64,000 bases of DNA from Oribacterium parvum ACB1 (GTDB lineage Bacteria > Bacillota > Clostridia > Lachnospirales > Lachnospiraceae). Positions 1-64,000 of this stretch are shown in pieces; the first letter of the stretch is position 1, and every line of letters begins with the position of its first letter. The translations under genes were made by a program, and so were the position numbers. Location: assembly GCF_000238055.2 (NCBI RefSeq), contig NZ_KE148312.1:1422501-1486500 (forward strand), written 5' to 3'. Below the pieces are notes generated by a model that saw only the letters and a list, made by a program, of their open reading frames with translations, was not told where the DNA came from and did not search any database.

Positions 1-1698
<1,698 letters not shown>

Positions 1699-1761
1699 AT
1701 GCGTCTGATTGATTTGTTTTACTGCTAGAGTTTATTTCGATATGTAGTTTAGATAAGGTAT

Positions 1762-1834
1762 GCCGATATAGCTCAGTTGGTAGAGCAACTGATTTGTAAT
1801 CAGTAGGTCTTCGGTTCGAGTCCGAATATCGGCT
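1762..1834 (+). tRNA. tRNA-Thr (anticodon TGT)
   Basis: Folds as a standard cloverleaf: acceptor GCCGATA/TATCGGC, D arm GCTC...GAGC, anticodon stem ACTGA/TCAGT around loop TTTGTAA (anticodon TGT), and T arm with TTCGAGT. CCA is not encoded. It lies only about 65 bases after the 23S rRNA, so it is probably transcribed with the rRNA operon. U34 of this tRNA reads a four-codon box, the class modified by the TrmR/U32 pair encoded at 12.2-14.3 kb. Confidence 0.97.
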
Positions 1835-1835
1835 T

Positions 1836-1861
1836 AAGCCTAAGCATAGCTTAGGCTTTTT
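1836..1861 (+). terminator. Rho-independent terminator after tRNA-Thr
   Basis: A 10-bp hairpin AAGCCTAAGC / GCTTAGGCTT with a 3-base loop is followed directly by T residues. It separates tRNA-Thr from tRNA-Met, so the Met gene may depend on read-through or on its own promoter. Confidence 0.85.
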
Positions 1862-1932
1862 GTATGTAAAAAAGCTTTTGCTTTTGCTATAGTACTTGCT
1901 AAAGCATGGCATTTTCATTTATAATATTTTGC

Positions 1933-2006
1933 GGAACCGTAGCTCAGTTGGTTAGAGCACTCGGCTCATAACCGATCGGTCCAGGGTTCGAGTCCCTGCG
2001 GTTCCA
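1933..2006 (+). tRNA. tRNA-Met (anticodon CAT)
   Basis: Cloverleaf with acceptor GGAACCG/CGGTTCC, discriminator A, anticodon loop CTCATAA and T arm CAGGG-TTCGAGT-CCCTG. CCA is not encoded. The first acceptor pair G-C and the loop fit an elongator tRNA-Met; a CAT anticodon could also be the lysidine-modified tRNA-Ile2, which sequence reading alone does not exclude completely. Confidence 0.92.
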
Positions 2007-2010
2007 TCTA

Positions 2011-2037
2011 AGACAGTGCGTTGCATTGTCTTTTTTT
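2011..2037 (+). terminator. Rho-independent terminator after tRNA-Met
   Basis: Hairpin AGACAGTGC / GCATTGTCT with loop GTT, followed by a run of seven T. It closes the rRNA-tRNA transcription unit. Confidence 0.85.
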
Positions 2038-2207
2038 ATTTTTAGTTAACCTTCCTGGCTAAGTTGGCGGTAATTTCCTTTGAACCTTTCTCTTTTGTGA
2101 GGCATGAAAGTGGTAAACATAATAGATATCTTTTATGTTAAAATAAATAATGTTGCAGACGGATTTTCGGACAATCTGACGCTTTTTTAGTAACTTTCTT
2201 AAGTGCT

Positions 2208-2438
2208 ATGGCTCCTGCTGCAGCGAATGTTTCTCGGTTTGCCATTCTTTTTGAAAAAGAAGAGATAGAGAAGAATGACTATAATCTTTCCGTGTCAACT
2301 TATGTAGAGAAAGAAGATACCGGAGAAGTTATTGATATAAAGGTATTAAATCAAGAAATAGCAGAGACGGTGAGAAAAATCGATGTTTTGAGAGCTTCCA
2401 TAAATGAAATCGTAAAGGAGATGGATGATGGGGAATGA
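2208..2438 (+). pseudogene. hsdM remnant (type I restriction methylase, C-terminal tail only)
   Basis: The 76 codons match only the extreme C-terminus of type I N6-adenine methylases (HsdM): the stretch NDYNLSVSTYVEKEDT and the following coiled-coil tail, about residues 15-76, are typical. All catalytic parts (SAM-binding domain, NPPY motif) are missing, and the apparent ATG start lies in sequence with no Shine-Dalgarno site. The first dozen codons (MAPAAAN...) are unrelated to the family and mark the deletion joint. The stop overlaps the rhuM start by 14 bases, the usual hsdM-rhuM-hsdS arrangement, so this is the scar of a formerly complete locus. It is not expected to make an active protein. 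Confidence 0.8.
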
Positions 2439-3441
2439 TATCATCATTTACAATACAGAAGATGGTAAGGCTAAGATAAATTTACAGTATGAAGATGGTA
2501 CGGTATGGCTTAGTCAATTGGAGATTGCAGAGTTATTCCAGACTACAAAGCAGAATGTCAGTAAGCATGTTAAAGCTATTTTTTTAGAAGGAGAATTAGA
2601 GGAGAAAGTGGTAGTCAACTATAAGTTGACAACCACTAAGCATGGAGCAATTGCTAATAAAACGCAGAGTAAGCAAGTTGCATATTATAACTTAGATATG
2701 ATTTTGGCTATTGGCTATAGAGTCCGTTCTATTCGCGGCATACAATTTCGAAACTATGCCAGTAGCATATTGAAGGAATACCTAATTAAAGGCTTTGCCA
2801 TGGATGACGAAAGACTGAAGAATCTTGGAGGAGGAAATTACTTTAAAGAGCTGTTAGAACGGATTAGAGACATTCGTTCCAGTGAGAAGGTGTTCTATCG
2901 TCAAGTACTGGATCTGTTTGCTACCAGCATTGATTATGATGCAAAAAATGAAGAAGCCAAGAAGTTTTTTGCTACCGTGCAAAATAAGATGCATTTTGCC
3001 ATTCATCACCATACTGCCAGTGAGCTTATCTACAGCCGAGTAGATGGTGATAAGGATTTTATGGGACTTAGCACATTTAAGGGGGAATTACCCACTTTAG
3101 AGGAAGCGAAGGTTGCGAAGAACTATCTTAGTGCAGAAGAACTGAAGAGTCTCAATGCCTTAGTTTCCGGCTATCTGGATTTTGCGGAAAGACAGGCGCA
3201 AAGAGAAGTAAAGATGACCATGAAAGATTGGCGAGAACATGTAGATCGAATTCTTAGTGCCACGGGAGAGGACTTGCTCATAGGAAATGGAAGAGTGTCC
3301 AGGGAAATGATGGTGGATAAAGTGAATCAGGAGTATAGAAAATACAGTTCTAAAACCTTATCGCAAGTTGAAAGGGATTATCTTGCTGAGATAAAAAATA
3401 TCGAAAGTATTGCGGGAAAAGGTGGAAAAAAAGATGAGTAA
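2425..3441 (+). CDS. rhuM: RhuM family protein (orphaned from a type I R-M locus)
   Basis: A complete 338-residue member of the RhuM family (virulence RhuM, first noted in a Salmonella pathogenicity island). Residues about 5-115 hold a helix-turn-helix-like segment (QLEIAELFQTTKQNVSKHVK) and the family hallmark YYNLDMILAIGYRVRS; the C-terminal half has a conserved helical region. The biochemical function is not established. The family often sits between hsdM and hsdS. Here both neighbours are remnants, so the gene survives alone; intact reading frame and normal codon use suggest it is either recently orphaned or still useful. The start overlaps the hsdM tail, preserving translational coupling. 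The tandem ATGATG leaves either methionine possible. Confidence 0.85.
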   Translation: MMGNDIIIYNTEDGKAKINLQYEDGTVWLSQLEIAELFQTTKQNVSKHVKAIFLEGELEEKVVVNYKLTTTKHGAIANKTQSKQVAYYNLDMILAIGYRVRSIRGIQFRNYASSILKEYLIKGFAMDDERLKNLGGGNYFKELLERIRDIRSSEKVFYRQVLDLFATSIDYDAKNEEAKKFFATVQNKMHFAIHHHTASELIYSRVDGDKDFMGLSTFKGELPTLEEAKVAKNYLSAEELKSLNALVSGYLDFAERQAQREVKMTMKDWREHVDRILSATGEDLLIGNGRVSREMMVDKVNQEYRKYSSKTLSQVERDYLAEIKNIESIAGKGGKKDE

Positions 3442-3522
3442 GATATCAGCTCAATAAGAAAGCCGATGATTGAGAATTTCAAAATTCCCATACCATCCCC
3501 AGAAACTCAGAAAAAATTGTAG
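3434..3522 (+). pseudogene. hsdS remnant (specificity subunit, internally deleted)
   Basis: An ATG overlapping the rhuM stop (ATGAGTAA) opens a seven-codon frame MSKISAQ that stops at once, as a truncated hsdS start. Just downstream, in another frame, 3466-3522 reads MIENFKIPIPSPETQKKL then stop; NFKIPIPSPE.Q is the signature found at the end of HsdS target-recognition domains. Everything between has been lost. Together with the hsdM tail this shows deletion of nearly the whole R-M system. hsdR is not present in the window. Confidence 0.65.
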
Positions 3523-3537
3523 AATGATACAGAAAAA

Positions 3538-3564
3538 TTAGCACTCTATATTGATGAGTGCTAA
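3538..3564. promoter_or_regulatory. CIRCE operator (HrcA binding site)
   Basis: A perfect CIRCE inverted repeat, TTAGCACTC-N9-GAGTGCTAA. This is the binding site of the heat-shock repressor HrcA. It overlaps the -35 element of the htpG promoter, so HrcA should block RNA polymerase directly. Confidence 0.95.
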
Positions 3565-3579
3565 TTTTTGTGTTATACT
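3551..3579 (+). promoter_or_regulatory. sigma-A type promoter of htpG
   Basis: TTGATG (3551-3556), a 17-base spacer, then TATACT (3574-3579). It lies about 70 bases before the htpG start codon, and its -35 box is embedded in the CIRCE element. Confidence 0.8.
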
Positions 3580-3647
3580 TCTTTCTTGTTAGTGTTCAGG
3601 TCTTTCCTATAAAGCCTGCAAAAATTAGTGGAAAAGAGGTAGTGTTT

Positions 3648-5831
3648 ATGCAAAAAAACGGTTCTTTATCTATTCATAGTGAAAATATTTTCCCCATCAT
3701 CAAGAAGTGGATGTACAGTGACCAGGACATCTTCGTTCGTGAGCAGATTTCCAATGCTACGGATGCGGTGACAAAGCTGGAGAAGCTTTCTCTTATCGGT
3801 GAGTGGACGAAGCCCTCCGACTTTAAGGGGAGAGTAACGGTTACGGTTGAGCCGGACAAGAAGACAATTCGTTTTAGCGATAATGGAATCGGGATGACTG
3901 CGGAGGAGGTAGAGAAGTATATTACGCAGATTGCTTTTTCGGGTGCGACCGAGTTTATTGAGAAGTATAAGGACAAGGCAAACAGCGACCAGATTATCGG
4001 TCATTTCGGTTTGGGCTTCTACTCTGCATTCATGGTGGCTGATAAAGTAGAGATTGAGACCTTATCCTATAAAGAAGGGTCTACACCGGTGCATTGGGTC
4101 TGTGACGGCGGTACCGAGTACAGTATGACGGACGGTGAGAAGAAAGAGCACGGTACGGATATTACGCTTCATTTAAATGAAGACTGTGTGAAGTATGCCA
4201 ATGAATGGGAACTTCGCTCCGTGATTGAGAAGTACTGTTCCTTTATGCCGGTAGAGATTTATCTCGATAAATATCCGCGAGACAGTGAAATCATTTCCAA
4301 GGATGAAAAACGGGATTCCGACATCGTACTCGAGGAAATTCCCGAGAAGGTGGAAAAGGATGAAAAGGGCGAAGAAAGAAAGACGGAAGCAAAGCTGAAG
4401 ATTGAGAAGCGCCCCATTCTTTTAAATGATACGCATCCGCTCTGGGGAGAGTCTCCCTCTTCGGTGAAAAAAGAGCAGTATCTCGACTTTTACAGAAAGA
4501 CCTTCCATGACTATAAGGAGCCGCTTTTCTGGATTCATTTGAATATGGATTATCCGTATCACCTGAAAGGAATTCTTTATTTCCCGAAGATTAATTCGGA
4601 GTATGAGTCGATTGAGGGAACAATTAAGCTCTATAATAACCAGGTTTTTATTGCGGACAATATCAAGGAAGTCATTCCGGAATACTTGCTTCTTTTAAAG
4701 GGTGTGATTGACTGCCCGGACCTTCCTCTGAACGTTTCCCGTTCTCAGCTCCAAAATGACGGGTTTGTAAAGAAGATTTCCGACTATATCACGAAGAAGG
4801 TGGCGGAGAAGCTATCCGGTATGTGCAAGACCGAAAGAGAGTCCTATGAAAAGTACTGGGATGACATTTCTCCCTTCATTAAGTACGGTGTGTTGCGTGA
4901 CAGTAAGTTTGCGGAGAAGATGACGGACTACATTCTCTTTAAGGATTTGGAGGAAAAATACTGTACTCTTCCGGAATTAAAGGAGAAGGGTAAGGCTGTG
5001 AATGGAGCCGAAGCAGATATGGATTCCGATGCCGTTAATGCTGTTGCCAAGGAAGAAAAGTCTGTTGAAGAAAATGAAGCTAAAGAGAAGAATACTTCGG
5101 AAACGGAAAACTCTGCTGCATCCGATAAAAATAACGAGGCGGATGAAAAAGAGTCTGCGGGAGCTGACGATGCGGCACAGTCTGATAATAAGGAAGAAGA
5201 GAAGATCCAAAAGGTCTACTATGTTTCCGACAGCGTAGCGCAGAGCCAGTACATTTCCCTCTTTAAGGAGCATAAGAAAGAGGCGGTTTACCTTACGGAG
5301 CGAATCGACCAGCCCTTTATCACGGAGCTTGAGGCAAAGAACAGCGGACTTCGTTTCCAAAGAATCGATGCCGATGTGCAGGATGCCATGAAGGACGAGC
5401 TTTCTTCCGAAGAACAGGATAAGTTGAAAGAAGCGGGAGAAAAGTTGGAGAAGGCTTTTCAAACTGTTCTTTCCAAAGATAAACTTCATGTGAAGGTGGA
5501 CAGACTTCTTTCCGAAACGCCGGCAAGTCTCCTCTCTATTTCCGAGGAATCCCGCAGAATGCAGGACATGATGAAGATGTACGCGGTGTCCGGTATGCCG
5601 ATGGGAGAGCTTCCACTCGAGGAAACCCTTGTTTTAAATGAAAGACACCCGCTTGTGCAGTATCTTCTTCAGCATGGGGAAAGCCTTGAAAAAGAGGAGG
5701 GAAAGCTTATTGAAGAGCAGCTCTATGACTTGGCGCGCATCCAGAATGCACCGCTTAATGGAGAAGCAATGAAGAACTTTATTGCCCGCTCGGAGAAGAT
5801 TCTCTTATCGCTTACTAAAGTAGAAAAGTAA
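3648..5831 (+). CDS. htpG: Molecular chaperone HtpG (Hsp90)
   Basis: Cytosolic ATP-dependent Hsp90 chaperone. GHKL ATPase motifs are present: REQISNATDAV (about residues 32-42), DNGIGM (about 79-84) and GHFGLGFYS (about 118-126); the middle-domain SRSQLQ catalytic arginine segment follows near 365. The start chosen (MQKNGSLSIH) has the Shine-Dalgarno GAGGT and aligns with the family; an upstream ATG at 3558 would lie in the promoter. At 727 residues it is about 100 longer than E. coli HtpG. The extra length is mainly an acidic, low-complexity Asp/Glu/Lys/Ser/Ala insertion at about residues 448-520, between the first part of the protein and the motif KVYYVSD. Expression is expected to be repressed by HrcA through the CIRCE element. 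Confidence 0.97.
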   Translation: MQKNGSLSIHSENIFPIIKKWMYSDQDIFVREQISNATDAVTKLEKLSLIGEWTKPSDFKGRVTVTVEPDKKTIRFSDNGIGMTAEEVEKYITQIAFSGATEFIEKYKDKANSDQIIGHFGLGFYSAFMVADKVEIETLSYKEGSTPVHWVCDGGTEYSMTDGEKKEHGTDITLHLNEDCVKYANEWELRSVIEKYCSFMPVEIYLDKYPRDSEIISKDEKRDSDIVLEEIPEKVEKDEKGEERKTEAKLKIEKRPILLNDTHPLWGESPSSVKKEQYLDFYRKTFHDYKEPLFWIHLNMDYPYHLKGILYFPKINSEYESIEGTIKLYNNQVFIADNIKEVIPEYLLLLKGVIDCPDLPLNVSRSQLQNDGFVKKISDYITKKVAEKLSGMCKTERESYEKYWDDISPFIKYGVLRDSKFAEKMTDYILFKDLEEKYCTLPELKEKGKAVNGAEADMDSDAVNAVAKEEKSVEENEAKEKNTSETENSAASDKNNEADEKESAGADDAAQSDNKEEEKIQKVYYVSDSVAQSQYISLFKEHKKEAVYLTERIDQPFITELEAKNSGLRFQRIDADVQDAMKDELSSEEQDKLKEAGEKLEKAFQTVLSKDKLHVKVDRLLSETPASLLSISEESRRMQDMMKMYAVSGMPMGELPLEETLVLNERHPLVQYLLQHGESLEKEEGKLIEEQLYDLARIQNAPLNGEAMKNFIARSEKILLSLTKVEK

Positions 5832-5859
5832 GTTAGTGAATATTTTGTCAAAATTGCCA

Positions 5860-5896
5860 AAAACCGGTGGAAGAATTGGATTATTCCGCCGGTTTT
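5860..5896 (+). terminator. Terminator of htpG
   Basis: Hairpin AAAACCGGTGG / CCGCCGGTTTT with a 15-base loop; the T run is the end of the stem itself. The 230 bases from here to the next gene show no further clear signal. Confidence 0.65.
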
Positions 5897-6127
5897 GTCA
5901 ATGGTAGAATATTTTCATCTATGGTATAAATATTAAGGTACTTTTAGTAGCTCGGTGAGAAAAAGTTTTTTCTTGCCATGAAGAGCGCCAAGACTATAGG
6001 AGTTGTCTGCATACCGGATTTAGGCAAATCTTAAGCGGGAAGACTTAAGACGGAAGAGAAAAATACATAAAAGAGCATTGCGAAGACAATGACATAGACT
6101 TGGCAAAATCAGAATGTAGGGGAGTTT

Positions 6128-8053
6128 ATGAAGAAGGAGAAATTTTTATCGTACTTAGTCATCCTTGCCGGAATTTTGGTTGCCGTGATTTTGGGAATCC
6201 GTTCCTGGAGCGGTCCTTCTGTAAAAAAGACGGACGCACCCGCTTCAGCAAAGAAAACGACCGTTACCGTTCCGGGCTTTGGCGGAGATATGCAGATTGA
6301 AGTCAGTGCGGATGAGAACAAGATTTATGCGGTAAATGTGCTGAGTAATCAGGAAACCGAGGGAATCGGAAGCAAGGCTGTAGCGGCTTTACCGGAGAAA
6401 ATGGTGGAGGAGCAGACTTTTAACGTAGACGGAATCAGCGGTGCTACGATTTCTTCCACGGCACTTCGTACCGGTGTGGAGCAGGCCTTAAAGGAGATGG
6501 GACTGGACAGCGAAAAGTTTGCCAAGGCGCAGGTTACTGCCGATTCTGTAAAGAAAGAAGATCAGAATCTGGAAGCCGATGTTTGCGTAATCGGTGCAGG
6601 CGGTGCGGGTATGATTTCCGCTATCACCGCAGCAGACAGCGGAAAGAAGGTTGTACTTCTGGAGAGTCAGGGTATTGTGGGAGGAAATTCCGTTCGAGCA
6701 ACCGGCGGTATGAATGCGGCTGCGACCAAGTGGCAGGCGGAGAATCCCTTTGAAGAAGGATCCGGTGTGGAGAAGACCTTGGCTACTGCGGCGGAAAAAT
6801 ATGCGGACAATGCAGCGATTACCGCTTTGGCGGAAAAGGTGAAAGAGCAGTATGCAGCCTATCAGGCGAATCCGGAAGGATATTTTGATTCTGTGGAACT
6901 CATGGAGCTGGATACCATGATTGGCGGTAAGGGAAAGAATAATCCCGAACTCGTAAAGGTTCTTGCGGAGAATTCGGGTCCGGCTATCGATTATTTGGAA
7001 ACTCTCGGTATGACAATCCATAATGTCGGTGCTTTCGGCGGTGCTTCCGTAAAGAGAATCCACCGTCCGGTTGACGAGAACAACAAGGTTATTGCCGTAG
7101 GATCCTATATGATTCCGATTTTAGAGAAGAATGTAAATGACAGAAAGAACATTACTCTTCTTACTTCCGTAACGGCGGATAAGATCGAGCAGGATGATGC
7201 CGGAAATGTGACCGCTGTGCATGCTCTTTCTGCAGATGGCAGTCAGGTCAATGTAAAGGCCAAGGCAGTCATCATTGCAACGGGCGGCTTTGCGGCAAAT
7301 AAGGAAATGGTGGAGAAGTATCAGCCTTCCTTAAAGGGCTATATGTCCACCAATGCCTCCGGTGCACTTGGACAAGGTATTACCATGGCGGAAGCCATCG
7401 GCGCGGACACCGTGGATATGGACCAGATTCAGATTCACCCGACAGTGACGACTACGGATGCACACCTTATTACAGAGGGCTTACGTGGAGACGGAGCCAT
7501 TCTTGTGAATATGGAAGGCAATCGTTTCACCGATGAGGTAGGAACCAGAGATGCGGTTTCCAAGGCGGAGATTGCGCAGACCGGCTCTCAGGTTTATCTC
7601 GTAATTGATAATAAGATGGTGGAGAAATCCGCTGTTATTCAGGGCTATATCAAGTCCGGCTACACTGTGACGGGAAATGATGCGAAGAGCCTTGCCGAGG
7701 CTATGGGCGTCCCGGCAGAGGCCTTTGAAAATACTTTAAAGAACTGGAATGAGGCGGTAGAGAAGAAGGAAGATGCGGAGTTTGGAAGAACAAGCTTTGC
7801 GGCCGCTTTAGATACCGCACCTTTCTATGCCATCAAGGTTACTCCCGGTGTACATCACACCATGGGAGGCTTGAAGATCAATACCGTCACAGAGGTGCTG
7901 AACAAGGAAGGCAAGGCCATTCCCGGACTCTTCGCAGCAGGAGAAGTTACCGGCGGAGTGCACGGAGCAAACCGCCTCGGCGGAAATGCCGTTTGTGATT
8001 TCACTGTATTCGGTAAAATTGCAGGAGAATCCGCAGCAAGTTATGCAAAATAA
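6128..8053 (+). CDS. Membrane-anchored FMN/FAD fumarate-reductase-like flavoprotein
   Basis: A 641-residue flavoprotein of the fumarate/urocanate reductase type. It has an N-terminal hydrophobic anchor (about residues 6-22), a periplasm-type FMN-binding domain (about 40-125) with the covalent flavinylation motif DGISGATISS near 101-110, and a FAD-binding reductase domain from residue 150 (GAGGAGM dinucleotide fold). Active-site-like features are LRGDGAILVN...NRFTDE and the C-terminal HHTMGGL and GANRLGGNA blocks. There is no haem motif, so electrons would come from a membrane flavin or quinone route through the covalent FMN rather than a cytochrome. It likely acts on the outer face of the membrane as a terminal reductase for an organic acceptor; the substrate cannot be read from sequence. 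Flavinylation needs ApbE, not in this window. Shine-Dalgarno: AGGGGAG. Confidence 0.88.
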   Translation: MKKEKFLSYLVILAGILVAVILGIRSWSGPSVKKTDAPASAKKTTVTVPGFGGDMQIEVSADENKIYAVNVLSNQETEGIGSKAVAALPEKMVEEQTFNVDGISGATISSTALRTGVEQALKEMGLDSEKFAKAQVTADSVKKEDQNLEADVCVIGAGGAGMISAITAADSGKKVVLLESQGIVGGNSVRATGGMNAAATKWQAENPFEEGSGVEKTLATAAEKYADNAAITALAEKVKEQYAAYQANPEGYFDSVELMELDTMIGGKGKNNPELVKVLAENSGPAIDYLETLGMTIHNVGAFGGASVKRIHRPVDENNKVIAVGSYMIPILEKNVNDRKNITLLTSVTADKIEQDDAGNVTAVHALSADGSQVNVKAKAVIIATGGFAANKEMVEKYQPSLKGYMSTNASGALGQGITMAEAIGADTVDMDQIQIHPTVTTTDAHLITEGLRGDGAILVNMEGNRFTDEVGTRDAVSKAEIAQTGSQVYLVIDNKMVEKSAVIQGYIKSGYTVTGNDAKSLAEAMGVPAEAFENTLKNWNEAVEKKEDAEFGRTSFAAALDTAPFYAIKVTPGVHHTMGGLKINTVTEVLNKEGKAIPGLFAAGEVTGGVHGANRLGGNAVCDFTVFGKIAGESAASYAK

Positions 8054-8340
8054 TAAGATGCGGTAAACAGAATGATAGCATTCAGTGTTTTTGCTGAAAG
8101 AGCGAAATACATTTTCGCAGAAATTGCTTACATAGAAATTGCTCACGAAAGATAGAAAATTATCATTAGACCGTTTAAGGGATTTTATAATTGAACATCT
8201 TATAAAGGAAAGACTTTCGGGCGATATACAAATTACTTGAGGAACACAGAGAATTGTATAGAAGCATCCGGAAGTCTTTTTTTGATGTAAGAATATTTTA
8301 GGAATCTTAATACAAAATATGAAAATATTTTCGACTATAC
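8054..8340. other. Non-coding spacer with terminator
   Basis: This is a 345-base spacer before ireB. It holds a small hairpin GCGAA/TTCGC (8102-8118), the long terminator described separately, and an AT-rich stretch leading to the ireB promoter. No reading frame or RNA family is recognised. Confidence 0.5.
8209..8284 (+). terminator. Long branched terminator hairpin
   Basis: Outer stem AAGACTTTCGG (8210-8220) pairs with CCGGAAGTCTT (8268-8278) and is followed by seven or more T. Inside the loop, ATACAAATT and AATTGTAT can form a second stem. The terminator ends the flavoprotein transcript; its unusually long arm could also be the 3' end of a small RNA. Confidence 0.7.
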
Positions 8341-8369
8341 TTGCAGTATGCTTGAAAATGCGATAATAT
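8341..8369 (+). promoter_or_regulatory. sigma-A type promoter of the ireB cluster
   Basis: TTGCAG, a 17-base spacer, then TAATAT, about 30 bases before the ireB start codon. It probably drives ireB-ruvX-DUF1292-rnj. Confidence 0.6.
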
Positions 8370-8398
8370 ACTATAAGTTTTGAGAAGGACGTGGCATT

Positions 8399-8668
8399 AT
8401 GAATAACGATTTGAGTCATACGCAGATTATCAGACCATTACAAGACAGCAGTTTGGCAGTCACAGAAGTGTTAGAGCGAGTTTATGAAGCTTTGAACGAA
8501 AAAGGGTACAATCCGATCAGTCAGATTGTGGGATATGTTATGTCCGGAGATCCTACTTACATTACGAGCTATAAGGGGGCAAGAAGCTTGGTTATGAAGG
8601 TAGAGCGAGACGAAATACTGGAAGAACTTATGCGGAATTATGTGGAAAGCAAGTTAAAGAAAGCGTAA
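8399..8668 (+). CDS. ireB: IreB family regulatory phosphoprotein (UPF0297)
   Basis: An 89-residue cytosolic protein of the IreB/UPF0297 family, the full family length. In Enterococcus IreB is phosphorylated by the PASTA Ser/Thr kinase IreK and counteracts cephalosporin resistance. The hallmark segments [20 protein letters not shown] and [12 protein letters not shown] are present, the latter carrying the conserved threonines. The Shine-Dalgarno AGAAGGA lies 8 bases upstream. It heads the widely conserved ireB-ruvX-DUF1292 cluster of Firmicutes. The cognate kinase is not in the window. Confidence 0.95.
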
Positions 8669-8717
8669 GGTCTGTCCGGGAGAACCGGAAAGGCCTTTTC
8701 TTCTTTACGGGAGTAGT

Positions 8718-9197
8718 ATGCGCATTTTAGCACTTGATTACGGTTCCAAGACAGTGGGACTGGCGATTACCGATGCTTTAGGCTATACTGTGCTACCTTA
8801 TTCCACTCTTTGGAGGGAGCGGGAAGGAAAACTCAGGAAAACAGTGCAGGAGATTTGTGATATTGTTTTACGGGAAGATGTAGAAGAGGTGGTTTTAGGG
8901 CTACCCTTAAACATGGATGGCAGCCGTGGAGAACGGGCGGAAAAGGCTGCTGTTTTTTATGATTTATTAAAAAAGAAGCTGACTTGTCCTGTTGTGTTTT
9001 TTGATGAGAGGCTCAGTACGATAGAGGCCCGGGAAATTCTGGATGAAAATGGAGTCCCGAGAGCAAAACAAAAGGAAGTCCTGGACCAGGTGGCGGCCCA
9101 GGTTATTTTGGAGGACTATCTTAGGACGAAGAAAGGCGGTATAGATGGAAGGCGGAAGAATACGTTTGCAGTCAGAGGACGGCAGTTTAGAACTTGA
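8718..9197 (+). CDS. ruvX: RuvX/YqgF pre-16S rRNA nuclease (RNase H fold)
   Basis: A member of the RuvX/YqgF family of RNase-H-like nucleases, which mature the 16S rRNA 5' end and were also proposed as Holliday junction resolvases. Catalytic acidic positions are visible in LDYGSKTVGLAI (D6), the middle LGLPLN block and DERLSTIEA, with a C-terminal DQVAAQVILEDYL. The family usually ends around residue 140; here an extra tail of about 20 residues overlaps the next gene by 53 bases, suggesting tight translational coupling. Shine-Dalgarno: GGGAG. Confidence 0.94.
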   Translation: MRILALDYGSKTVGLAITDALGYTVLPYSTLWREREGKLRKTVQEICDIVLREDVEEVVLGLPLNMDGSRGERAEKAAVFYDLLKKKLTCPVVFFDERLSTIEAREILDENGVPRAKQKEVLDQVAAQVILEDYLRTKKGGIDGRRKNTFAVRGRQFRT

Positions 9198-9411
9198 GAT
9201 TTTGGAAGAGACAGTGGTACAGGGAGTGAGTTATATTCTCGTAACGGATGCTCCGGAGGGAGAGGACGGAACCTGTTATGTGATGAAAGATGTTTCTGCA
9301 CCGGAGGATGAAGAAGCGGACTATGTTTTTGCAGAAGGAGATGAGGCGGAGAGCGTAATGGATGTCTTTGCAAAAATGTTAGAGGGGAATGATATTACGA
9401 TAGAGAGGTAA
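9145..9411 (+). CDS. DUF1292 family protein (YrzB-like)
   Basis: An 88-residue acidic cytosolic protein of the DUF1292 family, recognised by LEILEETVVQGVSYILVTD and CYVMKDVS. Function is unknown, but it is a constant neighbour of ireB and ruvX in Firmicutes. It starts inside the end of ruvX behind an AAAGGCGG Shine-Dalgarno site, an out-of-frame overlap of 53 bases. The start fits the family alignment exactly. Confidence 0.88.
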   Translation: MEGGRIRLQSEDGSLELEILEETVVQGVSYILVTDAPEGEDGTCYVMKDVSAPEDEEADYVFAEGDEAESVMDVFAKMLEGNDITIER

Positions 9412-9422
9412 GAAAGGGTTAT

Positions 9423-11636
9423 ATGAAAGAAGAACAAAAGAGAGTAAGCGGGGATTCGCCACATAGAATTGTGAATTTTAATCGAAAAAATTTGACATCG
9501 AAAGAAGCCCTAGAGGAAAGCAGCCTGCATAGAGCGGGCAGAGGGATCAATAAATTAAGCAATAGAAGGAGCGGGGCAGGGAAGGATGTGCAGGGAGAAG
9601 CCGCATCCCCCAAGACTGCTCGTAGCGGTAAAATCAGTATTACGGGAAGAGCTGCGGCCGGTAGAACTGCAGCAGGAAGAACGGGAACAGGAAGAAGTGA
9701 AGGCGCTAAAAATACCGCTGGAAAGGCTCCTGCCGGAAAAGCGACTTCTAAAACCGGGGAAGGAAGAACTGTGGAGAAACGGTCTATGGCTACGGAGTCA
9801 AGAAATACAAGAGATGCAGAGCGATCCTCTGTATTGCCCACGGTACAGTTTACTTCAAGAAGAGGAAGCAATACGGAAAAGAGAGAATACAGCTCCGAGG
9901 ACTTCCCGCTTCTTGCGAAGCCGATGGAGATTCAGGAAAGTAAGAATAAGGGAAAGAAACCGAAGCATACTTTCCAAGGCTCGGTTAAAGTCATTCCTCT
10001 TGGAGGACTGGACCAGATCGGCATGAACATTACTGCCATTGAAACCGAGGACAGCATGATTATTGTGGACTGCGGACTTGCATTTCCCTCCTTTAATATG
10101 CTGGGAATTGATCTCGTTATTCCGGATATAACTTATATTAAGTCACAGATTCATAAGATGAAGGGGTTTGTCATCACACACGGACACGAAGACCATATCG
10201 GAGCACTGCCCTATGTTTTGCAACAGATTAACGTGCCGATTTATGCGACGAAGCTGACCATGGCGCTTATCCAGAAAAAGCTTGTGGAAAACGGTATGGA
10301 TAAGCTGGTTAAGATGAAGACCATAAAGTTTGGGCAGAATGTAAACTTCGGCGACCTGAAAGTGGAGTTCGTAAAGACCAACCACTCGATTCAGGATGCA
10401 TCCGCACTGGCTATTACGACTCCGGCAGGTGTACTCATTCACACCGGAGACTTTAAGGTGGATTATACGCCTGTGTTTGGCGACCAGATTGATTTACAGC
10501 GTTTTGCGGAGCTTGGAAAGAATGGTGTCTTGGCTATGATGTCCGATTCCACCAATGCGGAGAAGCCGGGCTTTACCATGTCAGAGCGAACTGTAGGAAG
10601 AACCTTTGATGTGATTTTTGCAGAGCATCAGAACAGCCGTATTATTGTGGCAACCTTTGCTTCTAACGTAGACCGAGTACAGCAGATTATTAACTCTGCA
10701 GTAAAGTACAATCGAAAGGTTGTTGTGGAAGGACGTTCCATGGTAAACGTCATTTCTGTAGCATCAGAGTTGGAATATATTCACATTCCGGATGGAACTT
10801 TAATTGATATTGAAAACCTGAAAGACTATCCTGATGAGCAGACCGTACTCATTACGACCGGTTCGCAGGGAGAGTCCATGGCGGCACTTTCTCGTATGGC
10901 AAGCGGTATGCACAGAAAGGTGCATATCGGGCCGAACGACGTGGTGGTTATGTCCTCTCATCCGATTCCCGGAAATGAACTTGCGGTAGACCATGTTGTA
11001 AATGAGCTTTATAAGCTTCATGCAAAGGTCATTATGCAGGATACTCATGTGTCGGGCCATGCCTGCGCGGAAGATCTGAAGTTGCTTTATTCCTTGGTTA
11101 AGCCGAAGTATGCGATTCCTTTCCACGGAGAGTTTCATCACAGAAGAGCGGCAGCACTGATTGCGGAATCTGTCGGTGTAGAAAAGGATAACTGTCTTTT
11201 AATAGAAAATGGAGATGTACTGGAGTTCACTACAGACGGAGAGGGAAGCAGCTACTCCATTAAGGAAAAGGTGCAGGCAGGCGGAGTCTACGTTGACGGT
11301 CTGGGTATCGGAGATGTTGGAAATATCGTTTTACGTGACAGGCAAAATCTTTCTCAAAACGGAATCATAGTGGTCGTGCTCACCTTGGAGCGCTATTCCG
11401 GAAATCTGATGGCAGGCCCGGATCTCATTTCCAGAGGCTTTGTTTATGTAAGAGAGTCCGAGGATCTCATGGAAGAGGCAAGACTAGCCGTACAGAACAT
11501 TGTAGACAACTGCTTACAGAGTAGGATGAATGACTGGGGCAAGATCAAGAACTTGATTAAAGACGGCTTATCAGACTTTTTATGGAAGAAGATCAAGAGA
11601 AATCCGGTGATTCTTCCGGTCATTATGGAGGTTTAA
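9423..11636 (+). CDS. rnj: Ribonuclease J with long basic N-terminal extension
   Basis: A metallo-beta-lactamase/beta-CASP ribonuclease with 5'-3' exonuclease and endonuclease activity in mRNA decay and rRNA processing. The core starts near residue 181 (KVIPLGGLDQIGMN); the metal motif HGHEDH is at about 252-257, and GDFKVDY, SDSTNAEKPG and the beta-CASP SSHPIPGNE blocks follow. The C-terminus ends FLWKKIKRNPVILP. Residues 1-180 are not part of the usual family: they are Arg/Gly/Ala/Lys/Thr rich, with GR-type repeats around 75-95 (AAAGRTAAGRTGTGR), and look disordered and RNA-binding. Coding is continuous with a Shine-Dalgarno AAGAAAGGG, so the extension appears real. Another candidate start inside the extension cannot be excluded. 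Confidence 0.95.
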   Translation: MKEEQKRVSGDSPHRIVNFNRKNLTSKEALEESSLHRAGRGINKLSNRRSGAGKDVQGEAASPKTARSGKISITGRAAAGRTAAGRTGTGRSEGAKNTAGKAPAGKATSKTGEGRTVEKRSMATESRNTRDAERSSVLPTVQFTSRRGSNTEKREYSSEDFPLLAKPMEIQESKNKGKKPKHTFQGSVKVIPLGGLDQIGMNITAIETEDSMIIVDCGLAFPSFNMLGIDLVIPDITYIKSQIHKMKGFVITHGHEDHIGALPYVLQQINVPIYATKLTMALIQKKLVENGMDKLVKMKTIKFGQNVNFGDLKVEFVKTNHSIQDASALAITTPAGVLIHTGDFKVDYTPVFGDQIDLQRFAELGKNGVLAMMSDSTNAEKPGFTMSERTVGRTFDVIFAEHQNSRIIVATFASNVDRVQQIINSAVKYNRKVVVEGRSMVNVISVASELEYIHIPDGTLIDIENLKDYPDEQTVLITTGSQGESMAALSRMASGMHRKVHIGPNDVVVMSSHPIPGNELAVDHVVNELYKLHAKVIMQDTHVSGHACAEDLKLLYSLVKPKYAIPFHGEFHHRRAAALIAESVGVEKDNCLLIENGDVLEFTTDGEGSSYSIKEKVQAGGVYVDGLGIGDVGNIVLRDRQNLSQNGIIVVVLTLERYSGNLMAGPDLISRGFVYVRESEDLMEEARLAVQNIVDNCLQSRMNDWGKIKNLIKDGLSDFLWKKIKRNPVILPVIMEV

Positions 11637-11637
11637 T

Positions 11638-12207
11638 TTGGGGGGCAGCAGAGCACGGAATTCCTTCCGCTCTTTTACACAGATTTTGTTAAGCTTTTCG
11701 CTTAGAATTCTTTTCCTGATTTTCTTGCTTTTTCTGCTTCTGCAGGGGGTTAAACTTGCCTATAGCTATGGCCACGGCTTGCTTTATGAGCATGCCATGG
11801 AGAAGGAACCGGGAAGAGAGATTGAACTGGAAATCAAGCAGGGGGATAGCAGTTCCGATATTGCAAAAAAATTGGAAAAGCTGGGTTTGATTGACAATGA
11901 GGAGGCTTTCGTTTTAAAGGCAAAGCTTTATCATTCTTCCTTGCTTCCGGGAACCTACAGCTTGAGTACCGCAATGACACAGGTACAGATGCTGGATTTC
12001 ATTACGGAAGAGGGAAAGAAGAATCAGGAGTTAAGCGATAAGAATCTCCTAAAAGACGGAGAAACGGAGGCAGAGTCTTCGGAGGAAGATGTAATCGGTG
12101 CAGGTAATGAAAATGCACTCGATTCCGAGACGACGGGCAAGGACGGAAATGCTACTGCCAAGGAAGAAAAACCGCAGGTTGTTGATGCGGGAGCTGAAGG
12201 GGAGTAG
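11638..12207 (+). CDS. Short MltG/YceG-like membrane protein
   Basis: A 189-residue single-pass protein. A strong transmembrane helix lies at about residues 15-40, followed by the LysM-like domain found at the N-terminus of endolytic transglycosylase MltG (IKQGDSSSDIAKKLEKLGLIDNEEAFVLKAK ... LLPGTYSLS, about 57-115). The catalytic YceG domain of MltG is absent; instead there is a Glu/Asp/Gly-rich tail. This short form probably binds or monitors septal peptidoglycan rather than cutting it; that is inference. It starts at TTG, five bases after GGAGGT embedded in the end of rnj. The position upstream of trmR matches the place of full-length mltG (yrrL) in Bacillus. Confidence 0.75.
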   Translation: MGGSRARNSFRSFTQILLSFSLRILFLIFLLFLLLQGVKLAYSYGHGLLYEHAMEKEPGREIELEIKQGDSSSDIAKKLEKLGLIDNEEAFVLKAKLYHSSLLPGTYSLSTAMTQVQMLDFITEEGKKNQELSDKNLLKDGETEAESSEEDVIGAGNENALDSETTGKDGNATAKEEKPQVVDAGAEGE

Positions 12208-12208
12208 C

Positions 12209-12862
12209 TTGGAAGAACGAGATAGAATCAGCCAATTTATTCAGGCTTTCCAAAGAGACAATATAGACTTTTTGGAAGGGATCCGAGAGGAAGCGCAGAA
12301 GGAAGCAGTTCCGATTATTCGGGACGAGACCGCCGCGCTTCTTCGCGTATGTTTGGAAATGAAAAAACCGAAGTCTATCCTGGAGCTCGGAACGGCGGTC
12401 GGGTATTCCGGGCTTTTGATGCTGGATAGCCTTAAGGGAAAGACCAAGTTATGTACCGTAGAAAATTTTCCTGAAAGAATTATAAAAGCCGGAGAGAATT
12501 TCGCGAAAAGCCCGTATAATAGTGCTATCCGCCTTTTGGAAGGAGACGGAGGAGAAATTCTGGAGAGACTCGTGAAAGAAAGGGAGCACTTTGACTTTGT
12601 CTTTTTGGATGCGGCAAAGGCACAGTATCCCTTATGGCTTCCGAAGATTTTAGAGCTATTAAATCCCGAAGGTGTTTTATTTTGTGATAATATATTGCAG
12701 GAGAATCTTCTTTTAGAGAGTCGCTTTTTTGTAGAAAGACGACAGAGGACCATCCATAAGAGGATGAGGGAGTTCCTTTGGATGTTGAAGGAAAATCCGG
12801 AGCTGGAGAACAGCATTATTCCTATAGGGGACGGAGTGAGCATCAGCATTAAGAAAAGTTAG
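12209..12862 (+). CDS. trmR: TrmR-type tRNA 5-hydroxyuridine methyltransferase
   Basis: A class I SAM methyltransferase of the YrrM/TrmR (O-methyltransferase family 3) type, 217 residues. The SAM motif ILELGTAVGYSG is at about 57-68 and the metal-site block FVFLDAAKAQY at about 129-139, followed by GVLFCDNIL. TrmR of B. subtilis turns 5-hydroxyuridine at tRNA position 34 into 5-methoxyuridine. I chose TTG at 12209: AAGGGGAG lies 4 bases upstream and the family alignment begins there (ERDRISQFI). An ATG at 12185 gives eight extra residues. Frame overlaps with the preceding gene make coupling likely, and a U32 peptidase follows as in Bacillus. Confidence 0.85.
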   Translation: MEERDRISQFIQAFQRDNIDFLEGIREEAQKEAVPIIRDETAALLRVCLEMKKPKSILELGTAVGYSGLLMLDSLKGKTKLCTVENFPERIIKAGENFAKSPYNSAIRLLEGDGGEILERLVKEREHFDFVFLDAAKAQYPLWLPKILELLNPEGVLFCDNILQENLLLESRFFVERRQRTIHKRMREFLWMLKENPELENSIIPIGDGVSISIKKS

Positions 12863-12925
12863 AGAAAAGTAAATGCGAACCAGATTGACGAGTAAAAGAA
12901 TGAAAAAAAGGAATAAAAAAGAAAT

Positions 12926-13037
12926 CGATAAGTCAGAGTGAAGCGATAAGGAAAAGCAAAGCGATAAGTAAAAGCAAAATCGATAAGTGAAAGCAAAATC
13001 GATAAGTGAAAGTAAATCGATAAGTGAAAGCAAAATT
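12926..13037. repeat. 18-19 bp tandem repeats in the trmR-U32 spacer
   Basis: Six degenerate units, each beginning CGATAAG and followed by a purine-rich stretch such as TGAAAGCAAAAT. Units are 18 or 19 bp long. The block fills most of the 198-base spacer and ends 23 bases before the next start codon. Confidence 0.9.
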
Positions 13038-13060
13038 GAAAGAGATAGAAAGTAGAAAGA

Positions 13061-14287
13061 ATGAAAAGAAAAATAGAACTATTGATTCCTGCAGGTTCCA
13101 TGGAGGGGCTAAAGACAGCCATCCATTATGGGGCGGATGCGGTATATATGGGAGGAGAGGCCTTCGGGCTTCGTGCGAATGCCAAGAATTTTACAATAGA
13201 AAGCATGAAAGAGGCTGTTTCCTATGCGCATGAAAGAGGAGTAAAGGTTTATGTGACGGCCAATATTCTTGCGCATAATGAAGATTTACTTCCGATGCGA
13301 GACTATTTTATGGAATTAAAGGCTGTGGGGATGGATGCGGTACTGGTTGCCGACCCGGGTGCCTTTATGCTTGCACGGGAAATTATGCCGGAGGTGGAAC
13401 TTCATATTTCCACGCAGGCAAACAATACGAACTATGAGACCTTCCTTTTCTGGTGGAAGCTTGGAGCAAAGCGTGTAGTTTGTGCAAGAGAGCTTAGCCT
13501 TCAGGAAATCAGGGAGATTCGAGAGCATATTCCGGAGGAAATGGAAATAGAAGCCTTCGTACACGGTGCGATGTGTATGTCCTATTCCGGTCGCTGTCTT
13601 CTTTCCAGTTTTTTTACAGGGAGAGATGCGAACCAGGGAGCTTGTACACACCCCTGTCGCTGGAAGTATTCTCTTATGGAGGAGAAGCGTCCCGGAGAGT
13701 ATTATCCTGTTTTTGAAAATGACAGAGGAACCTATATATTTAATTCTAAAGATTTAAATATGATTTCGCATATTCCGGACCTTGTTGAAGCGGGGATAGA
13801 CTCGCTAAAGATTGAGGGAAGAATGAAGACGGAGCTCTATGTGGCGACGGTAACCCGAACCTACAAGATGGCGATTCGGGATTATCTGGAGGATCCCAAG
13901 AAATACGAAGCGAATATCCCCTTTTATGAAGAGGAAATCCGAAAGTGTACTTACAGAGAATACAGTACCGGCTTTTACTATCGTAAGCCGATTGAAGAGG
14001 ACCAGATATACGGCAATAACAGCTACAGTGCCGGTGCAACCTATCTCGGTACGGTAGAAAATGTTGAGGGAGATTGTGCTTTCCTCACCCAGAAAAATAA
14101 ATTTTCCGTGGGAGAAGAGATTGCCATTATGCGTCCCGGAGAGAGAGACATTTTTACCAAAGTCCTCAGTATGGAGGATGCGGAAACCGGAGAAAGTCTG
14201 GAATCCTGCCCTCATTCGAAGCAGCCTTTGAAGATTCGCTTTTCCGTTTTACCGGAAAAACAGGATGTTTTACGAAGAATGGAGTAA
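13061..14287 (+). CDS. U32 family peptidase (TrhP/YrrO-like, tRNA U34 hydroxylation)
   Basis: A 408-residue member of peptidase family U32. The family signature EAFVHGAMCMSYSGRCLLSS is at about residues 165-184, followed by the cysteine-bearing QGACTHPCRWKY. Several U32 proteins (TrhP in E. coli, YrrN/YrrO in Bacillus) act in prephenate-dependent hydroxylation of U34 in tRNA rather than in proteolysis. The immediate upstream trmR supplies the methylation step, so a role in 5-methoxyuridine formation is the best inference. Bacillus has two U32 genes here; this window has one. The C-terminal beta-barrel domain (about 320-400) is present. Confidence 0.9.
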   Translation: MKRKIELLIPAGSMEGLKTAIHYGADAVYMGGEAFGLRANAKNFTIESMKEAVSYAHERGVKVYVTANILAHNEDLLPMRDYFMELKAVGMDAVLVADPGAFMLAREIMPEVELHISTQANNTNYETFLFWWKLGAKRVVCARELSLQEIREIREHIPEEMEIEAFVHGAMCMSYSGRCLLSSFFTGRDANQGACTHPCRWKYSLMEEKRPGEYYPVFENDRGTYIFNSKDLNMISHIPDLVEAGIDSLKIEGRMKTELYVATVTRTYKMAIRDYLEDPKKYEANIPFYEEEIRKCTYREYSTGFYYRKPIEEDQIYGNNSYSAGATYLGTVENVEGDCAFLTQKNKFSVGEEIAIMRPGERDIFTKVLSMEDAETGESLESCPHSKQPLKIRFSVLPEKQDVLRRME

Positions 14288-14290
14288 GCC

Positions 14291-15151
14291 ATGTTCGTCC
14301 TTTTTTTACTCATGGGAATTGCCTCGTTTTTATACTTTGCCTTTCTATTAAGCAGTGCGTCCTATCTTTCTGCTCTTTGGATTTGGTTCCTTTTCGGAAT
14401 TTTGCACCTGTTTTTGGCATTCCTTTATAAAAGACCGTCTCGCTGGAAGAGAAAATCGCTATTCTTCCGCTTTAAGGTATTTTGCCTGACTTCCTATTGT
14501 CTTTTCGTCCTCTTGATTTTTTCTGTTTCTATTCTCTTAAGCCGTTATAAAAAAGGTGAGGAGGACAAGAATCTGGATTATGTTCTTTTGATTGGCTGCG
14601 AGCTGGAAAACAATGCTCCTTCTCCCACGATGTTGCATCGCTTAAAGCTTGCGGTAAAATATGCGGAGGAGAACCCGACAACCCTATTTGTTTTGGTAGG
14701 AGGAAGAGGGCGCCACAGTGCCAGCGCGGAATCCAGCGTAATGTTTCAACGACTTCTTTGGGAGGGGATATCCAGCGATCGTCTTCTAATGGAGTTTTAC
14801 TCTAAAAATACGGAGGATAAAATTCGTTTCGGCTTGAACAGTATTGAAAAATGGATTGAGGAGCGTTATTTGGAAGAGGAGTTAGTACAGAGTGAGAAAG
14901 GGTACTATCCTGAAGACAGTAATTATACTTACCTAAAGGAAGAGTCCTTGGAGTGGGAGGATCGGCCTCCAAACGTTGGCATTATTAGCTCGCAATATCA
15001 GCTTTTTCAATGCGTGCGTTTTGCAGAGAAAGAAAACTCCTTCTATCATTACAGGACCTTGTCTGCGAAGGAGCCGCCGTATCTGATTCCTCATTACTAT
15101 GTAAGAGAAGCAATCACTATTGCAATAAGAAGTATATTCAATCAATTGTAA
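14291..15151 (+). CDS. YdcF family membrane protein (DUF218)
   Basis: A 286-residue protein with three or four N-terminal transmembrane helices (about residues 1-90) and a DUF218/YdcF domain (about 95-286; DYVLLIGCELENN, HRLKLAVKYAEENP, VLVGGRGRHSASAESSVM, ENTxD-like KNTEDKIRFGL, PNVGIISSQYQL). Family members such as ElyC and SanA influence envelope integrity, but the activity is unknown. An insertion of about 35 acidic residues separates the two halves of the domain. It starts 3 bases after the U32 gene stop and is clearly co-transcribed. Alternative function cannot be assigned. Confidence 0.8.
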   Translation: MFVLFLLMGIASFLYFAFLLSSASYLSALWIWFLFGILHLFLAFLYKRPSRWKRKSLFFRFKVFCLTSYCLFVLLIFSVSILLSRYKKGEEDKNLDYVLLIGCELENNAPSPTMLHRLKLAVKYAEENPTTLFVLVGGRGRHSASAESSVMFQRLLWEGISSDRLLMEFYSKNTEDKIRFGLNSIEKWIEERYLEEELVQSEKGYYPEDSNYTYLKEESLEWEDRPPNVGIISSQYQLFQCVRFAEKENSFYHYRTLSAKEPPYLIPHYYVREAITIAIRSIFNQL

Positions 15152-15300
15152 AATGGAATTCCGGAACAGAATTGAAGAACAGAATTGTAAAATGAAATTC
15201 CGGAACAGAATTCCGGAACAGAATTCCGGAAAAGAATTGAAGAACAGAATTGTAAAATGGAATGGAAGAACAGAATTGTAGAACAGAATGGAAGAACGGA
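15144..15300. repeat. Tandem repeats grown from the 3' end of the YdcF gene
   Basis: Interleaved units built on GGAATTCCGGAACAGAATT and AAGAACAGAATTGTAAAATG. The first AATTGTAA is the end of the upstream coding sequence (its last codon TTG plus the stop), so the array begins inside the gene. Confidence 0.85.
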
Positions 15301-15319
15301 TATGGATGCAGTAATGGAA

Positions 15320-15391
15320 CGCATCTGAAAAAAGAGGTATCTGAAAAGACGCATCTGAAAAGAAGTATCTGAAAAGACGCATTTGAAAAGA
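15320..15391. repeat. Short repeats GCATCTGAAAAGA / GTATCTGAAAAGA
   Basis: Five alternating 13-14 bp units built on A(C/G)GCATCTGAAAAGA and GTATCTGAAAAGA. They end 12 bases before the M16C protease start codon, in its 5' leader. Confidence 0.85.
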
Positions 15392-15402
15392 CTATCGAGG
15401 AG

Positions 15403-18312
15403 ATGAAAGAAAATATGAAAAAATATAATTTAGTACAGGAGAAACATATCGCGGAGCTTTCCACGGAGGCGAAGGTTTACGAGCATGAAAAGTCCGGGGC
15501 AAGAGTACTTTGCTTAAAGAATCAGGATGAAAATAAAGTCTTTAGCATTGCCTTTAGAACGCCTGCCGCGGATTCTACGGGAGTCGCCCATATCACGGAG
15601 CACTCCGTGCTTTGCGGCTCGGAGAAGTTTCCCTTAAAGGATCCCTTTGTGGAGCTCATCAAGGGTTCTCTCAATACCTTTTTGAATGCCATGACTTATC
15701 CGGATAAGACGGTTTATCCGGTGGCATCCACCAATGACAAGGATTTCCAAAACCTTATGGATGTCTATTGCGATGCCGTTTTTCACCCGAATTGTATAAA
15801 GAATCCGCATACCTTTTCGCAGGAGGGCTGGCACTATACATTGGATGAAAAGGGAGATTTAGGCTACAGCGGTGTAGTGTATAACGAGATGCGCGGTGCT
15901 TTTTCCGAGCCGGAATCGGTGCTGGAACGGTATATTTTCCACTCTCTTTTCCCGGATACCACTTATGGAAATGAGTCCGGCGGTGACCCGGAAGACATTC
16001 CGAGCTTAACGTATGAAGCTTTTCAGGCTTTCCATGCCCGTTACTATCATCCTTCCAATTCCTATATCATCCTTTACGGAGATATGGATATGGAGGAGAA
16101 GCTGAACTGGCTGGACAAGCAGTATTTAGCGAAGTTTGAAAGGATCAATCCGGATTCTGAGATTGCGCATCAGAAAGCTTTCTCGAAGATGGTGGAGGAA
16201 ACCGAGTATTATCCGATTTCAAAGGAAGAGAAAGCAGAGGGAAAGGCTTATTTTTCCTATAATTTCGTTCTGGATGTAGGAATGGACGCGAAGAAAAGTT
16301 TGGCCTTCTCTTATATCGGCCATGCCCTCATTTCCGGCCCCGGAGCGGTGTTGAAGCAGCGGCTTTTAGAGGAAGGCTTAGGAGAAGACATCTTCGGAGG
16401 CTATGCGGACGGTGTATTGCAGCACTACTTCACCATTACCGCAAAGAATGCGAAGGAAGAGGATAAGGCGCGTTTCTTAAAGGTCATTCAGGATTGTATT
16501 CGAGAGGCTTCAGAGAAGGGCCTCGATCACAAGACCATTCGTGCAGCCATTCACCATGATGCCTTCCAGTATAAGGAAGCGGACTACGGGAATACCCCTA
16601 AAGGCCTGATTTACAGCTTAAAGGCACTGGACTCCTGGCTTTATGACGGAGAGCCCTGGCTTTATCTTGAGCAGGATCGTTATTTTAAGGAGCTGGAAAA
16701 GGAGCTGGATGAGGGCTATTTTGAGGAGCTTTTAAAAGAGTACTTCATGGATGTAAAGCACGTCTCTTTTGTTGCACTTCTTCCGAAGCCGGGGCTTACC
16801 GAGGAAAATGCGGAGAAGCTCGCGAAGAAGCTGAAGGAGAAAAAAGAAACTCTGTCTAAAGAAGAGATAGAAGCCATTAAAAAGGAAGAGGAGGCGCTCC
16901 TTCTTTATCAGAATAAGGAAAATAGCAAGGAAGCTTTGGAAACGCTGCCTGTGCTTTCACGAGAAGACCTCGGAAAGAAAGCGGAGAGCTATCTGAGAGA
17001 AGAAGAGAACCTTTCCGGGAAGAAAGTAATGCTTTATCCGGTGGATTCCAAGGGCGTACTTTACCTTCGTCTTCTCTTTAATACAAAGGATTTCTCGGAG
17101 GAGGAGCTTTCGTATCTTTCCGTTCTGAGTACCGCCTTTGCCTATATGGATACGGACAAGTACAGCTTCCAGGACTTGAACTCGGAGATCTATCTGCACA
17201 GCGGCGGCTTTTCAACAGATATTACTTCTTATCCCGATTTTCAAGATAAGAATAAATATACAGGCGTATTCAGTTTCGGTTTTAAATTCTTGGAAGGCGA
17301 GATGAAGCAGGGCCTGGAGTACCTTCAGGAAATCTGCTTCCATACGCATTTACAGGATGAAAAGCGTCTTTCCGAGATTCTTCTGGAAATTAAGTCCAGA
17401 GAGAGAATGAGACTGGAGGGGACAGGGCATAGCTATGCGGTCAATTCCGCTATGGAGAGTTTTTCTCCGACCTCCTCTTACCAAGAGAGAGTAAAGGGCA
17501 TTCGCTACTACCATTTTATTGAAAAATTGGAAGAAGAATTTAGGAAGGACCCGAAGGCGCTGGGTGAAAGGCTGAAGACTCTTTCGGAGAAGCTCTTAAG
17601 GGGAAGAAATCTTCGTATAGCGGTAGGAGGCGATCTGGAGATTTACCGTAAGGAGAAAGAGGCTCTTTCCGCATTTCTCACAAAGTATTTTCCAGAAAAG
17701 GAAGAGTGGGAAGAAAGTGTATTTAGTCCGAGAAAGGCTGAAAAAAAAGCTTGGATTACTCCTTCTCAGGTTAACTATGTGGCAAGAGTGGGCTCCTACT
17801 ATGATAAGGCATTCCCTTATACCGGTGCTTTGAAAGTCATGAAGAATGCACTTTCCTTTGATTTCCTTTGGAAAAATATTCGTGAAAAGGGCAATGCCTA
17901 CGGGGCAATGAGCGGCTTTGGAAGAAACGGAGAAAGCTACGTGGTTTCTTTTAGGGATCCGCATGTAGGGCGGAGCTATGAAGAGTATAAGAAGATTGCG
18001 GCGTACTTACGGGATTTCGAAGCTACGGAGCTGGAGATGACGAAGTACATCATCGGTGCGATTTCGGAGATGGATACGCCAAAGACCGCTTACACGAAGT
18101 TCCTTCTCGGCTTAAGTTGCACGCTTTCACATTTAACGGATGAAGACTTACAGAGAGAGAGAGATGAGGTGCTTTCTGCAAGTCCGGAAGCCATCCGGAA
18201 GCTTTCCGGCTATATAGAGAAAGCCTTTTCCGAGGAAATTCTCTGCACCATCGGTAATGGAGAAAAGATAGAGAAAAACAAGAGCTACTTTGATGTAATC
18301 CGGGAAATTTAA
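15403..18312 (+). CDS. M16C zinc metallopeptidase (presequence-protease type)
   Basis: A 969-residue single-chain M16C peptidase, the family of PreP/Cym1 and bacterial relatives that degrade peptides inside a closed chamber. The inverted zinc motif HITEH is at residues 63-67 and the third ligand glutamate lies in YNEMRGAFSEPES near 159. A coiled-coil hinge (about 470-510, LAKKLKEKKETLSKEEIE) separates the two halves. No signal peptide, so it is probably cytosolic. ATG at 15403 follows GAGGAG; an in-frame ATG four codons later is possible. Full length for the family. Substrates unknown. Confidence 0.93.
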   Translation: MKENMKKYNLVQEKHIAELSTEAKVYEHEKSGARVLCLKNQDENKVFSIAFRTPAADSTGVAHITEHSVLCGSEKFPLKDPFVELIKGSLNTFLNAMTYPDKTVYPVASTNDKDFQNLMDVYCDAVFHPNCIKNPHTFSQEGWHYTLDEKGDLGYSGVVYNEMRGAFSEPESVLERYIFHSLFPDTTYGNESGGDPEDIPSLTYEAFQAFHARYYHPSNSYIILYGDMDMEEKLNWLDKQYLAKFERINPDSEIAHQKAFSKMVEETEYYPISKEEKAEGKAYFSYNFVLDVGMDAKKSLAFSYIGHALISGPGAVLKQRLLEEGLGEDIFGGYADGVLQHYFTITAKNAKEEDKARFLKVIQDCIREASEKGLDHKTIRAAIHHDAFQYKEADYGNTPKGLIYSLKALDSWLYDGEPWLYLEQDRYFKELEKELDEGYFEELLKEYFMDVKHVSFVALLPKPGLTEENAEKLAKKLKEKKETLSKEEIEAIKKEEEALLLYQNKENSKEALETLPVLSREDLGKKAESYLREEENLSGKKVMLYPVDSKGVLYLRLLFNTKDFSEEELSYLSVLSTAFAYMDTDKYSFQDLNSEIYLHSGGFSTDITSYPDFQDKNKYTGVFSFGFKFLEGEMKQGLEYLQEICFHTHLQDEKRLSEILLEIKSRERMRLEGTGHSYAVNSAMESFSPTSSYQERVKGIRYYHFIEKLEEEFRKDPKALGERLKTLSEKLLRGRNLRIAVGGDLEIYRKEKEALSAFLTKYFPEKEEWEESVFSPRKAEKKAWITPSQVNYVARVGSYYDKAFPYTGALKVMKNALSFDFLWKNIREKGNAYGAMSGFGRNGESYVVSFRDPHVGRSYEEYKKIAAYLRDFEATELEMTKYIIGAISEMDTPKTAYTKFLLGLSCTLSHLTDEDLQRERDEVLSASPEAIRKLSGYIEKAFSEEILCTIGNGEKIEKNKSYFDVIREI

Positions 18313-18334
18313 ATTACTTCGGAGAAGTAGACAA

Positions 18335-18440
18335 ATTAAGATTTAGAAACGAAAGTGGATTAAGATTTAAAAATGAAAGTGAATCAAGTTTTAGAAATGA
18401 AAGTGGATCAAGATTTATAAGCGAAAGTGGATCAAGGCTT
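18335..18440. repeat. 24-bp tandem repeats upstream of era
   Basis: Four complete units of exactly 24 bp plus a partial one, each a variant of ATTAAGATTTAGAAA followed by YGAAAGTGG. The period is a multiple of three and the units have no fixed stop, so a spurious upstream ATG (18427) appears to extend era. Confidence 0.92.
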
Positions 18441-18477
18441 AGCAAAGCTAGAGCGGTCAAATGAGAGGGAGAATGGC

Positions 18478-19434
18478 ATGAATCAGATTATTGAGGATTT
18501 TTTTGCAAAGGAAAATGGAAATGGAGAAAGCAGGGAGGATATGGTTAAATCCGGCTTTGTCTCTATTGTAGGTCTTCCGAATGCCGGAAAATCCACCCTC
18601 TTAAATGCGCTTGTCGGGCAGAAGATTGCGATTACTTCCAAAAAGGCGCAGACCACAAGAAATCAGATTATGGCAGTCTATGATGATGAGAGAGGGCAGA
18701 TTGTCTTTCATGATACGCCGGGGATTCACAAGGCACAGAATAAGCTCTCCGTCTATATGGAAAGTGTGGCGGAAAAGGCTCTTGGAAACGGAGACCTCAT
18801 TCTTTGGATTGTAGACAGCACGGAGCAGAAGGGAAAGAAGGAGGAACAGATTTTATCCCTCCTTTCCCACAGTAAAAGAAAGATTCTCCTTGTCTTAAAT
18901 AAGATGGACTTACTGGGTGGAGAGGAGGCACTGGAAAGGAAGAAGGCGGAGTATCGGGACTGCCTTCCCTTTGTCGGGATTGTCGGCGTTTCCGCCTATA
19001 AGAACCAAGGCTTAGAGGAACTTCTGGAGACAATTTTCTCCTTCCTTCCCTATGGCCCCCGTTACTATGATGAAGATACGGTAACAGACCTTCCCGTACG
19101 AGAAATTGCAAAGGAACTTATCCGGGAACAGGCCCTCTACAAGCTTGATAAGGAGATTCCGCACGGGATTGCGGTACTCATCGACAGCATGCAGGAGAGG
19201 AAAAACGGAATCTGGGATGTGAAGGCAACTTTGGTATGCGAAAAGGAAAGCCATAAGGGAATCATTATCGGAAAAGCCGGCTGTATGCTGAAAAGCATTG
19301 GTAGCGGTGCCCGCATTCAGATAGAAAAGCTTCTGGAAGCGAAGGTGAATCTTCAGCTTTTTGTAAAGGTCAGGAAGGACTGGAGGGAGAATCCGGCATA
19401 TTTGCAGGAGTATGGTTATAGAGAGCAGAAGTAA
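18478..19434 (+). CDS. era: GTPase Era
   Basis: Essential GTPase that binds the 3' end of 16S rRNA during 30S assembly. G1 is GLPNAGKST (about residues 32-40), G2 region KAQTTRNQI, G3 DTPGI, G4 NKMD, and a C-terminal KH domain (about 235-300) with GIIIGKAGCMLKSIG. The start at ATG 18478 follows GAGGGAG; the upstream in-frame ATG at 18427 lies in the tandem repeats and is unlikely. At 318 residues it is slightly longer than usual because of about 25 residues before the G domain. Followed by recO, as in many Firmicutes. Confidence 0.97.
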   Translation: MNQIIEDFFAKENGNGESREDMVKSGFVSIVGLPNAGKSTLLNALVGQKIAITSKKAQTTRNQIMAVYDDERGQIVFHDTPGIHKAQNKLSVYMESVAEKALGNGDLILWIVDSTEQKGKKEEQILSLLSHSKRKILLVLNKMDLLGGEEALERKKAEYRDCLPFVGIVGVSAYKNQGLEELLETIFSFLPYGPRYYDEDTVTDLPVREIAKELIREQALYKLDKEIPHGIAVLIDSMQERKNGIWDVKATLVCEKESHKGIIIGKAGCMLKSIGSGARIQIEKLLEAKVNLQLFVKVRKDWRENPAYLQEYGYREQK

Positions 19435-19495
19435 AGTGCGCAAGCGTCATAGAACAGCAGAAGCGTCATAGAGCAGCAGAAGCAAGCGTAAAGGG
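19419..19495. repeat. Repeats grown from the 3' end of era
   Basis: The last codons of era (ATAGAGAGCAGAAG-TAA) recur twice downstream as CATAGAACAGCAGAAGCGT and CATAGAGCAGCAGAAGC at about 19-bp spacing. The array fills the first half of the era-recO spacer. Confidence 0.8.
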
Positions 19496-19582
19496 GCAAG
19501 CAGGCGGAAAAGCTTTGGTGAAAATGCAGAAGCAATGAGGAAGTAAAGCGAATATAATGTGTCAGGACAGAGAGGAAGGGTA

Positions 19583-20230
19583 GTGAAGGAAGACTTCGTT
19601 GTGCATGGGGTGGTGCTTTCCGAGCACAGTCAGAGAGAATTCGATAAAAGACTGAGTATTCTTACCATGGAACAGGGGAAAATGACGGTTTGGGCAAGTG
19701 GAGCAAAGCGTCCATCTTCTCCTCTTATGGCAGGGAGCAGGAGCTTTGTCTTTGGCACATTTTCTTTAAAGAAAGGGAAGAGTGGATATAATCTACAGTC
19801 GGTCAAAGTCGATGCCTATTTTGAAGAAATTGCACTGGACTTGGAAATGGCCTGCTATGCAGCTTATTTTTTGGAGTTGGCAGATTTTGTTTCGCAGGAA
19901 AATCTTCCTGCGGAAGAAATGGTCAATCTCCTCTATCTGTCCCTAAAGGCCTTGCTTCATAAGGATCTCCCCAATGAACTGGTGCGGGCCGTTTATGAGC
20001 TGAGAGTCCTGCTTTTGGAAGGAGAGTACAGTGAGCTGCCTCCCCGTTCCCAAAGGAAGGCAGTGCATGATGCTTGGGAACACGTACTTGGAAGCCCCCT
20101 GCAAAAGCTTTATACCTTTACTTTGGAAGAAGGGAGTCTGCGGGATTTTTGTGAAAATGTGGAGCTTCTTACACAAGAAAGCTTCTATAAAGAATTTCGC
20201 AGCATTAAGATATTGAACAGTTTGAAGTAG
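19583..20230 (+). CDS. recO: DNA repair protein RecO
   Basis: RecO mediates RecA loading with RecF/RecR in gap repair. The N-terminal OB fold is clear (VHGVVLSEHSQREFDKRLSILTMEQGK, SGAKRPSSPLMAGS), followed by the helical domain. Most RecO proteins of Firmicutes carry a CxxC...CxxC zinc finger after the segment equivalent to LLLEGEYSE; here that region is only about 18 residues and has no cysteine pair. GTG at 19583 is chosen because family alignment begins there (VKEDFVVHG) behind AGAGGAAGGG; GTG at 19559 would add eight residues. The last seven codons and stop are the first unit of a downstream 21-bp repeat array. Confidence 0.9.
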   Translation: MKEDFVVHGVVLSEHSQREFDKRLSILTMEQGKMTVWASGAKRPSSPLMAGSRSFVFGTFSLKKGKSGYNLQSVKVDAYFEEIALDLEMACYAAYFLELADFVSQENLPAEEMVNLLYLSLKALLHKDLPNELVRAVYELRVLLLEGEYSELPPRSQRKAVHDAWEHVLGSPLQKLYTFTLEEGSLRDFCENVELLTQESFYKEFRSIKILNSLK

Positions 20231-20370
20231 ATATTGAACAGTTTAAAGTGGATATTGAACGGTTTAAAGTGGATATGGAATAGTTTGAAATGGATATGGA
20301 ATAGTTTGAAGTAGAATATATCAAAGTGGAAGTGAAAGAGTTCAAAGTGGAGGTGAAAGAGTTTAAAGTT
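20209..20370. repeat. 21-bp tandem repeats starting inside recO
   Basis: About eight units of 21 bp, each a variant of GATATTGAACAG plus TTTAAAGTG. Unit 1 (20209-20229) is the coding end of recO, including two bases of the stop codon; the later units are non-coding and drift to GAAGTGAAAGAG plus TTCAAAGTG. One unit is shortened by 6 bp. Confidence 0.93.
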
Positions 20371-20560
20371 GGAGGGTATAGATTTTTTCTAAAAAAAGGG
20401 ATAGACTATAGATTGTTTAATTCATAACGAGTTCCAATAGATTCTATGTTTCTGCGCAATGGTTGCAAGTCGATACAGGAAGGGAATTGCAATAGGGAAA
20501 TCTTGCAGGGCAGGAAGTGTAATACAGCTATTTAGGAAGAAAGGGAAGAGGATAAAACTT
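20371..20560. other. Leader of glyQS without visible T-box
   Basis: Spacer between the repeat block and GlyRS. It contains a possible hairpin GGTTGCAA / TTGCAGG (20461-20510), but no T-box sequence (GGTGG..CCGCG type) and no T-run terminator, so the usual tRNA-sensing control of glycyl-tRNA synthetase is not evident. Confidence 0.4.
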
Positions 20561-21955
20561 ATGGCAAAGAATTATACGATGGACACGATTGTATCCTTGG
20601 CAAAATCCAGAGGATTTGTGTATCCGGGATCGGAGATTTATGGCGGTCTTGCCAATACATGGGATTACGGAAACCTGGGTGTAGAGCTGAAAAACAACAT
20701 TAAAAAGGCCTGGTGGAAGAAATTCGTACAGGAGTCCAAGTATAATGTCGGCATCGACTGTGCCATTTTGATGAATCCAGAGACTTGGATTGCCTCCGGT
20801 CACTTGGCAGGCTTCTCCGATCCTCTTATGGATTGTAAGGAGTGTAAGGAGCGTTTCCGTGCTGATAAGGTTATCGAGGATTTCTGCGAGAAAAACGGCA
20901 TTGCGCTGGAGGGCTCCGTAGATGCTTGGTCCAAGGAAGAGATGGAGAAATTCGTGGTAGAGAAGCAGATTCCCTGCCCGAGTTGCGGAAAGCATAATTT
21001 TACCCCTATTCGCCAGTTTAACCTGATGTTTAAAACCTTCCAGGGTGTAACGGAGGATGCAAAGAATACGGTGTATCTTCGCCCGGAGACAGCACAGGGT
21101 ATTTTCGTTAACTTTAAAAATGTGCAGAGAACTTCCAGAAAGAAACTCCCCTTCGGTATTGCGCAGATTGGAAAATCTTTCCGTAATGAGATTACACCGG
21201 GGAACTTCACCTTCCGTACCAGAGAGTTTGAGCAAATGGAGCTGGAGTTCTTCTGTAAGCCCGATACCGATTTGGAATGGTTCCAATATTGGAAGGACTA
21301 CTGCCAAAACTGGTTATACAGTCTTGGGATGAAGAAGGAAATGCTTCGTGCAAGAGATCACGAGAAGGAGGAGTTGTCCTTCTATTCCAAGGCAACGACA
21401 GATCTGGAATTCCTCTTCCCCTTCGGCTGGGGCGAGCTTTGGGGGATTGCAGACAGAACGAATTATGACCTTTCCCAGCACGAGAAGGTTTCCGGTCAGG
21501 ATATGAGCTATTTCGATGATGAGACCAACGAACACTATATTCCGTATGTAGTAGAGCCTTCCCTCGGTGCAGACAGAGTAACCTTGGCATTCCTTTGCGC
21601 AGCCTATGATGTAGAGGAACTGGAGGGAGGAGATGAGAGAACCGTTCTTCGCTTCCATCCGGCACTGGCTCCGATTAAGATTGGTATCCTTCCCTTATCC
21701 AAGAAGCTTGGAGAAGGCGCCGAGAAGATTCATGAGGAGCTTTCCAAATACTATATGTGTGAGTATGATGATAGAGGAAACATCGGAAAGCGTTACAGAA
21801 GACAGGATGAAATCGGAACACCGTATTGTATTACCTATGACTTCGATTCGGAAAATGATCATGCCGTAACGGTAAGAGAAAGAGACAGCATGGAGCAGGT
21901 TCGTATTCCGATTGCGGATCTGAAAAAGTACTTTGATGAGAAGCTTGCATTTTAA
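20561..21955 (+). CDS. glyQS: Glycyl-tRNA synthetase (single-chain, class II)
   Basis: Single-subunit (alpha2-type) glycyl-tRNA synthetase, 464 residues, which charges tRNA-Gly in the cytosol. Motif 1 region [18 protein letters not shown], motif 2 [25 protein letters not shown] and motif 3 [13 protein letters not shown] are all visible. A zinc-binding pair DCKECKERF (near 90) and CPSCGKHNF (near 142) forms the insertion typical of this type. The start ([10 protein letters not shown]) follows GGGAAGAGG; an in-frame ATG 34 codons upstream lies in leader sequence. No heterotetrameric glyQ/glyS genes are present nearby. Confidence 0.97.
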
Positions 21956-21981
21956 GAAAGAAACAGCAGTGTAAAAAAGGG

Positions 21982-22027
21982 ACTGTAAAAATCACAAGTA
22001 TTTTGATTTTTTGCAGCCTCTTTTTTA
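21982..22027 (+). terminator. Terminator of glyQS
   Basis: ACTGTAAAAATCA pairs with TGATTTTTTGCAG across a 9-base loop and is followed by CCTC and six T. The same arm sequence (TTTTGATTTTTT..CAGCC) recurs at 40950-40965, where a 200-base structured element sits in the loop. Confidence 0.8.
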
Positions 22028-22032
22028 TTCTT

Positions 22033-22069
22033 AACAAGGGGCACAGGAGCGGCTTGAGACATCTTGTTT
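22033..22069. repeat. Small palindromic repeat, copy 1
   Basis: AACAAG...CTTGTT ends enclose GGGGCACAGGAGCGGC and TTGAGACAT. A second copy of the same design lies inside comEC at 43206-43242. The 190 bases from here to nfnA contain only a CCTAG-N5-CTAGG inverted repeat (22230-22244) and a TACAAT -10-like box. Confidence 0.6.
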
Positions 22070-22262
22070 CAATGGATTTTAGCCGGTATCAGGGATTACA
22101 ATTGGAAAATGTCAGCTCTGATTCTTGGTATTATTGATTTTTTCTATCTGCACTTAAAAAAAACATGTTTTTATTGATTTTTTTGCTACAATAGATAAGT
22201 TAGAGAAATTATTAACACACGATTATACCTAGCTAATCTAGGCATGAAACATGGAGGAGAGC

Positions 22263-23144
22263 ATGTACAAAATCACTAGAGTTGAGCATCTCGTTGATAA
22301 AGACTGGCTCATGGATGTGGAAGCACCTTATGTGGCTCGAAAAGCGGAGCCGGGACAGTTTATGATTGCAAAGCTAGGGGAGCTTGGAGAAAGAATTCCC
22401 TTAACCATCGCAGACTATGATAGGGAGAAGGGGACCATTACCATTGTGTTCCAGGTAATCGGTGCATCTACGGAGAAATTCAGTCATCTGAAGGCGGGCG
22501 ATTATTTTACCGATATCGTAGGTCCCTTGGGCCGTCCATCCGAACTTGTCGAGATGACGAAGGAAGAACTGGAAAAGGAGAGTATCATCTTTATTGCCGG
22601 CGGTGTAGGGGCAGCTCCCGTTTATCCGCAGGTGAAGTGGCTTCATGAAAGAGGAATCGAAGCGGATGTTATCTTAGGGGCAAGAAATAAGGATCTTCTT
22701 ATTATGGAAGAGGATCTTCGTAAAGTAGCGAAGAATGTATATGTGACAACAGATGACGGTTCTTACGGTGATAAGGGCGTGGTAACCGACGTTTTAAAGC
22801 GTCTGGTTAACGAGGAAGGAAAGAAATACACTCGTTGTATCGCTATCGGTCCAGTTATCATGATGAAGTTCGCGGCACTTACAACGAAAGAGCTGGGTAT
22901 TCCGACCATCGTTTCCATGAATCCGATTATGATTGACGGAACGGGAATGTGCGGTGCTTGCCGTCTGGTTGTGGGAGACCAGGTGAAATTTGCCTGCGTA
23001 GACGGACCGGAGTTTGACGGACATTTGGTTGACTTTAATCTGGCCATGAAGAGACAGCAGACCTATAAGACAGAAGAGGGTAAGGCACTTCTGGAACTGT
23101 TGGAAGCTGAGAAGTCCCATGGTGGATGCGGAAATTGCAACTAA
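22263..23144 (+). CDS. nfnA: NfnA: FAD/NAD-binding subunit of NADH-dependent ferredoxin:NADP+ oxidoreductase
   Basis: Small subunit of the electron-bifurcating transhydrogenase Nfn (also annotated as sulfide dehydrogenase subunit or ferredoxin-NADP reductase alpha). Residues about 1-95 form the FAD domain (ERIPLTIADYD, GDYFTDIVGPLGRPSE), 105-220 the NAD-binding domain (FIAGGVGAAPVYPQVKWL), and the C-terminus has the 2Fe-2S cysteines GMCGACRL ... KFACVDGPEFDGHLVDF. Start at the second ATG because GGAGGAG lies just before it. 12 bases separate it from its partner subunit. Nfn balances NADH, NADPH and ferredoxin in fermenting Clostridia. Confidence 0.93.
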   Translation: MYKITRVEHLVDKDWLMDVEAPYVARKAEPGQFMIAKLGELGERIPLTIADYDREKGTITIVFQVIGASTEKFSHLKAGDYFTDIVGPLGRPSELVEMTKEELEKESIIFIAGGVGAAPVYPQVKWLHERGIEADVILGARNKDLLIMEEDLRKVAKNVYVTTDDGSYGDKGVVTDVLKRLVNEEGKKYTRCIAIGPVIMMKFAALTTKELGIPTIVSMNPIMIDGTGMCGACRLVVGDQVKFACVDGPEFDGHLVDFNLAMKRQQTYKTEEGKALLELLEAEKSHGGCGNCN

Positions 23145-23156
23145 GGGAGGAAAATT

Positions 23157-24545
23157 ATGGCTGATATGATGAAAAGAGTTCCTGTTGCTGAGCAGGAGCC
23201 GAAAGTTCGTGCAAAAAACTTTGAGGAAGTATGTTTAGGATATACGGAAAAAGAAGCGATGGAAGAGGCGGTACGCTGCTTGAATTGCAGAAACCCGAAG
23301 TGTGTGGTAGGTTGCCCCGTATCCATTCAGATTAATGAATTTATTCACGAGGTAAAGGAAGGAAACTTTGAGAAGGCGGCAGAAATCATTGCTCGATCCT
23401 CTGCTTTACCTGCTGTTTGCGGAAGAGTATGTCCGCAGGAGACACAGTGTGAAGGTGTTTGTATCCGCGGTATCAAGGGAGAGCCTGTTGCCATCGGAAA
23501 GCTGGAGCGTTTTGTAGCGGACTGGGCAAGAGAACATGGCTTCCAGGCGGCTAAGGCAGGAGAGCCGAACGGAAAGAAGGTAGCCGTAATCGGTGCAGGC
23601 CCGGCCGGGCTTACCTGTGCGGGAGACCTTGCTAAACTTGGTTATGATGTAACGATTTTTGAAGCTTTCCATGAACCGGGCGGCGTACTGCAGTACGGTA
23701 TTCCGGAGTTCCGTCTTCCGAAGACGAAGGTTGTAGGACCGGAAATTGAAAATGTAAGGAAGCTCGGAGTAAAGATATTGACCAATGTTTTCGTAGGTCG
23801 TTCCATTACCGTGGATGAGCTCTTAAATGAAGAAGGCTTTGATGCCGTGTTCCTGGGAACCGGAGCAGGTCTTCCTAAGTTTATGAATATTCCGGGTGAA
23901 AGTGCAAATGGCGTTTTCTCCGCTAATGAGTTCCTGACCAGAAATAACCTGATGAAGGCTTATCTTCCGGAATCCGATACACCGATGCGTGCCGGAAAGA
24001 AAGTGGTAGTCGTAGGTGGCGGTAACGTTGCCATGGACGCTGCAAGAACCGCCCTTCGTCTAGGGGCAGAGGTACACGTTGTGTATCGCCGTTCCGAGGA
24101 AGAACTTCCTGCAAGAAAAGAAGAAGTGCATCATGCTAAGGAAGAGGGGATTATCTTCGATCTCTTACAGAATCCGGTAGAGATTCTGGTAGATGAGAAC
24201 GACTGGGTAACCGGTGTGAAGATTGTAAAGATGGAATTGGGAGAGCCGGATTCTTCCGGAAGAAGACGACCGATTGAAATTCCGAATTCCGAGTATGTGA
24301 TGGAATGTGATACGGTAATCATGTCTCTTGGAACCTCTCCGAATCCGCTGATCAGTTCTACAACGAAGGGGCTCGACACGGATCGCAGAGGCTGCATCAT
24401 TGCCAAAGAGGAAAACGGAGAAACCACAAAGACTGCCGTATATGCAGGTGGAGATGCAGTAACCGGTGCAGCAACCGTTATCCTTGCTATGGGCGCAGGA
24501 AAGGCAGCAGCAAAGGGAATTCACGAATATCTTTCCAATAGGTAG
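23157..24545 (+). CDS. nfnB: NfnB: glutamate-synthase-small-subunit-like NADPH-binding subunit
   Basis: 462-residue flavoprotein of the GltD/NfnB type. N-terminal cysteine clusters CLNCRNPKCVVGCP and CGRVCPQETQCEGVC (residues about 42-105) bind two 4Fe-4S clusters; two dinucleotide folds follow (VIGAGPAGLTCAGDLA near 143 and VVVGGGNVAMDAARTALRLG near 285), and GGDAVTGAATVILAMGAGK closes the FAD domain. Often annotated gltA (glutamate synthase, homotetrameric). The tight pairing with nfnA makes the Nfn complex much more likely than glutamate synthase; no large GltB subunit is present. Shine-Dalgarno: GGGAGG. Confidence 0.93.
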   Translation: MADMMKRVPVAEQEPKVRAKNFEEVCLGYTEKEAMEEAVRCLNCRNPKCVVGCPVSIQINEFIHEVKEGNFEKAAEIIARSSALPAVCGRVCPQETQCEGVCIRGIKGEPVAIGKLERFVADWAREHGFQAAKAGEPNGKKVAVIGAGPAGLTCAGDLAKLGYDVTIFEAFHEPGGVLQYGIPEFRLPKTKVVGPEIENVRKLGVKILTNVFVGRSITVDELLNEEGFDAVFLGTGAGLPKFMNIPGESANGVFSANEFLTRNNLMKAYLPESDTPMRAGKKVVVVGGGNVAMDAARTALRLGAEVHVVYRRSEEELPARKEEVHHAKEEGIIFDLLQNPVEILVDENDWVTGVKIVKMELGEPDSSGRRRPIEIPNSEYVMECDTVIMSLGTSPNPLISSTTKGLDTDRRGCIIAKEENGETTKTAVYAGGDAVTGAATVILAMGAGKAAAKGIHEYLSNR

Positions 24546-24561
24546 TTGATTGGAATTAGAT

Positions 24562-24583
24562 ATCAACACCTTTTGTCCTATAA
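24562..24583. repeat. 22-base dispersed repeat, copy 1
   Basis: ATCAACACC followed by TTTTGTCCTATAA. The same 22 bases with one mismatch occur at 32639-32660; both copies sit after a stop codon and shortly before a strong terminator hairpin. Confidence 0.7.
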
Positions 24584-24604
24584 CTCTCGTAATGAAAGAA
24601 TAAA

Positions 24605-24640
24605 AAAACTTCCGACGTTTTTCGTCGGAAGTTTTCTTTT
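24605..24640. terminator. Bidirectional terminator between nfnB and the M24 peptidase
   Basis: AAAACTTCCGACG / CGTCGGAAGTTTT, a perfect 13-bp hairpin with T-rich tracts on both strands (TTTTCTTTTT on plus, TTTTTTTA on minus). It serves the convergent genes on either side. Confidence 0.92.
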
Positions 24641-24701
24641 TGCAGTGCACTTGGCACATGCGCCTCTATTTTTTTATTTCTTTAGTTTTATTTCTTTTGA
24701 C

Positions 24702-26489
24702 TTAGATAGCTCTTGTGTACTTCTTTAAGAAAGCCTTCTCGTCGTCATTTAAGTGCGGAGCGATAACCTCATAAACCTTTGCATGATAGTCATTTAAGAG
24801 TTTCTTATTCTCTTCGCTCATCATATCCGGGTTAATGGCATCAAGGTCAAACGGAACTAAGGTGATTGCTTCGAAGTAAAGGAACTGACCATACTCGTTC
24901 TTTACGCCCTTTCTTGCCAAAAGCTCATTCTCAAGACGGATACCGTGAGAACCTTCAATATAGAGACCCGGCTCATCGGTAATAATCATACCTTCCTGGA
25001 TTTCTTCCACTTCTCCGGCTCTGTACTTATAACGGAAGCCTGCAGGACCTTCATGGATATTTAAAAGGTATCCTACACCGTGACCGGTTCCATGGTTAAA
25101 GTTCATATCTCTATCCCAGAATGGCTTTCTTGCCAGAATATCCAGAGTTAATCCGCTGCAGCCCTGGAGGAACTTTGCACTGCCAAGCTGGAGGTTACTG
25201 ATGGCTACCAGTGTAAAGTCATCCTTCATATTCTGAGGAACCTCTCCTAAAGCGAAGGTTCTGGTAATATCGGTTGATCCCTCGTAGAAACCTGCACCGG
25301 TGTCGCTTAAGTACAAGGTTCCTTCCTTAAACTCCACATCTGTTTCCGGAGAAGAACAGTAGTGCACGATGGCGGAGTGAGGACCAAAAGAGGAAATCGG
25401 CTCAAAGCTGTCACGGATAAAGTTGCCCATCTCCTTACGGAACTCATCGAGCTTCTCGGAAGCACTAAGCTCCGTGATTCTGATCTTGCCGACATTTTCC
25501 TTTAACCACTTCATGAAACGCAGGTGCGCAATGCTATCCTTTATCTGCGCCTTGCGGATATTTTCAATCTCTACCGGATTTTTCAAGGCTTTCATCAGAA
25601 TAGCAGGATTTCTCTTGTTTACAACATGTACGGAAGCAGGGATATTGTTAAAGATAGCATAGTTCAGCTTGGACTTATCTACCATAACAGTGATGCCTGT
25701 GGGAAGCTGCTTCACATCCTCGTAGATGGCATTATAAGGATGGAGATTTACACCTTCCTTCTTTAAAAGAGCCTTCAGATTGTCATCGAGCTTTCTTTCG
25801 TCAATGTAGAGTTCGAAGCTGTCTTTCTTGATGATGGCATAGGAGAGAACAAGGGGGAAGAACTCAATATCATTTCCACGAATGTTCAGAGTCCAACAGG
25901 TATCATCCAGAGTGGATACGATATGAGCATCGCAGCCGGCTTCTTCCATTTCCTTACGAATACGAGCCAACTTGGAAGCGGTACTTTCTCCGGTGTATTT
26001 TTCCTCTAAGAAAAATGCGGGCTCCTCGGAAAGAGGAGGACGATCAGTCCAGATTTCGTCGATTAAGTCTTCCTGATAATCGACTTTGGCACCTTTTTTC
26101 TTTGCTATTTCGGCATACTCATCTCCTTCTCCAACGGAAACAACACGTCCGTCGAAAGAAAGAGTTTGTCCGGCCTGCAAAATCTCTTCCAAATATTCGT
26201 TTACGCTAGGAACACCCGGCTCAAACATCTTCATCAGGGTAACGGTTGTACCTTCCAGCTGCTTGGCAGCTTGGATAAAGTAACGACCGTCAGTCCAAAG
26301 CTTTGCATCGTTTAACGTAATCACTGCCGTTCCTGCAGATCCGGAGAAGTTGGTGATAAACTTTCTTGCCTTGAAATGTTCTCCAACATACTCACTCTGA
26401 TGAAAATCTGCAGTTGGTACTACATACACATCAATGTTTTTCTCCCGCATAAGCTTGCGTAATGCGGCTAATCTCTCTGGTACTGTCAT
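24702..26489 (-). CDS. Xaa-Pro aminopeptidase (M24B)
   Basis: 595-residue metallo-aminopeptidase of family M24B, the long three-domain form like eukaryotic aminopeptidase P. Two creatinase-like N-terminal domains precede the pita-bread catalytic domain. Metal ligands are visible in LYLSDTGAGFYEGSTDITRTF (two Asp), NHGTGHGVGYLLNIHEGP (His) and DEPGLYIEGSHGIRLEN (Glu). It removes N-terminal residues preceding proline from peptides in the cytosol. The start at MTVPERLAAL has AAGGAGGATCTT upstream; a longer frame reaching 26540 lacks a ribosome site. Convergent with nfnB. Confidence 0.94.
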   Translation of the reverse strand: MTVPERLAALRKLMREKNIDVYVVPTADFHQSEYVGEHFKARKFITNFSGSAGTAVITLNDAKLWTDGRYFIQAAKQLEGTTVTLMKMFEPGVPSVNEYLEEILQAGQTLSFDGRVVSVGEGDEYAEIAKKKGAKVDYQEDLIDEIWTDRPPLSEEPAFFLEEKYTGESTASKLARIRKEMEEAGCDAHIVSTLDDTCWTLNIRGNDIEFFPLVLSYAIIKKDSFELYIDERKLDDNLKALLKKEGVNLHPYNAIYEDVKQLPTGITVMVDKSKLNYAIFNNIPASVHVVNKRNPAILMKALKNPVEIENIRKAQIKDSIAHLRFMKWLKENVGKIRITELSASEKLDEFRKEMGNFIRDSFEPISSFGPHSAIVHYCSSPETDVEFKEGTLYLSDTGAGFYEGSTDITRTFALGEVPQNMKDDFTLVAISNLQLGSAKFLQGCSGLTLDILARKPFWDRDMNFNHGTGHGVGYLLNIHEGPAGFRYKYRAGEVEEIQEGMIITDEPGLYIEGSHGIRLENELLARKGVKNEYGQFLYFEAITLVPFDLDAINPDMMSEENKKLLNDYHAKVYEVIAPHLNDDEKAFLKKYTRAI

Positions 26490-26649
26490 AAGATCCTCCT
26501 TGAATGAACAAGCCGTAAAGACAGAGAAATACAGAATCAATCGGTTTCAAAAACCCTTCTTCCTCCATTTATTTTCATTTGGAAAAATAAACTGTATAAA
26601 CCCTGCTCGGTCAGCAATTTTCAACCTTTTTCATTGTACCGCAAAAACG

Positions 26650-26676
26650 ATTTTACGGAAAGACTTTCCGTAAAAT
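26650..26676 (-). terminator. Terminator of the ThyX-like gene
   Basis: Perfect 13-bp inverted repeat ATTTTACGGAAAG / CTTTCCGTAAAAT with a one-base centre, followed on the minus strand by CGTTTTTG. It lies between the ThyX-like gene and the M24 peptidase, so the two are probably separate transcripts. Confidence 0.75.
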
Positions 26677-26721
26677 AGATAGAAAAATCAAAATAAACAG
26701 GCTTAATTTGTAGAAAATTGC

Positions 26722-27357
26722 TTAGACTTCTTCCTTGTCCTTTTCTGCAAGGATTAATTCCTTTGCATAGGGAAGCGTTTTTATCCAGTCACAGAAGCTA
26801 TGCCATTCCTGCAATTTATGTCCTTTTCTTGAGAAATACATATTGATGAGATTCTCGTAGTTCATGGTGCAGGTGCGCATCTGGTTGTAGGAGGAAGGGA
26901 GAAGCTGAATCAAGGTATACCAGTCCTCTCTCTTTTTCTCTTCCACAAATTTAAGGCGGATACGCTCTAAGTCCGAGATGGTTCTTTCCAAAATCGCTAT
27001 TCCTTCTTCTGTCAAATGATCATGGGAAAAATCATCCAAAGAAAAGGCCTTGGAGTGGATTTTGTGCATTGTGGAAGTGGAGTTTGCAACAGTATGCACT
27101 TTATAGGTGTCGTATTCCTTCCACCAGTAAAGTGGAGCAGTGATATCGACAGAAACAAAAATCTGTCGGATATATTTTCTATGATCCGGACCGGCAAGAC
27201 GTAATCTTTTAGCAAGAGATAAGTCATTCGGTCCTAAAATATATTGTCCGCTTTCGTCGTAGTAGGAGTCTCCTCTGTCCCAGGAGTTCATGGGATTTCT
27301 CGCCCCGCGAACGGCATTTTCAAAGTTCATTACACTGCTTCGTTCTAATTGAATCAT
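26722..27357 (-). CDS. Conserved protein, distant ThyX-like fold
   Basis: A 211-residue protein of a family I know from Firmicutes and their phages but whose function I cannot name firmly. It resembles flavin-dependent thymidylate synthase ThyX in pattern (N-terminal VRGARNP, central IFVSVDITAPLYWWKEYDTYK, then STSTMHK where ThyX has its RHR..S..E.S.RY motif, and a C-terminal NLINMYFSRKGHKLQEWHSF). The canonical ThyX motif is not intact, so activity is uncertain; it could be a diverged relative or a separate family. Shine-Dalgarno AAAGGA lies five bases before the ATG. It is divergently oriented from comEA. Confidence 0.5.
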   Translation of the reverse strand: MIQLERSSVMNFENAVRGARNPMNSWDRGDSYYDESGQYILGPNDLSLAKRLRLAGPDHRKYIRQIFVSVDITAPLYWWKEYDTYKVHTVANSTSTMHKIHSKAFSLDDFSHDHLTEEGIAILERTISDLERIRLKFVEEKKREDWYTLIQLLPSSYNQMRTCTMNYENLINMYFSRKGHKLQEWHSFCDWIKTLPYAKELILAEKDKEEV

Positions 27358-27918
27358 GGTGGTCCTTTCTTATATGAATCACTCTTGTTTTCTGCTCCAT
27401 TGTATCGAAGAAAAGCTTCTTTGAAAAGGGAAGTCGAAAAGTGAAAACTGCTATACAATAATCTTGAAAGATGCTAATATGTTGCCATGGTAAAGGCAAG
27501 ATTTATTTGTCTGTTTTTATTCTTTTTTTATTCTTTGTCTTTGCGTTTCTTTTGGGTTTTCCGAGTCTTGAAATCCCGGATATTCTTTCTTTGTTTCCGG
27601 ACTTTCTTTTTTTACACTCAAACGACAGTTTTTTTCTCAAAGAGCATTTTCGTGTTCGAACAAATTTTAAGTCTCAAATGTTCACTTCTTTGCTGCAAAT
27701 ATTCACTTTATTGAGGGCGAATATTCACTTTCTTACGAATAAATATTCACTTTCCGCTATTGTTTCCGCTGGCTTATTCCTAATATTCACTTTTTACGCC
27801 TTTTTCACTCGGCCCCTTAGAGCACTCTTTTTCCACGCTGCGTGAGACTGTCTCATATTTTATCCGACTTCTAAACATGAAAGTATCTAAATCTCATTTA
27901 TTTATGAAAGGAGCACTT
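27358..27918. other. 561-base T-rich divergent spacer
   Basis: Region between the ThyX-like gene and comEA. The plus strand is strongly T-rich (27510-27660). An open frame of 124 codons from 27471 encodes a Phe/Leu-rich string without homology or ribosome site and is not accepted. The main feature is the iterated AATATTCACTT motif described separately. Confidence 0.5.
27677..27792. repeat. Iterated 11-mer AATATTCACTT
   Basis: Copies at 27677 (one mismatch, AATGTTCACTT), 27698, 27720, 27742 and 27782. The first four are spaced 21, 22 and 22 bp, that is two helical turns, so all lie on one face of the DNA; the fifth is 40 bp further. It looks like an operator array or decayed tandem repeat. 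Confidence 0.7.
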
Positions 27919-28626
27919 ATGTATCCGTATTATTCTGAACATCCGGAAAAGCAAGAGAGTTATCAAGAAGAAAAAGAATTTGATGGGAAATATTTTTCCG
28001 ATTATTCAAAGGAGTTTAGAGAGGAGGAAGAGTTAAGTTGTTTTTGGAAAAAATATTTAGAAAGAGGGAAGATTCTCCTTCTTCTTATTCTTCTTTCCGT
28101 CTCCGCATTCTTTTTTCTTGCCGTAAAAGACAGAGAGTCCGAAGTGCTATATGAAGGCAGAGCAGGCGAAGAGCAGACATATACGCAAAAAGAAGAATTT
28201 TCTGAAGGAAAAGAAAGTCGGAGTATGGAAGAAATGGAGCGTAGAAAAAAAGAAAGAGAAAGTCAGCAAGAAATCGAAAGGGTAACAGAAGAAACGGATA
28301 TGGCTGATGAAAAGGAAATAGCAGATGGGAAAAAAGTGAACAAAGAAGAAACGGTAGAAGCGGAAAAAGGAAATAAAGAAGGAATAGAGGCGACTGAATC
28401 TGAAAGAAAATCCGACAAAAGAAATACTTCGACTAAAATCAATATCAATACGGCGAATGCAAAGGAATTGGAAAGTCTAAAGGGGATTGGACCTGCGACG
28501 GCGAATAATATTATTTCTTATAGAGAAGAATATGGAGGATTTTCTACGATAGAGGAAATTATGAATGTAAAACGGATTGGAGAGAAGACTTTTGCGAAGA
28601 TTCAGGATTTTATTACAGTGGAATAA
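27919..28626 (+). CDS. comEA: ComEA-like competence DNA-binding protein
   Basis: 235 residues with a short cytoplasmic N-terminus, one transmembrane helix (about 50-70, ILLLLILLSVSAFFFLAV), a long Glu/Lys-rich linker (about 75-170) and a C-terminal helix-hairpin-helix DNA-binding domain (about 173-235: ININTANAKELESLKGIGPATANNII, FSTIEEIMNVKRIGEKTF). This is the layout of ComEA, the surface DNA receptor that hands DNA to ComEC. The start was set at 27919 because AAAGGAG lies five bases before it. The SLBB domain found in some ComEA proteins is missing and replaced by the charged linker. comEC is encoded at 41.0-43.9 kb. Confidence 0.87.
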   Translation: MYPYYSEHPEKQESYQEEKEFDGKYFSDYSKEFREEEELSCFWKKYLERGKILLLLILLSVSAFFFLAVKDRESEVLYEGRAGEEQTYTQKEEFSEGKESRSMEEMERRKKERESQQEIERVTEETDMADEKEIADGKKVNKEETVEAEKGNKEGIEATESERKSDKRNTSTKININTANAKELESLKGIGPATANNIISYREEYGGFSTIEEIMNVKRIGEKTFAKIQDFITVE

Positions 28627-28869
28627 ATGGAGGAGCGAAAGTTACTCTGCTTTTCAATGTTTACTTTAGAAAAAAGATTCGTGAATTATCGGTTCTGTCC
28701 GGAAATGTATAGAATATTGTAAGCTTTATCCCTTGTGCTTTTTGCCTTCGCCCTTTATCATTCTTATTATCTGTAAAATTATAGGAAATGTCGAATTGTG
28801 AGGATTACTTTAGCCGGTGTTTTTGGCTTTCTATAGGACAATCCCGCGTTAAGAGAAGTTGAGGGAGAA

Positions 28870-30069
28870 ATGAAATTTAAGGATATAGAATTGAATCAAA
28901 CAAAGGAATCGGAAAAGCGAAAGCTTGGTTTTGCTTTTAATAGAAAGTTTTATCGTGCCGGACTTGCAGTACTTTTAAGCCTTTCTCTCTGCCTGCCTTT
29001 CTCTACAATCGCTGAAGAACGGGTATATGGTATTAGCGATTACGGTCCTGTTTCTGTAAACGGAAATGGAGTCGGAAGAGGAAATGACCCGACCTATCAA
29101 TACATAGAAGATTTATTGTACGGAAATGGAGTGAACACTCCGGCCGCAAACAATAATACAGCGGGAAATTCCTCTGCGAATCCACAGGTCAATTCCTCGG
29201 GAACACCCTCTGTGAATCCGGGAACCGCTGTAACTGCAAAGACCGGAAGTCTGCAAAATCTTGCGCAGCTGTCCGGAAACTCTTCGACAAGAACCTTATC
29301 TTCAGAAATTGATGCAAACTATGCGGTGGTCTATGATTTGGATAACGGTAGTATTTTGGCTGAAAAAAATGCTTCTCAGGCCATGTATCCGGCTTCTATG
29401 ACGAAGGTCATGAGTCTCCTTATTTTTGCGGAAAGTCTTCCGGATATGAATAAAAAACTGACAATCACCCAGGATATTGTAAGCTTTGTGCAGGCCAGGG
29501 GAGCGAGTAACTGCGGTTTTATAGTGGGTGAAGAGGTTTCGGTGAAAGACCTGCTCTATGGAGTAATTCTCCCTTCCGGAGCAGATGCGGTTCTTACGCT
29601 TTGTAAGGAGGTCTCCGGGTCGGAGGCGGCCTTTGTGGAACGCATGAACAAAAGGGCGCGAGAAATGGGGCTGTCCTCACGGTGTAATTTTCAGAATGCA
29701 ACAGGACTCTTCCACAGCACGCATCGTATGACAGTGAAAGATATGGCACAGATTATGGCGCTTGCCATGCAAAACCCGAGAGCCAGAGAGGTTCTGATGA
29801 CGGAGAATTATCAGACCGCCCCGACCAATAAGCATGCAGAGGGCGTAAAGTTTACGAATCTCTTTTTACAAAGGATTAAAACGCAGGACTGCGGCGGCGC
29901 AACGGTACAGATGGCAAAAACCGGCTATGTGAGTCAGTCCAAGTTCTGCGTGGTAACAGCCGGAAAGGGAAGAAATGGAAAGAATCTTCTGGTTGTAAGC
30001 GGTCAGAGCTCGAGTACATGGCAGGCAATCAAAGATCAGGCTGCACTCTACAAGCTTTTTGGGGCGTAG
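28870..30069 (+). CDS. D-alanyl-D-alanine carboxypeptidase (S11, DacF-like)
   Basis: Secreted or membrane-attached low-molecular-weight penicillin-binding protein, 399 residues, that trims the terminal D-Ala of peptidoglycan stem peptides. Signal/anchor hydrophobic segment about 30-48; an Asn/Gly/Ser/Thr-rich linker (about 60-135) precedes the S11 domain. Catalytic S176-M-T-K179, a second motif SGA (about 236) in place of the usual SGN, and K350-T-G352 are visible. The C-terminal PBP5-type domain is absent. The substitution of Ala for Asn in SxN is worth noting, although variants occur in the family. Shine-Dalgarno: GAGGGAG. Confidence 0.9.
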   Translation: MKFKDIELNQTKESEKRKLGFAFNRKFYRAGLAVLLSLSLCLPFSTIAEERVYGISDYGPVSVNGNGVGRGNDPTYQYIEDLLYGNGVNTPAANNNTAGNSSANPQVNSSGTPSVNPGTAVTAKTGSLQNLAQLSGNSSTRTLSSEIDANYAVVYDLDNGSILAEKNASQAMYPASMTKVMSLLIFAESLPDMNKKLTITQDIVSFVQARGASNCGFIVGEEVSVKDLLYGVILPSGADAVLTLCKEVSGSEAAFVERMNKRAREMGLSSRCNFQNATGLFHSTHRMTVKDMAQIMALAMQNPRAREVLMTENYQTAPTNKHAEGVKFTNLFLQRIKTQDCGGATVQMAKTGYVSQSKFCVVTAGKGRNGKNLLVVSGQSSSTWQAIKDQAALYKLFGA

Positions 30070-30100
30070 AGGCGGCGGAATAGAGAAGTAGGAGAGTAAT

Positions 30101-31090
30101 ATGCCCATTAAGGTACAAAACAATTTACCCGCAAAATACATTCTGGAGTCGGAAAATATTTTCGTAATGGACGAAAATAGGGCCATTTCCCAAAATATTC
30201 GTCCGCTAAAGATTGTCATATTGAATCTGATGCCTTTAAAGGAAGATACAGAGCTGGATTTACTTCGTGTACTCTCGAACTTCCCGATTCAAACGGAAAT
30301 CAGTTTTATGAAGGTTTCCACCTATAAATCGACCCATACCAGTTCGAGTCATTTGAATGAATTTTATGTGGAATTTAAAGATATTGAGGCAGACTACTTT
30401 GATGGCTTGATTATTACCGGTGCTCCGGTAGAGAAAATGGAGTTTTCGGAGGTGGACTACTGGGAGGAACTTTGTCAAATTATGGACTGGTCTAAAACCC
30501 ATGTTTTTTCTACCTTTCATATCTGTTGGGGAGCACAGGCGGGACTGTATCACCACTATGGGATACAGAAGGTTCGCTTAGAGAAGAAATTGAGCGGAGT
30601 ATATAAGCACCGCATTTTGCATCGTAAAAAAATGCTGATGAGGGGGATGGATGACGAGTTTTTTGTCCCTCAGTCCCGCTATACCGGTGTGGATGAAGAA
30701 GCTTTAAGGAGCAATAAAGAGCTTTATGTGGTAGCGGACAGCGAGGAGTGCGGAAGCTATCTGATTTTGGCTTGCTCTTCCAGACAGATTTTTGTTACCG
30801 GACACTCGGAGTATGACCGCTATGACCTGGATAAAGAGTATAAGAGGGATTTGGGAAAGGGTTTAAACCCGGATATTCCGGTGAATTACTATCCTGACAA
30901 TGATCCGGAGAAGACGCCGATTCTTTCTTGGCGTTCGGGCTCAAACTGCATTTACAGTAACTGGCTAAACTTTGTATACCAAGAGACGCCTTTCGTCTTA
31001 GAGGAGATGCGTCCGGTAGGAGAGGACAGCTATCTTAGAGAAGATCACAGCAGCGAGCGTGACAGTACAATCAGCAGCAGGAGAAATTAA
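30101..31090 (+). CDS. metA: Homoserine O-acyltransferase MetA
   Basis: 329-residue enzyme of the MetA (homoserine O-succinyl/acetyltransferase) family; acylates homoserine in methionine synthesis. The nucleophile is C142 in HICWGAQAG; NLMPLK, FDGLIITGAPVE and VTGHSEYDRYDL are family blocks, the latter holding the catalytic His and Glu. Most Firmicutes enzymes of this type use acetyl-CoA. No S-box riboswitch is visible; the gene starts 31 bases after the carboxypeptidase. Its last codons (AGCAGCAGGAGAAAT) seed a small downstream repeat. Confidence 0.95.
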   Translation: MPIKVQNNLPAKYILESENIFVMDENRAISQNIRPLKIVILNLMPLKEDTELDLLRVLSNFPIQTEISFMKVSTYKSTHTSSSHLNEFYVEFKDIEADYFDGLIITGAPVEKMEFSEVDYWEELCQIMDWSKTHVFSTFHICWGAQAGLYHHYGIQKVRLEKKLSGVYKHRILHRKKMLMRGMDDEFFVPQSRYTGVDEEALRSNKELYVVADSEECGSYLILACSSRQIFVTGHSEYDRYDLDKEYKRDLGKGLNPDIPVNYYPDNDPEKTPILSWRSGSNCIYSNWLNFVYQETPFVLEEMRPVGEDSYLREDHSSERDSTISSRRN

Positions 31091-31215
31091 GTAACAGGAG
31101 AAACGAAGTAACAGTATAAAAATGAGGCATTATATAAGGATATAAAAGCATCAAAAGAAGTGGTATAAGGAGCGATAAGGAGGAGTATCAAAAGGAATAG
31201 TATAAGGAGCGATAA
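31074..31215. repeat. Repeats grown from the 3' end of metA
   Basis: The coding end of metA (CAGGAGAAATTAAGTAA) is followed by near-copies CAGGAGAAACGAAGTAA and CAG. Further on, the 16-mer GTATAAGGAGCGATAA occurs at 31163-31178 and again at 31200-31215. The rest of the spacer to pepT (to 31319) is purine-rich without other signals. Confidence 0.75.
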
Positions 31216-31319
31216 TGGGTGTCAAAAGAGCTGGGTAAGCGCTATAAATAGTAGTAGAAGAATCGGAAACGGAATATAATAGAAACAATACAATGATATA
31301 AGCAAAGAAAGGAAAAACT

Positions 31320-32558
31320 ATGGACGCAGTAGAACGCTTAATTTCGTATTTGAAGATTGACACCGAATCGATACCGGATCAGGACCATATTCCTTCCAGT
31401 GAAAAGCAGTTTGACCTGGCAAGAGTTTTGGAAAAGGACTTAAAGGAGCTTGGAGTATCCGATGTTCGTTTGACAGAGCATTGCTATGTGTATGGTAAGA
31501 TTCCTTCCAATCTTTCCAGAGAGGAAAATGCAAAAACCCCCGCCCTTGGCTTTATTGCCCATATGGATACCGCACCTTCTGCAAGAGGAAAGAATGTCAA
31601 GCCTCGAATTATTGAGAACTATGATGGAAAAGATATCGTCTTAAATGAAACGGAGACGCTTTCTCCTAAGATTTTCCCAAGGCTCCTAGATGCTGTTGGA
31701 GATGATTTGATGGTTACCGACGGAACAACTCTCCTTGGAGCGGATGATAAGGCCGGTGTCGGAGAAATCATGGCAATGGCGGAATACCTTTTAAGTCATA
31801 AGGAAGTGCCGCACGGCGATATTTGTATCGGTTTTACGCCGGATGAGGAAGTTGGATGCGGTGCGGATATCTTTGATATTCCGGGCTTCGGAGCAGAGAT
31901 TGCCTATACTGTGGACGGAGGGATACTTGGTGAAGTGGAGTATGAAAACTTCAATGCCGCTTCCGGAAAGCTGAAGATCCACGGTGTGAATGTGCATCCC
32001 GGTTCCGCTAAGGACAAGATGCTCAATGCCCTGCTTCTTGCTATGGAATTTAACAGCCTGCTTCCACCTTGCATTCCTGCAAATACAGAGGGCTATGAAG
32101 GTTTTTTCCATCTTTGCGATATGTCCGGCGAGGAAAGCCATGCGGAGATGAATTATATTATCCGTGACCACGATAAGGCGAAGTTTGAGGAAAAAAAGAA
32201 GATCTTTGCCGATGCCGCTGAAAAGCTGAATCAGAAATACGGGGCTAAGGGCGCATCTTTTGAGGCGGTAATCAAGGACAGCTACTTCAATATGAAAGAA
32301 AAGCTGAAAGACCATATGTATATTGTCGAGGTTGCAAAGACAGCCTTTGAGAAAGAAGGAGTGAAGCCGATTGTTACGCCGATTCGCGGAGGCACGGACG
32401 GCGCAAGTCTTTCCTATAAAGGACTTCCCTGCCCGAATCTTTCCACCGGCGGAGACAATTTCCACGGAATCTATGAGTATTTGAATCTAAGCTCCTTTAG
32501 AAAAATGATTGACGTACTTATCAGAATCACACAGGAAATGATTGGAAAAAAGCCGTAG
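31320..32558 (+). CDS. pepT: Peptidase T (tripeptide aminopeptidase)
   Basis: 412-residue M20 zinc peptidase that releases the N-terminal residue of tripeptides in the cytosol. Zinc and catalytic blocks are clear: GFIAHMDTAPSA (first His, Asp), TLLGADDKAGVGEI (bridging Asp), FTPDEEVGCGAD (catalytic and ligand Glu), YTVDGGILGEVEYE (Asp), and GGTDGASLSYKGLPCPNLSTGG...FHGIYEY (final His). Full family length. Shine-Dalgarno GAAAGGA. Transcription probably starts in the repeat-rich spacer upstream. Confidence 0.96.
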   Translation: MDAVERLISYLKIDTESIPDQDHIPSSEKQFDLARVLEKDLKELGVSDVRLTEHCYVYGKIPSNLSREENAKTPALGFIAHMDTAPSARGKNVKPRIIENYDGKDIVLNETETLSPKIFPRLLDAVGDDLMVTDGTTLLGADDKAGVGEIMAMAEYLLSHKEVPHGDICIGFTPDEEVGCGADIFDIPGFGAEIAYTVDGGILGEVEYENFNAASGKLKIHGVNVHPGSAKDKMLNALLLAMEFNSLLPPCIPANTEGYEGFFHLCDMSGEESHAEMNYIIRDHDKAKFEEKKKIFADAAEKLNQKYGAKGASFEAVIKDSYFNMKEKLKDHMYIVEVAKTAFEKEGVKPIVTPIRGGTDGASLSYKGLPCPNLSTGGDNFHGIYEYLNLSSFRKMIDVLIRITQEMIGKKP

Positions 32559-32638
32559 AGAATCCTAAAAGGACCTGAAATAAGGAAGAGGCAAAAAGGG
32601 ATAGAAGGAACAATGGGGGAAAGGATATGACAAATATC

Positions 32639-32660
32639 ATCAACACGTTTTGTCCTATAA
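32639..32660. repeat. 22-base dispersed repeat, copy 2
   Basis: ATCAACACG followed by TTTTGTCCTATAA, one mismatch from the copy at 24562-24583, and likewise placed between a stop codon and a terminator. Confidence 0.7.
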
Positions 32661-32694
32661 GCCCCGTTTGTCCCATAAGCCAGAAACGACAAAG

Positions 32695-32726
32695 AAAAGC
32701 TGTAGCGTTTTCCCGCTACAGCTTTT
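32695..32726. terminator. Bidirectional terminator hairpin
   Basis: Perfect 13-bp hairpin AAAAGCTGTAGCG / CGCTACAGCTTTT with loop TTTTCC. T-rich tracts exist on both sides (TTTTATCTT on plus, TTTTCTTTG on minus). It can end pepT and also a minus-strand transcript entering from the right. Confidence 0.88.
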
Positions 32727-33147
32727 ATCTTAATCTATATGAGTTCAACTCTTTAATCTATACTCATTCAATATTCAATTTTATAAAGTAGCCATTGGTC
32801 TATACCACCTTTTTTATTTCAGCCTGTTTATATTTTAAAATGGACTCGCACCATAGATTTTCTAAAATACAAATGGTTGATGGGGTATCTCTTATTCTCT
32901 TTTTGGGAACGCCTTCGACTGTTGAAAATAAGAAGAAAGTCTTCTACAAACCGATAGCCCTTTAGCTACGCAAATATTCGTTTTCTTTTATCTTAGGTTC
33001 GTTACCAAAAAGAAGCACATTTCTGGGTCCATGGGACTGTACCTCTCTTTCGTATTATAGTTCGCAAGTTCTTTCTGCTTGCACTTTGCTAAGCTGCTCT
33101 CCTTTCTCTTCAGAGAGAAGACTTTTTGCATTTGTTTTTCGTTTCTT
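32727..33147 (-). ncRNA. Candidate non-coding RNA, unassigned
   Basis: This is a non-coding stretch in a 1-kb gap. On the minus strand it is bounded by a promoter-like sequence at its right end and the terminator hairpin at its left end, giving a predicted transcript of about 450 bases. Local hairpins are visible on the minus strand: GCAAG/CTTGC, GTCC-CAT-GGAC, TAGC-TAAAGG-GCTA and AGAAGA..TTCTTCT. I find no match to 6S, RNase P, SRP or tmRNA signatures and no plausible protein. It may also be a decayed gene. Confidence 0.3.
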
Positions 33148-33153
33148 GGCTAA

Positions 33154-33182
33154 AGTCTAACATAGAAAATTTCTTTTGTAAA
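33154..33182 (-). promoter_or_regulatory. Minus-strand promoter of the candidate RNA
   Basis: Reading the minus strand: TTTACA, a 17-base spacer, TAGACT. No gene lies downstream on this strand for more than 2 kb (the next region is pepT on the plus strand), which is why a non-coding transcript is suggested. Confidence 0.45.
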
Positions 33183-33344
33183 TAGATTTTTAGAAAAAAT
33201 ATTATTTTTATTTATAATAATTATTTAGAGAAATAGTAGATAAGAAATCGGTAGATTTCTATAGCGTAATTTGGAGATGAATTAGCCATAATGTAAATTA
33301 GAAATAAAAGTTTACATGAAAGTATTTTAAATTATCCCAGGGGA

Positions 33345-33374
33345 TTGTACCGGGGAAATGGCATCTGCTACAAT
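33345..33374 (+). promoter_or_regulatory. Promoter of the cyclo-ligase gene
   Basis: TTGTAC, an 18-base spacer, TACAAT. It lies about 180 bases before the start codon, so the 18-bp repeat array falls in the 5' untranslated leader. Confidence 0.6.
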
Positions 33375-33429
33375 AAAGCTATTCGAAAGAAAATCCCTAA
33401 TACGATAGACATCATAAAACTATAGATAA

Positions 33430-33519
33430 CATAAGAATATAGTACATCATAAGAATATAGCTTAACATAAGAATATAGCTTAACATAAGAATATAGCTTA
33501 ACATAAGAATATAGTACTG
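33430..33519. repeat. 18-bp tandem repeats, five units
   Basis: Five consecutive units of exactly 18 bp: CATAAGAATATAG plus CTTAA in the three central ones (the second to fourth) and TACAT or TACTG in the first and last. The central units are identical, so the array looks recent or unstable. Confidence 0.95.
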
Positions 33520-33559
33520 TAATTATGATTATAGTACATGATAAAAGGAGGGAGTTAAG

Positions 33560-34153
33560 ATGGTTTCACTTTTTGAAGATAGAGCAGAGGCAAAGAAAAG
33601 ATTGCGGGAAAAAGTCCAAAGCCTCCGAGGGAAACTGGGCAGGGACTCGATTGCCAAGTCGGACGAAGAGATTCAGCTTAGACTTTTGCAGTTACCGTAC
33701 TTTCTTACTGCAGAAAGTATTTTCACTTATGTCAGTATGGAAAGAGAACCCTGCACAAAAGAAATCATAGATACCGCCTTTGCGATGGGAAAAAGAGTAT
33801 ATGTACCGCGCTGTCTACCCGGAAAAGAGAAGATTATGGAGGCTGTGGAAATCTTCTCCTGGGACGACCTTCAGCCCGGAACTTTGGGGATATTGGAACC
33901 GAGAAAAGAGATAGAGGGAGCGAAGGTACAAGTATTTTCCTTAATGATTATCCCTTGCGTTTCTGCAGATAGAAGAGGAGGAAGATTAGGACACGGTGCG
34001 GGCTACTATGATCGTTTTTTAGAGAAAAACGCAGGAAGCAAACTCTGCCTATGCTACGCTTCTTTGCTTTCCGAAAAGATTCCGATGGAGAAGCAAGACA
34101 TATTTATGGATTATGTTCTTACAGAAGAAGAAATGATTCCCTGCAGAAGATAA
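33560..34153 (+). CDS. 5-formyltetrahydrofolate cyclo-ligase
   Basis: 197-residue cytosolic enzyme converting 5-formyl-THF to 5,10-methenyl-THF with ATP (YgfA/Fau/FTHFS-cyclo-ligase family). Basic N-terminal KKRLREKVQSLRG binds ATP phosphate; RVYVPRC, LGILEP and the strong motif GRLGHGAGYYDRFLE (about 140-155) bind nucleotide and magnesium. Shine-Dalgarno AAAGGAGGGAG. The stop lies only 2 bases from the stop of the convergent pseudouridine synthase gene, leaving no room for a terminator. Confidence 0.92.
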   Translation: MVSLFEDRAEAKKRLREKVQSLRGKLGRDSIAKSDEEIQLRLLQLPYFLTAESIFTYVSMEREPCTKEIIDTAFAMGKRVYVPRCLPGKEKIMEAVEIFSWDDLQPGTLGILEPRKEIEGAKVQVFSLMIIPCVSADRRGGRLGHGAGYYDRFLEKNAGSKLCLCYASLLSEKIPMEKQDIFMDYVLTEEEMIPCRR

Positions 34154-34155
34154 TC

Positions 34156-35217
34156 TTAAAGAAGTTCCTCCATATCTCTCGGAAGAGGAATTTCAAACTG
34201 CATCTTTTCACCGCTTTCCGGATGAAGGAACTCGATGGAGCTCGAATGGAGCGCCTGTCTTTTCATGTAAGGCGTGTAAGCGTTCCCGCCATATAAACTG
34301 TCTCCCAGTAAAGGGCAGCCGATATAGGAAAGGTGCACCCGAATCTGATGTGTTCTTCCGGTCTCTAAGCGAAGCTTTATACGGGAGAAGTCCTTTTCGG
34401 GAAAATATTCTACGGATAGAATATTGGTTACCGCTTCCTGTCCGTTTTGAAAATGTACCTCCCTAAGCATGTATTCATTTTCCACCCTTTGAATCGGCGC
34501 GGAAATACGAAGAATATCTCCGTTTTTTTCCAGTCCGGGAAGTGTTTTGAGGGACGTGGGGAGAGAGTCGGGGATTCCGAGATTCCCGGAATTCTTTGCA
34601 TTCTCTTTGGAAACAGAATATGGAGAAGTGGTGTTTTCAAAAGCTAAGGCTGGATTTCCGTGACAAAATGCGGTATAGCATCTCTCGATTCTTCCGGCAC
34701 GCATATCCTGATTTAGGAGGGAGCCGGAAAATTTATTCTTTCCTAAAAGGAGGAGACCGCTCGTGTCCAGATCCAGGCGGTGAATCATGCGGCAAACAAA
34801 AGGCTGAATTCCTTTTATTTCTTTATAGTAGTAGGAAGCGGCTCCTGCCAGTGTTCCTTCATAGTGCCCGGGAGAGGGGTGCGAAGGAATTCCTGCAGGC
34901 TTGTTCAAAAGCAGAATATCTTCATCCTCGTAAACGATATCTAAAGGAAGAGAATAGGGCGCAGCGGAGTCCTCCGCTTCCATTTCCAGAAAGGAAATAC
35001 TTAAAAGATCTCCGTCATTAAGAAGATCGATGCTAAATGCCCATTGCCCATTTTTCTCTATCCCGTAGTGCGTTACTCCATTTTCTACATACTTCACTTT
35101 TTTTAAGCCGGAAATCATTCCTCGGGTATAGCGTTTCCTATGTAAAAAAGCTTCTATGGTCAGGCCATGGAAGCTTTTGGTAATCTTGTAGTTCAGTTTT
35201 CGGATATTCTGCTTCAT
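34156..35217 (-). CDS. RluA-family pseudouridine synthase
   Basis: 353-residue RNA pseudouridine synthase. An S4-like N-terminal segment (KITKSFHGLTIEAFLHRKRYTRGMISGLKK) precedes the catalytic domain, with the active-site aspartate in MIHRLDLDTSGLLLLGK and the C-terminal ETGRTHQIRVHLSYIGCPLLGDSLYGG. RluD-type enzymes modify 23S rRNA; the exact target cannot be read. An insertion of about 35 residues (AFENTTSPYSVSKENAKN) follows the motif II region. The start ATG overlaps the rfbC stop as TAATG, so the pair is translationally coupled. Confidence 0.92.
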   Translation of the reverse strand: MKQNIRKLNYKITKSFHGLTIEAFLHRKRYTRGMISGLKKVKYVENGVTHYGIEKNGQWAFSIDLLNDGDLLSISFLEMEAEDSAAPYSLPLDIVYEDEDILLLNKPAGIPSHPSPGHYEGTLAGAASYYYKEIKGIQPFVCRMIHRLDLDTSGLLLLGKNKFSGSLLNQDMRAGRIERCYTAFCHGNPALAFENTTSPYSVSKENAKNSGNLGIPDSLPTSLKTLPGLEKNGDILRISAPIQRVENEYMLREVHFQNGQEAVTNILSVEYFPEKDFSRIKLRLETGRTHQIRVHLSYIGCPLLGDSLYGGNAYTPYMKRQALHSSSIEFLHPESGEKMQFEIPLPRDMEELL

Positions 35218-35819
35218 TAGAATGCGAAGGTATCCTTTAAAGGAAGCCAAAGCTCATCCTTCTCGGAAAGAATCAGAGGGCTTCCGTCTTCCATGTAATA
35301 GCCGTCCTTATGTGCATTTCCCCGATACTCACCCTTTAACTCGGGCCACTCGATTCCAATAGAGGGATCATTCCAGGCAAGACCGCCCTCGTCACCGGGA
35401 TGATAAAAATCCGTTACCTTATACGCGAACTCCGCAAAATCGGAAAGTACAAGGAAGCCGTGTGCAAAGCCCTCCGGAATATAGAACATTTTTTTATTCT
35501 CTTCGGTCAGGATGATGCCGAAGTGCTTTCCATAGCTGGGACTGGACTTTCGTAAATCTACTGCAACATCATAAACTCGTCCTTTCAGCACACGAACCAG
35601 TTTTCCCTGAGGGAATTCTTTTTGAAAATGCAGTCCTCGCAAAACACCTTTTTGAGACATACTTTGATTGTCCTGTACAAAAGTGAGATCAAGCCCTGCC
35701 TCCTTGAAATCTCTTTCGTTATAGCTTTCCATAAAATAGCCCCGACTATCCTTATGCACTGTAGGGGTAATGATGCATAAACCTTCGATATCGGTTTTTT
35801 CAACATGAATCTGTCCCAT
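35217..35819 (-). CDS. rfbC: dTDP-4-dehydrorhamnose 3,5-epimerase (RmlC/RfbC)
   Basis: 200-residue cupin epimerase of the dTDP-L-rhamnose pathway. Family blocks DSRGYFMESYNERDF, VQDNQSMSQKGVLRGLHFQ (catalytic His in RGLHFQ), GRVYDVAVDLRKSSP and IPEGFAHGFLVLSD are all present. Start at MGQIHVEKTD behind AGAAAGGG; upstream codons in the same frame lack a ribosome site and reach into the perR promoter. The other rhamnose genes (rfbA, rfbB, rfbD) are not in this window, so it is an isolated pathway member. Confidence 0.95.
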   Translation of the reverse strand: MGQIHVEKTDIEGLCIITPTVHKDSRGYFMESYNERDFKEAGLDLTFVQDNQSMSQKGVLRGLHFQKEFPQGKLVRVLKGRVYDVAVDLRKSSPSYGKHFGIILTEENKKMFYIPEGFAHGFLVLSDFAEFAYKVTDFYHPGDEGGLAWNDPSIGIEWPELKGEYRGNAHKDGYYMEDGSPLILSEKDELWLPLKDTFAF

Positions 35820-35907
35820 AACTGACCCTTTCTGAAGCTTTCTTTTTTTAACCAGCTCATAGCATACCATAAAGAAAAAAGAATGAGAATTTTTTTTCGA
35901 AAATTGC

Positions 35908-35936
35908 TTGACAAAAATAAAAGTCTTTATTATATT
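35908..35936 (+). promoter_or_regulatory. Strong sigma-A promoter of perR
   Basis: TTGACA (35908-35913), a 17-base spacer, TATATT (35931-35936): near consensus. The Fur/PerR operator begins 8 bases downstream, over the expected start point. Confidence 0.9.
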
Positions 35937-35944
35937 ATTCAATG

Positions 35945-35961
35945 TTGATAGTGATTATCAA
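35945..35961. promoter_or_regulatory. Fur/PerR-type operator (7-1-7)
   Basis: TTGATAGTGATTATCAA, an inverted repeat with the 7-1-7 core TGATAGT-G-ATTATCA. It overlaps the transcription start of perR, which implies negative autoregulation and control of the downstream rubrerythrin gene if co-transcribed. Confidence 0.88.
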
Positions 35962-36018
35962 TTTTGTTTTATTCAACTAACTAAGAATAAAGCAAAGGAA
36001 TGAAGAAAGGGAAAGCCA

Positions 36019-36438
36019 ATGAACTATTCCAGACAACGAGCAGAAGTCTTGGATCAGATTCGTGGACATAAGGATCATCCCACGGCTGATACGATTTTTG
36101 CTGAACTAAGAACGAAGGATCCCAGCATCAGCTTGGCAACGGTATACCGAAACTTAAAGCTTCTTTCGGATTTAGGAGAAATTCGAAAACTGAGTTTTGT
36201 TTCCGGAGCGGATCGTTTTGACCCTACGGTAAAAGCGCATTATCATTTTATATGTGAGAAGTGCGGACGGGTTTACGATGTACCGATGAAGGCTGCGGAA
36301 GTCTTGGATACGGATGTTCTGGACTCCGAAGTGGAGATGTACATTCCGGGAGTAATTACAAGTCATGACTTGGTTTTCCATGGAATATGTGATGAGTGTG
36401 GAGCTGTGGAGGGTTCGGCGCTCGGAGCAGAAGTGTAA
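36019..36438 (+). CDS. perR: Fur-family regulator, PerR-like
   Basis: 139-residue metalloregulator. N-terminal winged helix (residues about 1-80; HPTADTIFAELRTKDPSISLATVYRNLKLL is the DNA-recognition part), then the dimerisation domain with structural zinc cysteines CEKCG and CDECG. The regulatory metal site reads RFDPTVKAHYHF: the Asp and two His match PerR positions D85, H91 and H93, which sense peroxide by metal-catalysed histidine oxidation. Context (two rubrerythrins directly downstream) favours PerR over Fur. It carries its own operator at 35945. Shine-Dalgarno: AAAGGGAAAG. Confidence 0.9.
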   Translation: MNYSRQRAEVLDQIRGHKDHPTADTIFAELRTKDPSISLATVYRNLKLLSDLGEIRKLSFVSGADRFDPTVKAHYHFICEKCGRVYDVPMKAAEVLDTDVLDSEVEMYIPGVITSHDLVFHGICDECGAVEGSALGAEV

Positions 36439-36545
36439 AGAAGTGTCATTGTCAGGAATGCACGCTTCGAGTTGAGCAAATATTACTGCACAGGGCAGTG
36501 ATGTTAAGTTGAGTGAGCCGGTAAGGCGGAAAAGGAGAAAAGGTT

Positions 36546-37088
36546 ATGAAGACATGGGTTTGTTCAGTTTGTGGTTATGTTTATGAGGGAGCACAGGCTC
36601 CCGAGCAGTGTCCGGTATGTAAGGCAAGCTCCGATAAGTTCGTTGAGCAGAGTGGAGAGCTTACATGGGCTGCTGAGCACGTAATCGGTGTAGCTAAGGA
36701 CGTTCCGGAAGATATCAAGAAGGATTTGAGAGCTAACTTTGAAGGTGAGTGCAGTGAGGTTGGTATGTACCTTGCAATGAGTAGAGCAGCTTATAGAGAG
36801 GGATATCCCGAGGTAGGCGACTACTACAGACAGGCTGCATTTGAAGAGGCAGATCATGCATCTCGTTTCGCAGAACTCTTAGGAGAAGTTGTTTCCGCAT
36901 CCACTAAGGAGAACTTAGAGGCTCGTGTTAAGGCGGAGAACGGTGCTACTGCAGGTAAGGTTGACCTTGCTAAGAGAGCGAAGGCACATGACTTAGACGC
37001 TATCCATGATACTGTTCACGAAATGGCTAGAGATGAGGCTAGACACGGTAAGGCTTTCTACGGTCTCTTAAAGAGATACTTCAACTAA
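36546..37088 (+). CDS. Reverse rubrerythrin (rubredoxin domain first)
   Basis: 180 residues. An N-terminal rubredoxin domain ([21 protein letters not shown], residues 6-26) is fused in front of a ferritin-like diiron domain ([37 protein letters not shown]). This inverted order is that of Clostridium reverse rubrerythrins, NADH peroxidases induced by oxygen. It lies 107 bases after perR with no terminator between, so transcription from the perR operator is likely. Shine-Dalgarno: AAAGGAG. Confidence 0.93.
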
Positions 37089-37165
37089 TATAATTGATAA
37101 AACCGATTGATTTTATAATTGCTATAGATTAAAATAATACGGTCAACATCATGGTTGAGCCGAAG

Positions 37166-37195
37166 GAAATAGAGGAAGAGCGCTTCCTCTATTTC
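37166..37195 (+). terminator. Perfect hairpin after reverse rubrerythrin
   Basis: GAAATAGAGGAAG / CTTCCTCTATTTC with loop AGCG, a perfect 13-bp stem. The following sequence TAATTATTG lacks a real T run, so termination may be partial and allow read-through into the second rubrerythrin. Confidence 0.5.
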
Positions 37196-37291
37196 TAATT
37201 ATTGATGAGTGTTGTAATCTGTTTTTACAATATTTCGTTTTTTATGTCTGCTATAGGAAAAATAGTGACACAGCTGTAGAGGAGGGTTATT

Positions 37292-37840
37292 ATGGCAAAC
37301 TACAAGGGTACGGAAACAGAGAAAAACTTATGGGCGGCATTTGCCGGAGAGTCTCAGGCAAGAAATAAGTATACTTATTATGCTTCTCAGGCAAAGAAGG
37401 ACGGATATCAGCAGATTGCGGCTATTTTGGAAGAGACAGCGGCAAACGAAGAGTATCATGGAAAGATGTGGTTTAAGGAGCTTGCCGGACTTGGCGGCGG
37501 AATCGGAGATACAGCAGCAAACTTAAAGGCTGCTTCCGAAGGTGAGCACTATGAGTGGACCGAGATGTATAAGAACTTTGCAGAAGTAGCGGAGAAAGAG
37601 GGATTTAAGGAGCTTGCCGCAAAGTTCCGTCTGGTAGGAGCGGTAGAGAAAGAGCATGATGCTCGTTTCCAAGAGCTTTTACAGGGAATTTTAGATAATA
37701 CCACCTTCAAAGAGGATAAGCCGACACTTTGGCACTGTAGAAACTGCGGTTTTATCTATGAGGGAGAGGAAGCACCGGAGGTATGTCCTTGCTGTAATCA
37801 TCCGAAGGCTTACTTCGAGAGAAAGGCTGATAACTATTAA
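37292..37840 (+). CDS. Rubrerythrin (classical order)
   Basis: 182-residue peroxide reductase. The ferritin-like diiron domain comes first (EKNLWAAFAGESQARNKYTYY, ETAANEEYHGKMWF, VEKEHDARFQ) and the rubredoxin domain last (CRNCGFIYEGEEAPEVCPCCNHP). One rubredoxin half has CPCC in place of CPVC; the four ligand positions remain. Shine-Dalgarno GGAGGG. It complements the reverse rubrerythrin upstream in oxygen and peroxide defence of an anaerobe. Confidence 0.95.
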   Translation: MANYKGTETEKNLWAAFAGESQARNKYTYYASQAKKDGYQQIAAILEETAANEEYHGKMWFKELAGLGGGIGDTAANLKAASEGEHYEWTEMYKNFAEVAEKEGFKELAAKFRLVGAVEKEHDARFQELLQGILDNTTFKEDKPTLWHCRNCGFIYEGEEAPEVCPCCNHPKAYFERKADNY

Positions 37841-37918
37841 AGAGCACCGCTTTTGGAATTGCGTAGAGTTTCATAACGAATAGGGTGCACAAAGCGTGCA
37901 GGATTGCAGTATTGAAAA

Positions 37919-37957
37919 GAAGGACTGCATTGCGAGAGTATCGCAATGTAGTCTTTT
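37919..37957 (+). terminator. Terminator of rubrerythrin
   Basis: AAGGACTGCATTGCGA pairs with TCGCAATGTAGTCTT, followed by TTTACTTTT. The remainder of this 315-base spacer holds only the gpmI promoter. Confidence 0.85.
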
Positions 37958-38061
37958 ACTTTTATCTAATTTTCAAAGAAAGACTGTGTTTATAGAATTT
38001 GTTTTATTTCCATAATACGACTTCCTTCGGAAAAATAAGAAAGCTTTTATACTTCTAAGAA

Positions 38062-38090
38062 TTGACGGAAAGCACAGTTTGGGATAGACT
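38062..38090 (+). promoter_or_regulatory. Promoter of gpmI
   Basis: TTGACG, a 17-base spacer, TAGACT, about 65 bases before the start codon. Confidence 0.7.
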
Positions 38091-38155
38091 TTTTAAGTGT
38101 TTTAAAGGAATGCTTTAGTTGCTTTTATTTCCCGGAATGGAAAGAGAGGATATAG

Positions 38156-39688
38156 ATGAAGAAACCGACAGTTTTATTGATTCTTGACGGCTATGGAGAG
38201 AGAAAAGAGAAAGAGGGCAATGCGATTGCCCTTGCCAAGACGCCCGTTATGGACAGACTGAAGAAGGAATTCCCCTATGTGGAGGGACAGGCCTCCGGTC
38301 TATTCGTAGGGCTCCCTGACGGACAAATGGGGAACTCTGAAGTAGGGCACATGAATATGGGCGCCGGGAGAATTGTTTATCAGGAATTAACCCGAATCAC
38401 AAAGTCTATTCAGGATGGTGATTTTTTTGAAAATAAAGCTTTAAAGGCTGCGGTAGAGCATTGTAAGAAAGAGGATTCCGCCCTGCACTTTATGGGCTTG
38501 GTTTCCAGTGGCGGAGTACACTCTCATATTGAGCACATCTACGGACTTTTGGAGCTTGCCAAGAGAGCAGGCTTAAAGAAGGTTTATCTTCATGCCTTTT
38601 TAGACGGTAGGGATACGCCTCCCGATTCCGGAAAATCTTTCCTTCTCGCTGTAGAAAAGAAGATGCAGGAGCTTCATGTAGGAGAGATTGCGACGATTTC
38701 AGGAAGATATTATGCCATGGATAGAGACAAGAATTATGACAGAGTGGAAAAGGCGTATCGCGCTATGGTGGACGGCACGGGAGAAAAGGCTTCTTCCGTA
38801 GAAGAGGCGATAGACGCTTCTTATGCGAAGAAGGTATATGATGAATTTGTACTTCCGACGGTGATTGAAAAAGATGGAGCAGTGCATACTGTTTCTGACG
38901 GTGATGCAATGATTTTCTTTAACTTCCGCCCGGATAGAGCAAGAGAAATCTGCCATGCTTTCTGTGATGATGATTTCAGTTTCTTTGAGAGAGGAGCAAG
39001 GAAGAATATATTCTTTGTCTGCTTTACGGACTATGATCCTACGATTCCCAATAAGCATGTGGCTTTCGAAAAGGAAGAAATTCATAATACTTTGGGAGAA
39101 GTGGTTTCCAACCTGGGAAAGAATCAGCTTCGTATTGCGGAGACCGAGAAGTATGCCCATGTTACTTTCTTCTTTAACGGAGGGAAAGAGGAACCTTATG
39201 AAAATGAGGATAGAATCCTTGTTCCTTCTCCGAAGGAGGTTCCAACCTATGATTTAAAGCCTGAAATGAGTTGCTATACGGTTACGGAAAAGCTGACTGA
39301 AGCAATCAGGTCCGGAAAGTATGATTTGGTGGTAGCTAACTTTGCTAATCCCGACATGGTGGGACACACCGGTGTTCTCCCCGCAGCAATCAAGGCGATT
39401 GAGGTAGTGGATGAGTGCATGGGAAAGGTTGTTGATGCGGTAGAGTCCATGCATGGGAATCTCTTCATTTTAGCGGATCATGGCAATGCGGATATTATGA
39501 TTGATGAAAAGACGGGAGAACCTTATACGGCACATACGACAAATCCCGTGCCTTTTATTCTGGTAAGTGAAGAGAAACATAAGTTAAGAGAAGGCGGATG
39601 TCTTGCAGATGTTGCACCGACTCTTTTGGAGCTAATGGGTATCCCGCAGCCAAAGGAAATGACAGGAAAGAGTCTTTTGGAAAAATAA
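38156..39688 (+). CDS. gpmI: 2,3-bisphosphoglycerate-independent phosphoglycerate mutase
   Basis: 510-residue glycolytic enzyme interconverting 3- and 2-phosphoglycerate, alkaline-phosphatase superfamily, dimanganese. ILDGYGER (first Asp ligand), the phosphoserine loop MGNSEVGHMNMGAGR, and the metal-binding blocks GMVGHT-like DMVGHTG and ADHGNAD near the C-terminus are all present. Full length. Shine-Dalgarno GAGAGGA. The only glycolytic gene in the window. Confidence 0.97.
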   Translation: MKKPTVLLILDGYGERKEKEGNAIALAKTPVMDRLKKEFPYVEGQASGLFVGLPDGQMGNSEVGHMNMGAGRIVYQELTRITKSIQDGDFFENKALKAAVEHCKKEDSALHFMGLVSSGGVHSHIEHIYGLLELAKRAGLKKVYLHAFLDGRDTPPDSGKSFLLAVEKKMQELHVGEIATISGRYYAMDRDKNYDRVEKAYRAMVDGTGEKASSVEEAIDASYAKKVYDEFVLPTVIEKDGAVHTVSDGDAMIFFNFRPDRAREICHAFCDDDFSFFERGARKNIFFVCFTDYDPTIPNKHVAFEKEEIHNTLGEVVSNLGKNQLRIAETEKYAHVTFFFNGGKEEPYENEDRILVPSPKEVPTYDLKPEMSCYTVTEKLTEAIRSGKYDLVVANFANPDMVGHTGVLPAAIKAIEVVDECMGKVVDAVESMHGNLFILADHGNADIMIDEKTGEPYTAHTTNPVPFILVSEEKHKLREGGCLADVAPTLLELMGIPQPKEMTGKSLLEK

Positions 39689-39716
39689 AGTCGGATTTTT
39701 ATAATAGAGGAAAAAA

Positions 39717-39745
39717 CCAAGGAGGGGAGGAGTCTTCTCCCTTGG
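39717..39745 (+). other. Hairpin in the gpmI-degV spacer
   Basis: CCAAGG plus GGGGAG pairs with CTTCTCCCTTGG across loop GAGT, without a T run. It sits just before the degV ribosome-binding site (GAGAGGAG). It may act as a weak terminator or RNA-processing signal; evidence is structural only. Confidence 0.35.
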
Positions 39746-39763
39746 CAGTAGAGAGGAGTAGGC

Positions 39764-40648
39764 ATGAAAATCGGAATCTGCACCGACTCGGGTTCGGGAA
39801 TCACCCCGGAGGAGGGAAGAGAGCTGGGAATCAAAGTGGTTCCTATGCCCTTCCGAATGGGGGAAGAGGAATATTTTGAAGATATCAACATGAGCCGGGA
39901 AGAGTTCTTTCAAAGGCTTCTTTCGGGAGAACTGGTTTCTACCTCTCAGCCCTCTATGGAGAGTGTTATGGAGGCTTGGGATGAGTTGCTTACGGAATAC
40001 GATGAAGTTGTGCATATTCCTCTAAGCTCCGGACTTTCCGGATCTACGCAAACCGCTATCATGCTCTCACAGGATGAGCCGTATCTTGGAAGAGTTTTTG
40101 TGCCGGACAGCCGTGGAGTTTCCGTGACACAGCGCATGCACTGTATTTTTGCGAAGCTGCTTGGAGAAAAGGGCTATACCGGAAAAGTGATTCAGGACCT
40201 TTTAAATCATTCTACCGGAGAAAACGGGATCTATATCGGGGTACAAAACTTAAGCTACTTGAAAAGAGGGGGAAGGATTACTCCTATGGCGGCTGCAATC
40301 GGTACCTTGTTACAAATCAAGCCGGTTCTTGCCATCAATGAGGGAGGAAAGCTGGATTCCTACAAGAAGGTAAGAACGGAAAAGCAGGTCAGGGAAGCAA
40401 TTATCGAGGGCTTACATCAGACACTTGAGCGATTGGGAGACCCGGAGGCGAGGGACTGTCATATTGCGGTTGCTTATACGGATAACAAAGAGCAGGCAGA
40501 GAACTTTAGAGAGCAGCTTAAGGCGGAGTTTCCGAATCGTTTTGAAGAGGAAATTGTGGTTCGCCCGCTGTCCCTCCTTATTTCTTGCCATATCGGGGAA
40601 AATGGTCTCGGAGCAGCAGTTATTAAAAGACCTAAGGAGCTGAACTAG
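39764..40648 (+). CDS. DegV family fatty-acid-binding protein
   Basis: 294-residue DegV/FakB family protein. FakB proteins hold a fatty acid for phosphorylation by FakA. Family features: KIGICTDSGSGI at the start, STSQPS (lipid-site threonine/serine), PLSSGLSGSTQTA, LSYLKRGGRITPMAAAIGTLLQIKP, and a C-terminal SCHIGENGLGAAVI. It differs from other genes here only in being the last plus-strand gene before a 376-base convergent spacer that carries the structured element. fakA is not in the window. Confidence 0.93.
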   Translation: MKIGICTDSGSGITPEEGRELGIKVVPMPFRMGEEEYFEDINMSREEFFQRLLSGELVSTSQPSMESVMEAWDELLTEYDEVVHIPLSSGLSGSTQTAIMLSQDEPYLGRVFVPDSRGVSVTQRMHCIFAKLLGEKGYTGKVIQDLLNHSTGENGIYIGVQNLSYLKRGGRITPMAAAIGTLLQIKPVLAINEGGKLDSYKKVRTEKQVREAIIEGLHQTLERLGDPEARDCHIAVAYTDNKEQAENFREQLKAEFPNRFEEEIVVRPLSLLISCHIGENGLGAAVIKRPKELN

Positions 40649-40655
40649 TCTACCA

Positions 40656-40970
40656 GGTGCTGTAAAAAAATCAAAATAATTTTCTAAGCAATATAGGTCT
40701 GAACTTGGGCACGCTCTCGCTAGCTTCGCCTGACTGAGCAGTAGTCTTGTTGACTACTGCTCACTTTGCTTTGCAAAGCAACTTCCTTCGGAAGTTGGTC
40801 TGTTACAGAACAACTTTTCTGATGAAAAGTTTGTCCTTACATAACGGATACTAAGCGAAAAACTGCGTTTCTCTTGTTTTTCGCAAGTACCGACGGGCTC
40901 AGACTACCCCGCATTCAGACCTATATTGCAAAAATCACTTTATTATTTTGATTTTTTTACAGCCCCTTTT
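40656..40970. repeat. Structured intergenic element, copy 1 (degV/comEC)
   Basis: A conserved core of about 204 bases (40707-40910) lies inside long self-complementary arms: GCTGTAAAAAAATCAAAATA pairs with the TTTTGATTTTTTTACAGC at 40947-40963, and ATAGGTCTGAA with TTCAGACCTAT. Internal hairpins: GAGCAGTAGTC/GACTACTGCTC, CTTTGC/GCAAAG, AACTTCC/GGAAGTT, AACTTTTC-TGAT-GAAAAGTT and GCGAAAAAC/GTTTTTCGC. The outer arms resemble the glyQS terminator, as if the core had been placed in a terminator loop. No ORF is believable. Confidence 0.9.
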
Positions 40971-41024
40971 CTTTTACTTACGGATAAAGCAGGAGGTATC
41001 TCGCTTGATGGCTTCCTTTGCGTA

Positions 41025-43856
41025 TTAGCTGTCAGGCATTTCTGCAGGGAGCGATGAAGTTACCCGGCAGGGGGCTACGATTTCATATTTTTTTCCGTCC
41101 GTTTTTATTTGAATTTCTCCGACTTTTGCCGTTTCTAAGGGAATGAGGCGGAAGTAGGAACATTTTTCCAAGGTGATTTGATGCGGATGTCCATAACGAT
41201 TGTTCTTTCCGTAGGAAAAGAGTGCGAACTTTCCTTTTGTTTCTGAAAGAAAAATGGGAGAAGAGGAAGTTTTCGATCCGTGGTGCGCGAGTTTTATGAT
41301 ATCCACAGAGGGGCTTTGCCCCTCTTTTTTTATAGCGGAAAGCATTGCTTCCTCGGCTTCTTTCGGCATATCACCGGTAAAAACCATGGAAAAATCTCCG
41401 TATCGAAGGATACAGCCTAGGGAATGTGCATTTGCTTCTTCCATGGGGGCATTTGTGAGCGGGTAGTAACAGCGCAGGGATAGAAAAGCCGATTTTTCGG
41501 AAGGCGCCGTATCGGAGGGAGGAAATAAGTCAGAGGAAGGAGCTGTGCCGGAGGGAGGAAGTGTGTCAGAGGGAGAAGTTGTGTCAGAGACAGAGTGATT
41601 TTTATTACCATACACTATACTGTTTCCGTTTTTCCAATACAGAAGCCTTGCTCCATGCCTTCCGGCAAGGCGCTTTAAGAGATCATAGCGATAATCGTCT
41701 TTGGCTTGTACCGGAAGAATCAGATTTTCAATCTGCAGTTTACATATGTCTGAGTGTGTGCTTTCCGTACTTCCCTCTTCCAAAATGGCTTGTATTCCGC
41801 TCGTGTGATCGATATCGGAATGGGTGATTAAGGCGTACCGGATTTTATGGATTCGCTTCGCTTTGCAGTAGGGCAGCAGGGTATTTTCCGGAAAATTTTT
41901 GTCGGAGGAGGAGCCGTTATCAATGGTCATGACAAAATTTCCTTTTCGAATAAGGAAGCCGTCGCCTTGTCCCACGTAGAGGGCGGTGATTTCCAAGTCT
42001 TTAGGTGGAGAGGGAAGAAAGAGCGGTATAGTACAGATAAATAGAAGAGAAAGAATATTTTTGAGATAGCATATTTTTTTTATCGCAAAGAGAGAAATGC
42101 AAGAGAAGGATGAGTTGATTTGCTTTTCCTTCTCTTTCTTTTGCATTTGCCTTCTTTTTTTTATTACAGATTGCAGAGGGAAGAGGAAGAGTATGTAAAA
42201 AAGAAAAAGATAGAGAAAGAGAGCGGGGAGGGAAAGTTTTCCTAAAAGAAGGGAAGAATAGGGAAGCTGCAGGCTAAAGTAAATGAGGCTATGGAAAAGG
42301 CTTAAAAGAAAAGACAGGCTTTGAGAAAGTAGCTTTACAAGAGGGAAGAAAAGAGGGGGAAGATGAGAGAAAAGAATAGAAAGAATCCCGAGAAAAAAGA
42401 TAAAAGGAAGCAAGGGGAGGAGGAGCAGATTTAAAAGAGGGGCATAAAGCGGAAAGGAGGATTGTAAAAAGGAAAAAAGCGGAAATAAGCCGAGATAAAA
42501 TAGAAAGAGCTCTTTTCCCCCTTCCTTTATTTTTTTTGGTAGAAGCCTTAAAAGTTCTGTGAATCTTTTCTTTCTCTTAGCTTTTTCCCATTTTTTAGAG
42601 AGGGCTTTCCGCCTCTTCTTACCGTCTCGTAAAGATAAGAGTAGGAGGAGAAAGAGACTGTAAAAGGAGCATTGAAAGCCGACAGAGTAAAGAAAGAGCG
42701 GTTGCAGGAAAAGCAGAAGGAGCAAAGAAAGTGAAAGCGAAGAAATCCTGTCTTGCCCTCTTCCCAGATTTTTCCCGAAGAAGTAGACAAAAAACATAAG
42801 CATAGCACGGAGGGTGGAGCCGGAAGAACCGGTAAAAAGAGCAAAGGAAAGAACGAAGAAGGAGGAAAGGATGGAGGCATAACTAAGTTCCATTCCAAGA
42901 AGGCGGAGGAGTACAAAACAAGTCCCTCCGACGAGAGATAGATGTAAGCCGGAAACTGCAAGGATATGGGCGATTCCCGCTTCCTGATAAAGACCTTTCT
43001 CTTCTTTGGAAAGGGCTGATTTTTCTCCGAGGAAAAGGCTTTTTAGAAAAGCACTTTGCTCTTCGGGATACAGTTTCTCTAAGTCACGGGAGGCTTGCCT
43101 TTTTAATTTGTAGAGAAGCTTTAAGAAGGGGGAGGAGTTGTTCTCTCGGACTTCTCCTTTATTCTTAACAAGTGTTGCTCGCATAGCGTGCAATATCTCG
43201 TTCTGAACAAGTGGCAAAGGCGAAGCCGGAGACATCTTGTTTGCCAGAAAAAAAGCTTCTATTCCTTCTCCTTTACAATATTGTAAAAAGGAGAATTCTC
43301 CTTCATTCATTGCAGGACTAAGCTCCATGAATTTTCCATGAAAAACTACCCTATCCCCGGGATAAAATTCTGTATATTGCGGAATTTCGGAGTCTTCCTG
43401 TGCGGTTTTTTTAAAAAGAACCTGTATTTTTTGAAAGGGTAAATTGTTTCGCGCCTCCCACTTCTCTTCCTCCTCTTTACCGAGTTCCTTCGGCTTTTTT
43501 CCTAAGGAACTATTGACTATACAATTTTTCAGAAAGATTCTATAGGCTGTTTCATTTTCCGAAATGTAGGAAATCGTGCCCTCTACGGTACAGTTTAAGG
43601 GGATGACTCTTTCAATACATTCCTGTTGCTTTTGAAAATGGCCAAGAGCGTTTTGAAAATGAAGAGAAGAAAGAAAAAAGAGAAAGAGGGAAAGAAGCAG
43701 AATTTTTTGTTTTTTCTTTCGGAAGAGAAGGCTCAGGTAGAAAAGGTAAAATAGAAGAAGGACGAAGCGGAGGGAGAGCGGAAGCTCGGGGCAGAGGAGC
43801 ATTTCCCCGAAAAGCACGGAAAGTGCCAAAGAAAATAGGGGGCGAGAAATAAACAT
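41025..43856 (-). CDS. comEC: ComEC/Rec2 DNA uptake channel
   Basis: 943-residue polytopic membrane protein that carries single-stranded DNA across the membrane in transformation. N-terminal hydrophobic helices and an OB-like extracytoplasmic region come first, then the competence domain (LAVSGLHLSLVGG, about residues 300-330, with SSGSTLRAMLMF), many transmembrane helices, and a C-terminal metallo-beta-lactamase domain (ITHSDIDHTSGIQAIL; KLAHHGSKTSSSP). A Ser/Pro/Asp low-complexity stretch (TLPPSGTAPSSDLFPPSD) interrupts the lactamase domain. The start has AAGGAG on the minus strand, just downstream of a 14-bp repeat array. Unlike Bacillus, comEA is not adjacent, but holA is within 10 kb. 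Confidence 0.92.
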   Translation of the reverse strand: MFISRPLFSLALSVLFGEMLLCPELPLSLRFVLLLFYLFYLSLLFRKKKQKILLLSLFLFFLSSLHFQNALGHFQKQQECIERVIPLNCTVEGTISYISENETAYRIFLKNCIVNSSLGKKPKELGKEEEEKWEARNNLPFQKIQVLFKKTAQEDSEIPQYTEFYPGDRVVFHGKFMELSPAMNEGEFSFLQYCKGEGIEAFFLANKMSPASPLPLVQNEILHAMRATLVKNKGEVRENNSSPFLKLLYKLKRQASRDLEKLYPEEQSAFLKSLFLGEKSALSKEEKGLYQEAGIAHILAVSGLHLSLVGGTCFVLLRLLGMELSYASILSSFFVLSFALFTGSSGSTLRAMLMFFVYFFGKNLGRGQDRISSLSLSLLLLLFLQPLFLYSVGFQCSFYSLFLLLLLSLRDGKKRRKALSKKWEKAKRKKRFTELLRLLPKKIKEGGKELFLFYLGLFPLFSFLQSSFPLYAPLLNLLLLPLLPFIFFLGILSILFSHLPPLFFPLVKLLSQSLSFLLSLFHSLIYFSLQLPYSSLLLGKLSLPALFLYLFLFYILFLFPLQSVIKKRRQMQKKEKEKQINSSFSCISLFAIKKICYLKNILSLLFICTIPLFLPSPPKDLEITALYVGQGDGFLIRKGNFVMTIDNGSSSDKNFPENTLLPYCKAKRIHKIRYALITHSDIDHTSGIQAILEEGSTESTHSDICKLQIENLILPVQAKDDYRYDLLKRLAGRHGARLLYWKNGNSIVYGNKNHSVSDTTSPSDTLPPSGTAPSSDLFPPSDTAPSEKSAFLSLRCYYPLTNAPMEEANAHSLGCILRYGDFSMVFTGDMPKEAEEAMLSAIKKEGQSPSVDIIKLAHHGSKTSSSPIFLSETKGKFALFSYGKNNRYGHPHQITLEKCSYFRLIPLETAKVGEIQIKTDGKKYEIVAPCRVTSSLPAEMPDS
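43206..43242. repeat. Small palindromic repeat inside comEC, copy 2
   Basis: AACAAG...CTTGTT ends enclosing TGGCAAAGGCGAAGCC and GGAGACAT, clearly related to 22033-22069. Here it is read through in frame, encoding part of the stretch LANKMSPASPLPLVQNE near residue 210 of ComEC, probably a surface loop. Confidence 0.6.
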
Positions 43857-43895
43857 GGAAAACTCCTTAAAATGGAAATAGAAAAAAATAGAAAA

Positions 43896-43973
43896 CAGAA
43901 ATAGAAAAACAGAAATAGAAAAACAGAAATAGAAAAACAGAAATAGAAAAACAGAAATAGAAAAACAGAAATA
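43896..43973. repeat. 14-bp tandem repeat upstream of comEC
   Basis: Five perfect units of CAGAAATAGAAAAA plus a partial unit, ending 40 bases before the comEC start codon (minus strand). Related looser copies extend from 43873 to 43998. Confidence 0.95.
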
Positions 43974-44063
43974 AAAAATAGAAACATAGAAAAACAGAAA
44001 GCGAATCCTGTAGAACTTAGTTCATATCAAGCAATTAGATTAGATCAAGTAAAAATGAAACAA

Positions 44064-44327
44064 TTAGCTTAAGCTTATAACAGGGATATGAAAGTAGGAA
44101 AGAATTCCGTACAGGAAAAGTACAAGGAATAGACCCAGAATGACTAATCCTATGGTAAGGAGCTTGTGCTTTTTCACAAAATCATACTCCATAGGGGCGG
44201 ACATGCTTGTCTTTGTGAAGATTGTAAAGAATATCATAAAAACAAACAGTGCATAAGATAAGCAGATATAAAAAATGTCCATAGGCGTAAAAATGAATAT
44301 GTTGAAAAGTGTTTTTTGATATAACAT
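44064..44327 (-). CDS. Small two-helix membrane protein, hypothetical
   Basis: Up to 87 residues with two hydrophobic helices (about 18-38 and 56-80) joined by a charged loop (SMSAPMEYDFVKKHKL). I do not recognise a family. A weak AGGA precedes the first ATG; the internal Met at 16 is another possible start. It lies alone between comEC and rpsT, on the same strand as both. It may be a genuine small membrane protein or a chance frame. Confidence 0.4.
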   Translation of the reverse strand: MLYQKTLFNIFIFTPMDIFYICLSYALFVFMIFFTIFTKTSMSAPMEYDFVKKHKLLTIGLVILGLFLVLFLYGILSYFHIPVISLS

Positions 44328-44411
44328 TCCTATCGTTACTTTCTAAGTCTAGCACAAGTGAAAATGAATTGAAATCGATGCAGAAAAATTTCATAAAGAA
44401 AATTTTATGGC

Positions 44412-44446
44412 AAAAAAAGAGTGCCATAGAAAATCTACAGCACTCC
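44412..44446 (-). terminator. Terminator of rpsT
   Basis: On the minus strand GGAGTGC pairs with GCACTC(T) and is followed by a run of seven T. It lies 20 bases after the rpsT stop. Confidence 0.85.
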
Positions 44447-44464
44447 GGTTGATTTTTTAAAAGC

Positions 44465-44728
44465 TTACGCCATCTTATTTACAGCGTTGTAAAGCTGAGC
44501 AGTCTTACGAGAAGCGTTGTTTGCCTTGTAAACACCCTTGCTGCGAGCCATAGCAATCTTCTTCTGAGCCTTTACAAGCATAGTGTTTGCAGTTTCCTTG
44601 TCTCCTGCTTCACAAGCTACGAAAACCTTCTTCATATAGGTCTTAACCTCGGAACGGATAGCCTTGTTTCTCTCGTTTCTCTGTGCTGCAACCTGGATTC
44701 TCTTCTTTGCAGATTTGATATTTGCCAT
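44465..44728 (-). CDS. rpsT: 30S ribosomal protein S20
   Basis: 87-residue basic protein binding 16S rRNA at the base of the small subunit. Typical S20 sequence: MANIKSAKKRIQ, then long helices rich in Lys/Arg and a C-terminal RKTAQLYNAVNK. Shine-Dalgarno AGAAAGGTG. Divergent from lepA, a common S20-LepA neighbourhood in Firmicutes. Confidence 0.97.
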   Translation of the reverse strand: MANIKSAKKRIQVAAQRNERNKAIRSEVKTYMKKVFVACEAGDKETANTMLVKAQKKIAMARSKGVYKANNASRKTAQLYNAVNKMA

Positions 44729-44995
44729 TTTTTACACCTTTCTTCTCATAAAATCTTCCAGCCGCGGAATTCCGACTTTATGAAACCCTTATTTTATATG
44801 TGTTTAGTCATTTTCAAAAGCTTGCTTTCAAATATCTGGACACGGACAGTTTGAAAACATACGCATCAATAATAGCGAAAAGCCATTTCTATGTCAAGGA
44901 AAAGGGCTTTGTATGGAAAAATATTCATTCTTATGGTATAGTTCCGTAGATAAATTTTGTGTAGAGAGCAAATCATTTTCCTTATAGGAGATACA

Positions 44996-46810
44996 ATGGA
45001 AAAATTTAATCAGGACAGAATTCGAAATTTTTGTATTATTGCGCATATTGATCACGGAAAGTCCACTCTCGCGGATCGCATCATCGAGAAGACCGGAACA
45101 TTGACAGAGAGGGAAATGCAGTCTCAGGTTCTCGATAACATGGATATCGAGCGGGAAAGGGGAATTACGATTAAGTCCCAGACCGTACGAATCGTCTATA
45201 AGGCGGAGGACGGAGAGGAGTATATTTTCAACCTGATTGATACGCCGGGCCATGTGGACTTTAACTATGAGGTAAGCCGAGCCCTCGCAGCCTGTGACGG
45301 GGCGATTCTTGTCGTGGATGCGACACAGGGAATTCAGGCGCAGACTTTGGCCAATACCTATCTTGCACTGGATCACGACCTCGAAATCATTCCCGTTATC
45401 AATAAGGTGGATCTCCCTTCGGCCGATCCGGAGCTCGTTGCGCATGAAATTGAGGATGTAATCGGTCTTGAGGCTATGGATGCACCGCAGATTTCTGCGA
45501 AAACCGGTTTAAATGTGGAAGAGGTTCTGGAAGCGGTGGTGCATCGTCTTCCCGCGCCGAAAGGTAATCCTGATAATCCCCTGCAGGCGCTGGTTTTTGA
45601 TTCACTCTATGACAGCTACCGCGGCGTTATTATTTTCATGAGGGTCAAAGAGGGAAGAATCAAGAAGGGAACGCCGATTCGCTTTATGGCGACAGGTGCG
45701 GAGTTTACCGTAACCGAGGTGGGAACCTTTGCTCCGGGACAGTTTATTCCGGGAGAGGAGCTCTCCGCCGGCATGGTAGGCTATCTTACCGCCTCCATTA
45801 AAAATATCCGTGATGCTCGAGTGGGGGACACGGTAACCACAGTGGAGAACCCTGCAAAGGAAGCCCTTCCCGGCTATAAGAAGGTGCTTTCCATGGTGTA
45901 CTGCGGAATTTATCCCTCCGACAGTCAGAAGTACCCGGATTTACGGGACGCCTTGGAAAAGTTGCAGTTAAATGACGCGGCACTCCAATATGAGCCGGAA
46001 ACTTCCGCGGCGCTCGGCTTCGGATTCCGTTGCGGCTTCCTTGGACTGCTTCATCTCGATGTGGTGCAGGAAAGACTCGAGAGAGAGTATGACTTAGACC
46101 TGGTGACCACAGCGCCCTCCGTTATTTACCATGTCTATAAGACGGACGGCTCGATGATTGAGCTCACAAACCCGTCAAATCTTCCCGATCCCGCGGAGAT
46201 TCTTCGCATGGAAGAGCCGATTGTAGAAGCGGAAGTGATGGTAACCTCCGAGTTTGTGGGCGCGATTATGACCCTTTGTCAGGAAAGACGCGGGGTATAT
46301 AAGAGCACGGAGTATATTGATAAGACAAGGGCGCTTCTGAAATACGATTTACCCTTAAATGAAATCATCTATGACTTCTTTGACGCCTTAAAGTCCAGGA
46401 GTAAAGGTTACGCAAGCTTTGACTATACGCTGAAAGGCTATCAGGAAGGGAAAATGGTGAAGCTGGATATTCTGGTGAATAAGCAGCAGATTGATGCGCT
46501 GTCCTTTATCGTTCATGCGGATTCGGCTTACGAGCGCGGAAAGAAGATGTGTGAAAAGCTGAAGAATGAGATTCCGAGACAGCTCTTTGAGATTCCGATT
46601 CAGGCAGCCATCGGCGGTCATATTGTGGCGAGAGAAACAATTAAAGCACTTCGGAAGGATGTACTTGCGAAGTGCTATGGCGGAGACGTATCCCGTAAAA
46701 AGAAGCTTCTTGAAAAACAGAAAGAAGGAAAGAAACGAATGCGTCAGTTTGGAAATGTAGAGATTCCGCAAAGCGCCTTCATGTCCGTGTTGAAACTGGA
46801 TGAGGACTAA
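44996..46810 (+). CDS. lepA: Elongation factor 4 (LepA)
   Basis: 604-residue ribosome-associated GTPase. G domain motifs [31 protein letters not shown] and [11 protein letters not shown]; domains II and V follow, and the LepA-specific C-terminal domain ends with [24 protein letters not shown]. Start at ATG 44996 because ATAGGAG precedes it and the family begins near [12 protein letters not shown]; the frame extends upstream without a ribosome site. Confidence 0.97.
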
Positions 46811-46840
46811 AAAAGAGATTGTAGAATAAAGACAGGACCA

Positions 46841-47098
46841 AGCATACATTTTATGGGCATTGGATTCGGGGGACGCTCTCGCTAACCTCGCCTGACTGAG
46901 CATGGGCTTGGAAGCCCATTGCTCACTTTGCTGTGCAAAGCAGATTCTAAAAGAATCTGGTCTTGTACAGGACAACTTTTCTGATGAAAAAGTTTGTCCT
47001 TCAGCAGCAGCACTAAGCTTCGAGCGGCGTTATCACTAGCTCTCAGCAAGTGCCGGCGGGCTCAGATTCCCCCGAATTCCAATGCCCATAAAAATGCT
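46841..47098. repeat. Structured intergenic element, copy 2 (lepA / hydroxyacyl-CoA dehydrogenase)
   Basis: Core 46869-47072 flanked by arms that pair over about 30 bp (AGCAT..ATTTTATGGGCATTGG with CCAATGCCCATAAAAATGCT; TTCGGGGG with CCCCCGAA). The arms share no sequence with those of copies 1 and 3. Internal hairpins as in copy 3: GAGCATGGGCTT/AAGCCCATTGCTC, CTTTGC/GCAAAG, AGATTCT/AGAATCT, AACTTTTC-TGAT-GAAAAAGTT. A minus-strand frame beginning MSCTRPDSFRICFAQQ covers it and is judged spurious. Confidence 0.92.
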
Positions 47099-47139
47099 AC
47101 ACTTTGTCTACTTTTCTTTGTTTATCATCTTTTTTTATC

Positions 47140-48078
47140 CTACTTGTACTTGTAGAAGCCCTCTCCGGCGTTCACTCCGGTCTTCCCCTGATCGATTTTT
47201 TCTTTCAGTGTTGCCGCAATCTTTCCCTGTACACTGTTCGGATCTTTTGCGGCAGGGTTTAAGATAACAATGTTGTAAGCGGTCGTTAAGCCTACGATAT
47301 CCAGAATCTGGAAGGGACCGTAGGGAGCGCCTGTTCCAAGCTTCCAGGTTTTATCGATGGTCTCAAAGTCCGCAACGCCGAGTGCCAGTAAAGATTCCGC
47401 AGCGGTTAAGAAGGGAACCAGCATGGAATTTAAGATATAGCCGGGCTGTTCTTTTAAAACCTTGAGCGGAACCATGTTGATTTCTTCTGCAAAAGAAACG
47501 ACCTCATCATAATATTTCTGCTCCGTACCGGCGTGCCCCATGACCTCCGCAGTATTACTCTTATAGATATTGTTTGCAAAGTGGAGTGCCAGGAATTTCT
47601 CCGGGCGTCCGGTGAAGCTTGCGAAAGTACTGGGAAGCAGAGTGGAAGAATTCGTCACCAGAACCGTCTTCTCCGGTAAATATTTTGCAAGCTCCGTATA
47701 GAACTCTTTCTTCTCTTCAATGTTCTCGGCTATGGCCTCAATTACAAGATCCGCATCCTTAGCGGCTTCCTCATAGGAGGAAGTCAGAACAATATTTTTG
47801 TAAGCTTCCTCTACCTTGTTCTTGCATTCCTCGATTTCCTCGGCGGAAAGCGGATATTTCTTGGAAAGCCCCCTTGCATAGGCGGAAGGGTCCGTCTTCA
47901 TAGCTTCTAAAACTCCAAGATAAATCGCCTTTAGGCGGTCAAGCTTCGGTTGACAGCGCGCAATGGATTCCTCGCTTCTTAACCAAATCTTTACATTAAA
48001 ACCGCAGTAGGCTGTCTGAAAAGCAATCTGACTTCCTAAAACGCCGCCACCGGCTACAGTTACATTTTTAAATCCCAT
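47140..48078 (-). CDS. 3-hydroxyacyl-CoA dehydrogenase family protein
   Basis: 312-residue NAD(P)-dependent dehydrogenase related to 3-hydroxybutyryl-CoA dehydrogenase. N-terminal Rossmann fold VTVAGGGVLGSQIAFQTAYCG, then DLVIEAIAENIEEKKEFY, TNSSTLLPSTFA, FLALHFANNIYKSNTAEVMGH (catalytic His replaced context HFANNI) and the C-terminal domain GYILNSMLVPFLTAAESLLALGVADFETIDKTWKLGTGAPYGPFQILDIVG. No crotonase, thiolase or acyl-CoA dehydrogenase gene is near, so a butyrate pathway role is not supported by context. Start at MGFKNVTV with AAGGAGA upstream. A Fur-like box lies about 90 bases upstream. Confidence 0.88.
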   Translation of the reverse strand: MGFKNVTVAGGGVLGSQIAFQTAYCGFNVKIWLRSEESIARCQPKLDRLKAIYLGVLEAMKTDPSAYARGLSKKYPLSAEEIEECKNKVEEAYKNIVLTSSYEEAAKDADLVIEAIAENIEEKKEFYTELAKYLPEKTVLVTNSSTLLPSTFASFTGRPEKFLALHFANNIYKSNTAEVMGHAGTEQKYYDEVVSFAEEINMVPLKVLKEQPGYILNSMLVPFLTAAESLLALGVADFETIDKTWKLGTGAPYGPFQILDIVGLTTAYNIVILNPAAKDPNSVQGKIAATLKEKIDQGKTGVNAGEGFYKYK

Positions 48079-48166
48079 TATTTTCTCCTTTTCTTTCGGC
48101 AATAAAATATTTGTTTCTTTAATTCTAATTTTATCTAGCAGATATAAATACCATTTATACCTTAAA

Positions 48167-48185
48167 AACGATAATTATTATCGTT
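48167..48185. promoter_or_regulatory. Fur/PerR-type operator, perfect palindrome
   Basis: AACGATAATTATTATCGTT, a perfect 19-bp palindrome with the 7-1-7 core CGATAAT-T-ATTATCG, two bases from the consensus TGATAAT-N-ATTATCA. It is placed just downstream of a minus-strand -10 box. Confidence 0.8.
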
Positions 48186-48549
48186 ATATTCAGTATACTC
48201 TTTTTTGAAAAGAAAACAAGTAAAATAAATTTTGCACAATATAATTTATTTTGAGATACTATTTGTTCAGAAGAGGCCTGAATAGATTCGGCATCGTTAA
48301 TCACTTTGATTGGAAGTATGGAATTCTCTTCGGAAGACAGGTATACTGTTGAAAACACGTACAAGGTTTATAGATTCCGGCATTAATTCATCTATGTTTT
48401 GCTCTAACCGGTCTATGAATTTTTGTGTAGAGTGTGCGGATGGGATTCATCTGAATGCATAAAAATCTTGTTCATAACATGAATAACATTCAAAGGGAAA
48501 AGGATTTTGATTTTTGTATAGAAGAGGATAGAAGCGGGAGGAAAATCAA
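48186..48549. other. Spacer upstream of ilvE with minus-strand promoter
   Basis: Between the Fur-like box and ilvE. It contains the minus-strand promoter TTGTTT-N16-TATACT (48192-48219) for the dehydrogenase gene and an inverted repeat GTTCAT-AAC-ATGAAT (48471-48485). No riboswitch, T-box or ORF is recognised. Confidence 0.45.
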
Positions 48550-49572
48550 ATGGCAGAGAAATTAGACTACAGCAATCTGGGCTTTGCTTACCATACACCG
48601 GAAAAACGCTATGTTGCAAACTTTAAGAACGGCGCATGGGATGAGGGAGGACTAAGCGGTGACAGCAACGTCGTGCTGAATGAGTCTGCCGGAGTTCTAC
48701 AATACTGCCAGCAGGTTTTTGAGGGACTGAAGGCCTACCGTTGGAAGGATGGCTCTATAGTCTGCTTCCGTCCGGACTTAAATGCGGAGAGAATGTTTCG
48801 GTCAGCTGCTTTCTTGGAGATGCCGAGTTTTCCGGTAGAGCGCTTTCTCTCTGCCTTGGATGAGGTGGTAAAGGCAAATGCCGATTCCGTTCCTCCCTAC
48901 GGTACAGGGGGAAGCCTTTATATTCGACCCTACCTTTTTGCATCGGGAATCGTAATCGGAGTACAGCCTGCGGAGGAGTACCAGTTCCGAATTTTTACAA
49001 CTCCGGTTGGTCCCTATTTTAAAGGAGGGGCTACACCGATAGCACTGATGGTTTCCGACTTTGACCGTGCAGCGCCACATGGGACAGGGGCAATTAAGGC
49101 AGGCCTAAACTATGCAATGAGTCTTCATTCCCATGAGATTGCAAAGAATAAAGGCTTTGCGGAAAACGTATACTTAGACGCTGCAAAACGGGAATTTGTA
49201 GAAGAGACAGGAGGAGCAAACATCCTTTTTGTAGATCGGGAAGACCGCCTCATTGTACCGAAGTCGGACTCAATACTCCCTTCCATAACAAGACGTTCGC
49301 TTCTTTATGTTGCGGAAGAAATCTTACATATTCCGGTAGAGGAAAGACCGGTTCGCTTCTCGGAGATCCCCGACTTTAAGGAGTGCGGACTCTGCGGAAC
49401 GGCAGCGGTTATCTCTCCGGTAGGAAAAATACAGGATCATGACAGAGAAATCCTCTTCCAGAGCGGTATGGAAAAGCCGGGAAAGATTATGACAAAGCTC
49501 TACGAAACGCTCTCCGGAATGCAGAACGGAGAGATTCCCGCACCGGAGGGTTGGATTAGAAAAATAGTATAA
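48550..49572 (+). CDS. ilvE: Branched-chain amino acid aminotransferase
   Basis: 340-residue fold-type IV PLP aminotransferase, the eukaryote-like long form. It transfers amino groups between glutamate and Leu, Ile or Val. Family blocks: GVLQYCQQVFEGLKAYRWKDGSI, PYGTGGSLYIRPYLFASG, the PLP lysine probably K183 in GTGAIKAGLNYAMS, VEETGGANILFVDRE, and PSITRRSLL. Shine-Dalgarno GGGAGGAAAA. No other branched-chain synthesis genes are adjacent. Confidence 0.95.
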   Translation: MAEKLDYSNLGFAYHTPEKRYVANFKNGAWDEGGLSGDSNVVLNESAGVLQYCQQVFEGLKAYRWKDGSIVCFRPDLNAERMFRSAAFLEMPSFPVERFLSALDEVVKANADSVPPYGTGGSLYIRPYLFASGIVIGVQPAEEYQFRIFTTPVGPYFKGGATPIALMVSDFDRAAPHGTGAIKAGLNYAMSLHSHEIAKNKGFAENVYLDAAKREFVEETGGANILFVDREDRLIVPKSDSILPSITRRSLLYVAEEILHIPVEERPVRFSEIPDFKECGLCGTAAVISPVGKIQDHDREILFQSGMEKPGKIMTKLYETLSGMQNGEIPAPEGWIRKIV

Positions 49573-49588
49573 CATATTTCTTTATTCA

Positions 49589-49832
49589 TTTTGTAGATGT
49601 GAAAATAGGGGCACGCTCTCGCTAACCTCGCCTGACTGAGCATGGGCTTGGAAGCCCATTGCTCACTTTGCTGTGCAAAGCAGATTCTAAAAGAATCTGG
49701 TCTTGTACAGGACAACTTTTCTGATGAAAAGTTTGTCCTTCAGTAGCGGATACTAAGCTTCGAGCGTCGCTACTCTAGCTCGCAGCAAGTACCGACGGGC
49801 TCAGATTGCCCCTTATTTCCGTATCTACAAAA
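49589..49832. repeat. Structured intergenic element, copy 3 (ilvE/hemW)
   Basis: Core 49608-49815 is nearly identical to copy 2. The unique arms TTTTGTAGAT and GAAAATAGGGGCA pair with ATCTACAAAA and TGCCCCTTATTTC. Internal hairpins are those of copy 2, with GCTTCGAGC/GCTCGCAGC in the last one. It fills the entire space between two convergent stop codons, so it probably supplies transcription termination in both directions. Confidence 0.92.
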
Positions 49833-49873
49833 CGCAAAGAATCAATAGGTATATTTTTATACTGTCTTTTCCT

Positions 49874-51178
49874 TTATAAAAATCGAAGCAATAGCTGATT
49901 TGAGAGATCCAAGCCCTCCGGTGTGAAGAAATACCTTGCGTTCTTGTGAATCAGATAGCCCTCTTCGACGAGCTTGGAAAGGGTTTCTCCGTAAAGCTGA
50001 TGCATGTCCACGGAAAAGCGTGCGACAAAGTCCATTTCGCTGATGCCTTCGGTGCGACGAAGTCCTAAAAAGAAGAATTCTTCCATTTGCTCCTCCTTAC
50101 TTAAGACATGTTTGTCTTCGGTAAGGAGCTTTTCTATATTCTCACGTTCTGTAAAGAGAAATTCCGGAGCATTCTGCGCATTTTCAGAAGAGGAAGCTTC
50201 GAATTTGGAATCATTCTTTTCATCATCGAGCGGTATTTTCATATATTTCACTAAAGAGTTCAGGTTCTTCCAGCGTGTTTTTTGAAAATAGGAGGATGCT
50301 CCGAGTCCGAATCCGAGGTAGGGAACATCAGACCAATAATTGTAATTGTGAATGGAGGCAAAGCCTTCTTTTGCGTAATTACTGATTTCGTAGCGTTCCA
50401 TGCCCATTTTCTTCGTCCATTCAAGACTGAGAGAGTCCATTTCCAGAAGTTCCTCTTCACCGGGGATGGGGAGATTTCCTTCCTCCTGCATACGGAAAAA
50501 GCGGGTCCCTTTTTCTACAATCAAGTTATAGATAGAAAGATGTTCCGGTCGAAGCATACTGATATTCTTTAAAGTCCGCTGAAAGGACTTAGCAGTCTGT
50601 AAAGGAATTCCATTCATTAAATCCACATTGATATTGTTAAACCCGGAAAGTCTTGCATCCTCGTAGGCCTTCAAAAAGTCGATGTAGCGGTGCGTTCTTC
50701 CTAAAAAGGCGAGCTCTTCATCATTTGCGGATTGCAGTCCAAAGGAAATGCGATTAAATCCGGCTCTTTTATAGGAGAGGAGTGCCAGCTTCATGGTGGA
50801 GGAGGGATTGCATTCGATGGTGATTTCCGCATCCTTTGCGACAGGAAAATGAGTATGAATGAGCTCTATGGTTTTCGCTATTTCCGAAAACGGGACAAAG
50901 CTGGGGGTCCCTCCGCCAAAAAAAATAGAAACAATTTCATAGGGAGATTTAAGGAGAGGCTGACTGTCCTCCTCTATACCCGATGGCTTTACAGCGCGAA
51001 AAAGCAGTTCATTCCTGAGCTGCTCCATATAACTGCGCATCTTAGTCTCTTCCGAGGGGAAGGAGAGAAAATCACAGTAGGCACATTTTCTTGCGCAAAA
51101 GGGGATGTGTATATATAATGCAAGTGGTTTTTTCTCCCGTGCTGCGAGAGAATCCATATAGATTTTATATTGTTCCAT
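49874..51178 (-). CDS. hemW: HemW-like radical SAM haem chaperone
   Basis: 434-residue radical SAM protein, often mis-annotated as oxygen-independent coproporphyrinogen III oxidase. The cluster motif CARKCAYC is near residue 25; FFGGGTPSFVP and ISFGLQSANDEELAFLGRTHRY follow. The HemW type lacks the extra cysteine of true HemN and acts in haem insertion. Start at MEQYKIYMDSL behind AAAGGA; frame codons further upstream overlap the divergent holA. C-terminal region has a HemN-C-like winged helix (GYLIHKNARYFFTPEGLDLSNQLL). An Asn/Ser/Glu-rich insertion lies near 330-360. Confidence 0.92.
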   Translation of the reverse strand: MEQYKIYMDSLAAREKKPLALYIHIPFCARKCAYCDFLSFPSEETKMRSYMEQLRNELLFRAVKPSGIEEDSQPLLKSPYEIVSIFFGGGTPSFVPFSEIAKTIELIHTHFPVAKDAEITIECNPSSTMKLALLSYKRAGFNRISFGLQSANDEELAFLGRTHRYIDFLKAYEDARLSGFNNINVDLMNGIPLQTAKSFQRTLKNISMLRPEHLSIYNLIVEKGTRFFRMQEEGNLPIPGEEELLEMDSLSLEWTKKMGMERYEISNYAKEGFASIHNYNYWSDVPYLGFGLGASSYFQKTRWKNLNSLVKYMKIPLDDEKNDSKFEASSSENAQNAPEFLFTERENIEKLLTEDKHVLSKEEQMEEFFFLGLRRTEGISEMDFVARFSVDMHQLYGETLSKLVEEGYLIHKNARYFFTPEGLDLSNQLLLRFL

Positions 51179-51243
51179 GGGAGAAATCCTTTCGTTTTTC
51201 CCACACTTTACCACAGAGATTTTTTTTCGGCAAGGAGAGCGAA

Positions 51244-52272
51244 ATGGCAACAAAACAGGAGGAAAGAGAAGAGTTTTCCAAAGCACAAAAGATTCTTACA
51301 GAGGAAATGAAAAGAGGGGAGTTTCGTCCTCTCTATCTTTTCTATGGAGAGGAAGCCTATTTGCTTTCCTATTACAAAAATATCTTTGTGAGGGCCTTTT
51401 CCGAGAATGAAGGAATCAATATTCATAGAGTGGGAGAGGATCTGGAAACGAAGAACTTGAAGGATCTTGCGGAAACCTTGCCTTTTTTTTCCCCATACCG
51501 TCTTATGCTCTTTGATGGAAAAGTCTTCGGAAAGAAGAAGCTGGGGGAGGATTTTATTCAATATTTAAAAACAAGCCCGGAATCTACTGTGATGGTCTTT
51601 TTAGAAGAAAAGATGGATAAACGCAGCAGCTTCTATAAAATAGTGAAGGAAAGAGGCTTGATTCTGCCTTGCGTGGAACAGGATTCCGTATTTTTACAGA
51701 AATTTGCTCTGGGAATCTTGAAAAAAGAAGGAAAAGAGATTGCGCGACCGGAGATGCAGGAGCTTTTGCAACGCACCGGCAGCAATATGTTTAGGATTCA
51801 GACGGAATGCCAAAAGCTTGCGGCTTTTCTTGGAGAAGAAACTGTGGTTACGTTAGAGAGTATAGACACTTGCCTAAAGAAGTTACCGGAAGACCGGATA
51901 TTTGACTTAATAGAAGCGATGGGAAGGGGAAATCGTGAAGAACTATTCCATTATTATGGGGATTTATTGCAGTTAGAAGAAAGCCCGACAAAGATTCGGA
52001 GCCTGATTAAGAACAATGTGGAAAAGCTACTTCTTGTTCGGGAAAAGTTGACGGAAGGGCTATCCGAACGGGATATTGCAAGAGCGCTTTCCATGGAACC
52101 GTGGAGAGTGAAGAAATATACGTTAGAAGCCAGAACGTATACTTTGCAGGCCTTACGAGATCTTTTTCATGCCTTGCTTCGTTTGGAAGAGGAGATTCGA
52201 AAGGGAAAAATCAAGGAGCAGCTTGCTTTGGAACTCCTTCTTTTAGGAGAGGAAAAGTCCTATTTCAACTAA
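51244..52272 (+). CDS. holA: DNA polymerase III subunit delta
   Basis: 342-residue clamp-loader subunit; opens the beta ring and loads it on DNA. RPLYLFYGEEAYLLSYYKNIF begins the AAA+-like domain, with VEKLLLVREKL and EPWRVKKYTLEARTYTLQALRDLFHALLRLEEEIRKGKI in the C-terminal collar domain. The start (MATKQEEREE) follows AAGGAGAG; a longer frame to 51091 overlaps hemW. Divergent from hemW by 65 bases. Confidence 0.92.
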   Translation: MATKQEEREEFSKAQKILTEEMKRGEFRPLYLFYGEEAYLLSYYKNIFVRAFSENEGINIHRVGEDLETKNLKDLAETLPFFSPYRLMLFDGKVFGKKKLGEDFIQYLKTSPESTVMVFLEEKMDKRSSFYKIVKERGLILPCVEQDSVFLQKFALGILKKEGKEIARPEMQELLQRTGSNMFRIQTECQKLAAFLGEETVVTLESIDTCLKKLPEDRIFDLIEAMGRGNREELFHYYGDLLQLEESPTKIRSLIKNNVEKLLLVREKLTEGLSERDIARALSMEPWRVKKYTLEARTYTLQALRDLFHALLRLEEEIRKGKIKEQLALELLLLGEEKSYFN

Positions 52273-52375
52273 ACGTTTGTTTTGAAAAACCTCAATATAT
52301 TTAGAGGAACGTAAGAGAAATGAAAGACATTTTCTTAAAAATTGTGCTAGAATCCGAAAAATAAGGAGGTTATCT

Positions 52376-52852
52376 ATGCTGAAAACATGGAAAGAAAAGC
52401 TAAGTGTAGTTTTTGCTTTAGCTTTGGTAATCTGTTCTTTTCCTTTGACAGCCATGGCTGAAGAAGCAGCGGCACCGATTGGAAAAGGAGAAATCCTGGA
52501 GTATTCTTTGGATCCGGAGAGCGCAAAAGCGGAAGAAACAAAGACCGTGAGTCAGGGATATACCAAGGGAGCATCACTTGGAACATTTCAGATTGTTGGA
52601 TACAGCGGAGGAGGCTTAACTTACTCCGGAGCGCCTACACAGGCAAATCATACGATTGCGGCGGATCTTACCGTGCTTCCGTTAGGAACAAAGGTTTTTG
52701 TGGGGGATACGGTTTATACGGTAGAGGATATCGGGTCGGCTGTTAAAGGAAAGATGATTGATATTTATTTTTCCACTATGGATGAGGCAAGAGCATTGAC
52801 TCGTGCCGGAAGGGTGTACAGAGAGGTTTTTGTTGCTGTACCTGCGAAGTAA
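52376..52852 (+). CDS. Secreted 3D-domain protein (divergent)
   Basis: 158 residues with a clear signal peptide (about 1-28, ending AMA-EE) and a 3D (Asp-Asp-Asp) domain at about 80-155: TIAADLTVLPLGTKV, VEDIGSAVKGKMIDIYF carry the three aspartates. The 3D domain is the catalytic double-psi barrel of MltA-like lytic transglycosylases and of YabE/YocH proteins. The usual N-terminal TGYC..C part is replaced by VGYSGGGLTYSG. Shine-Dalgarno: AAGGAGG. Likely acts on cell-wall glycan; specificity unknown. Confidence 0.85.
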   Translation: MLKTWKEKLSVVFALALVICSFPLTAMAEEAAAPIGKGEILEYSLDPESAKAEETKTVSQGYTKGASLGTFQIVGYSGGGLTYSGAPTQANHTIAADLTVLPLGTKVFVGDTVYTVEDIGSAVKGKMIDIYFSTMDEARALTRAGRVYREVFVAVPAK

Positions 52853-52914
52853 TAAAAGTATAGGGTGAATTTTGCAAGAAAGCTATTTTTTTGCAAGAAA
52901 GAAGGATTTGTATA

Positions 52915-53442
52915 GTGTACATTGAAAAAAGAAAGATTGTTATGGGTAGTTTTTTAGCACTCGCTCTTTGCCTATTTTCCTTAGGAACACCGGCAAAGGC
53001 GGAAAGTATTGTAGGTAGTTACATTAGTGACAACCTTGGAGACGTTTTATATTTTTCTACAGAAGGAAAAGAAAAGACGGAAGTAGAAAGGCAGGCGGAA
53101 AAAGCGGTTTTGGATGCGGAAAAGCCTGCAGAGGTTGCGGCTGTGCAGGGAGGACTCACACCTCTTGGCACATTTAAGCTTACAGGATACTGCTCCTGCC
53201 TGAGTTGCTCTGAGGGCTACGGAAGAAGAACGGCATCGGGAAAGCTTGCTACTGCAGGTAGAACTGTTGCAGTGGATACAAGAGTGATTCCGTTAGGGAC
53301 AAAACTACTCATCGAGGGTAAAGAGTATATTGCAGAAGATATCGGCGGTGCAGTGAAGCACAACCATATCGACATTTACTTTGACACACATCGACAGGCA
53401 CAATCTGTATATCGCTATGCGGAAGTATATCGCATAGGATAA
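52915..53442 (+). CDS. Secreted 3D-domain protein (YabE/YocH-like)
   Basis: 175 residues; basic N-terminus plus hydrophobic signal (IVMGSFLALALCLFSLGTPAKA) and a canonical 3D domain (about 90-170: LTGYCSCLSCSEGYGRRTASGK, VAVDTRVIPLGTKLLI, AEDIGGAVKHNHIDIYFDTH). It resembles the 3D domains of Bacillus YabE and YocH, which cleave peptidoglycan. GTG at 52915 is preferred because AAGAAGGA lies upstream; TTG at 52891 is the alternative. It follows its paralogue by about 60 bases, so the pair probably arose by duplication. Confidence 0.85.
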   Translation: MYIEKRKIVMGSFLALALCLFSLGTPAKAESIVGSYISDNLGDVLYFSTEGKEKTEVERQAEKAVLDAEKPAEVAAVQGGLTPLGTFKLTGYCSCLSCSEGYGRRTASGKLATAGRTVAVDTRVIPLGTKLLIEGKEYIAEDIGGAVKHNHIDIYFDTHRQAQSVYRYAEVYRIG

Positions 53443-53473
53443 ACTATCTTTACCAATAAGGGACATTTTAAGG

Positions 53474-53504
53474 AATCCGGAGCTTTTTTGCTCCGGATTT
53501 TTTA
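53474..53504 (+). terminator. Terminator of the 3D-domain genes
   Basis: AATCCGGAGC / GCTCCGGATT with loop TTTTTT, followed by TTTT. It closes the 3D-domain operon before the chemoreceptor gene. Confidence 0.9.
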
Positions 53505-53671
53505 ATGCTTACAAAGTTGTGCGTCGAAGGAATGAATAAAAATTTACTATATAGTCAATAAGAACATATAAAGATAAAAAAATAAAAAGCACAAATTATT
53601 ATTATATTTTAAAAAGAATTGACCGAAGAATGCCTTAGTGTGTATTTCACGTGAAGGTAGGAGGATAAGGA

Positions 53672-56035
53672 ATGGATAAGGTACAGGGAAGTACAGATGG
53701 CAGTGAGACTTTGGAAGTAAAGTCAAGTGAACTTGGGGCGGAGAAAGATACAATCAAGAAAGATAAATTCGAGAAAGATACAATAAAGAAAGATACAATC
53801 AAGAAAGATAAATTCGAGAAAGATACAATAAAGAAAGATACAATCAAGAAAGATCAAACCGGATCAAAAGAAATCAAGAAAAAACATCATAAATCGGTTA
53901 AACTTTCTATTAAGTTGTCCATTATCTTGGGACTGATGGCTACGATTGTATTGTCTTTTTTAAATACTGTGGCCATAAAAACAACAAAGAAATATTATTT
54001 CGGTGCGATAGATAAAAATATGTATGATAAGGCCATAGCATCTTCTGAAGAGTTAACCGCCTTGATTTCCAGGATGGATGCCATTTCCACTATCATATAT
54101 AAGGGGATGGATTCTCTAGGAGATGATGCAGCGGATTCATGGAATGTGGTGGACCTGGATAATAAAAAAATCTTTGTAAGCCCCATGGAAGAGGGGATAG
54201 AATTTCGTTCTCGTGTCTTAAGTGCAAGCTTAAGCAGAGCGCAGTATAACAGTGAATCCGTCCTTCTGGATTCTTTAAATGCTTTAATTGAGACGGATGA
54301 AAATGTGATTGGTGCGGGTGTACTTTTTGAGCCGAACGGATTTGTTGACGGGGTAAAAAGCTATGCTCCCTATCTGAATCGCGATGGACAAAAGAATAAA
54401 ACACTGACCAACTCTACTTATGAACAGTATAGCGAAAAGGAATATTATACTGAGGCAAAAGAAAAGCAGCATACTGTTATTACCGATGTTTATGAGGATA
54501 TATTGACCGGAGAAAAAGTAGTCAGTGTGTCTCGCCCCTTGATTTTTAATTCCAAGTTTTTAGGTGTGGTTTTATTGGATATTGATATCAAGCTTTTCTC
54601 ATCCGTTCAACGGGAAGACAGTCGCTTCCCCAGTCTTAGCACACATATTTTGGACGAACACGGAGATATCATTTATTCCGCAGACAGCAGTCAAATAGGA
54701 AAATCCATTTCTGAATTTCTTTCGGAAAAGCAATATGGTGATATAGAAAGCTTAATGGAGAAGGGGGATGCATTTTCCAAAGAAGTGAAGCTTGCAAACA
54801 GAGATGTGAAAAATTATTATTTCGCACCGACCAATGTCCTCGGAAATACTTGGTGGATTACGCTGTCCCTTGCTAAAAAAGAATACTATGCACCGATTGC
54901 CTTTCTTGTTATTTTTGCAACAAGTCTTACAACGGTGATGATTCTTGGCATGGCAATCATCATGTACTTGCTGGTTACGAAGTTTCTTAAGCCTATTGAA
55001 CGGATGGCAAAGCTGAGCAGTATGGTAAGAAAGGGAGATTTCAGCGGAAATGTGAATTATCTTAAGAATGATGAAATCGGTAAAATCGGGAAGGGCTTAC
55101 AGTCTATCATGGAAATGATTCGGGAAATTACCGCTGACTTGAGTGAGAAGCTGGATAAAATGGCAAACGGAGATTTTCAGGTGGACTTCTCCAATGAGGA
55201 GCTTTATCAAGGAGACTTTCATCCGATGCTGGAATCGATGAAGCATATCAGCTACACCTTGAGCGATACCATGCAGGAGATTAAGGAGGCTTCCGAACAG
55301 GTGAGCAGTTCTTCCGATTTGGTTTCCGGAGGAGCACAGTCCTTATCGCAAGGAGCAACGGAGCAAGCCTCTGCTATAGAAGAGCTTTCTGCAAGTATGA
55401 ATGAAATTGCCGATTCCATAAAGAGTACTACGGATAAAGCCGAAGAGGCAAAGCATCTCTCTCAAAAAGCAGGAGAGGCGGTAAAACTCAGTAATGAAAA
55501 GATGGAAGAAATGTCTCGTGCAATGGAAGAAATCACGATAAAATCCAATGAAATCAGTAAGATCATTAAGACCATTGACGATATTGCGTTCCAAACCAAT
55601 ATTCTCTCTTTGAATGCGGCGATTGAGGCTGCAAGAGCGGGAGAGGCGGGAAAGGGCTTTGCAGTAGTGGCTGACGAGGTCGGGAACCTTGCGCAAAAGT
55701 CGGCAAAGGCAGCAAAAAATACCGGCAGCCTTATTGAAGAAAGCAAAAATGCGGTAGAGCAGGGAGCGAAGATTTCCAAGGAAACCGGTGAAGCGCTTTC
55801 GATAGTATACGAGAGAACCGGAAAGATTAACGACATGATATTCGAGATAACCAAGGAGACGGTAAAAGAAGCGGATAATATGCGGCAGCTTACCATCGGA
55901 ATGGATCAAATCTCCTCTGTGGTACAGAATAACTCCGCCACGGCACAAGAATCTGCAGCGGCATCCGAAGAGATGTCCGGACAGGCAAATATCTTGGACA
56001 ATCTGGTATCCAGATTTAAGCTTCGTTCCTCATGA
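53672..56035 (+). CDS. Methyl-accepting chemotaxis protein with repeat-bearing N-terminus
   Basis: 787-residue transmembrane chemoreceptor. Unusual cytoplasmic N-terminus of about 75 residues, Lys/Asp rich with the 15-residue repeat [15 protein letters not shown] twice. Then TM1 (about 77-98), an extracellular Cache-type sensor (about 100-405), TM2 (about 407-430), HAMP, and a signalling domain with the conserved hairpin [22 protein letters not shown]...[13 protein letters not shown] (about 640-680). No C-terminal CheR-binding pentapeptide. Shine-Dalgarno AGGAGG. No flagellar or che genes are in the window; the ligand is unknown. Confidence 0.93.
53747..53855 (+). repeat. 45-bp in-frame tandem repeat within the chemoreceptor gene
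   Basis: Two identical 45-bp units (53747-53791, 53792-53836) plus a 19-bp partial third. Each unit codes for [16 protein letters not shown] length change of one unit keeps the frame. Confidence 0.95.
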
Positions 56036-56057
56036 TAATCCTCTAAGAAACTTAAAA

Positions 56058-56118
56058 AAAGAGCTTGTGAAAAGAAGTTTTTGAATGGAAGATCAAATTC
56101 TTTTCACGGGCTCTTTTA
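56058..56118 (+). terminator. Terminator of the chemoreceptor gene
   Basis: AAAGAGC..GTGAAAAGAA pairs with TTCTTTTCAC.GGCTCTTT over a 21-base loop and ends in TTT. It is a long, nearly continuous stem. Confidence 0.85.
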
Positions 56119-56215
56119 TTCCTTGAAGCGATTTCTTTTTTCTGTTTTAGCAAGAGAAATTTATGTTATATTAGTTTAAGCTTTTTATTATAAATGGAGT
56201 AAAGGGGAAGATTGA

Positions 56216-58033
56216 ATGGGATTTACGGAGGCGCAAAAAAGAGCGATAGAGTCCAAAGCGAGAGCCGTCCTTGTTGTAGCAGGGCCCGGCTCGGGAAAGA
56301 CCACCGTACTTACGGAACGCTTAGTTTATCTTCTGAAAAATGGAGCGGAAGCAAAGTCCTGTCTTCTTCTTTCTTTTACAAGAGCATCCAGTAAAGAAAT
56401 GGCAGTCCGATTTACTAAACGAAAGATTTCGGGAAGCATTCCCCATTTTTCTACGATTCACGCTCTCTGTCTCTCACTCCTTCGCGAGGGAAAGAGTGTG
56501 CAGAAGGAAGGACTTGTCAACCTTTATGAGAAAATGGATTGGCTAAGTGCTTATTTTTTAGAAAAGGGAATTGCGAGGGAGGAAGTGGAGGAACTGCTTC
56601 TTACATACTGCAATCAGATTTCCTATTTTAAGTCTATTACGGAAGAGGAAAGGCTCCGCTTCCTTCATGAGGAGAAAAATGATGAGTTTCTTCCTCTCTT
56701 TCAATATTATGAGAAAGTAAGAAAGTCGAGGGGAAAGCTTGATTTTGAGGATCTTTTGATTGAGGTTCTCTTGGAATTACAGAAAAATACAGCGCTGGCA
56801 GACAGCTGGAAAAGTCGTTATAAGCACATCTTGGTAGATGAGTTCCAGGACTTATCTTTGATACAATATGCTATTTTGAAGTCTCTTTCTGAAAAAGGAG
56901 CCTCTCTTTTTGTGGTGGGGGATGAGGACCAAAGTATTTACGGATTTCGTGGAGCAAGCCCCGATATTCTCTTTCGCTTTGCAAGAGACTTTCCGAATTG
57001 CGAGAGGATATTCCTAACAGATAACTTCCGTTCCAAAGAAGAAATCGTAGAGCTTTCGAAGCGTCTTATCGGAAAGAATAAAGAGCGCTTTCAGAAACCT
57101 TTAGCAGGAAGACGAGGAAGAGGCGGAAAAGCAAAGTATTTCGTTGTGGAAACGGGAGTGGAAGAAGCCCTGCTCCTTGTAGAGCATGTGACCGGTCTTT
57201 TACGGGAAGGATGTCCTCCTGAAGAAATCGCGGTGCTTTGCAGGAGCAAAATGCAGATTACACCCTTACTTCCGGAATTTATGGAGAGAGGCATTCCGAT
57301 TGTTGTCATGGAAGAGCTTAACAATGTTTTTCAGCATTTTATCGGAAAGGATATCCTAGCTTACCTTAGGCTCGCTCAGAATAAGGAGAGCAGTCCGGAG
57401 CTTGTACAGATTCTTTCCAAGCCATATAGGGGACTTCGAAGAGAGAAGATTTTACATAAGAATTCGGGACTTAGTGACTTAAAGAAAGCTGCGAAAACAC
57501 CGAGAGAACGTGCGGAGACGGGAAAACTGGAAAAGCAGTTGGAGGCACTTTCAGGACTTGCCCCAAGAGATGCCATACTTTTTATCCGAAAGGAAATCGG
57601 CTATGAGAAATATCTGGAGGATTTTGCAAAAAAGAAAAATAAGGACTTTACGGAGTGGTGGGAGAGTTTGGAAGAAATAACGGCAATGAGTGAAAGTTAT
57701 CCGGATCTCGATGCCTTTTTCCGTTTTGTTACGGAATTTAATCGAAGAGCGCTGGAAAGGCGGAAACCGGAGGAAGAAAAGGGAATTCGCTTTATGACTT
57801 ATCACAGTGCGAAGGGCTTGGAGTTTGACGAAGTCTTTCTCCCGGACTGCATAGAGGGAATTATACCGGATGGAAGAGCCAAGAAGGTCGCAGAGCTTGA
57901 AGAGGAACGGAGAAGTTTCTATGTTGCACTTACCCGGGCAAGAAAAGGAATTCACATCTATGTCACAAAGACGAGGTACAGTAAAAAAACATCGCCGTCC
58001 AGATTTATTCCGGAATTGTTGGAGGGCAGTTAA
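56216..58033 (+). CDS. UvrD/PcrA-like superfamily I helicase (short form)
   Basis: 605-residue ATP-dependent 3'-5' DNA helicase. Motif I AGPGSGKTTVLTERL (about residues 22-36), Ia LLLSFTRASSKEMAVRF, II VDEFQDLS, III VGDEDQSIYGFRGASP, IV DNFRSKEEIV, V FMTYHSAKGLEFDEVFLPD and VI EERRSFYVALTRARKGIHIYVTK are all intact. About 120-150 residues shorter than PcrA, mainly in the 1B/2B domains and at the C-terminus, so it is probably a paralogue rather than the housekeeping PcrA. The Shine-Dalgarno is GGGGAAG. A 113-base spacer with small repeats follows. Confidence 0.92.
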   Translation: MGFTEAQKRAIESKARAVLVVAGPGSGKTTVLTERLVYLLKNGAEAKSCLLLSFTRASSKEMAVRFTKRKISGSIPHFSTIHALCLSLLREGKSVQKEGLVNLYEKMDWLSAYFLEKGIAREEVEELLLTYCNQISYFKSITEEERLRFLHEEKNDEFLPLFQYYEKVRKSRGKLDFEDLLIEVLLELQKNTALADSWKSRYKHILVDEFQDLSLIQYAILKSLSEKGASLFVVGDEDQSIYGFRGASPDILFRFARDFPNCERIFLTDNFRSKEEIVELSKRLIGKNKERFQKPLAGRRGRGGKAKYFVVETGVEEALLLVEHVTGLLREGCPPEEIAVLCRSKMQITPLLPEFMERGIPIVVMEELNNVFQHFIGKDILAYLRLAQNKESSPELVQILSKPYRGLRREKILHKNSGLSDLKKAAKTPRERAETGKLEKQLEALSGLAPRDAILFIRKEIGYEKYLEDFAKKKNKDFTEWWESLEEITAMSESYPDLDAFFRFVTEFNRRALERRKPEEEKGIRFMTYHSAKGLEFDEVFLPDCIEGIIPDGRAKKVAELEEERRSFYVALTRARKGIHIYVTKTRYSKKTSPSRFIPELLEGS

Positions 58034-58146
58034 AGAAGACAGAAAAACGGAATGGATTAAAGAGAATAATAAAGAGAATATATTAAAGAGAGTAAAAACC
58101 GGATTGTTATACCGGAAAAGAGTGTTTTCAAAAAAGGGAGTAAAAG

Positions 58147-58821
58147 ATGGAAAAATTGAAGATTTTAGTGGTGGATGATGAGGAGAGGATGCGGAAGCTC
58201 TTGCAGGATTTTTTAAAAATGAAGGACTATGAGGTTCTTACGGCAGGAGATGGAGAAGAGGCAATTGATATATTTTTCCAAAAGAAAGACATTGCCCTCG
58301 TGATTTTGGATGTCATGATGCCGAAGATGGACGGCTGGGAAGTCCTGAAAACAATTCGGGAGCATTCCAAGGTACCTGTGATTATGCTCACAGCACGCTC
58401 CGAAGAAAGTGATGAGTTAAAAGGCTTTGATTATGGTGCGGATGAGTACATCTCCAAACCATTTTCTCCGAAGATTCTGGTTGCAAGAGTAGAGGCTTTA
58501 CTTCGTCGCACCGGCGTGCAGAAAGAGGAGGTTCTGGAGGTGGGCGGAATCCGCATGGACGAGTCGGCACACAGCGTTACAGTGGATGGAAAGGAAATTG
58601 AGCTTAGTTTTAAGGAATACGAACTTCTACAGTATTTTATTGAAAATAGGGGCATTGCCCTTTCCAGAGAGAAAATCCTGAACAATGTCTGGAACTATGA
58701 TTATTTCGGGGATGCGAGAACCATTGACACGCATGTAAAAAAGCTGAGGGCAAAACTCGAAAGTCGGGGAGATTATATAAAAACCGTATGGGGTATGGGC
58801 TATAAGTTTGAGGTAGAGTAA
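58147..58821 (+). CDS. OmpR-family response regulator
   Basis: 224-residue DNA-binding response regulator. Receiver domain with acidic pair DDEE near the start, phospho-acceptor D55 in ILDVMMPKMDGWEVL, then TARSEESDELKGFDYGADEYISKPF. C-terminal winged helix with SFKEYELLQYFIENRG and RTIDTHVKKLRAKLE. It overlaps in spacing (2 bases) with its kinase. The regulon is unknown; adjacent membrane protein genes are candidates. Shine-Dalgarno GGGAG. Confidence 0.95.
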   Translation: MEKLKILVVDDEERMRKLLQDFLKMKDYEVLTAGDGEEAIDIFFQKKDIALVILDVMMPKMDGWEVLKTIREHSKVPVIMLTARSEESDELKGFDYGADEYISKPFSPKILVARVEALLRRTGVQKEEVLEVGGIRMDESAHSVTVDGKEIELSFKEYELLQYFIENRGIALSREKILNNVWNYDYFGDARTIDTHVKKLRAKLESRGDYIKTVWGMGYKFEVE

Positions 58822-58823
58822 AG

Positions 58824-60350
58824 ATGAAAAAGCACTATTTGAGGAAGAAGTTCTCCATGATTTTTGCGGGAGTCTTCTTTGCTTTAATCGTGATTATGCT
58901 GATAGGAGATAATTTCTTCCTGGAGCGCTTCTATGAGTACAGGAAAGAACATGTTTTGCAAAATGCCTACCTTGAGATTGATCGATACTTGCAGGAGGGA
59001 GGAGGTTTCTCCTCCGTTTTTCCGGAAGAGAAATCAGGGAGCGGGACGGACACCGCTGTTACACGCTACATCTCCAATCTTACGGAAAAAGAGAACATTT
59101 CCGTGATTATCACGGATAACACAAGCTCTCGCTCTTATACCTCTTCTGCGAATCCGAACGCCCTTTTACAGCGACTCTCCTCTTATATTCTGGGAAAGAG
59201 CGGAGACAAACGTAAGTCTCTTTATGAGGGAGAAAACTATACAATAGTGAAGACGGAAGGGAGAGGGGATGATGGCGGTTACATGGAGTCTTGGGGCTAT
59301 TTTTCAGACAACAGTACTTCCTTTATTATGTCCATGCCGCTTTCCAGCTTAAGTGAAGCGGTTTCCGTTTTTAACAGCTTTCTCCTTTTCTTGGGATTCA
59401 TCACCATGGTGCTTGGCATAATTATCGTCTACATTGCAAGTTATGAAGTGACAAAGCCTATACAACAGCTTGCACAGCTTTCTCTTAAGATGAGTAAGCT
59501 CGACTTCTCCGCTCGCTTTGAAGGGGATTCCTCGGATGAAATTGCCACACTCGGGAATTCCATGAATGTCCTTTCGGAACGGTTGGAGGAGACCATCTGT
59601 GATTTAAAAAAAGCAAACAATGAGCTCTTAAGCGATATTGAAAACAAGACCCTGATTGATAAAAGAAGACAGGAGTTTGTGGCGAATGTATCTCATGAAC
59701 TAAAGACCCCGATTGCACTCATTATCGGCTATGCCGAGGGGCTTTCCGAGGGGCTTTGTGAGGACAGCGAAAGCCGGACTTATTACAGTAATGTCATTCT
59801 CGACGAAGCAAAGAGGATGAATCACATGGTGAAGGATTTGATGAATCTTTCCGCCATAGAACAGGGAAAGGATCTTCCGGATTTTGCTCTTCTGGACTTC
59901 CCGAAGCTTTTGCAGGGCGTTATCTCCAGCATGGATATCCTTTTAAAGCAGGAGGAAATACAGCTCGAAGTGGAGATTCCGAAGGAACTTTACCTATACG
60001 GAGACGAGTTTAAGATAGAAGAAGTTCTTATGAACTATTTGCAGAATGCGATTCATCATGTGACGGAACCCAAGCAAATCAGCATTTATACTGAAAATCG
60101 CGGGAAGAATCTGGTGGAAGTACATGTCCGGAATACGGGAAATCCTATTCCGAAGGAAGACTTATCCCATGTTTTTGAAAAATTCTATAAGGTGGATAAG
60201 GCACATACCAGAGCTTACGGCGGATCCGGTCTTGGACTCAGTATTGTAAAGGCGATTATGGACAGCCACCACCAGGAATGCGGTGTGAAAAACACGCTAA
60301 CCGGTGTGGACTTTTGGTTTACTTTAGAGAAGAGAGAAAAATTTTCATAG
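58824..60350 (+). CDS. Membrane sensor histidine kinase
   Basis: 508-residue kinase, cognate to the response regulator immediately upstream. TM1 about 10-30, extracellular sensor about 35-180, TM2 about 185-210 (FLLFLGFITMVLGIIIVYIASY), HAMP, HisKA with H291 in ANVSHELKTPIALIIGYAEG, and HATPase (about 385-505: N box NYLQNAIHHV, G boxes GSGLGLSIVKAIMDSH). General layout like envelope-stress kinases of Firmicutes; the stimulus is not evident. Confidence 0.94.
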   Translation: MKKHYLRKKFSMIFAGVFFALIVIMLIGDNFFLERFYEYRKEHVLQNAYLEIDRYLQEGGGFSSVFPEEKSGSGTDTAVTRYISNLTEKENISVIITDNTSSRSYTSSANPNALLQRLSSYILGKSGDKRKSLYEGENYTIVKTEGRGDDGGYMESWGYFSDNSTSFIMSMPLSSLSEAVSVFNSFLLFLGFITMVLGIIIVYIASYEVTKPIQQLAQLSLKMSKLDFSARFEGDSSDEIATLGNSMNVLSERLEETICDLKKANNELLSDIENKTLIDKRRQEFVANVSHELKTPIALIIGYAEGLSEGLCEDSESRTYYSNVILDEAKRMNHMVKDLMNLSAIEQGKDLPDFALLDFPKLLQGVISSMDILLKQEEIQLEVEIPKELYLYGDEFKIEEVLMNYLQNAIHHVTEPKQISIYTENRGKNLVEVHVRNTGNPIPKEDLSHVFEKFYKVDKAHTRAYGGSGLGLSIVKAIMDSHHQECGVKNTLTGVDFWFTLEKREKFS

Positions 60351-60519
60351 ATTTGTTATCCTTATGCATTGTAATTCGAAATTATTTCGGAATTATGGAG
60401 AAGAGAATGCAGGAAAAAGAGGATGCAGGAAAAAGAGATAAAATTATTTTAATGTAAAAAAAGCAAATCTATGATAAAATACTTTGAATGCTTTATGGAT
60501 TTAGAAAGGAGCGTACAAT

Positions 60520-61215
60520 ATGAATGAATGGAATGAAATGAATAATACAGAAAACAATGGCGGGTCTATCTCTGCCTTTACGCAAGGAACGCTTTCCGAA
60601 AGAGCCTATAATGTGGCTATCGGGGCACACCTTTTGGTGGGACTGGTTATTACCTATTTCTTGGCCTTGAGGATGCCTTATGTTTTTCCGCAGATTTATT
60701 CCGTGCATCCGATTGTTTTCTCTATCGGCTTTTTGGCGGTGGGACTTATCGGTGGACGCATTGCCGCAAAAGGAAATTATATTTTATCTTTGGTTGGATA
60801 TGGTATGAACGTTCTGGCCTTCGGAACTTTACTGTCCCTGGTTACGGTTTTATATCCGGTGCAGTATATCGTTTTGGCAGCGCTGTTAACTACTGTAGTA
60901 GTGTTAACGATGACCGTAGCAGCTGTGATTTTCCCGAATGCTTTTCTGTCCATGGGAAAAACACTTTTTCTTGCTTTAATCGGCCTTGTTGTTGCTGAAT
61001 TTGTGAGCTTGATTCTTGGAGTTTTCTACCCGAATATTTTCGCGATTATCGGCATTTTTATCTTCTCTCTCTATGTCGGCTATGATTGGGCCAGAGGGCA
61101 GCAGTATCCGAGTACGGCAAGTTATGCCTGCTTTACGGCATTACAGCTCTACATGGATATCATTAACCTGTTCCTAAGAATCTTAAGACTTCTCGCAAGA
61201 AGCAGAAGAAGATAA
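60520..61215 (+). CDS. Bax inhibitor-1/YccA family membrane protein
   Basis: 231 residues with seven predicted transmembrane helices, of the BI-1 (UPF0005) family of calcium-leak/pH-sensitive channels. Family marks are the C-terminal YDWARGQQYPSTASYACFTALQLYMDIINLFL and the charged tail RLLARSRRR. An unusually polar N-terminus (MNEWNEMNNTENNGG). Shine-Dalgarno AAAGGAG. It may be regulated by the preceding two-component system, a guess from position only. Confidence 0.9.
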   Translation: MNEWNEMNNTENNGGSISAFTQGTLSERAYNVAIGAHLLVGLVITYFLALRMPYVFPQIYSVHPIVFSIGFLAVGLIGGRIAAKGNYILSLVGYGMNVLAFGTLLSLVTVLYPVQYIVLAALLTTVVVLTMTVAAVIFPNAFLSMGKTLFLALIGLVVAEFVSLILGVFYPNIFAIIGIFIFSLYVGYDWARGQQYPSTASYACFTALQLYMDIINLFLRILRLLARSRRR

Positions 61216-61320
61216 ATACGGGGATACAGCTTGGCTTTTGCGGAGGAGATTCTGAACCCTATGGTGGGGGAGGGAGTTCCGCAATGGGAATTAGACAGCT
61301 TATGGAACCTGATTCTTTAG

Positions 61321-61358
61321 AAGAGGATGCGGAAAAGATGATTTTCCCATCCTCTTTT
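61321..61358 (+). terminator. Terminator after the BI-1 gene
   Basis: AAGAGGATG..GGAAAA pairs with TTTTCC.CATCCTCTT and is followed by TT. It separates BI-1 from the following small genes. Confidence 0.8.
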
Positions 61359-61371
61359 ATGAGGAAAAGAG

Positions 61372-61623
61372 ATGGAAAAATTAAGGGCTGAAATACGAGA
61401 AATCATGCAGGAAATGCTTTTGAAGAAGAATCTGTCTTCCGAGGAAGAGTTTCAGCATTGGTGGATTGACGAAGGAAACGAAAAACGATATTTTGCACTG
61501 CAGGGACGCTTGGAAGAGATGGAGGAACGGAAACGAAGAGAAAAACTTCTTTCTTATTACTACATGAATACGATGGAGGAGCCGGAAAAAACCTCCGAAG
61601 AGGAAGAAAAAGATGATTTGTAA
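61372..61623 (+). CDS. Small charged hypothetical protein
   Basis: 83 residues, helical and strongly charged, with a probable coiled coil (LRAEIREIMQEMLLKKN; ALQGRLEEMEERKRREK) and an acidic tail. Not recognised. It has a good Shine-Dalgarno (GAGGAAAAGAG) and its stop overlaps the next start by 11 bases, which supports real translation. Cytosolic. Confidence 0.6.
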   Translation: MEKLRAEIREIMQEMLLKKNLSSEEEFQHWWIDEGNEKRYFALQGRLEEMEERKRREKLLSYYYMNTMEEPEKTSEEEEKDDL

Positions 61624-62212
61624 ACATTGTGGGAGAGAGATACAAGACAATGAAAAGAGATGTCCCTACTGTAACACGCCGGTTATTCGCATAAAAGTAA
61701 AGAGAATATGTGCCTATTGTAAGACGGAGATTAAAAAGGGAGATAAGACTTGTCCCGGTTGCGGAAGAAAGGTGCCGGAAAAGGTTCAGGAGATGCTGAA
61801 AAGAGAAGAGGAACAGGGCGGATTGTTCTACTCGGAAGACAAAGAAAGAGAAATAAATGGATGGGATACGGTGGATTTTAAGCTTTTGATGTTAAGCATC
61901 TTCCCGCCGCTTCTTGTTATATTCTTTCAGATTCTTTTTGCCAAGACCGGATTTCTGCCGGAATACATCAGTTCCGTTATTGTTTATTTTGCAAGTGCGA
62001 TGTTGATCAGTTACTTTTTGGATCCGCTTTTGACACTAGCTTGGGAAGAGGAAAAGGGAAGAAAGCTATCCGACCCGAGACGTTGCCTTTTCTATCTTTG
62101 CCCGCTATACACTTTGTACTTTCTTTTAAAAGGAAGGAAGAAACCAGACAGCTCCTTGTTGTTTTTTTACGTTTTACACCTGTTTTTAGTGGTAATCTGC
62201 TTTTATCTATAA
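61613..62212 (+). CDS. Double zinc-ribbon membrane protein
   Basis: 199 residues. Two zinc ribbons at the N-terminus (CKHCGREIQDNEKRCPYC and CAYCKTEIKKGDKTCPGC, residues 3-50), then three to four transmembrane helices (about 95-120, 125-145, 160-175, 183-199). Zinc-ribbon/multi-TM proteins of this type are common and mostly uncharacterised in Firmicutes; the ribbons may bind a partner protein. Overlaps both neighbours in a compact operon. Confidence 0.75.
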   Translation: MICKHCGREIQDNEKRCPYCNTPVIRIKVKRICAYCKTEIKKGDKTCPGCGRKVPEKVQEMLKREEEQGGLFYSEDKEREINGWDTVDFKLLMLSIFPPLLVIFFQILFAKTGFLPEYISSVIVYFASAMLISYFLDPLLTLAWEEEKGRKLSDPRRCLFYLCPLYTLYFLLKGRKKPDSSLLFFYVLHLFLVVICFYL

Positions 62213-62235
62213 TTTTGTCTGTAAAAGTGAAGAAT

Positions 62236-63138
62236 ATGATAAATTGGAAAGAAATAGAATTTCCGGAGGCGATTGCTCTGGATAAGATCATTTGCAGCGG
62301 GCAGTGCTTCCGACCGCTGGAATGGGAAGGAATTTATCGTTTTATTACGAAGGATTCGGTTTTGTATCTTAAGCAAGTTTCTGAAAAGAGGCTTGCTTTT
62401 TATGTCAATGAAAACGCTTCTGTGGTAAAACAGGGAGAGATGAGTAAGATTTTCTTGAAGGAAAACTCGGAAAGAATTACTTCGGAGGGCGCAGAAAAGC
62501 AGTGGGAGAAAATCTGGCTTCCCTACTTTGACGGAAGAAGAAAATATAAGAAAATCGAGCAGGATAATCGGGGGGATCTTCATTTGCAAACATGCATAGA
62601 CTTCGGAAAAGGCTTAAGAATCTTAAAACAGGATCCCTTTGAAACTTTGATTACCTTTATCCTTTCGCAAAGAAAATCCATTCCGGCTATTCGTTCTTCC
62701 GTAGAAAAGCTCTGTGAACAGTTTGGAGAAAAGCGCTATAGTAAAGTGGAGGAAAAGGATGTATATTTGTTTCCCAGTGCGGAGGCGCTTTATCATGCCG
62801 ATTTATCGAACTGCTCCCTAGGTTACAGAGTCCCCTTTGTGCAGGATGCGGTAGAGAGAATTGTGGAAGGAAGACTCGACTTATCGGCTTTGGAAAAACT
62901 GCCTACGAAGGAACTTTTAGAAGCACTGATGGAAGTGCATGGCGTAGGAATCAAGGTGGCTTCCTGTGTGGCTCTTTTTGCCTATTCCCGAATGGATATA
63001 ATCCCGGAGGATGTTTGGATGAAGCGCATTTGGGAGAAGCATTATCAGGGAGGGAATCCCTATAGGGAAGATCCTGACGGAGGAATCATCCAGCAGTATC
63101 TTTTTCACTATGCCATACATCATAAGGAGGAATACTAG
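62236..63138 (+). CDS. 8-oxoguanine DNA glycosylase (OGG1-type HhH-GPD)
   Basis: 300-residue bifunctional glycosylase/AP lyase. OGG N-terminal domain (LDKIICSGQCFRPLEWEG ... LYLKQV), then HhH-GPD with LITFILSQRKSIPAIRSSVEKLCEQFG, the hairpin MEVHGVGIKVASCVALFA with catalytic K240 and the activating D259 in IIPEDVWMKR, at the same 19-residue spacing as K249/D268 of human OGG1. Removes 8-oxoguanine from DNA. The start MINWKEIEF is chosen because the family aligns there; an upstream frame extension of 65 codons lies inside the previous gene. There is little Shine-Dalgarno signal, so coupling is likely. Confidence 0.9.
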   Translation: MINWKEIEFPEAIALDKIICSGQCFRPLEWEGIYRFITKDSVLYLKQVSEKRLAFYVNENASVVKQGEMSKIFLKENSERITSEGAEKQWEKIWLPYFDGRRKYKKIEQDNRGDLHLQTCIDFGKGLRILKQDPFETLITFILSQRKSIPAIRSSVEKLCEQFGEKRYSKVEEKDVYLFPSAEALYHADLSNCSLGYRVPFVQDAVERIVEGRLDLSALEKLPTKELLEALMEVHGVGIKVASCVALFAYSRMDIIPEDVWMKRIWEKHYQGGNPYREDPDGGIIQQYLFHYAIHHKEEY

Positions 63139-63737
63139 TGTCCTATTCATACTTTGCCTTGTTATCCAGAATGAAATACATCAATCGTTGGGCGCTGATG
63201 CGCAATGCCAGGGAGGAAAATCTCTCCGAGCATTGCCTGGAGGTTGCCATTTTAACGCATGCGCTCTGCGTAATCGGGAATAAAAAGTGGAATAAAAACT
63301 TATCCGTGGAGAAGGCGGTGCTTCGTGCACTGTATCATGATGCAGCGGAAATTCTGACCGGAGATATGCCGACTCCGGTAAAGTACCGAAAAGAAGAATT
63401 AAAAACTGCCTATAAAAAGGTGGAGAAGGAAGCGGAGGAACGCTTGCTCTCTACACTTCCCTCGTATCTCACGGAAGAGTTCGGAAAGGTATTTTTTCCG
63501 GAAAACTATGAAACTTTAGCTTATGAAAATAAATTGATTAAGGCGGCGGATAAACTCTCTGCTTTAATCAAGTGCGAGGAAGAGCTTCGCGCGGGTAATC
63601 AGGAATTTTCCACGGCGGCAATGTCCACTAGAAAGAAGGTAGAGGAAATGGCGGAGGAGCTTCCGGAACTAAAATGCTTTATAGAGGATTTTCTTCCGGA
63701 ATACGGGAAGACCTTGGACGAACTGACAGAAGAGTAG
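63138..63737 (+). CDS. YfbR-like 5'-nucleotidase (HD domain)
   Basis: 199-residue HD-domain phosphohydrolase of the YfbR 5'-deoxynucleotidase family, which dephosphorylates dNMPs. Metal ligands: SEHCLEVAILTHAL (first His), LRALYHDAAEILTGDMPTPVKY (HD pair and family signature), KAADKLSALIKCEEE (final Asp). It starts at GTG overlapping the glycosylase stop (TAGTG). A nucleotide-pool role together with oxidised-base repair is a reasonable pairing. Confidence 0.92.
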   Translation: MSYSYFALLSRMKYINRWALMRNAREENLSEHCLEVAILTHALCVIGNKKWNKNLSVEKAVLRALYHDAAEILTGDMPTPVKYRKEELKTAYKKVEKEAEERLLSTLPSYLTEEFGKVFFPENYETLAYENKLIKAADKLSALIKCEEELRAGNQEFSTAAMSTRKKVEEMAEELPELKCFIEDFLPEYGKTLDELTEE

Positions 63738-63863
63738 TTTATTGGTTTTGCATGAAGATGAAGGTATAAAAAAATATAATGAAGTCATTTGTGATTTGGA
63801 AGAGAGGAAAAGCGGAAGAAATAGAGAAAGGGGATTTCGGCAAGAAGAAGTCGAAGTAAGGAA

Positions 63864-64000
63864 ATGTTTTTATTTGAAGAAGTCGAGAGGAAGGGAGAAA
63901 GAGGGCTTGTACTTACAGGTTATTCCGGAAAGACAAGGTATTTATCCGTTCCGGCGTATTTGGAAAATGAATGCGGAGAAAAGCTTCCGGTACTGGAAAT
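63864..64000 (+). CDS. Start of an unidentified gene, possible leucine-rich repeat protein
   Basis: Open from ATG to the window edge: MFLFEEVERKGERGLVLTGY then SGKTRYLSVPAYLENE. The pattern LTGY.G....L.VPAYL....LPV resembles a single BspA-type leucine-rich repeat, but only 45 residues are visible. A Shine-Dalgarno-like AAGGA lies very close to the ATG. The 126-base spacer before it is purine-rich. Confidence 0.5.
   Translation, partial: MFLFEEVERKGERGLVLTGYSGKTRYLSVPAYLENECGEKLPVLE

Follow-up and report, generated by a model that had tools for sequence, protein, structure and literature searches.

The tandem arrays that open with the last codons of a gene in Oribacterium parvum ACB1 are very probably the expected harmless class among tandem duplications occurring throughout the genome, rather than the outcome of a process specific to gene ends. 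The apparent copying of gene ends gives way to a simple selection filter, in which a duplication does no harm across a stop but does across a start. Arrays will therefore appear seeded from 3' ends wherever a genome has many tandem duplications, an appearance that can mislead readers of array-rich genomes. This explanation is carried by placement statistics, by the lineage specificity of the arrays, by their frame behaviour and by the ancestry of the first recO unit, with strand slippage as the probable source of the duplications and with neutrality, which we infer from the placement.

Tandem duplications of about 10–50 bp would arise all over the genome, probably when replicating strands slip between short direct repeats, and some of them would be extended by further rounds into minisatellite arrays. 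Their survival would be set by selection: within genes only in-frame duplications would persist, those across start and ribosome-binding regions would be removed, and intergenic ones would be tolerated. A duplication containing a stop would be tolerated as well, the downstream gain being redundant sequence alone, because the ribosome terminates at the first stop as before and makes the same protein; arrays opening with the last codons of a gene are thus to be expected. The tolerance of stops is a geometric property, for which no mechanism is required.

Arrays at gene ends and elsewhere in the window

Tandem Repeats Finder (TRF) gave 38 rows for the window, the whole analysed stretch of 64,000 nucleotides from the 2.47-Mb genome G000, with unit matches of typically 73–91%. 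In the sequence-only reading, four arrays had been described as copied from gene ends, at recO, a YdcF-like gene, metA and era, and three of these descriptions were borne out. The coding end of recO (RecO_N/RecO_C in Pfam; 19559–20230, plus strand), including its TAG stop at 20228–20230, forms unit 1 of a 21-bp array of 5.1 units that begins at 20208 in TRF (20208–20315, plus strand), with GATATTGAACAGTTT occurring exactly at 20209 and 20230, and a diverged second 21-bp sub-array is found at 20308–20369 (plus strand). The end of the YdcF-like gene (DUF218 in Pfam; 14291–15151, plus strand; stop TAA at 15149–15151) opens an array with periods of 13, 26 and 39 bp (15144–15297, plus strand), although the gene contributes just its last 8 nt (AATTGTAA), which occur again downstream of the gene end at 15183 and 15248. 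The metA end (homoserine O-succinyltransferase family in Pfam; 30101–31090, plus strand) is repeated after its stop in a 17-bp duplication of two copies only (31078–31114, plus strand), where CAGGAGAAATTAAGTAA at 31078 is followed by CAGGAGAAACGAAGTAA and the TAA stop at 31088–31090 lies within unit 1 and not at the end of the unit. For era (GTPase plus KH domain in Pfam; 18427–19434, plus strand), the two recurrences of the gene end that had been placed at 19450–19490 proved to be near-copies and not exact ones: the end ATAGAGAGCAGAAG occurs exactly only once, at 19418, one extra base is present in each of the later copies ATAGAACAGCAGAAG (19449) and ATAGAGCAGCAGAAG (19468), and the 19-bp array of 2.2 copies (19442–19483, plus strand; TRF start 19442), which nearly copies the era end but has 1 nt inserted, begins 8 nt past the era stop.

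Other arrays of the window were not seeded by a gene end, such as an 18/37-bp array 60 nt past the upstream stop (12922–13078, plus strand); a 14/28-bp array about 170 nt past the YdcF-like stop (15319–15392, plus strand); a 24-bp array 26 nt past the stop of an M16C peptidase gene (18338–18436, plus strand); an 18-bp array about 850 nt past the nearest upstream stop (33405–33517, plus strand); and a 14-bp array, given without strand, lying 5' of a gene on the minus strand and not at a gene 3' end (43886–44000). Within coding DNA, a 45-bp in-frame repeat of 2.5 identical copies was observed at 53742–53854, early in a reading frame of 787 aa.

When the intergenic DNA within 1.66 Mb of G000 was taken together with 30 nt at the gene ends, 117 intergenic arrays were counted at a TRF score of at least 60, against 0–3 in five dinucleotide-preserving shuffles, and head-to-tail repeats of 10–100 bp are in this respect far above chance, as minisatellites (VNTR-like) are. 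Elsewhere in the genome, a 350-bp two-copy duplication (G000:C1:1355712–1356438) opens within the final 18 nt of a gene of 131 codons, the end of which is similar to ribosomal protein S9, and takes in the terminator-like sequence behind that gene.

Placement of arrays around stops and starts

The placement of arrays around stops was compared with a null in which the start of the duplication is uniform, from one unit before the stop (stop included) up to the point at which the array reaches the next gene. Arrays overlapped 39 of the 146 stop edges (27%) in the 1.66 Mb of G000 against 33.7 expected (P = 0.11), leaving 73% of the edges without overlap, and 17 of the 75 stop edges in the sister species (G012) against 15.3 expected. 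At scores of 40, 50, 60, 80 and 100, the observed and expected stop overlaps were 40/37.5, 39/33.7, 34/26.9, 23/19.4 and 14/13.5 in G000 and 18/16.1, 17/15.3, 16/14.2, 7/10.6 and 6/7.7 in G012. Only one of these ten tests fell below 0.05, that of G000 at a score of at least 60 (P = 0.04), and arrays may accordingly have a weak preference for stops, of about 1.2-fold, with which this result is compatible. Genes were called by a simple hexamer model, which places the stops of long frames reliably but starts less so, and the start edges called in this way were strongly depleted of overlaps, with 6 against 24.8 expected in G000 and 2 against 12.8 in G012, and with 11 against 28.5 in G000 at the lowest score threshold.

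A model-free profile was taken as the share of 15-mers having a near-copy 10–60 nt downstream, in 15-nt bins around stops and starts. This share was 0.6% at −30 to −15 relative to the stop, and 2.0, 2.3, 2.4, 2.0, 2.4, 2.5 and 1.9% in the successive bins from −15 to +90, so that the profile stays level from the gene's final 15 nt onward to +90 and shows no peak of 15-mer repetition at the gene end; on the start side, repetition climbs only gradually with distance from the start. The periods of stop-overlapping arrays were distributed over the three phases as 16/14/9, and the reading of the arrays as extended coding sequence was rejected because their periods do not favour multiples of three. 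Within coding DNA, array periods were multiples of three in 95 of 107 cases, as were those of all 26 exact coding duplications.

The sequence-only reading had gene ends seeding arrays as a rule, in which case first units should overlap upstream stops above chance, and proposed a mechanism at gene ends, for example replication-transcription collision, behind them. The overlaps and the flat profile do not bear this out, as uniform placement predicts the overlap observed. A trigger at gene ends, whether termination, R-loops or collision, that causes stop-proximal DNA to be copied is suggested by the four striking cases of the window, by the 39 cases in 1.66 Mb and by the slight excess at scores of at least 60, but it is very unlikely, given that no excess was found at the remaining thresholds or in G012, that repetition does not change across stops and that only about a quarter of the array-adjacent stop edges are overlapped. 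Collision in particular is unsupported because array density is equal behind head-on and co-directional genes (63.4 and 61.5 per 100 kb, P = 0.86), in a comparison whose power is limited by head-on intergenic DNA of only 14 kb with 9 arrays.

With regard to duplication throughout the genome followed by selection, the preferred explanation, the match in exact two-copy duplications runs 4.9 nt past one unit on average against 0.74 by chance, with similar behaviour in coding DNA, a figure inflated by duplications nested in older arrays, after whose removal only 7 and 5 cases are left. The excess of microhomology would fit slippage between short direct repeats genome-wide, confounded as it is by the older arrays.

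Ancestry and lineage specificity of the arrays

The C-terminus of recO reads KILNSLK in G000 and RILKSLGS in G012, and in other relatives it resembles ILKTL. It aligns with its orthologues across the codons making up unit 1, indicating that the gene end is the older copy. The proposal that repeats were copied outward from gene 3' ends is thus sound for individual cases such as recO and does not hold in general; the direction is not demonstrable at every locus, because some gene ends differ from their orthologues in the last residues, including that of metA (TISSRRN against TVKSAD). That seeding explains why each array has its own sequence could be retained, since unrelated local seeds suffice. 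The mismatches at metA and at C1:1277721 (IFLRNKA against RISKD) would also suit the reverse order of events, in which arrays came first and their growth, or a frameshift, replaced the C-terminus and left the last codons array-derived; this order is highly improbable, however, as at recO, C1:1610048 (NAAEG), C1:1566919 (KYSDKR), C1:1703335 (NIMRVI) and C1:1822689 (FFY) the alignment of the C-terminus with orthologues reaches the array or continues into it, which makes the gene end the older.

Within the genus, the M16C peptidase gene is followed by era and recO in conserved order, and then by glyS at most loci extending far enough. The M16C-era gap is 168 nt long in G000 and 58 nt in G012, and the era-recO gap 151 and 136 nt, respectively, with another repeat in that of G012; in several relatives, both gaps measure about 5–15 nt. 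In 280 co-directional adjacencies conserved with G012, a gap that carries an array in G000 alone exceeds its G012 counterpart by a median of 107 nt, and one that carries an array in G012 alone is a median of 71.5 nt shorter in G000. In the comparison with G005, gaps with an array in G000 but not in G005 are a median of 139 nt longer in G000. The arrays are lineage-specific by this comparison of gaps between species, and nearly adjacent co-directional genes can drift at least 100 nt apart within one lineage through them. At seven gaps, against 2.6 expected (P = 0.008), both G000 and G012 have arrays, and the units of the two look unrelated, a pattern that suggests permissive gaps and a rapid turnover of arrays. 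An independent origin at the recO gap was also observed in G007 (L190:2130–2176), where an unrelated 20-bp array begins at most 3 nt from the recO end.

Known repeat systems and the SbcCD lead

The closest described case is the tandem repeats of Borg elements (PLoS Biol 2023, PMC9879509), the resemblance being one of behaviour and not of descent. The repeat units of Borgs are A-rich on the gene strand, with 48.4% A, 23.7% T, 17.1% G and 10.8% C (PMC9879509), and the array DNA of G000 in co-directional gaps has nearly this composition on the gene-sense strand (A 0.471, T 0.242, G 0.189, C 0.098), an enrichment in adenine over other intergenic DNA (0.339) that is weaker in G012 (0.387 against 0.349). 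Many independent, recently formed arrays, each with its own unit, occur in both systems, and their intergenic periods are mostly not multiples of three while the genic ones are. The arrays of Borgs contain no errors and have at least 3 units and 50 nt, whereas those of Oribacterium are imperfect, and Borgs are archaeal extrachromosomal elements, whereas the Oribacterium arrays lie on a bacterial chromosome.

Bacterial minisatellites of the MLVA type (VNTRs) are likewise comparable, the Oribacterium repeats being head-to-tail, about 10–50 bp long, mostly intergenic and consistent with slippage; they differ in that many of the arrays are diverged and may be old. Gain of arrays was seen here between species. 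Mycobacterial interspersed repetitive units (MIRUs) are tandem, lie between co-directional genes, can overlap a stop codon and form a single dispersed homologous family. The Oribacterium arrays are also tandem between co-directional genes, and some overlap stops, but the unit consensuses compared vary from array to array. They are probably ordinary minisatellite growth of the slippage type in an array-rich lineage. A literature search combining Oribacterium with tandem repeats returned no relevant title or abstract.

The richness in A on the gene-sense strand (A 0.47, T 0.24), the location of the arrays mostly between co-directional genes and the parting, through array growth, of genes almost adjacent in relatives would agree with selected regulatory or structural RNA elements behind stops, for example terminators or spacers that uncouple translation, but this is the least probable of the readings, for structured RNA gave no Rfam match in 12800–34000, the units look unrelated among genes and even between species at one gap, and the arrays are placed uniformly.

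Beyond the question of gene ends, the density of intergenic arrays per 100 kb of intergenic DNA is 54.6 in G000 and 59.6 in G012, against 18.6 at other Lachnospiraceae loci, and 3.4 and 33.5 in the 200-kb samples of G005 and G007, respectively; no array was found at the single G001 locus examined. Among 17 Oribacterium genomes, sbcC and sbcD are both absent only from G000, G012 and G001 and are present side by side in the other 14; since G001 is distantly related to the sister genomes G000 and G012, at least two losses of sbcCD are likely. That loss of the SbcCD nuclease let tandem duplications accumulate in this Oribacterium lineage is a tentative and rather unlikely reading of this correlation within one clade, and arrays are fairly dense in G007 despite the presence of SbcCD; the correlation is nonetheless a testable lead on why certain lineages build up arrays. 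Loss of mismatch repair and loss of single-strand exonucleases were rejected as candidates, MutS-type genes as well as RecJ and XseA having been found in G000, G012, G005, G007 and G004.
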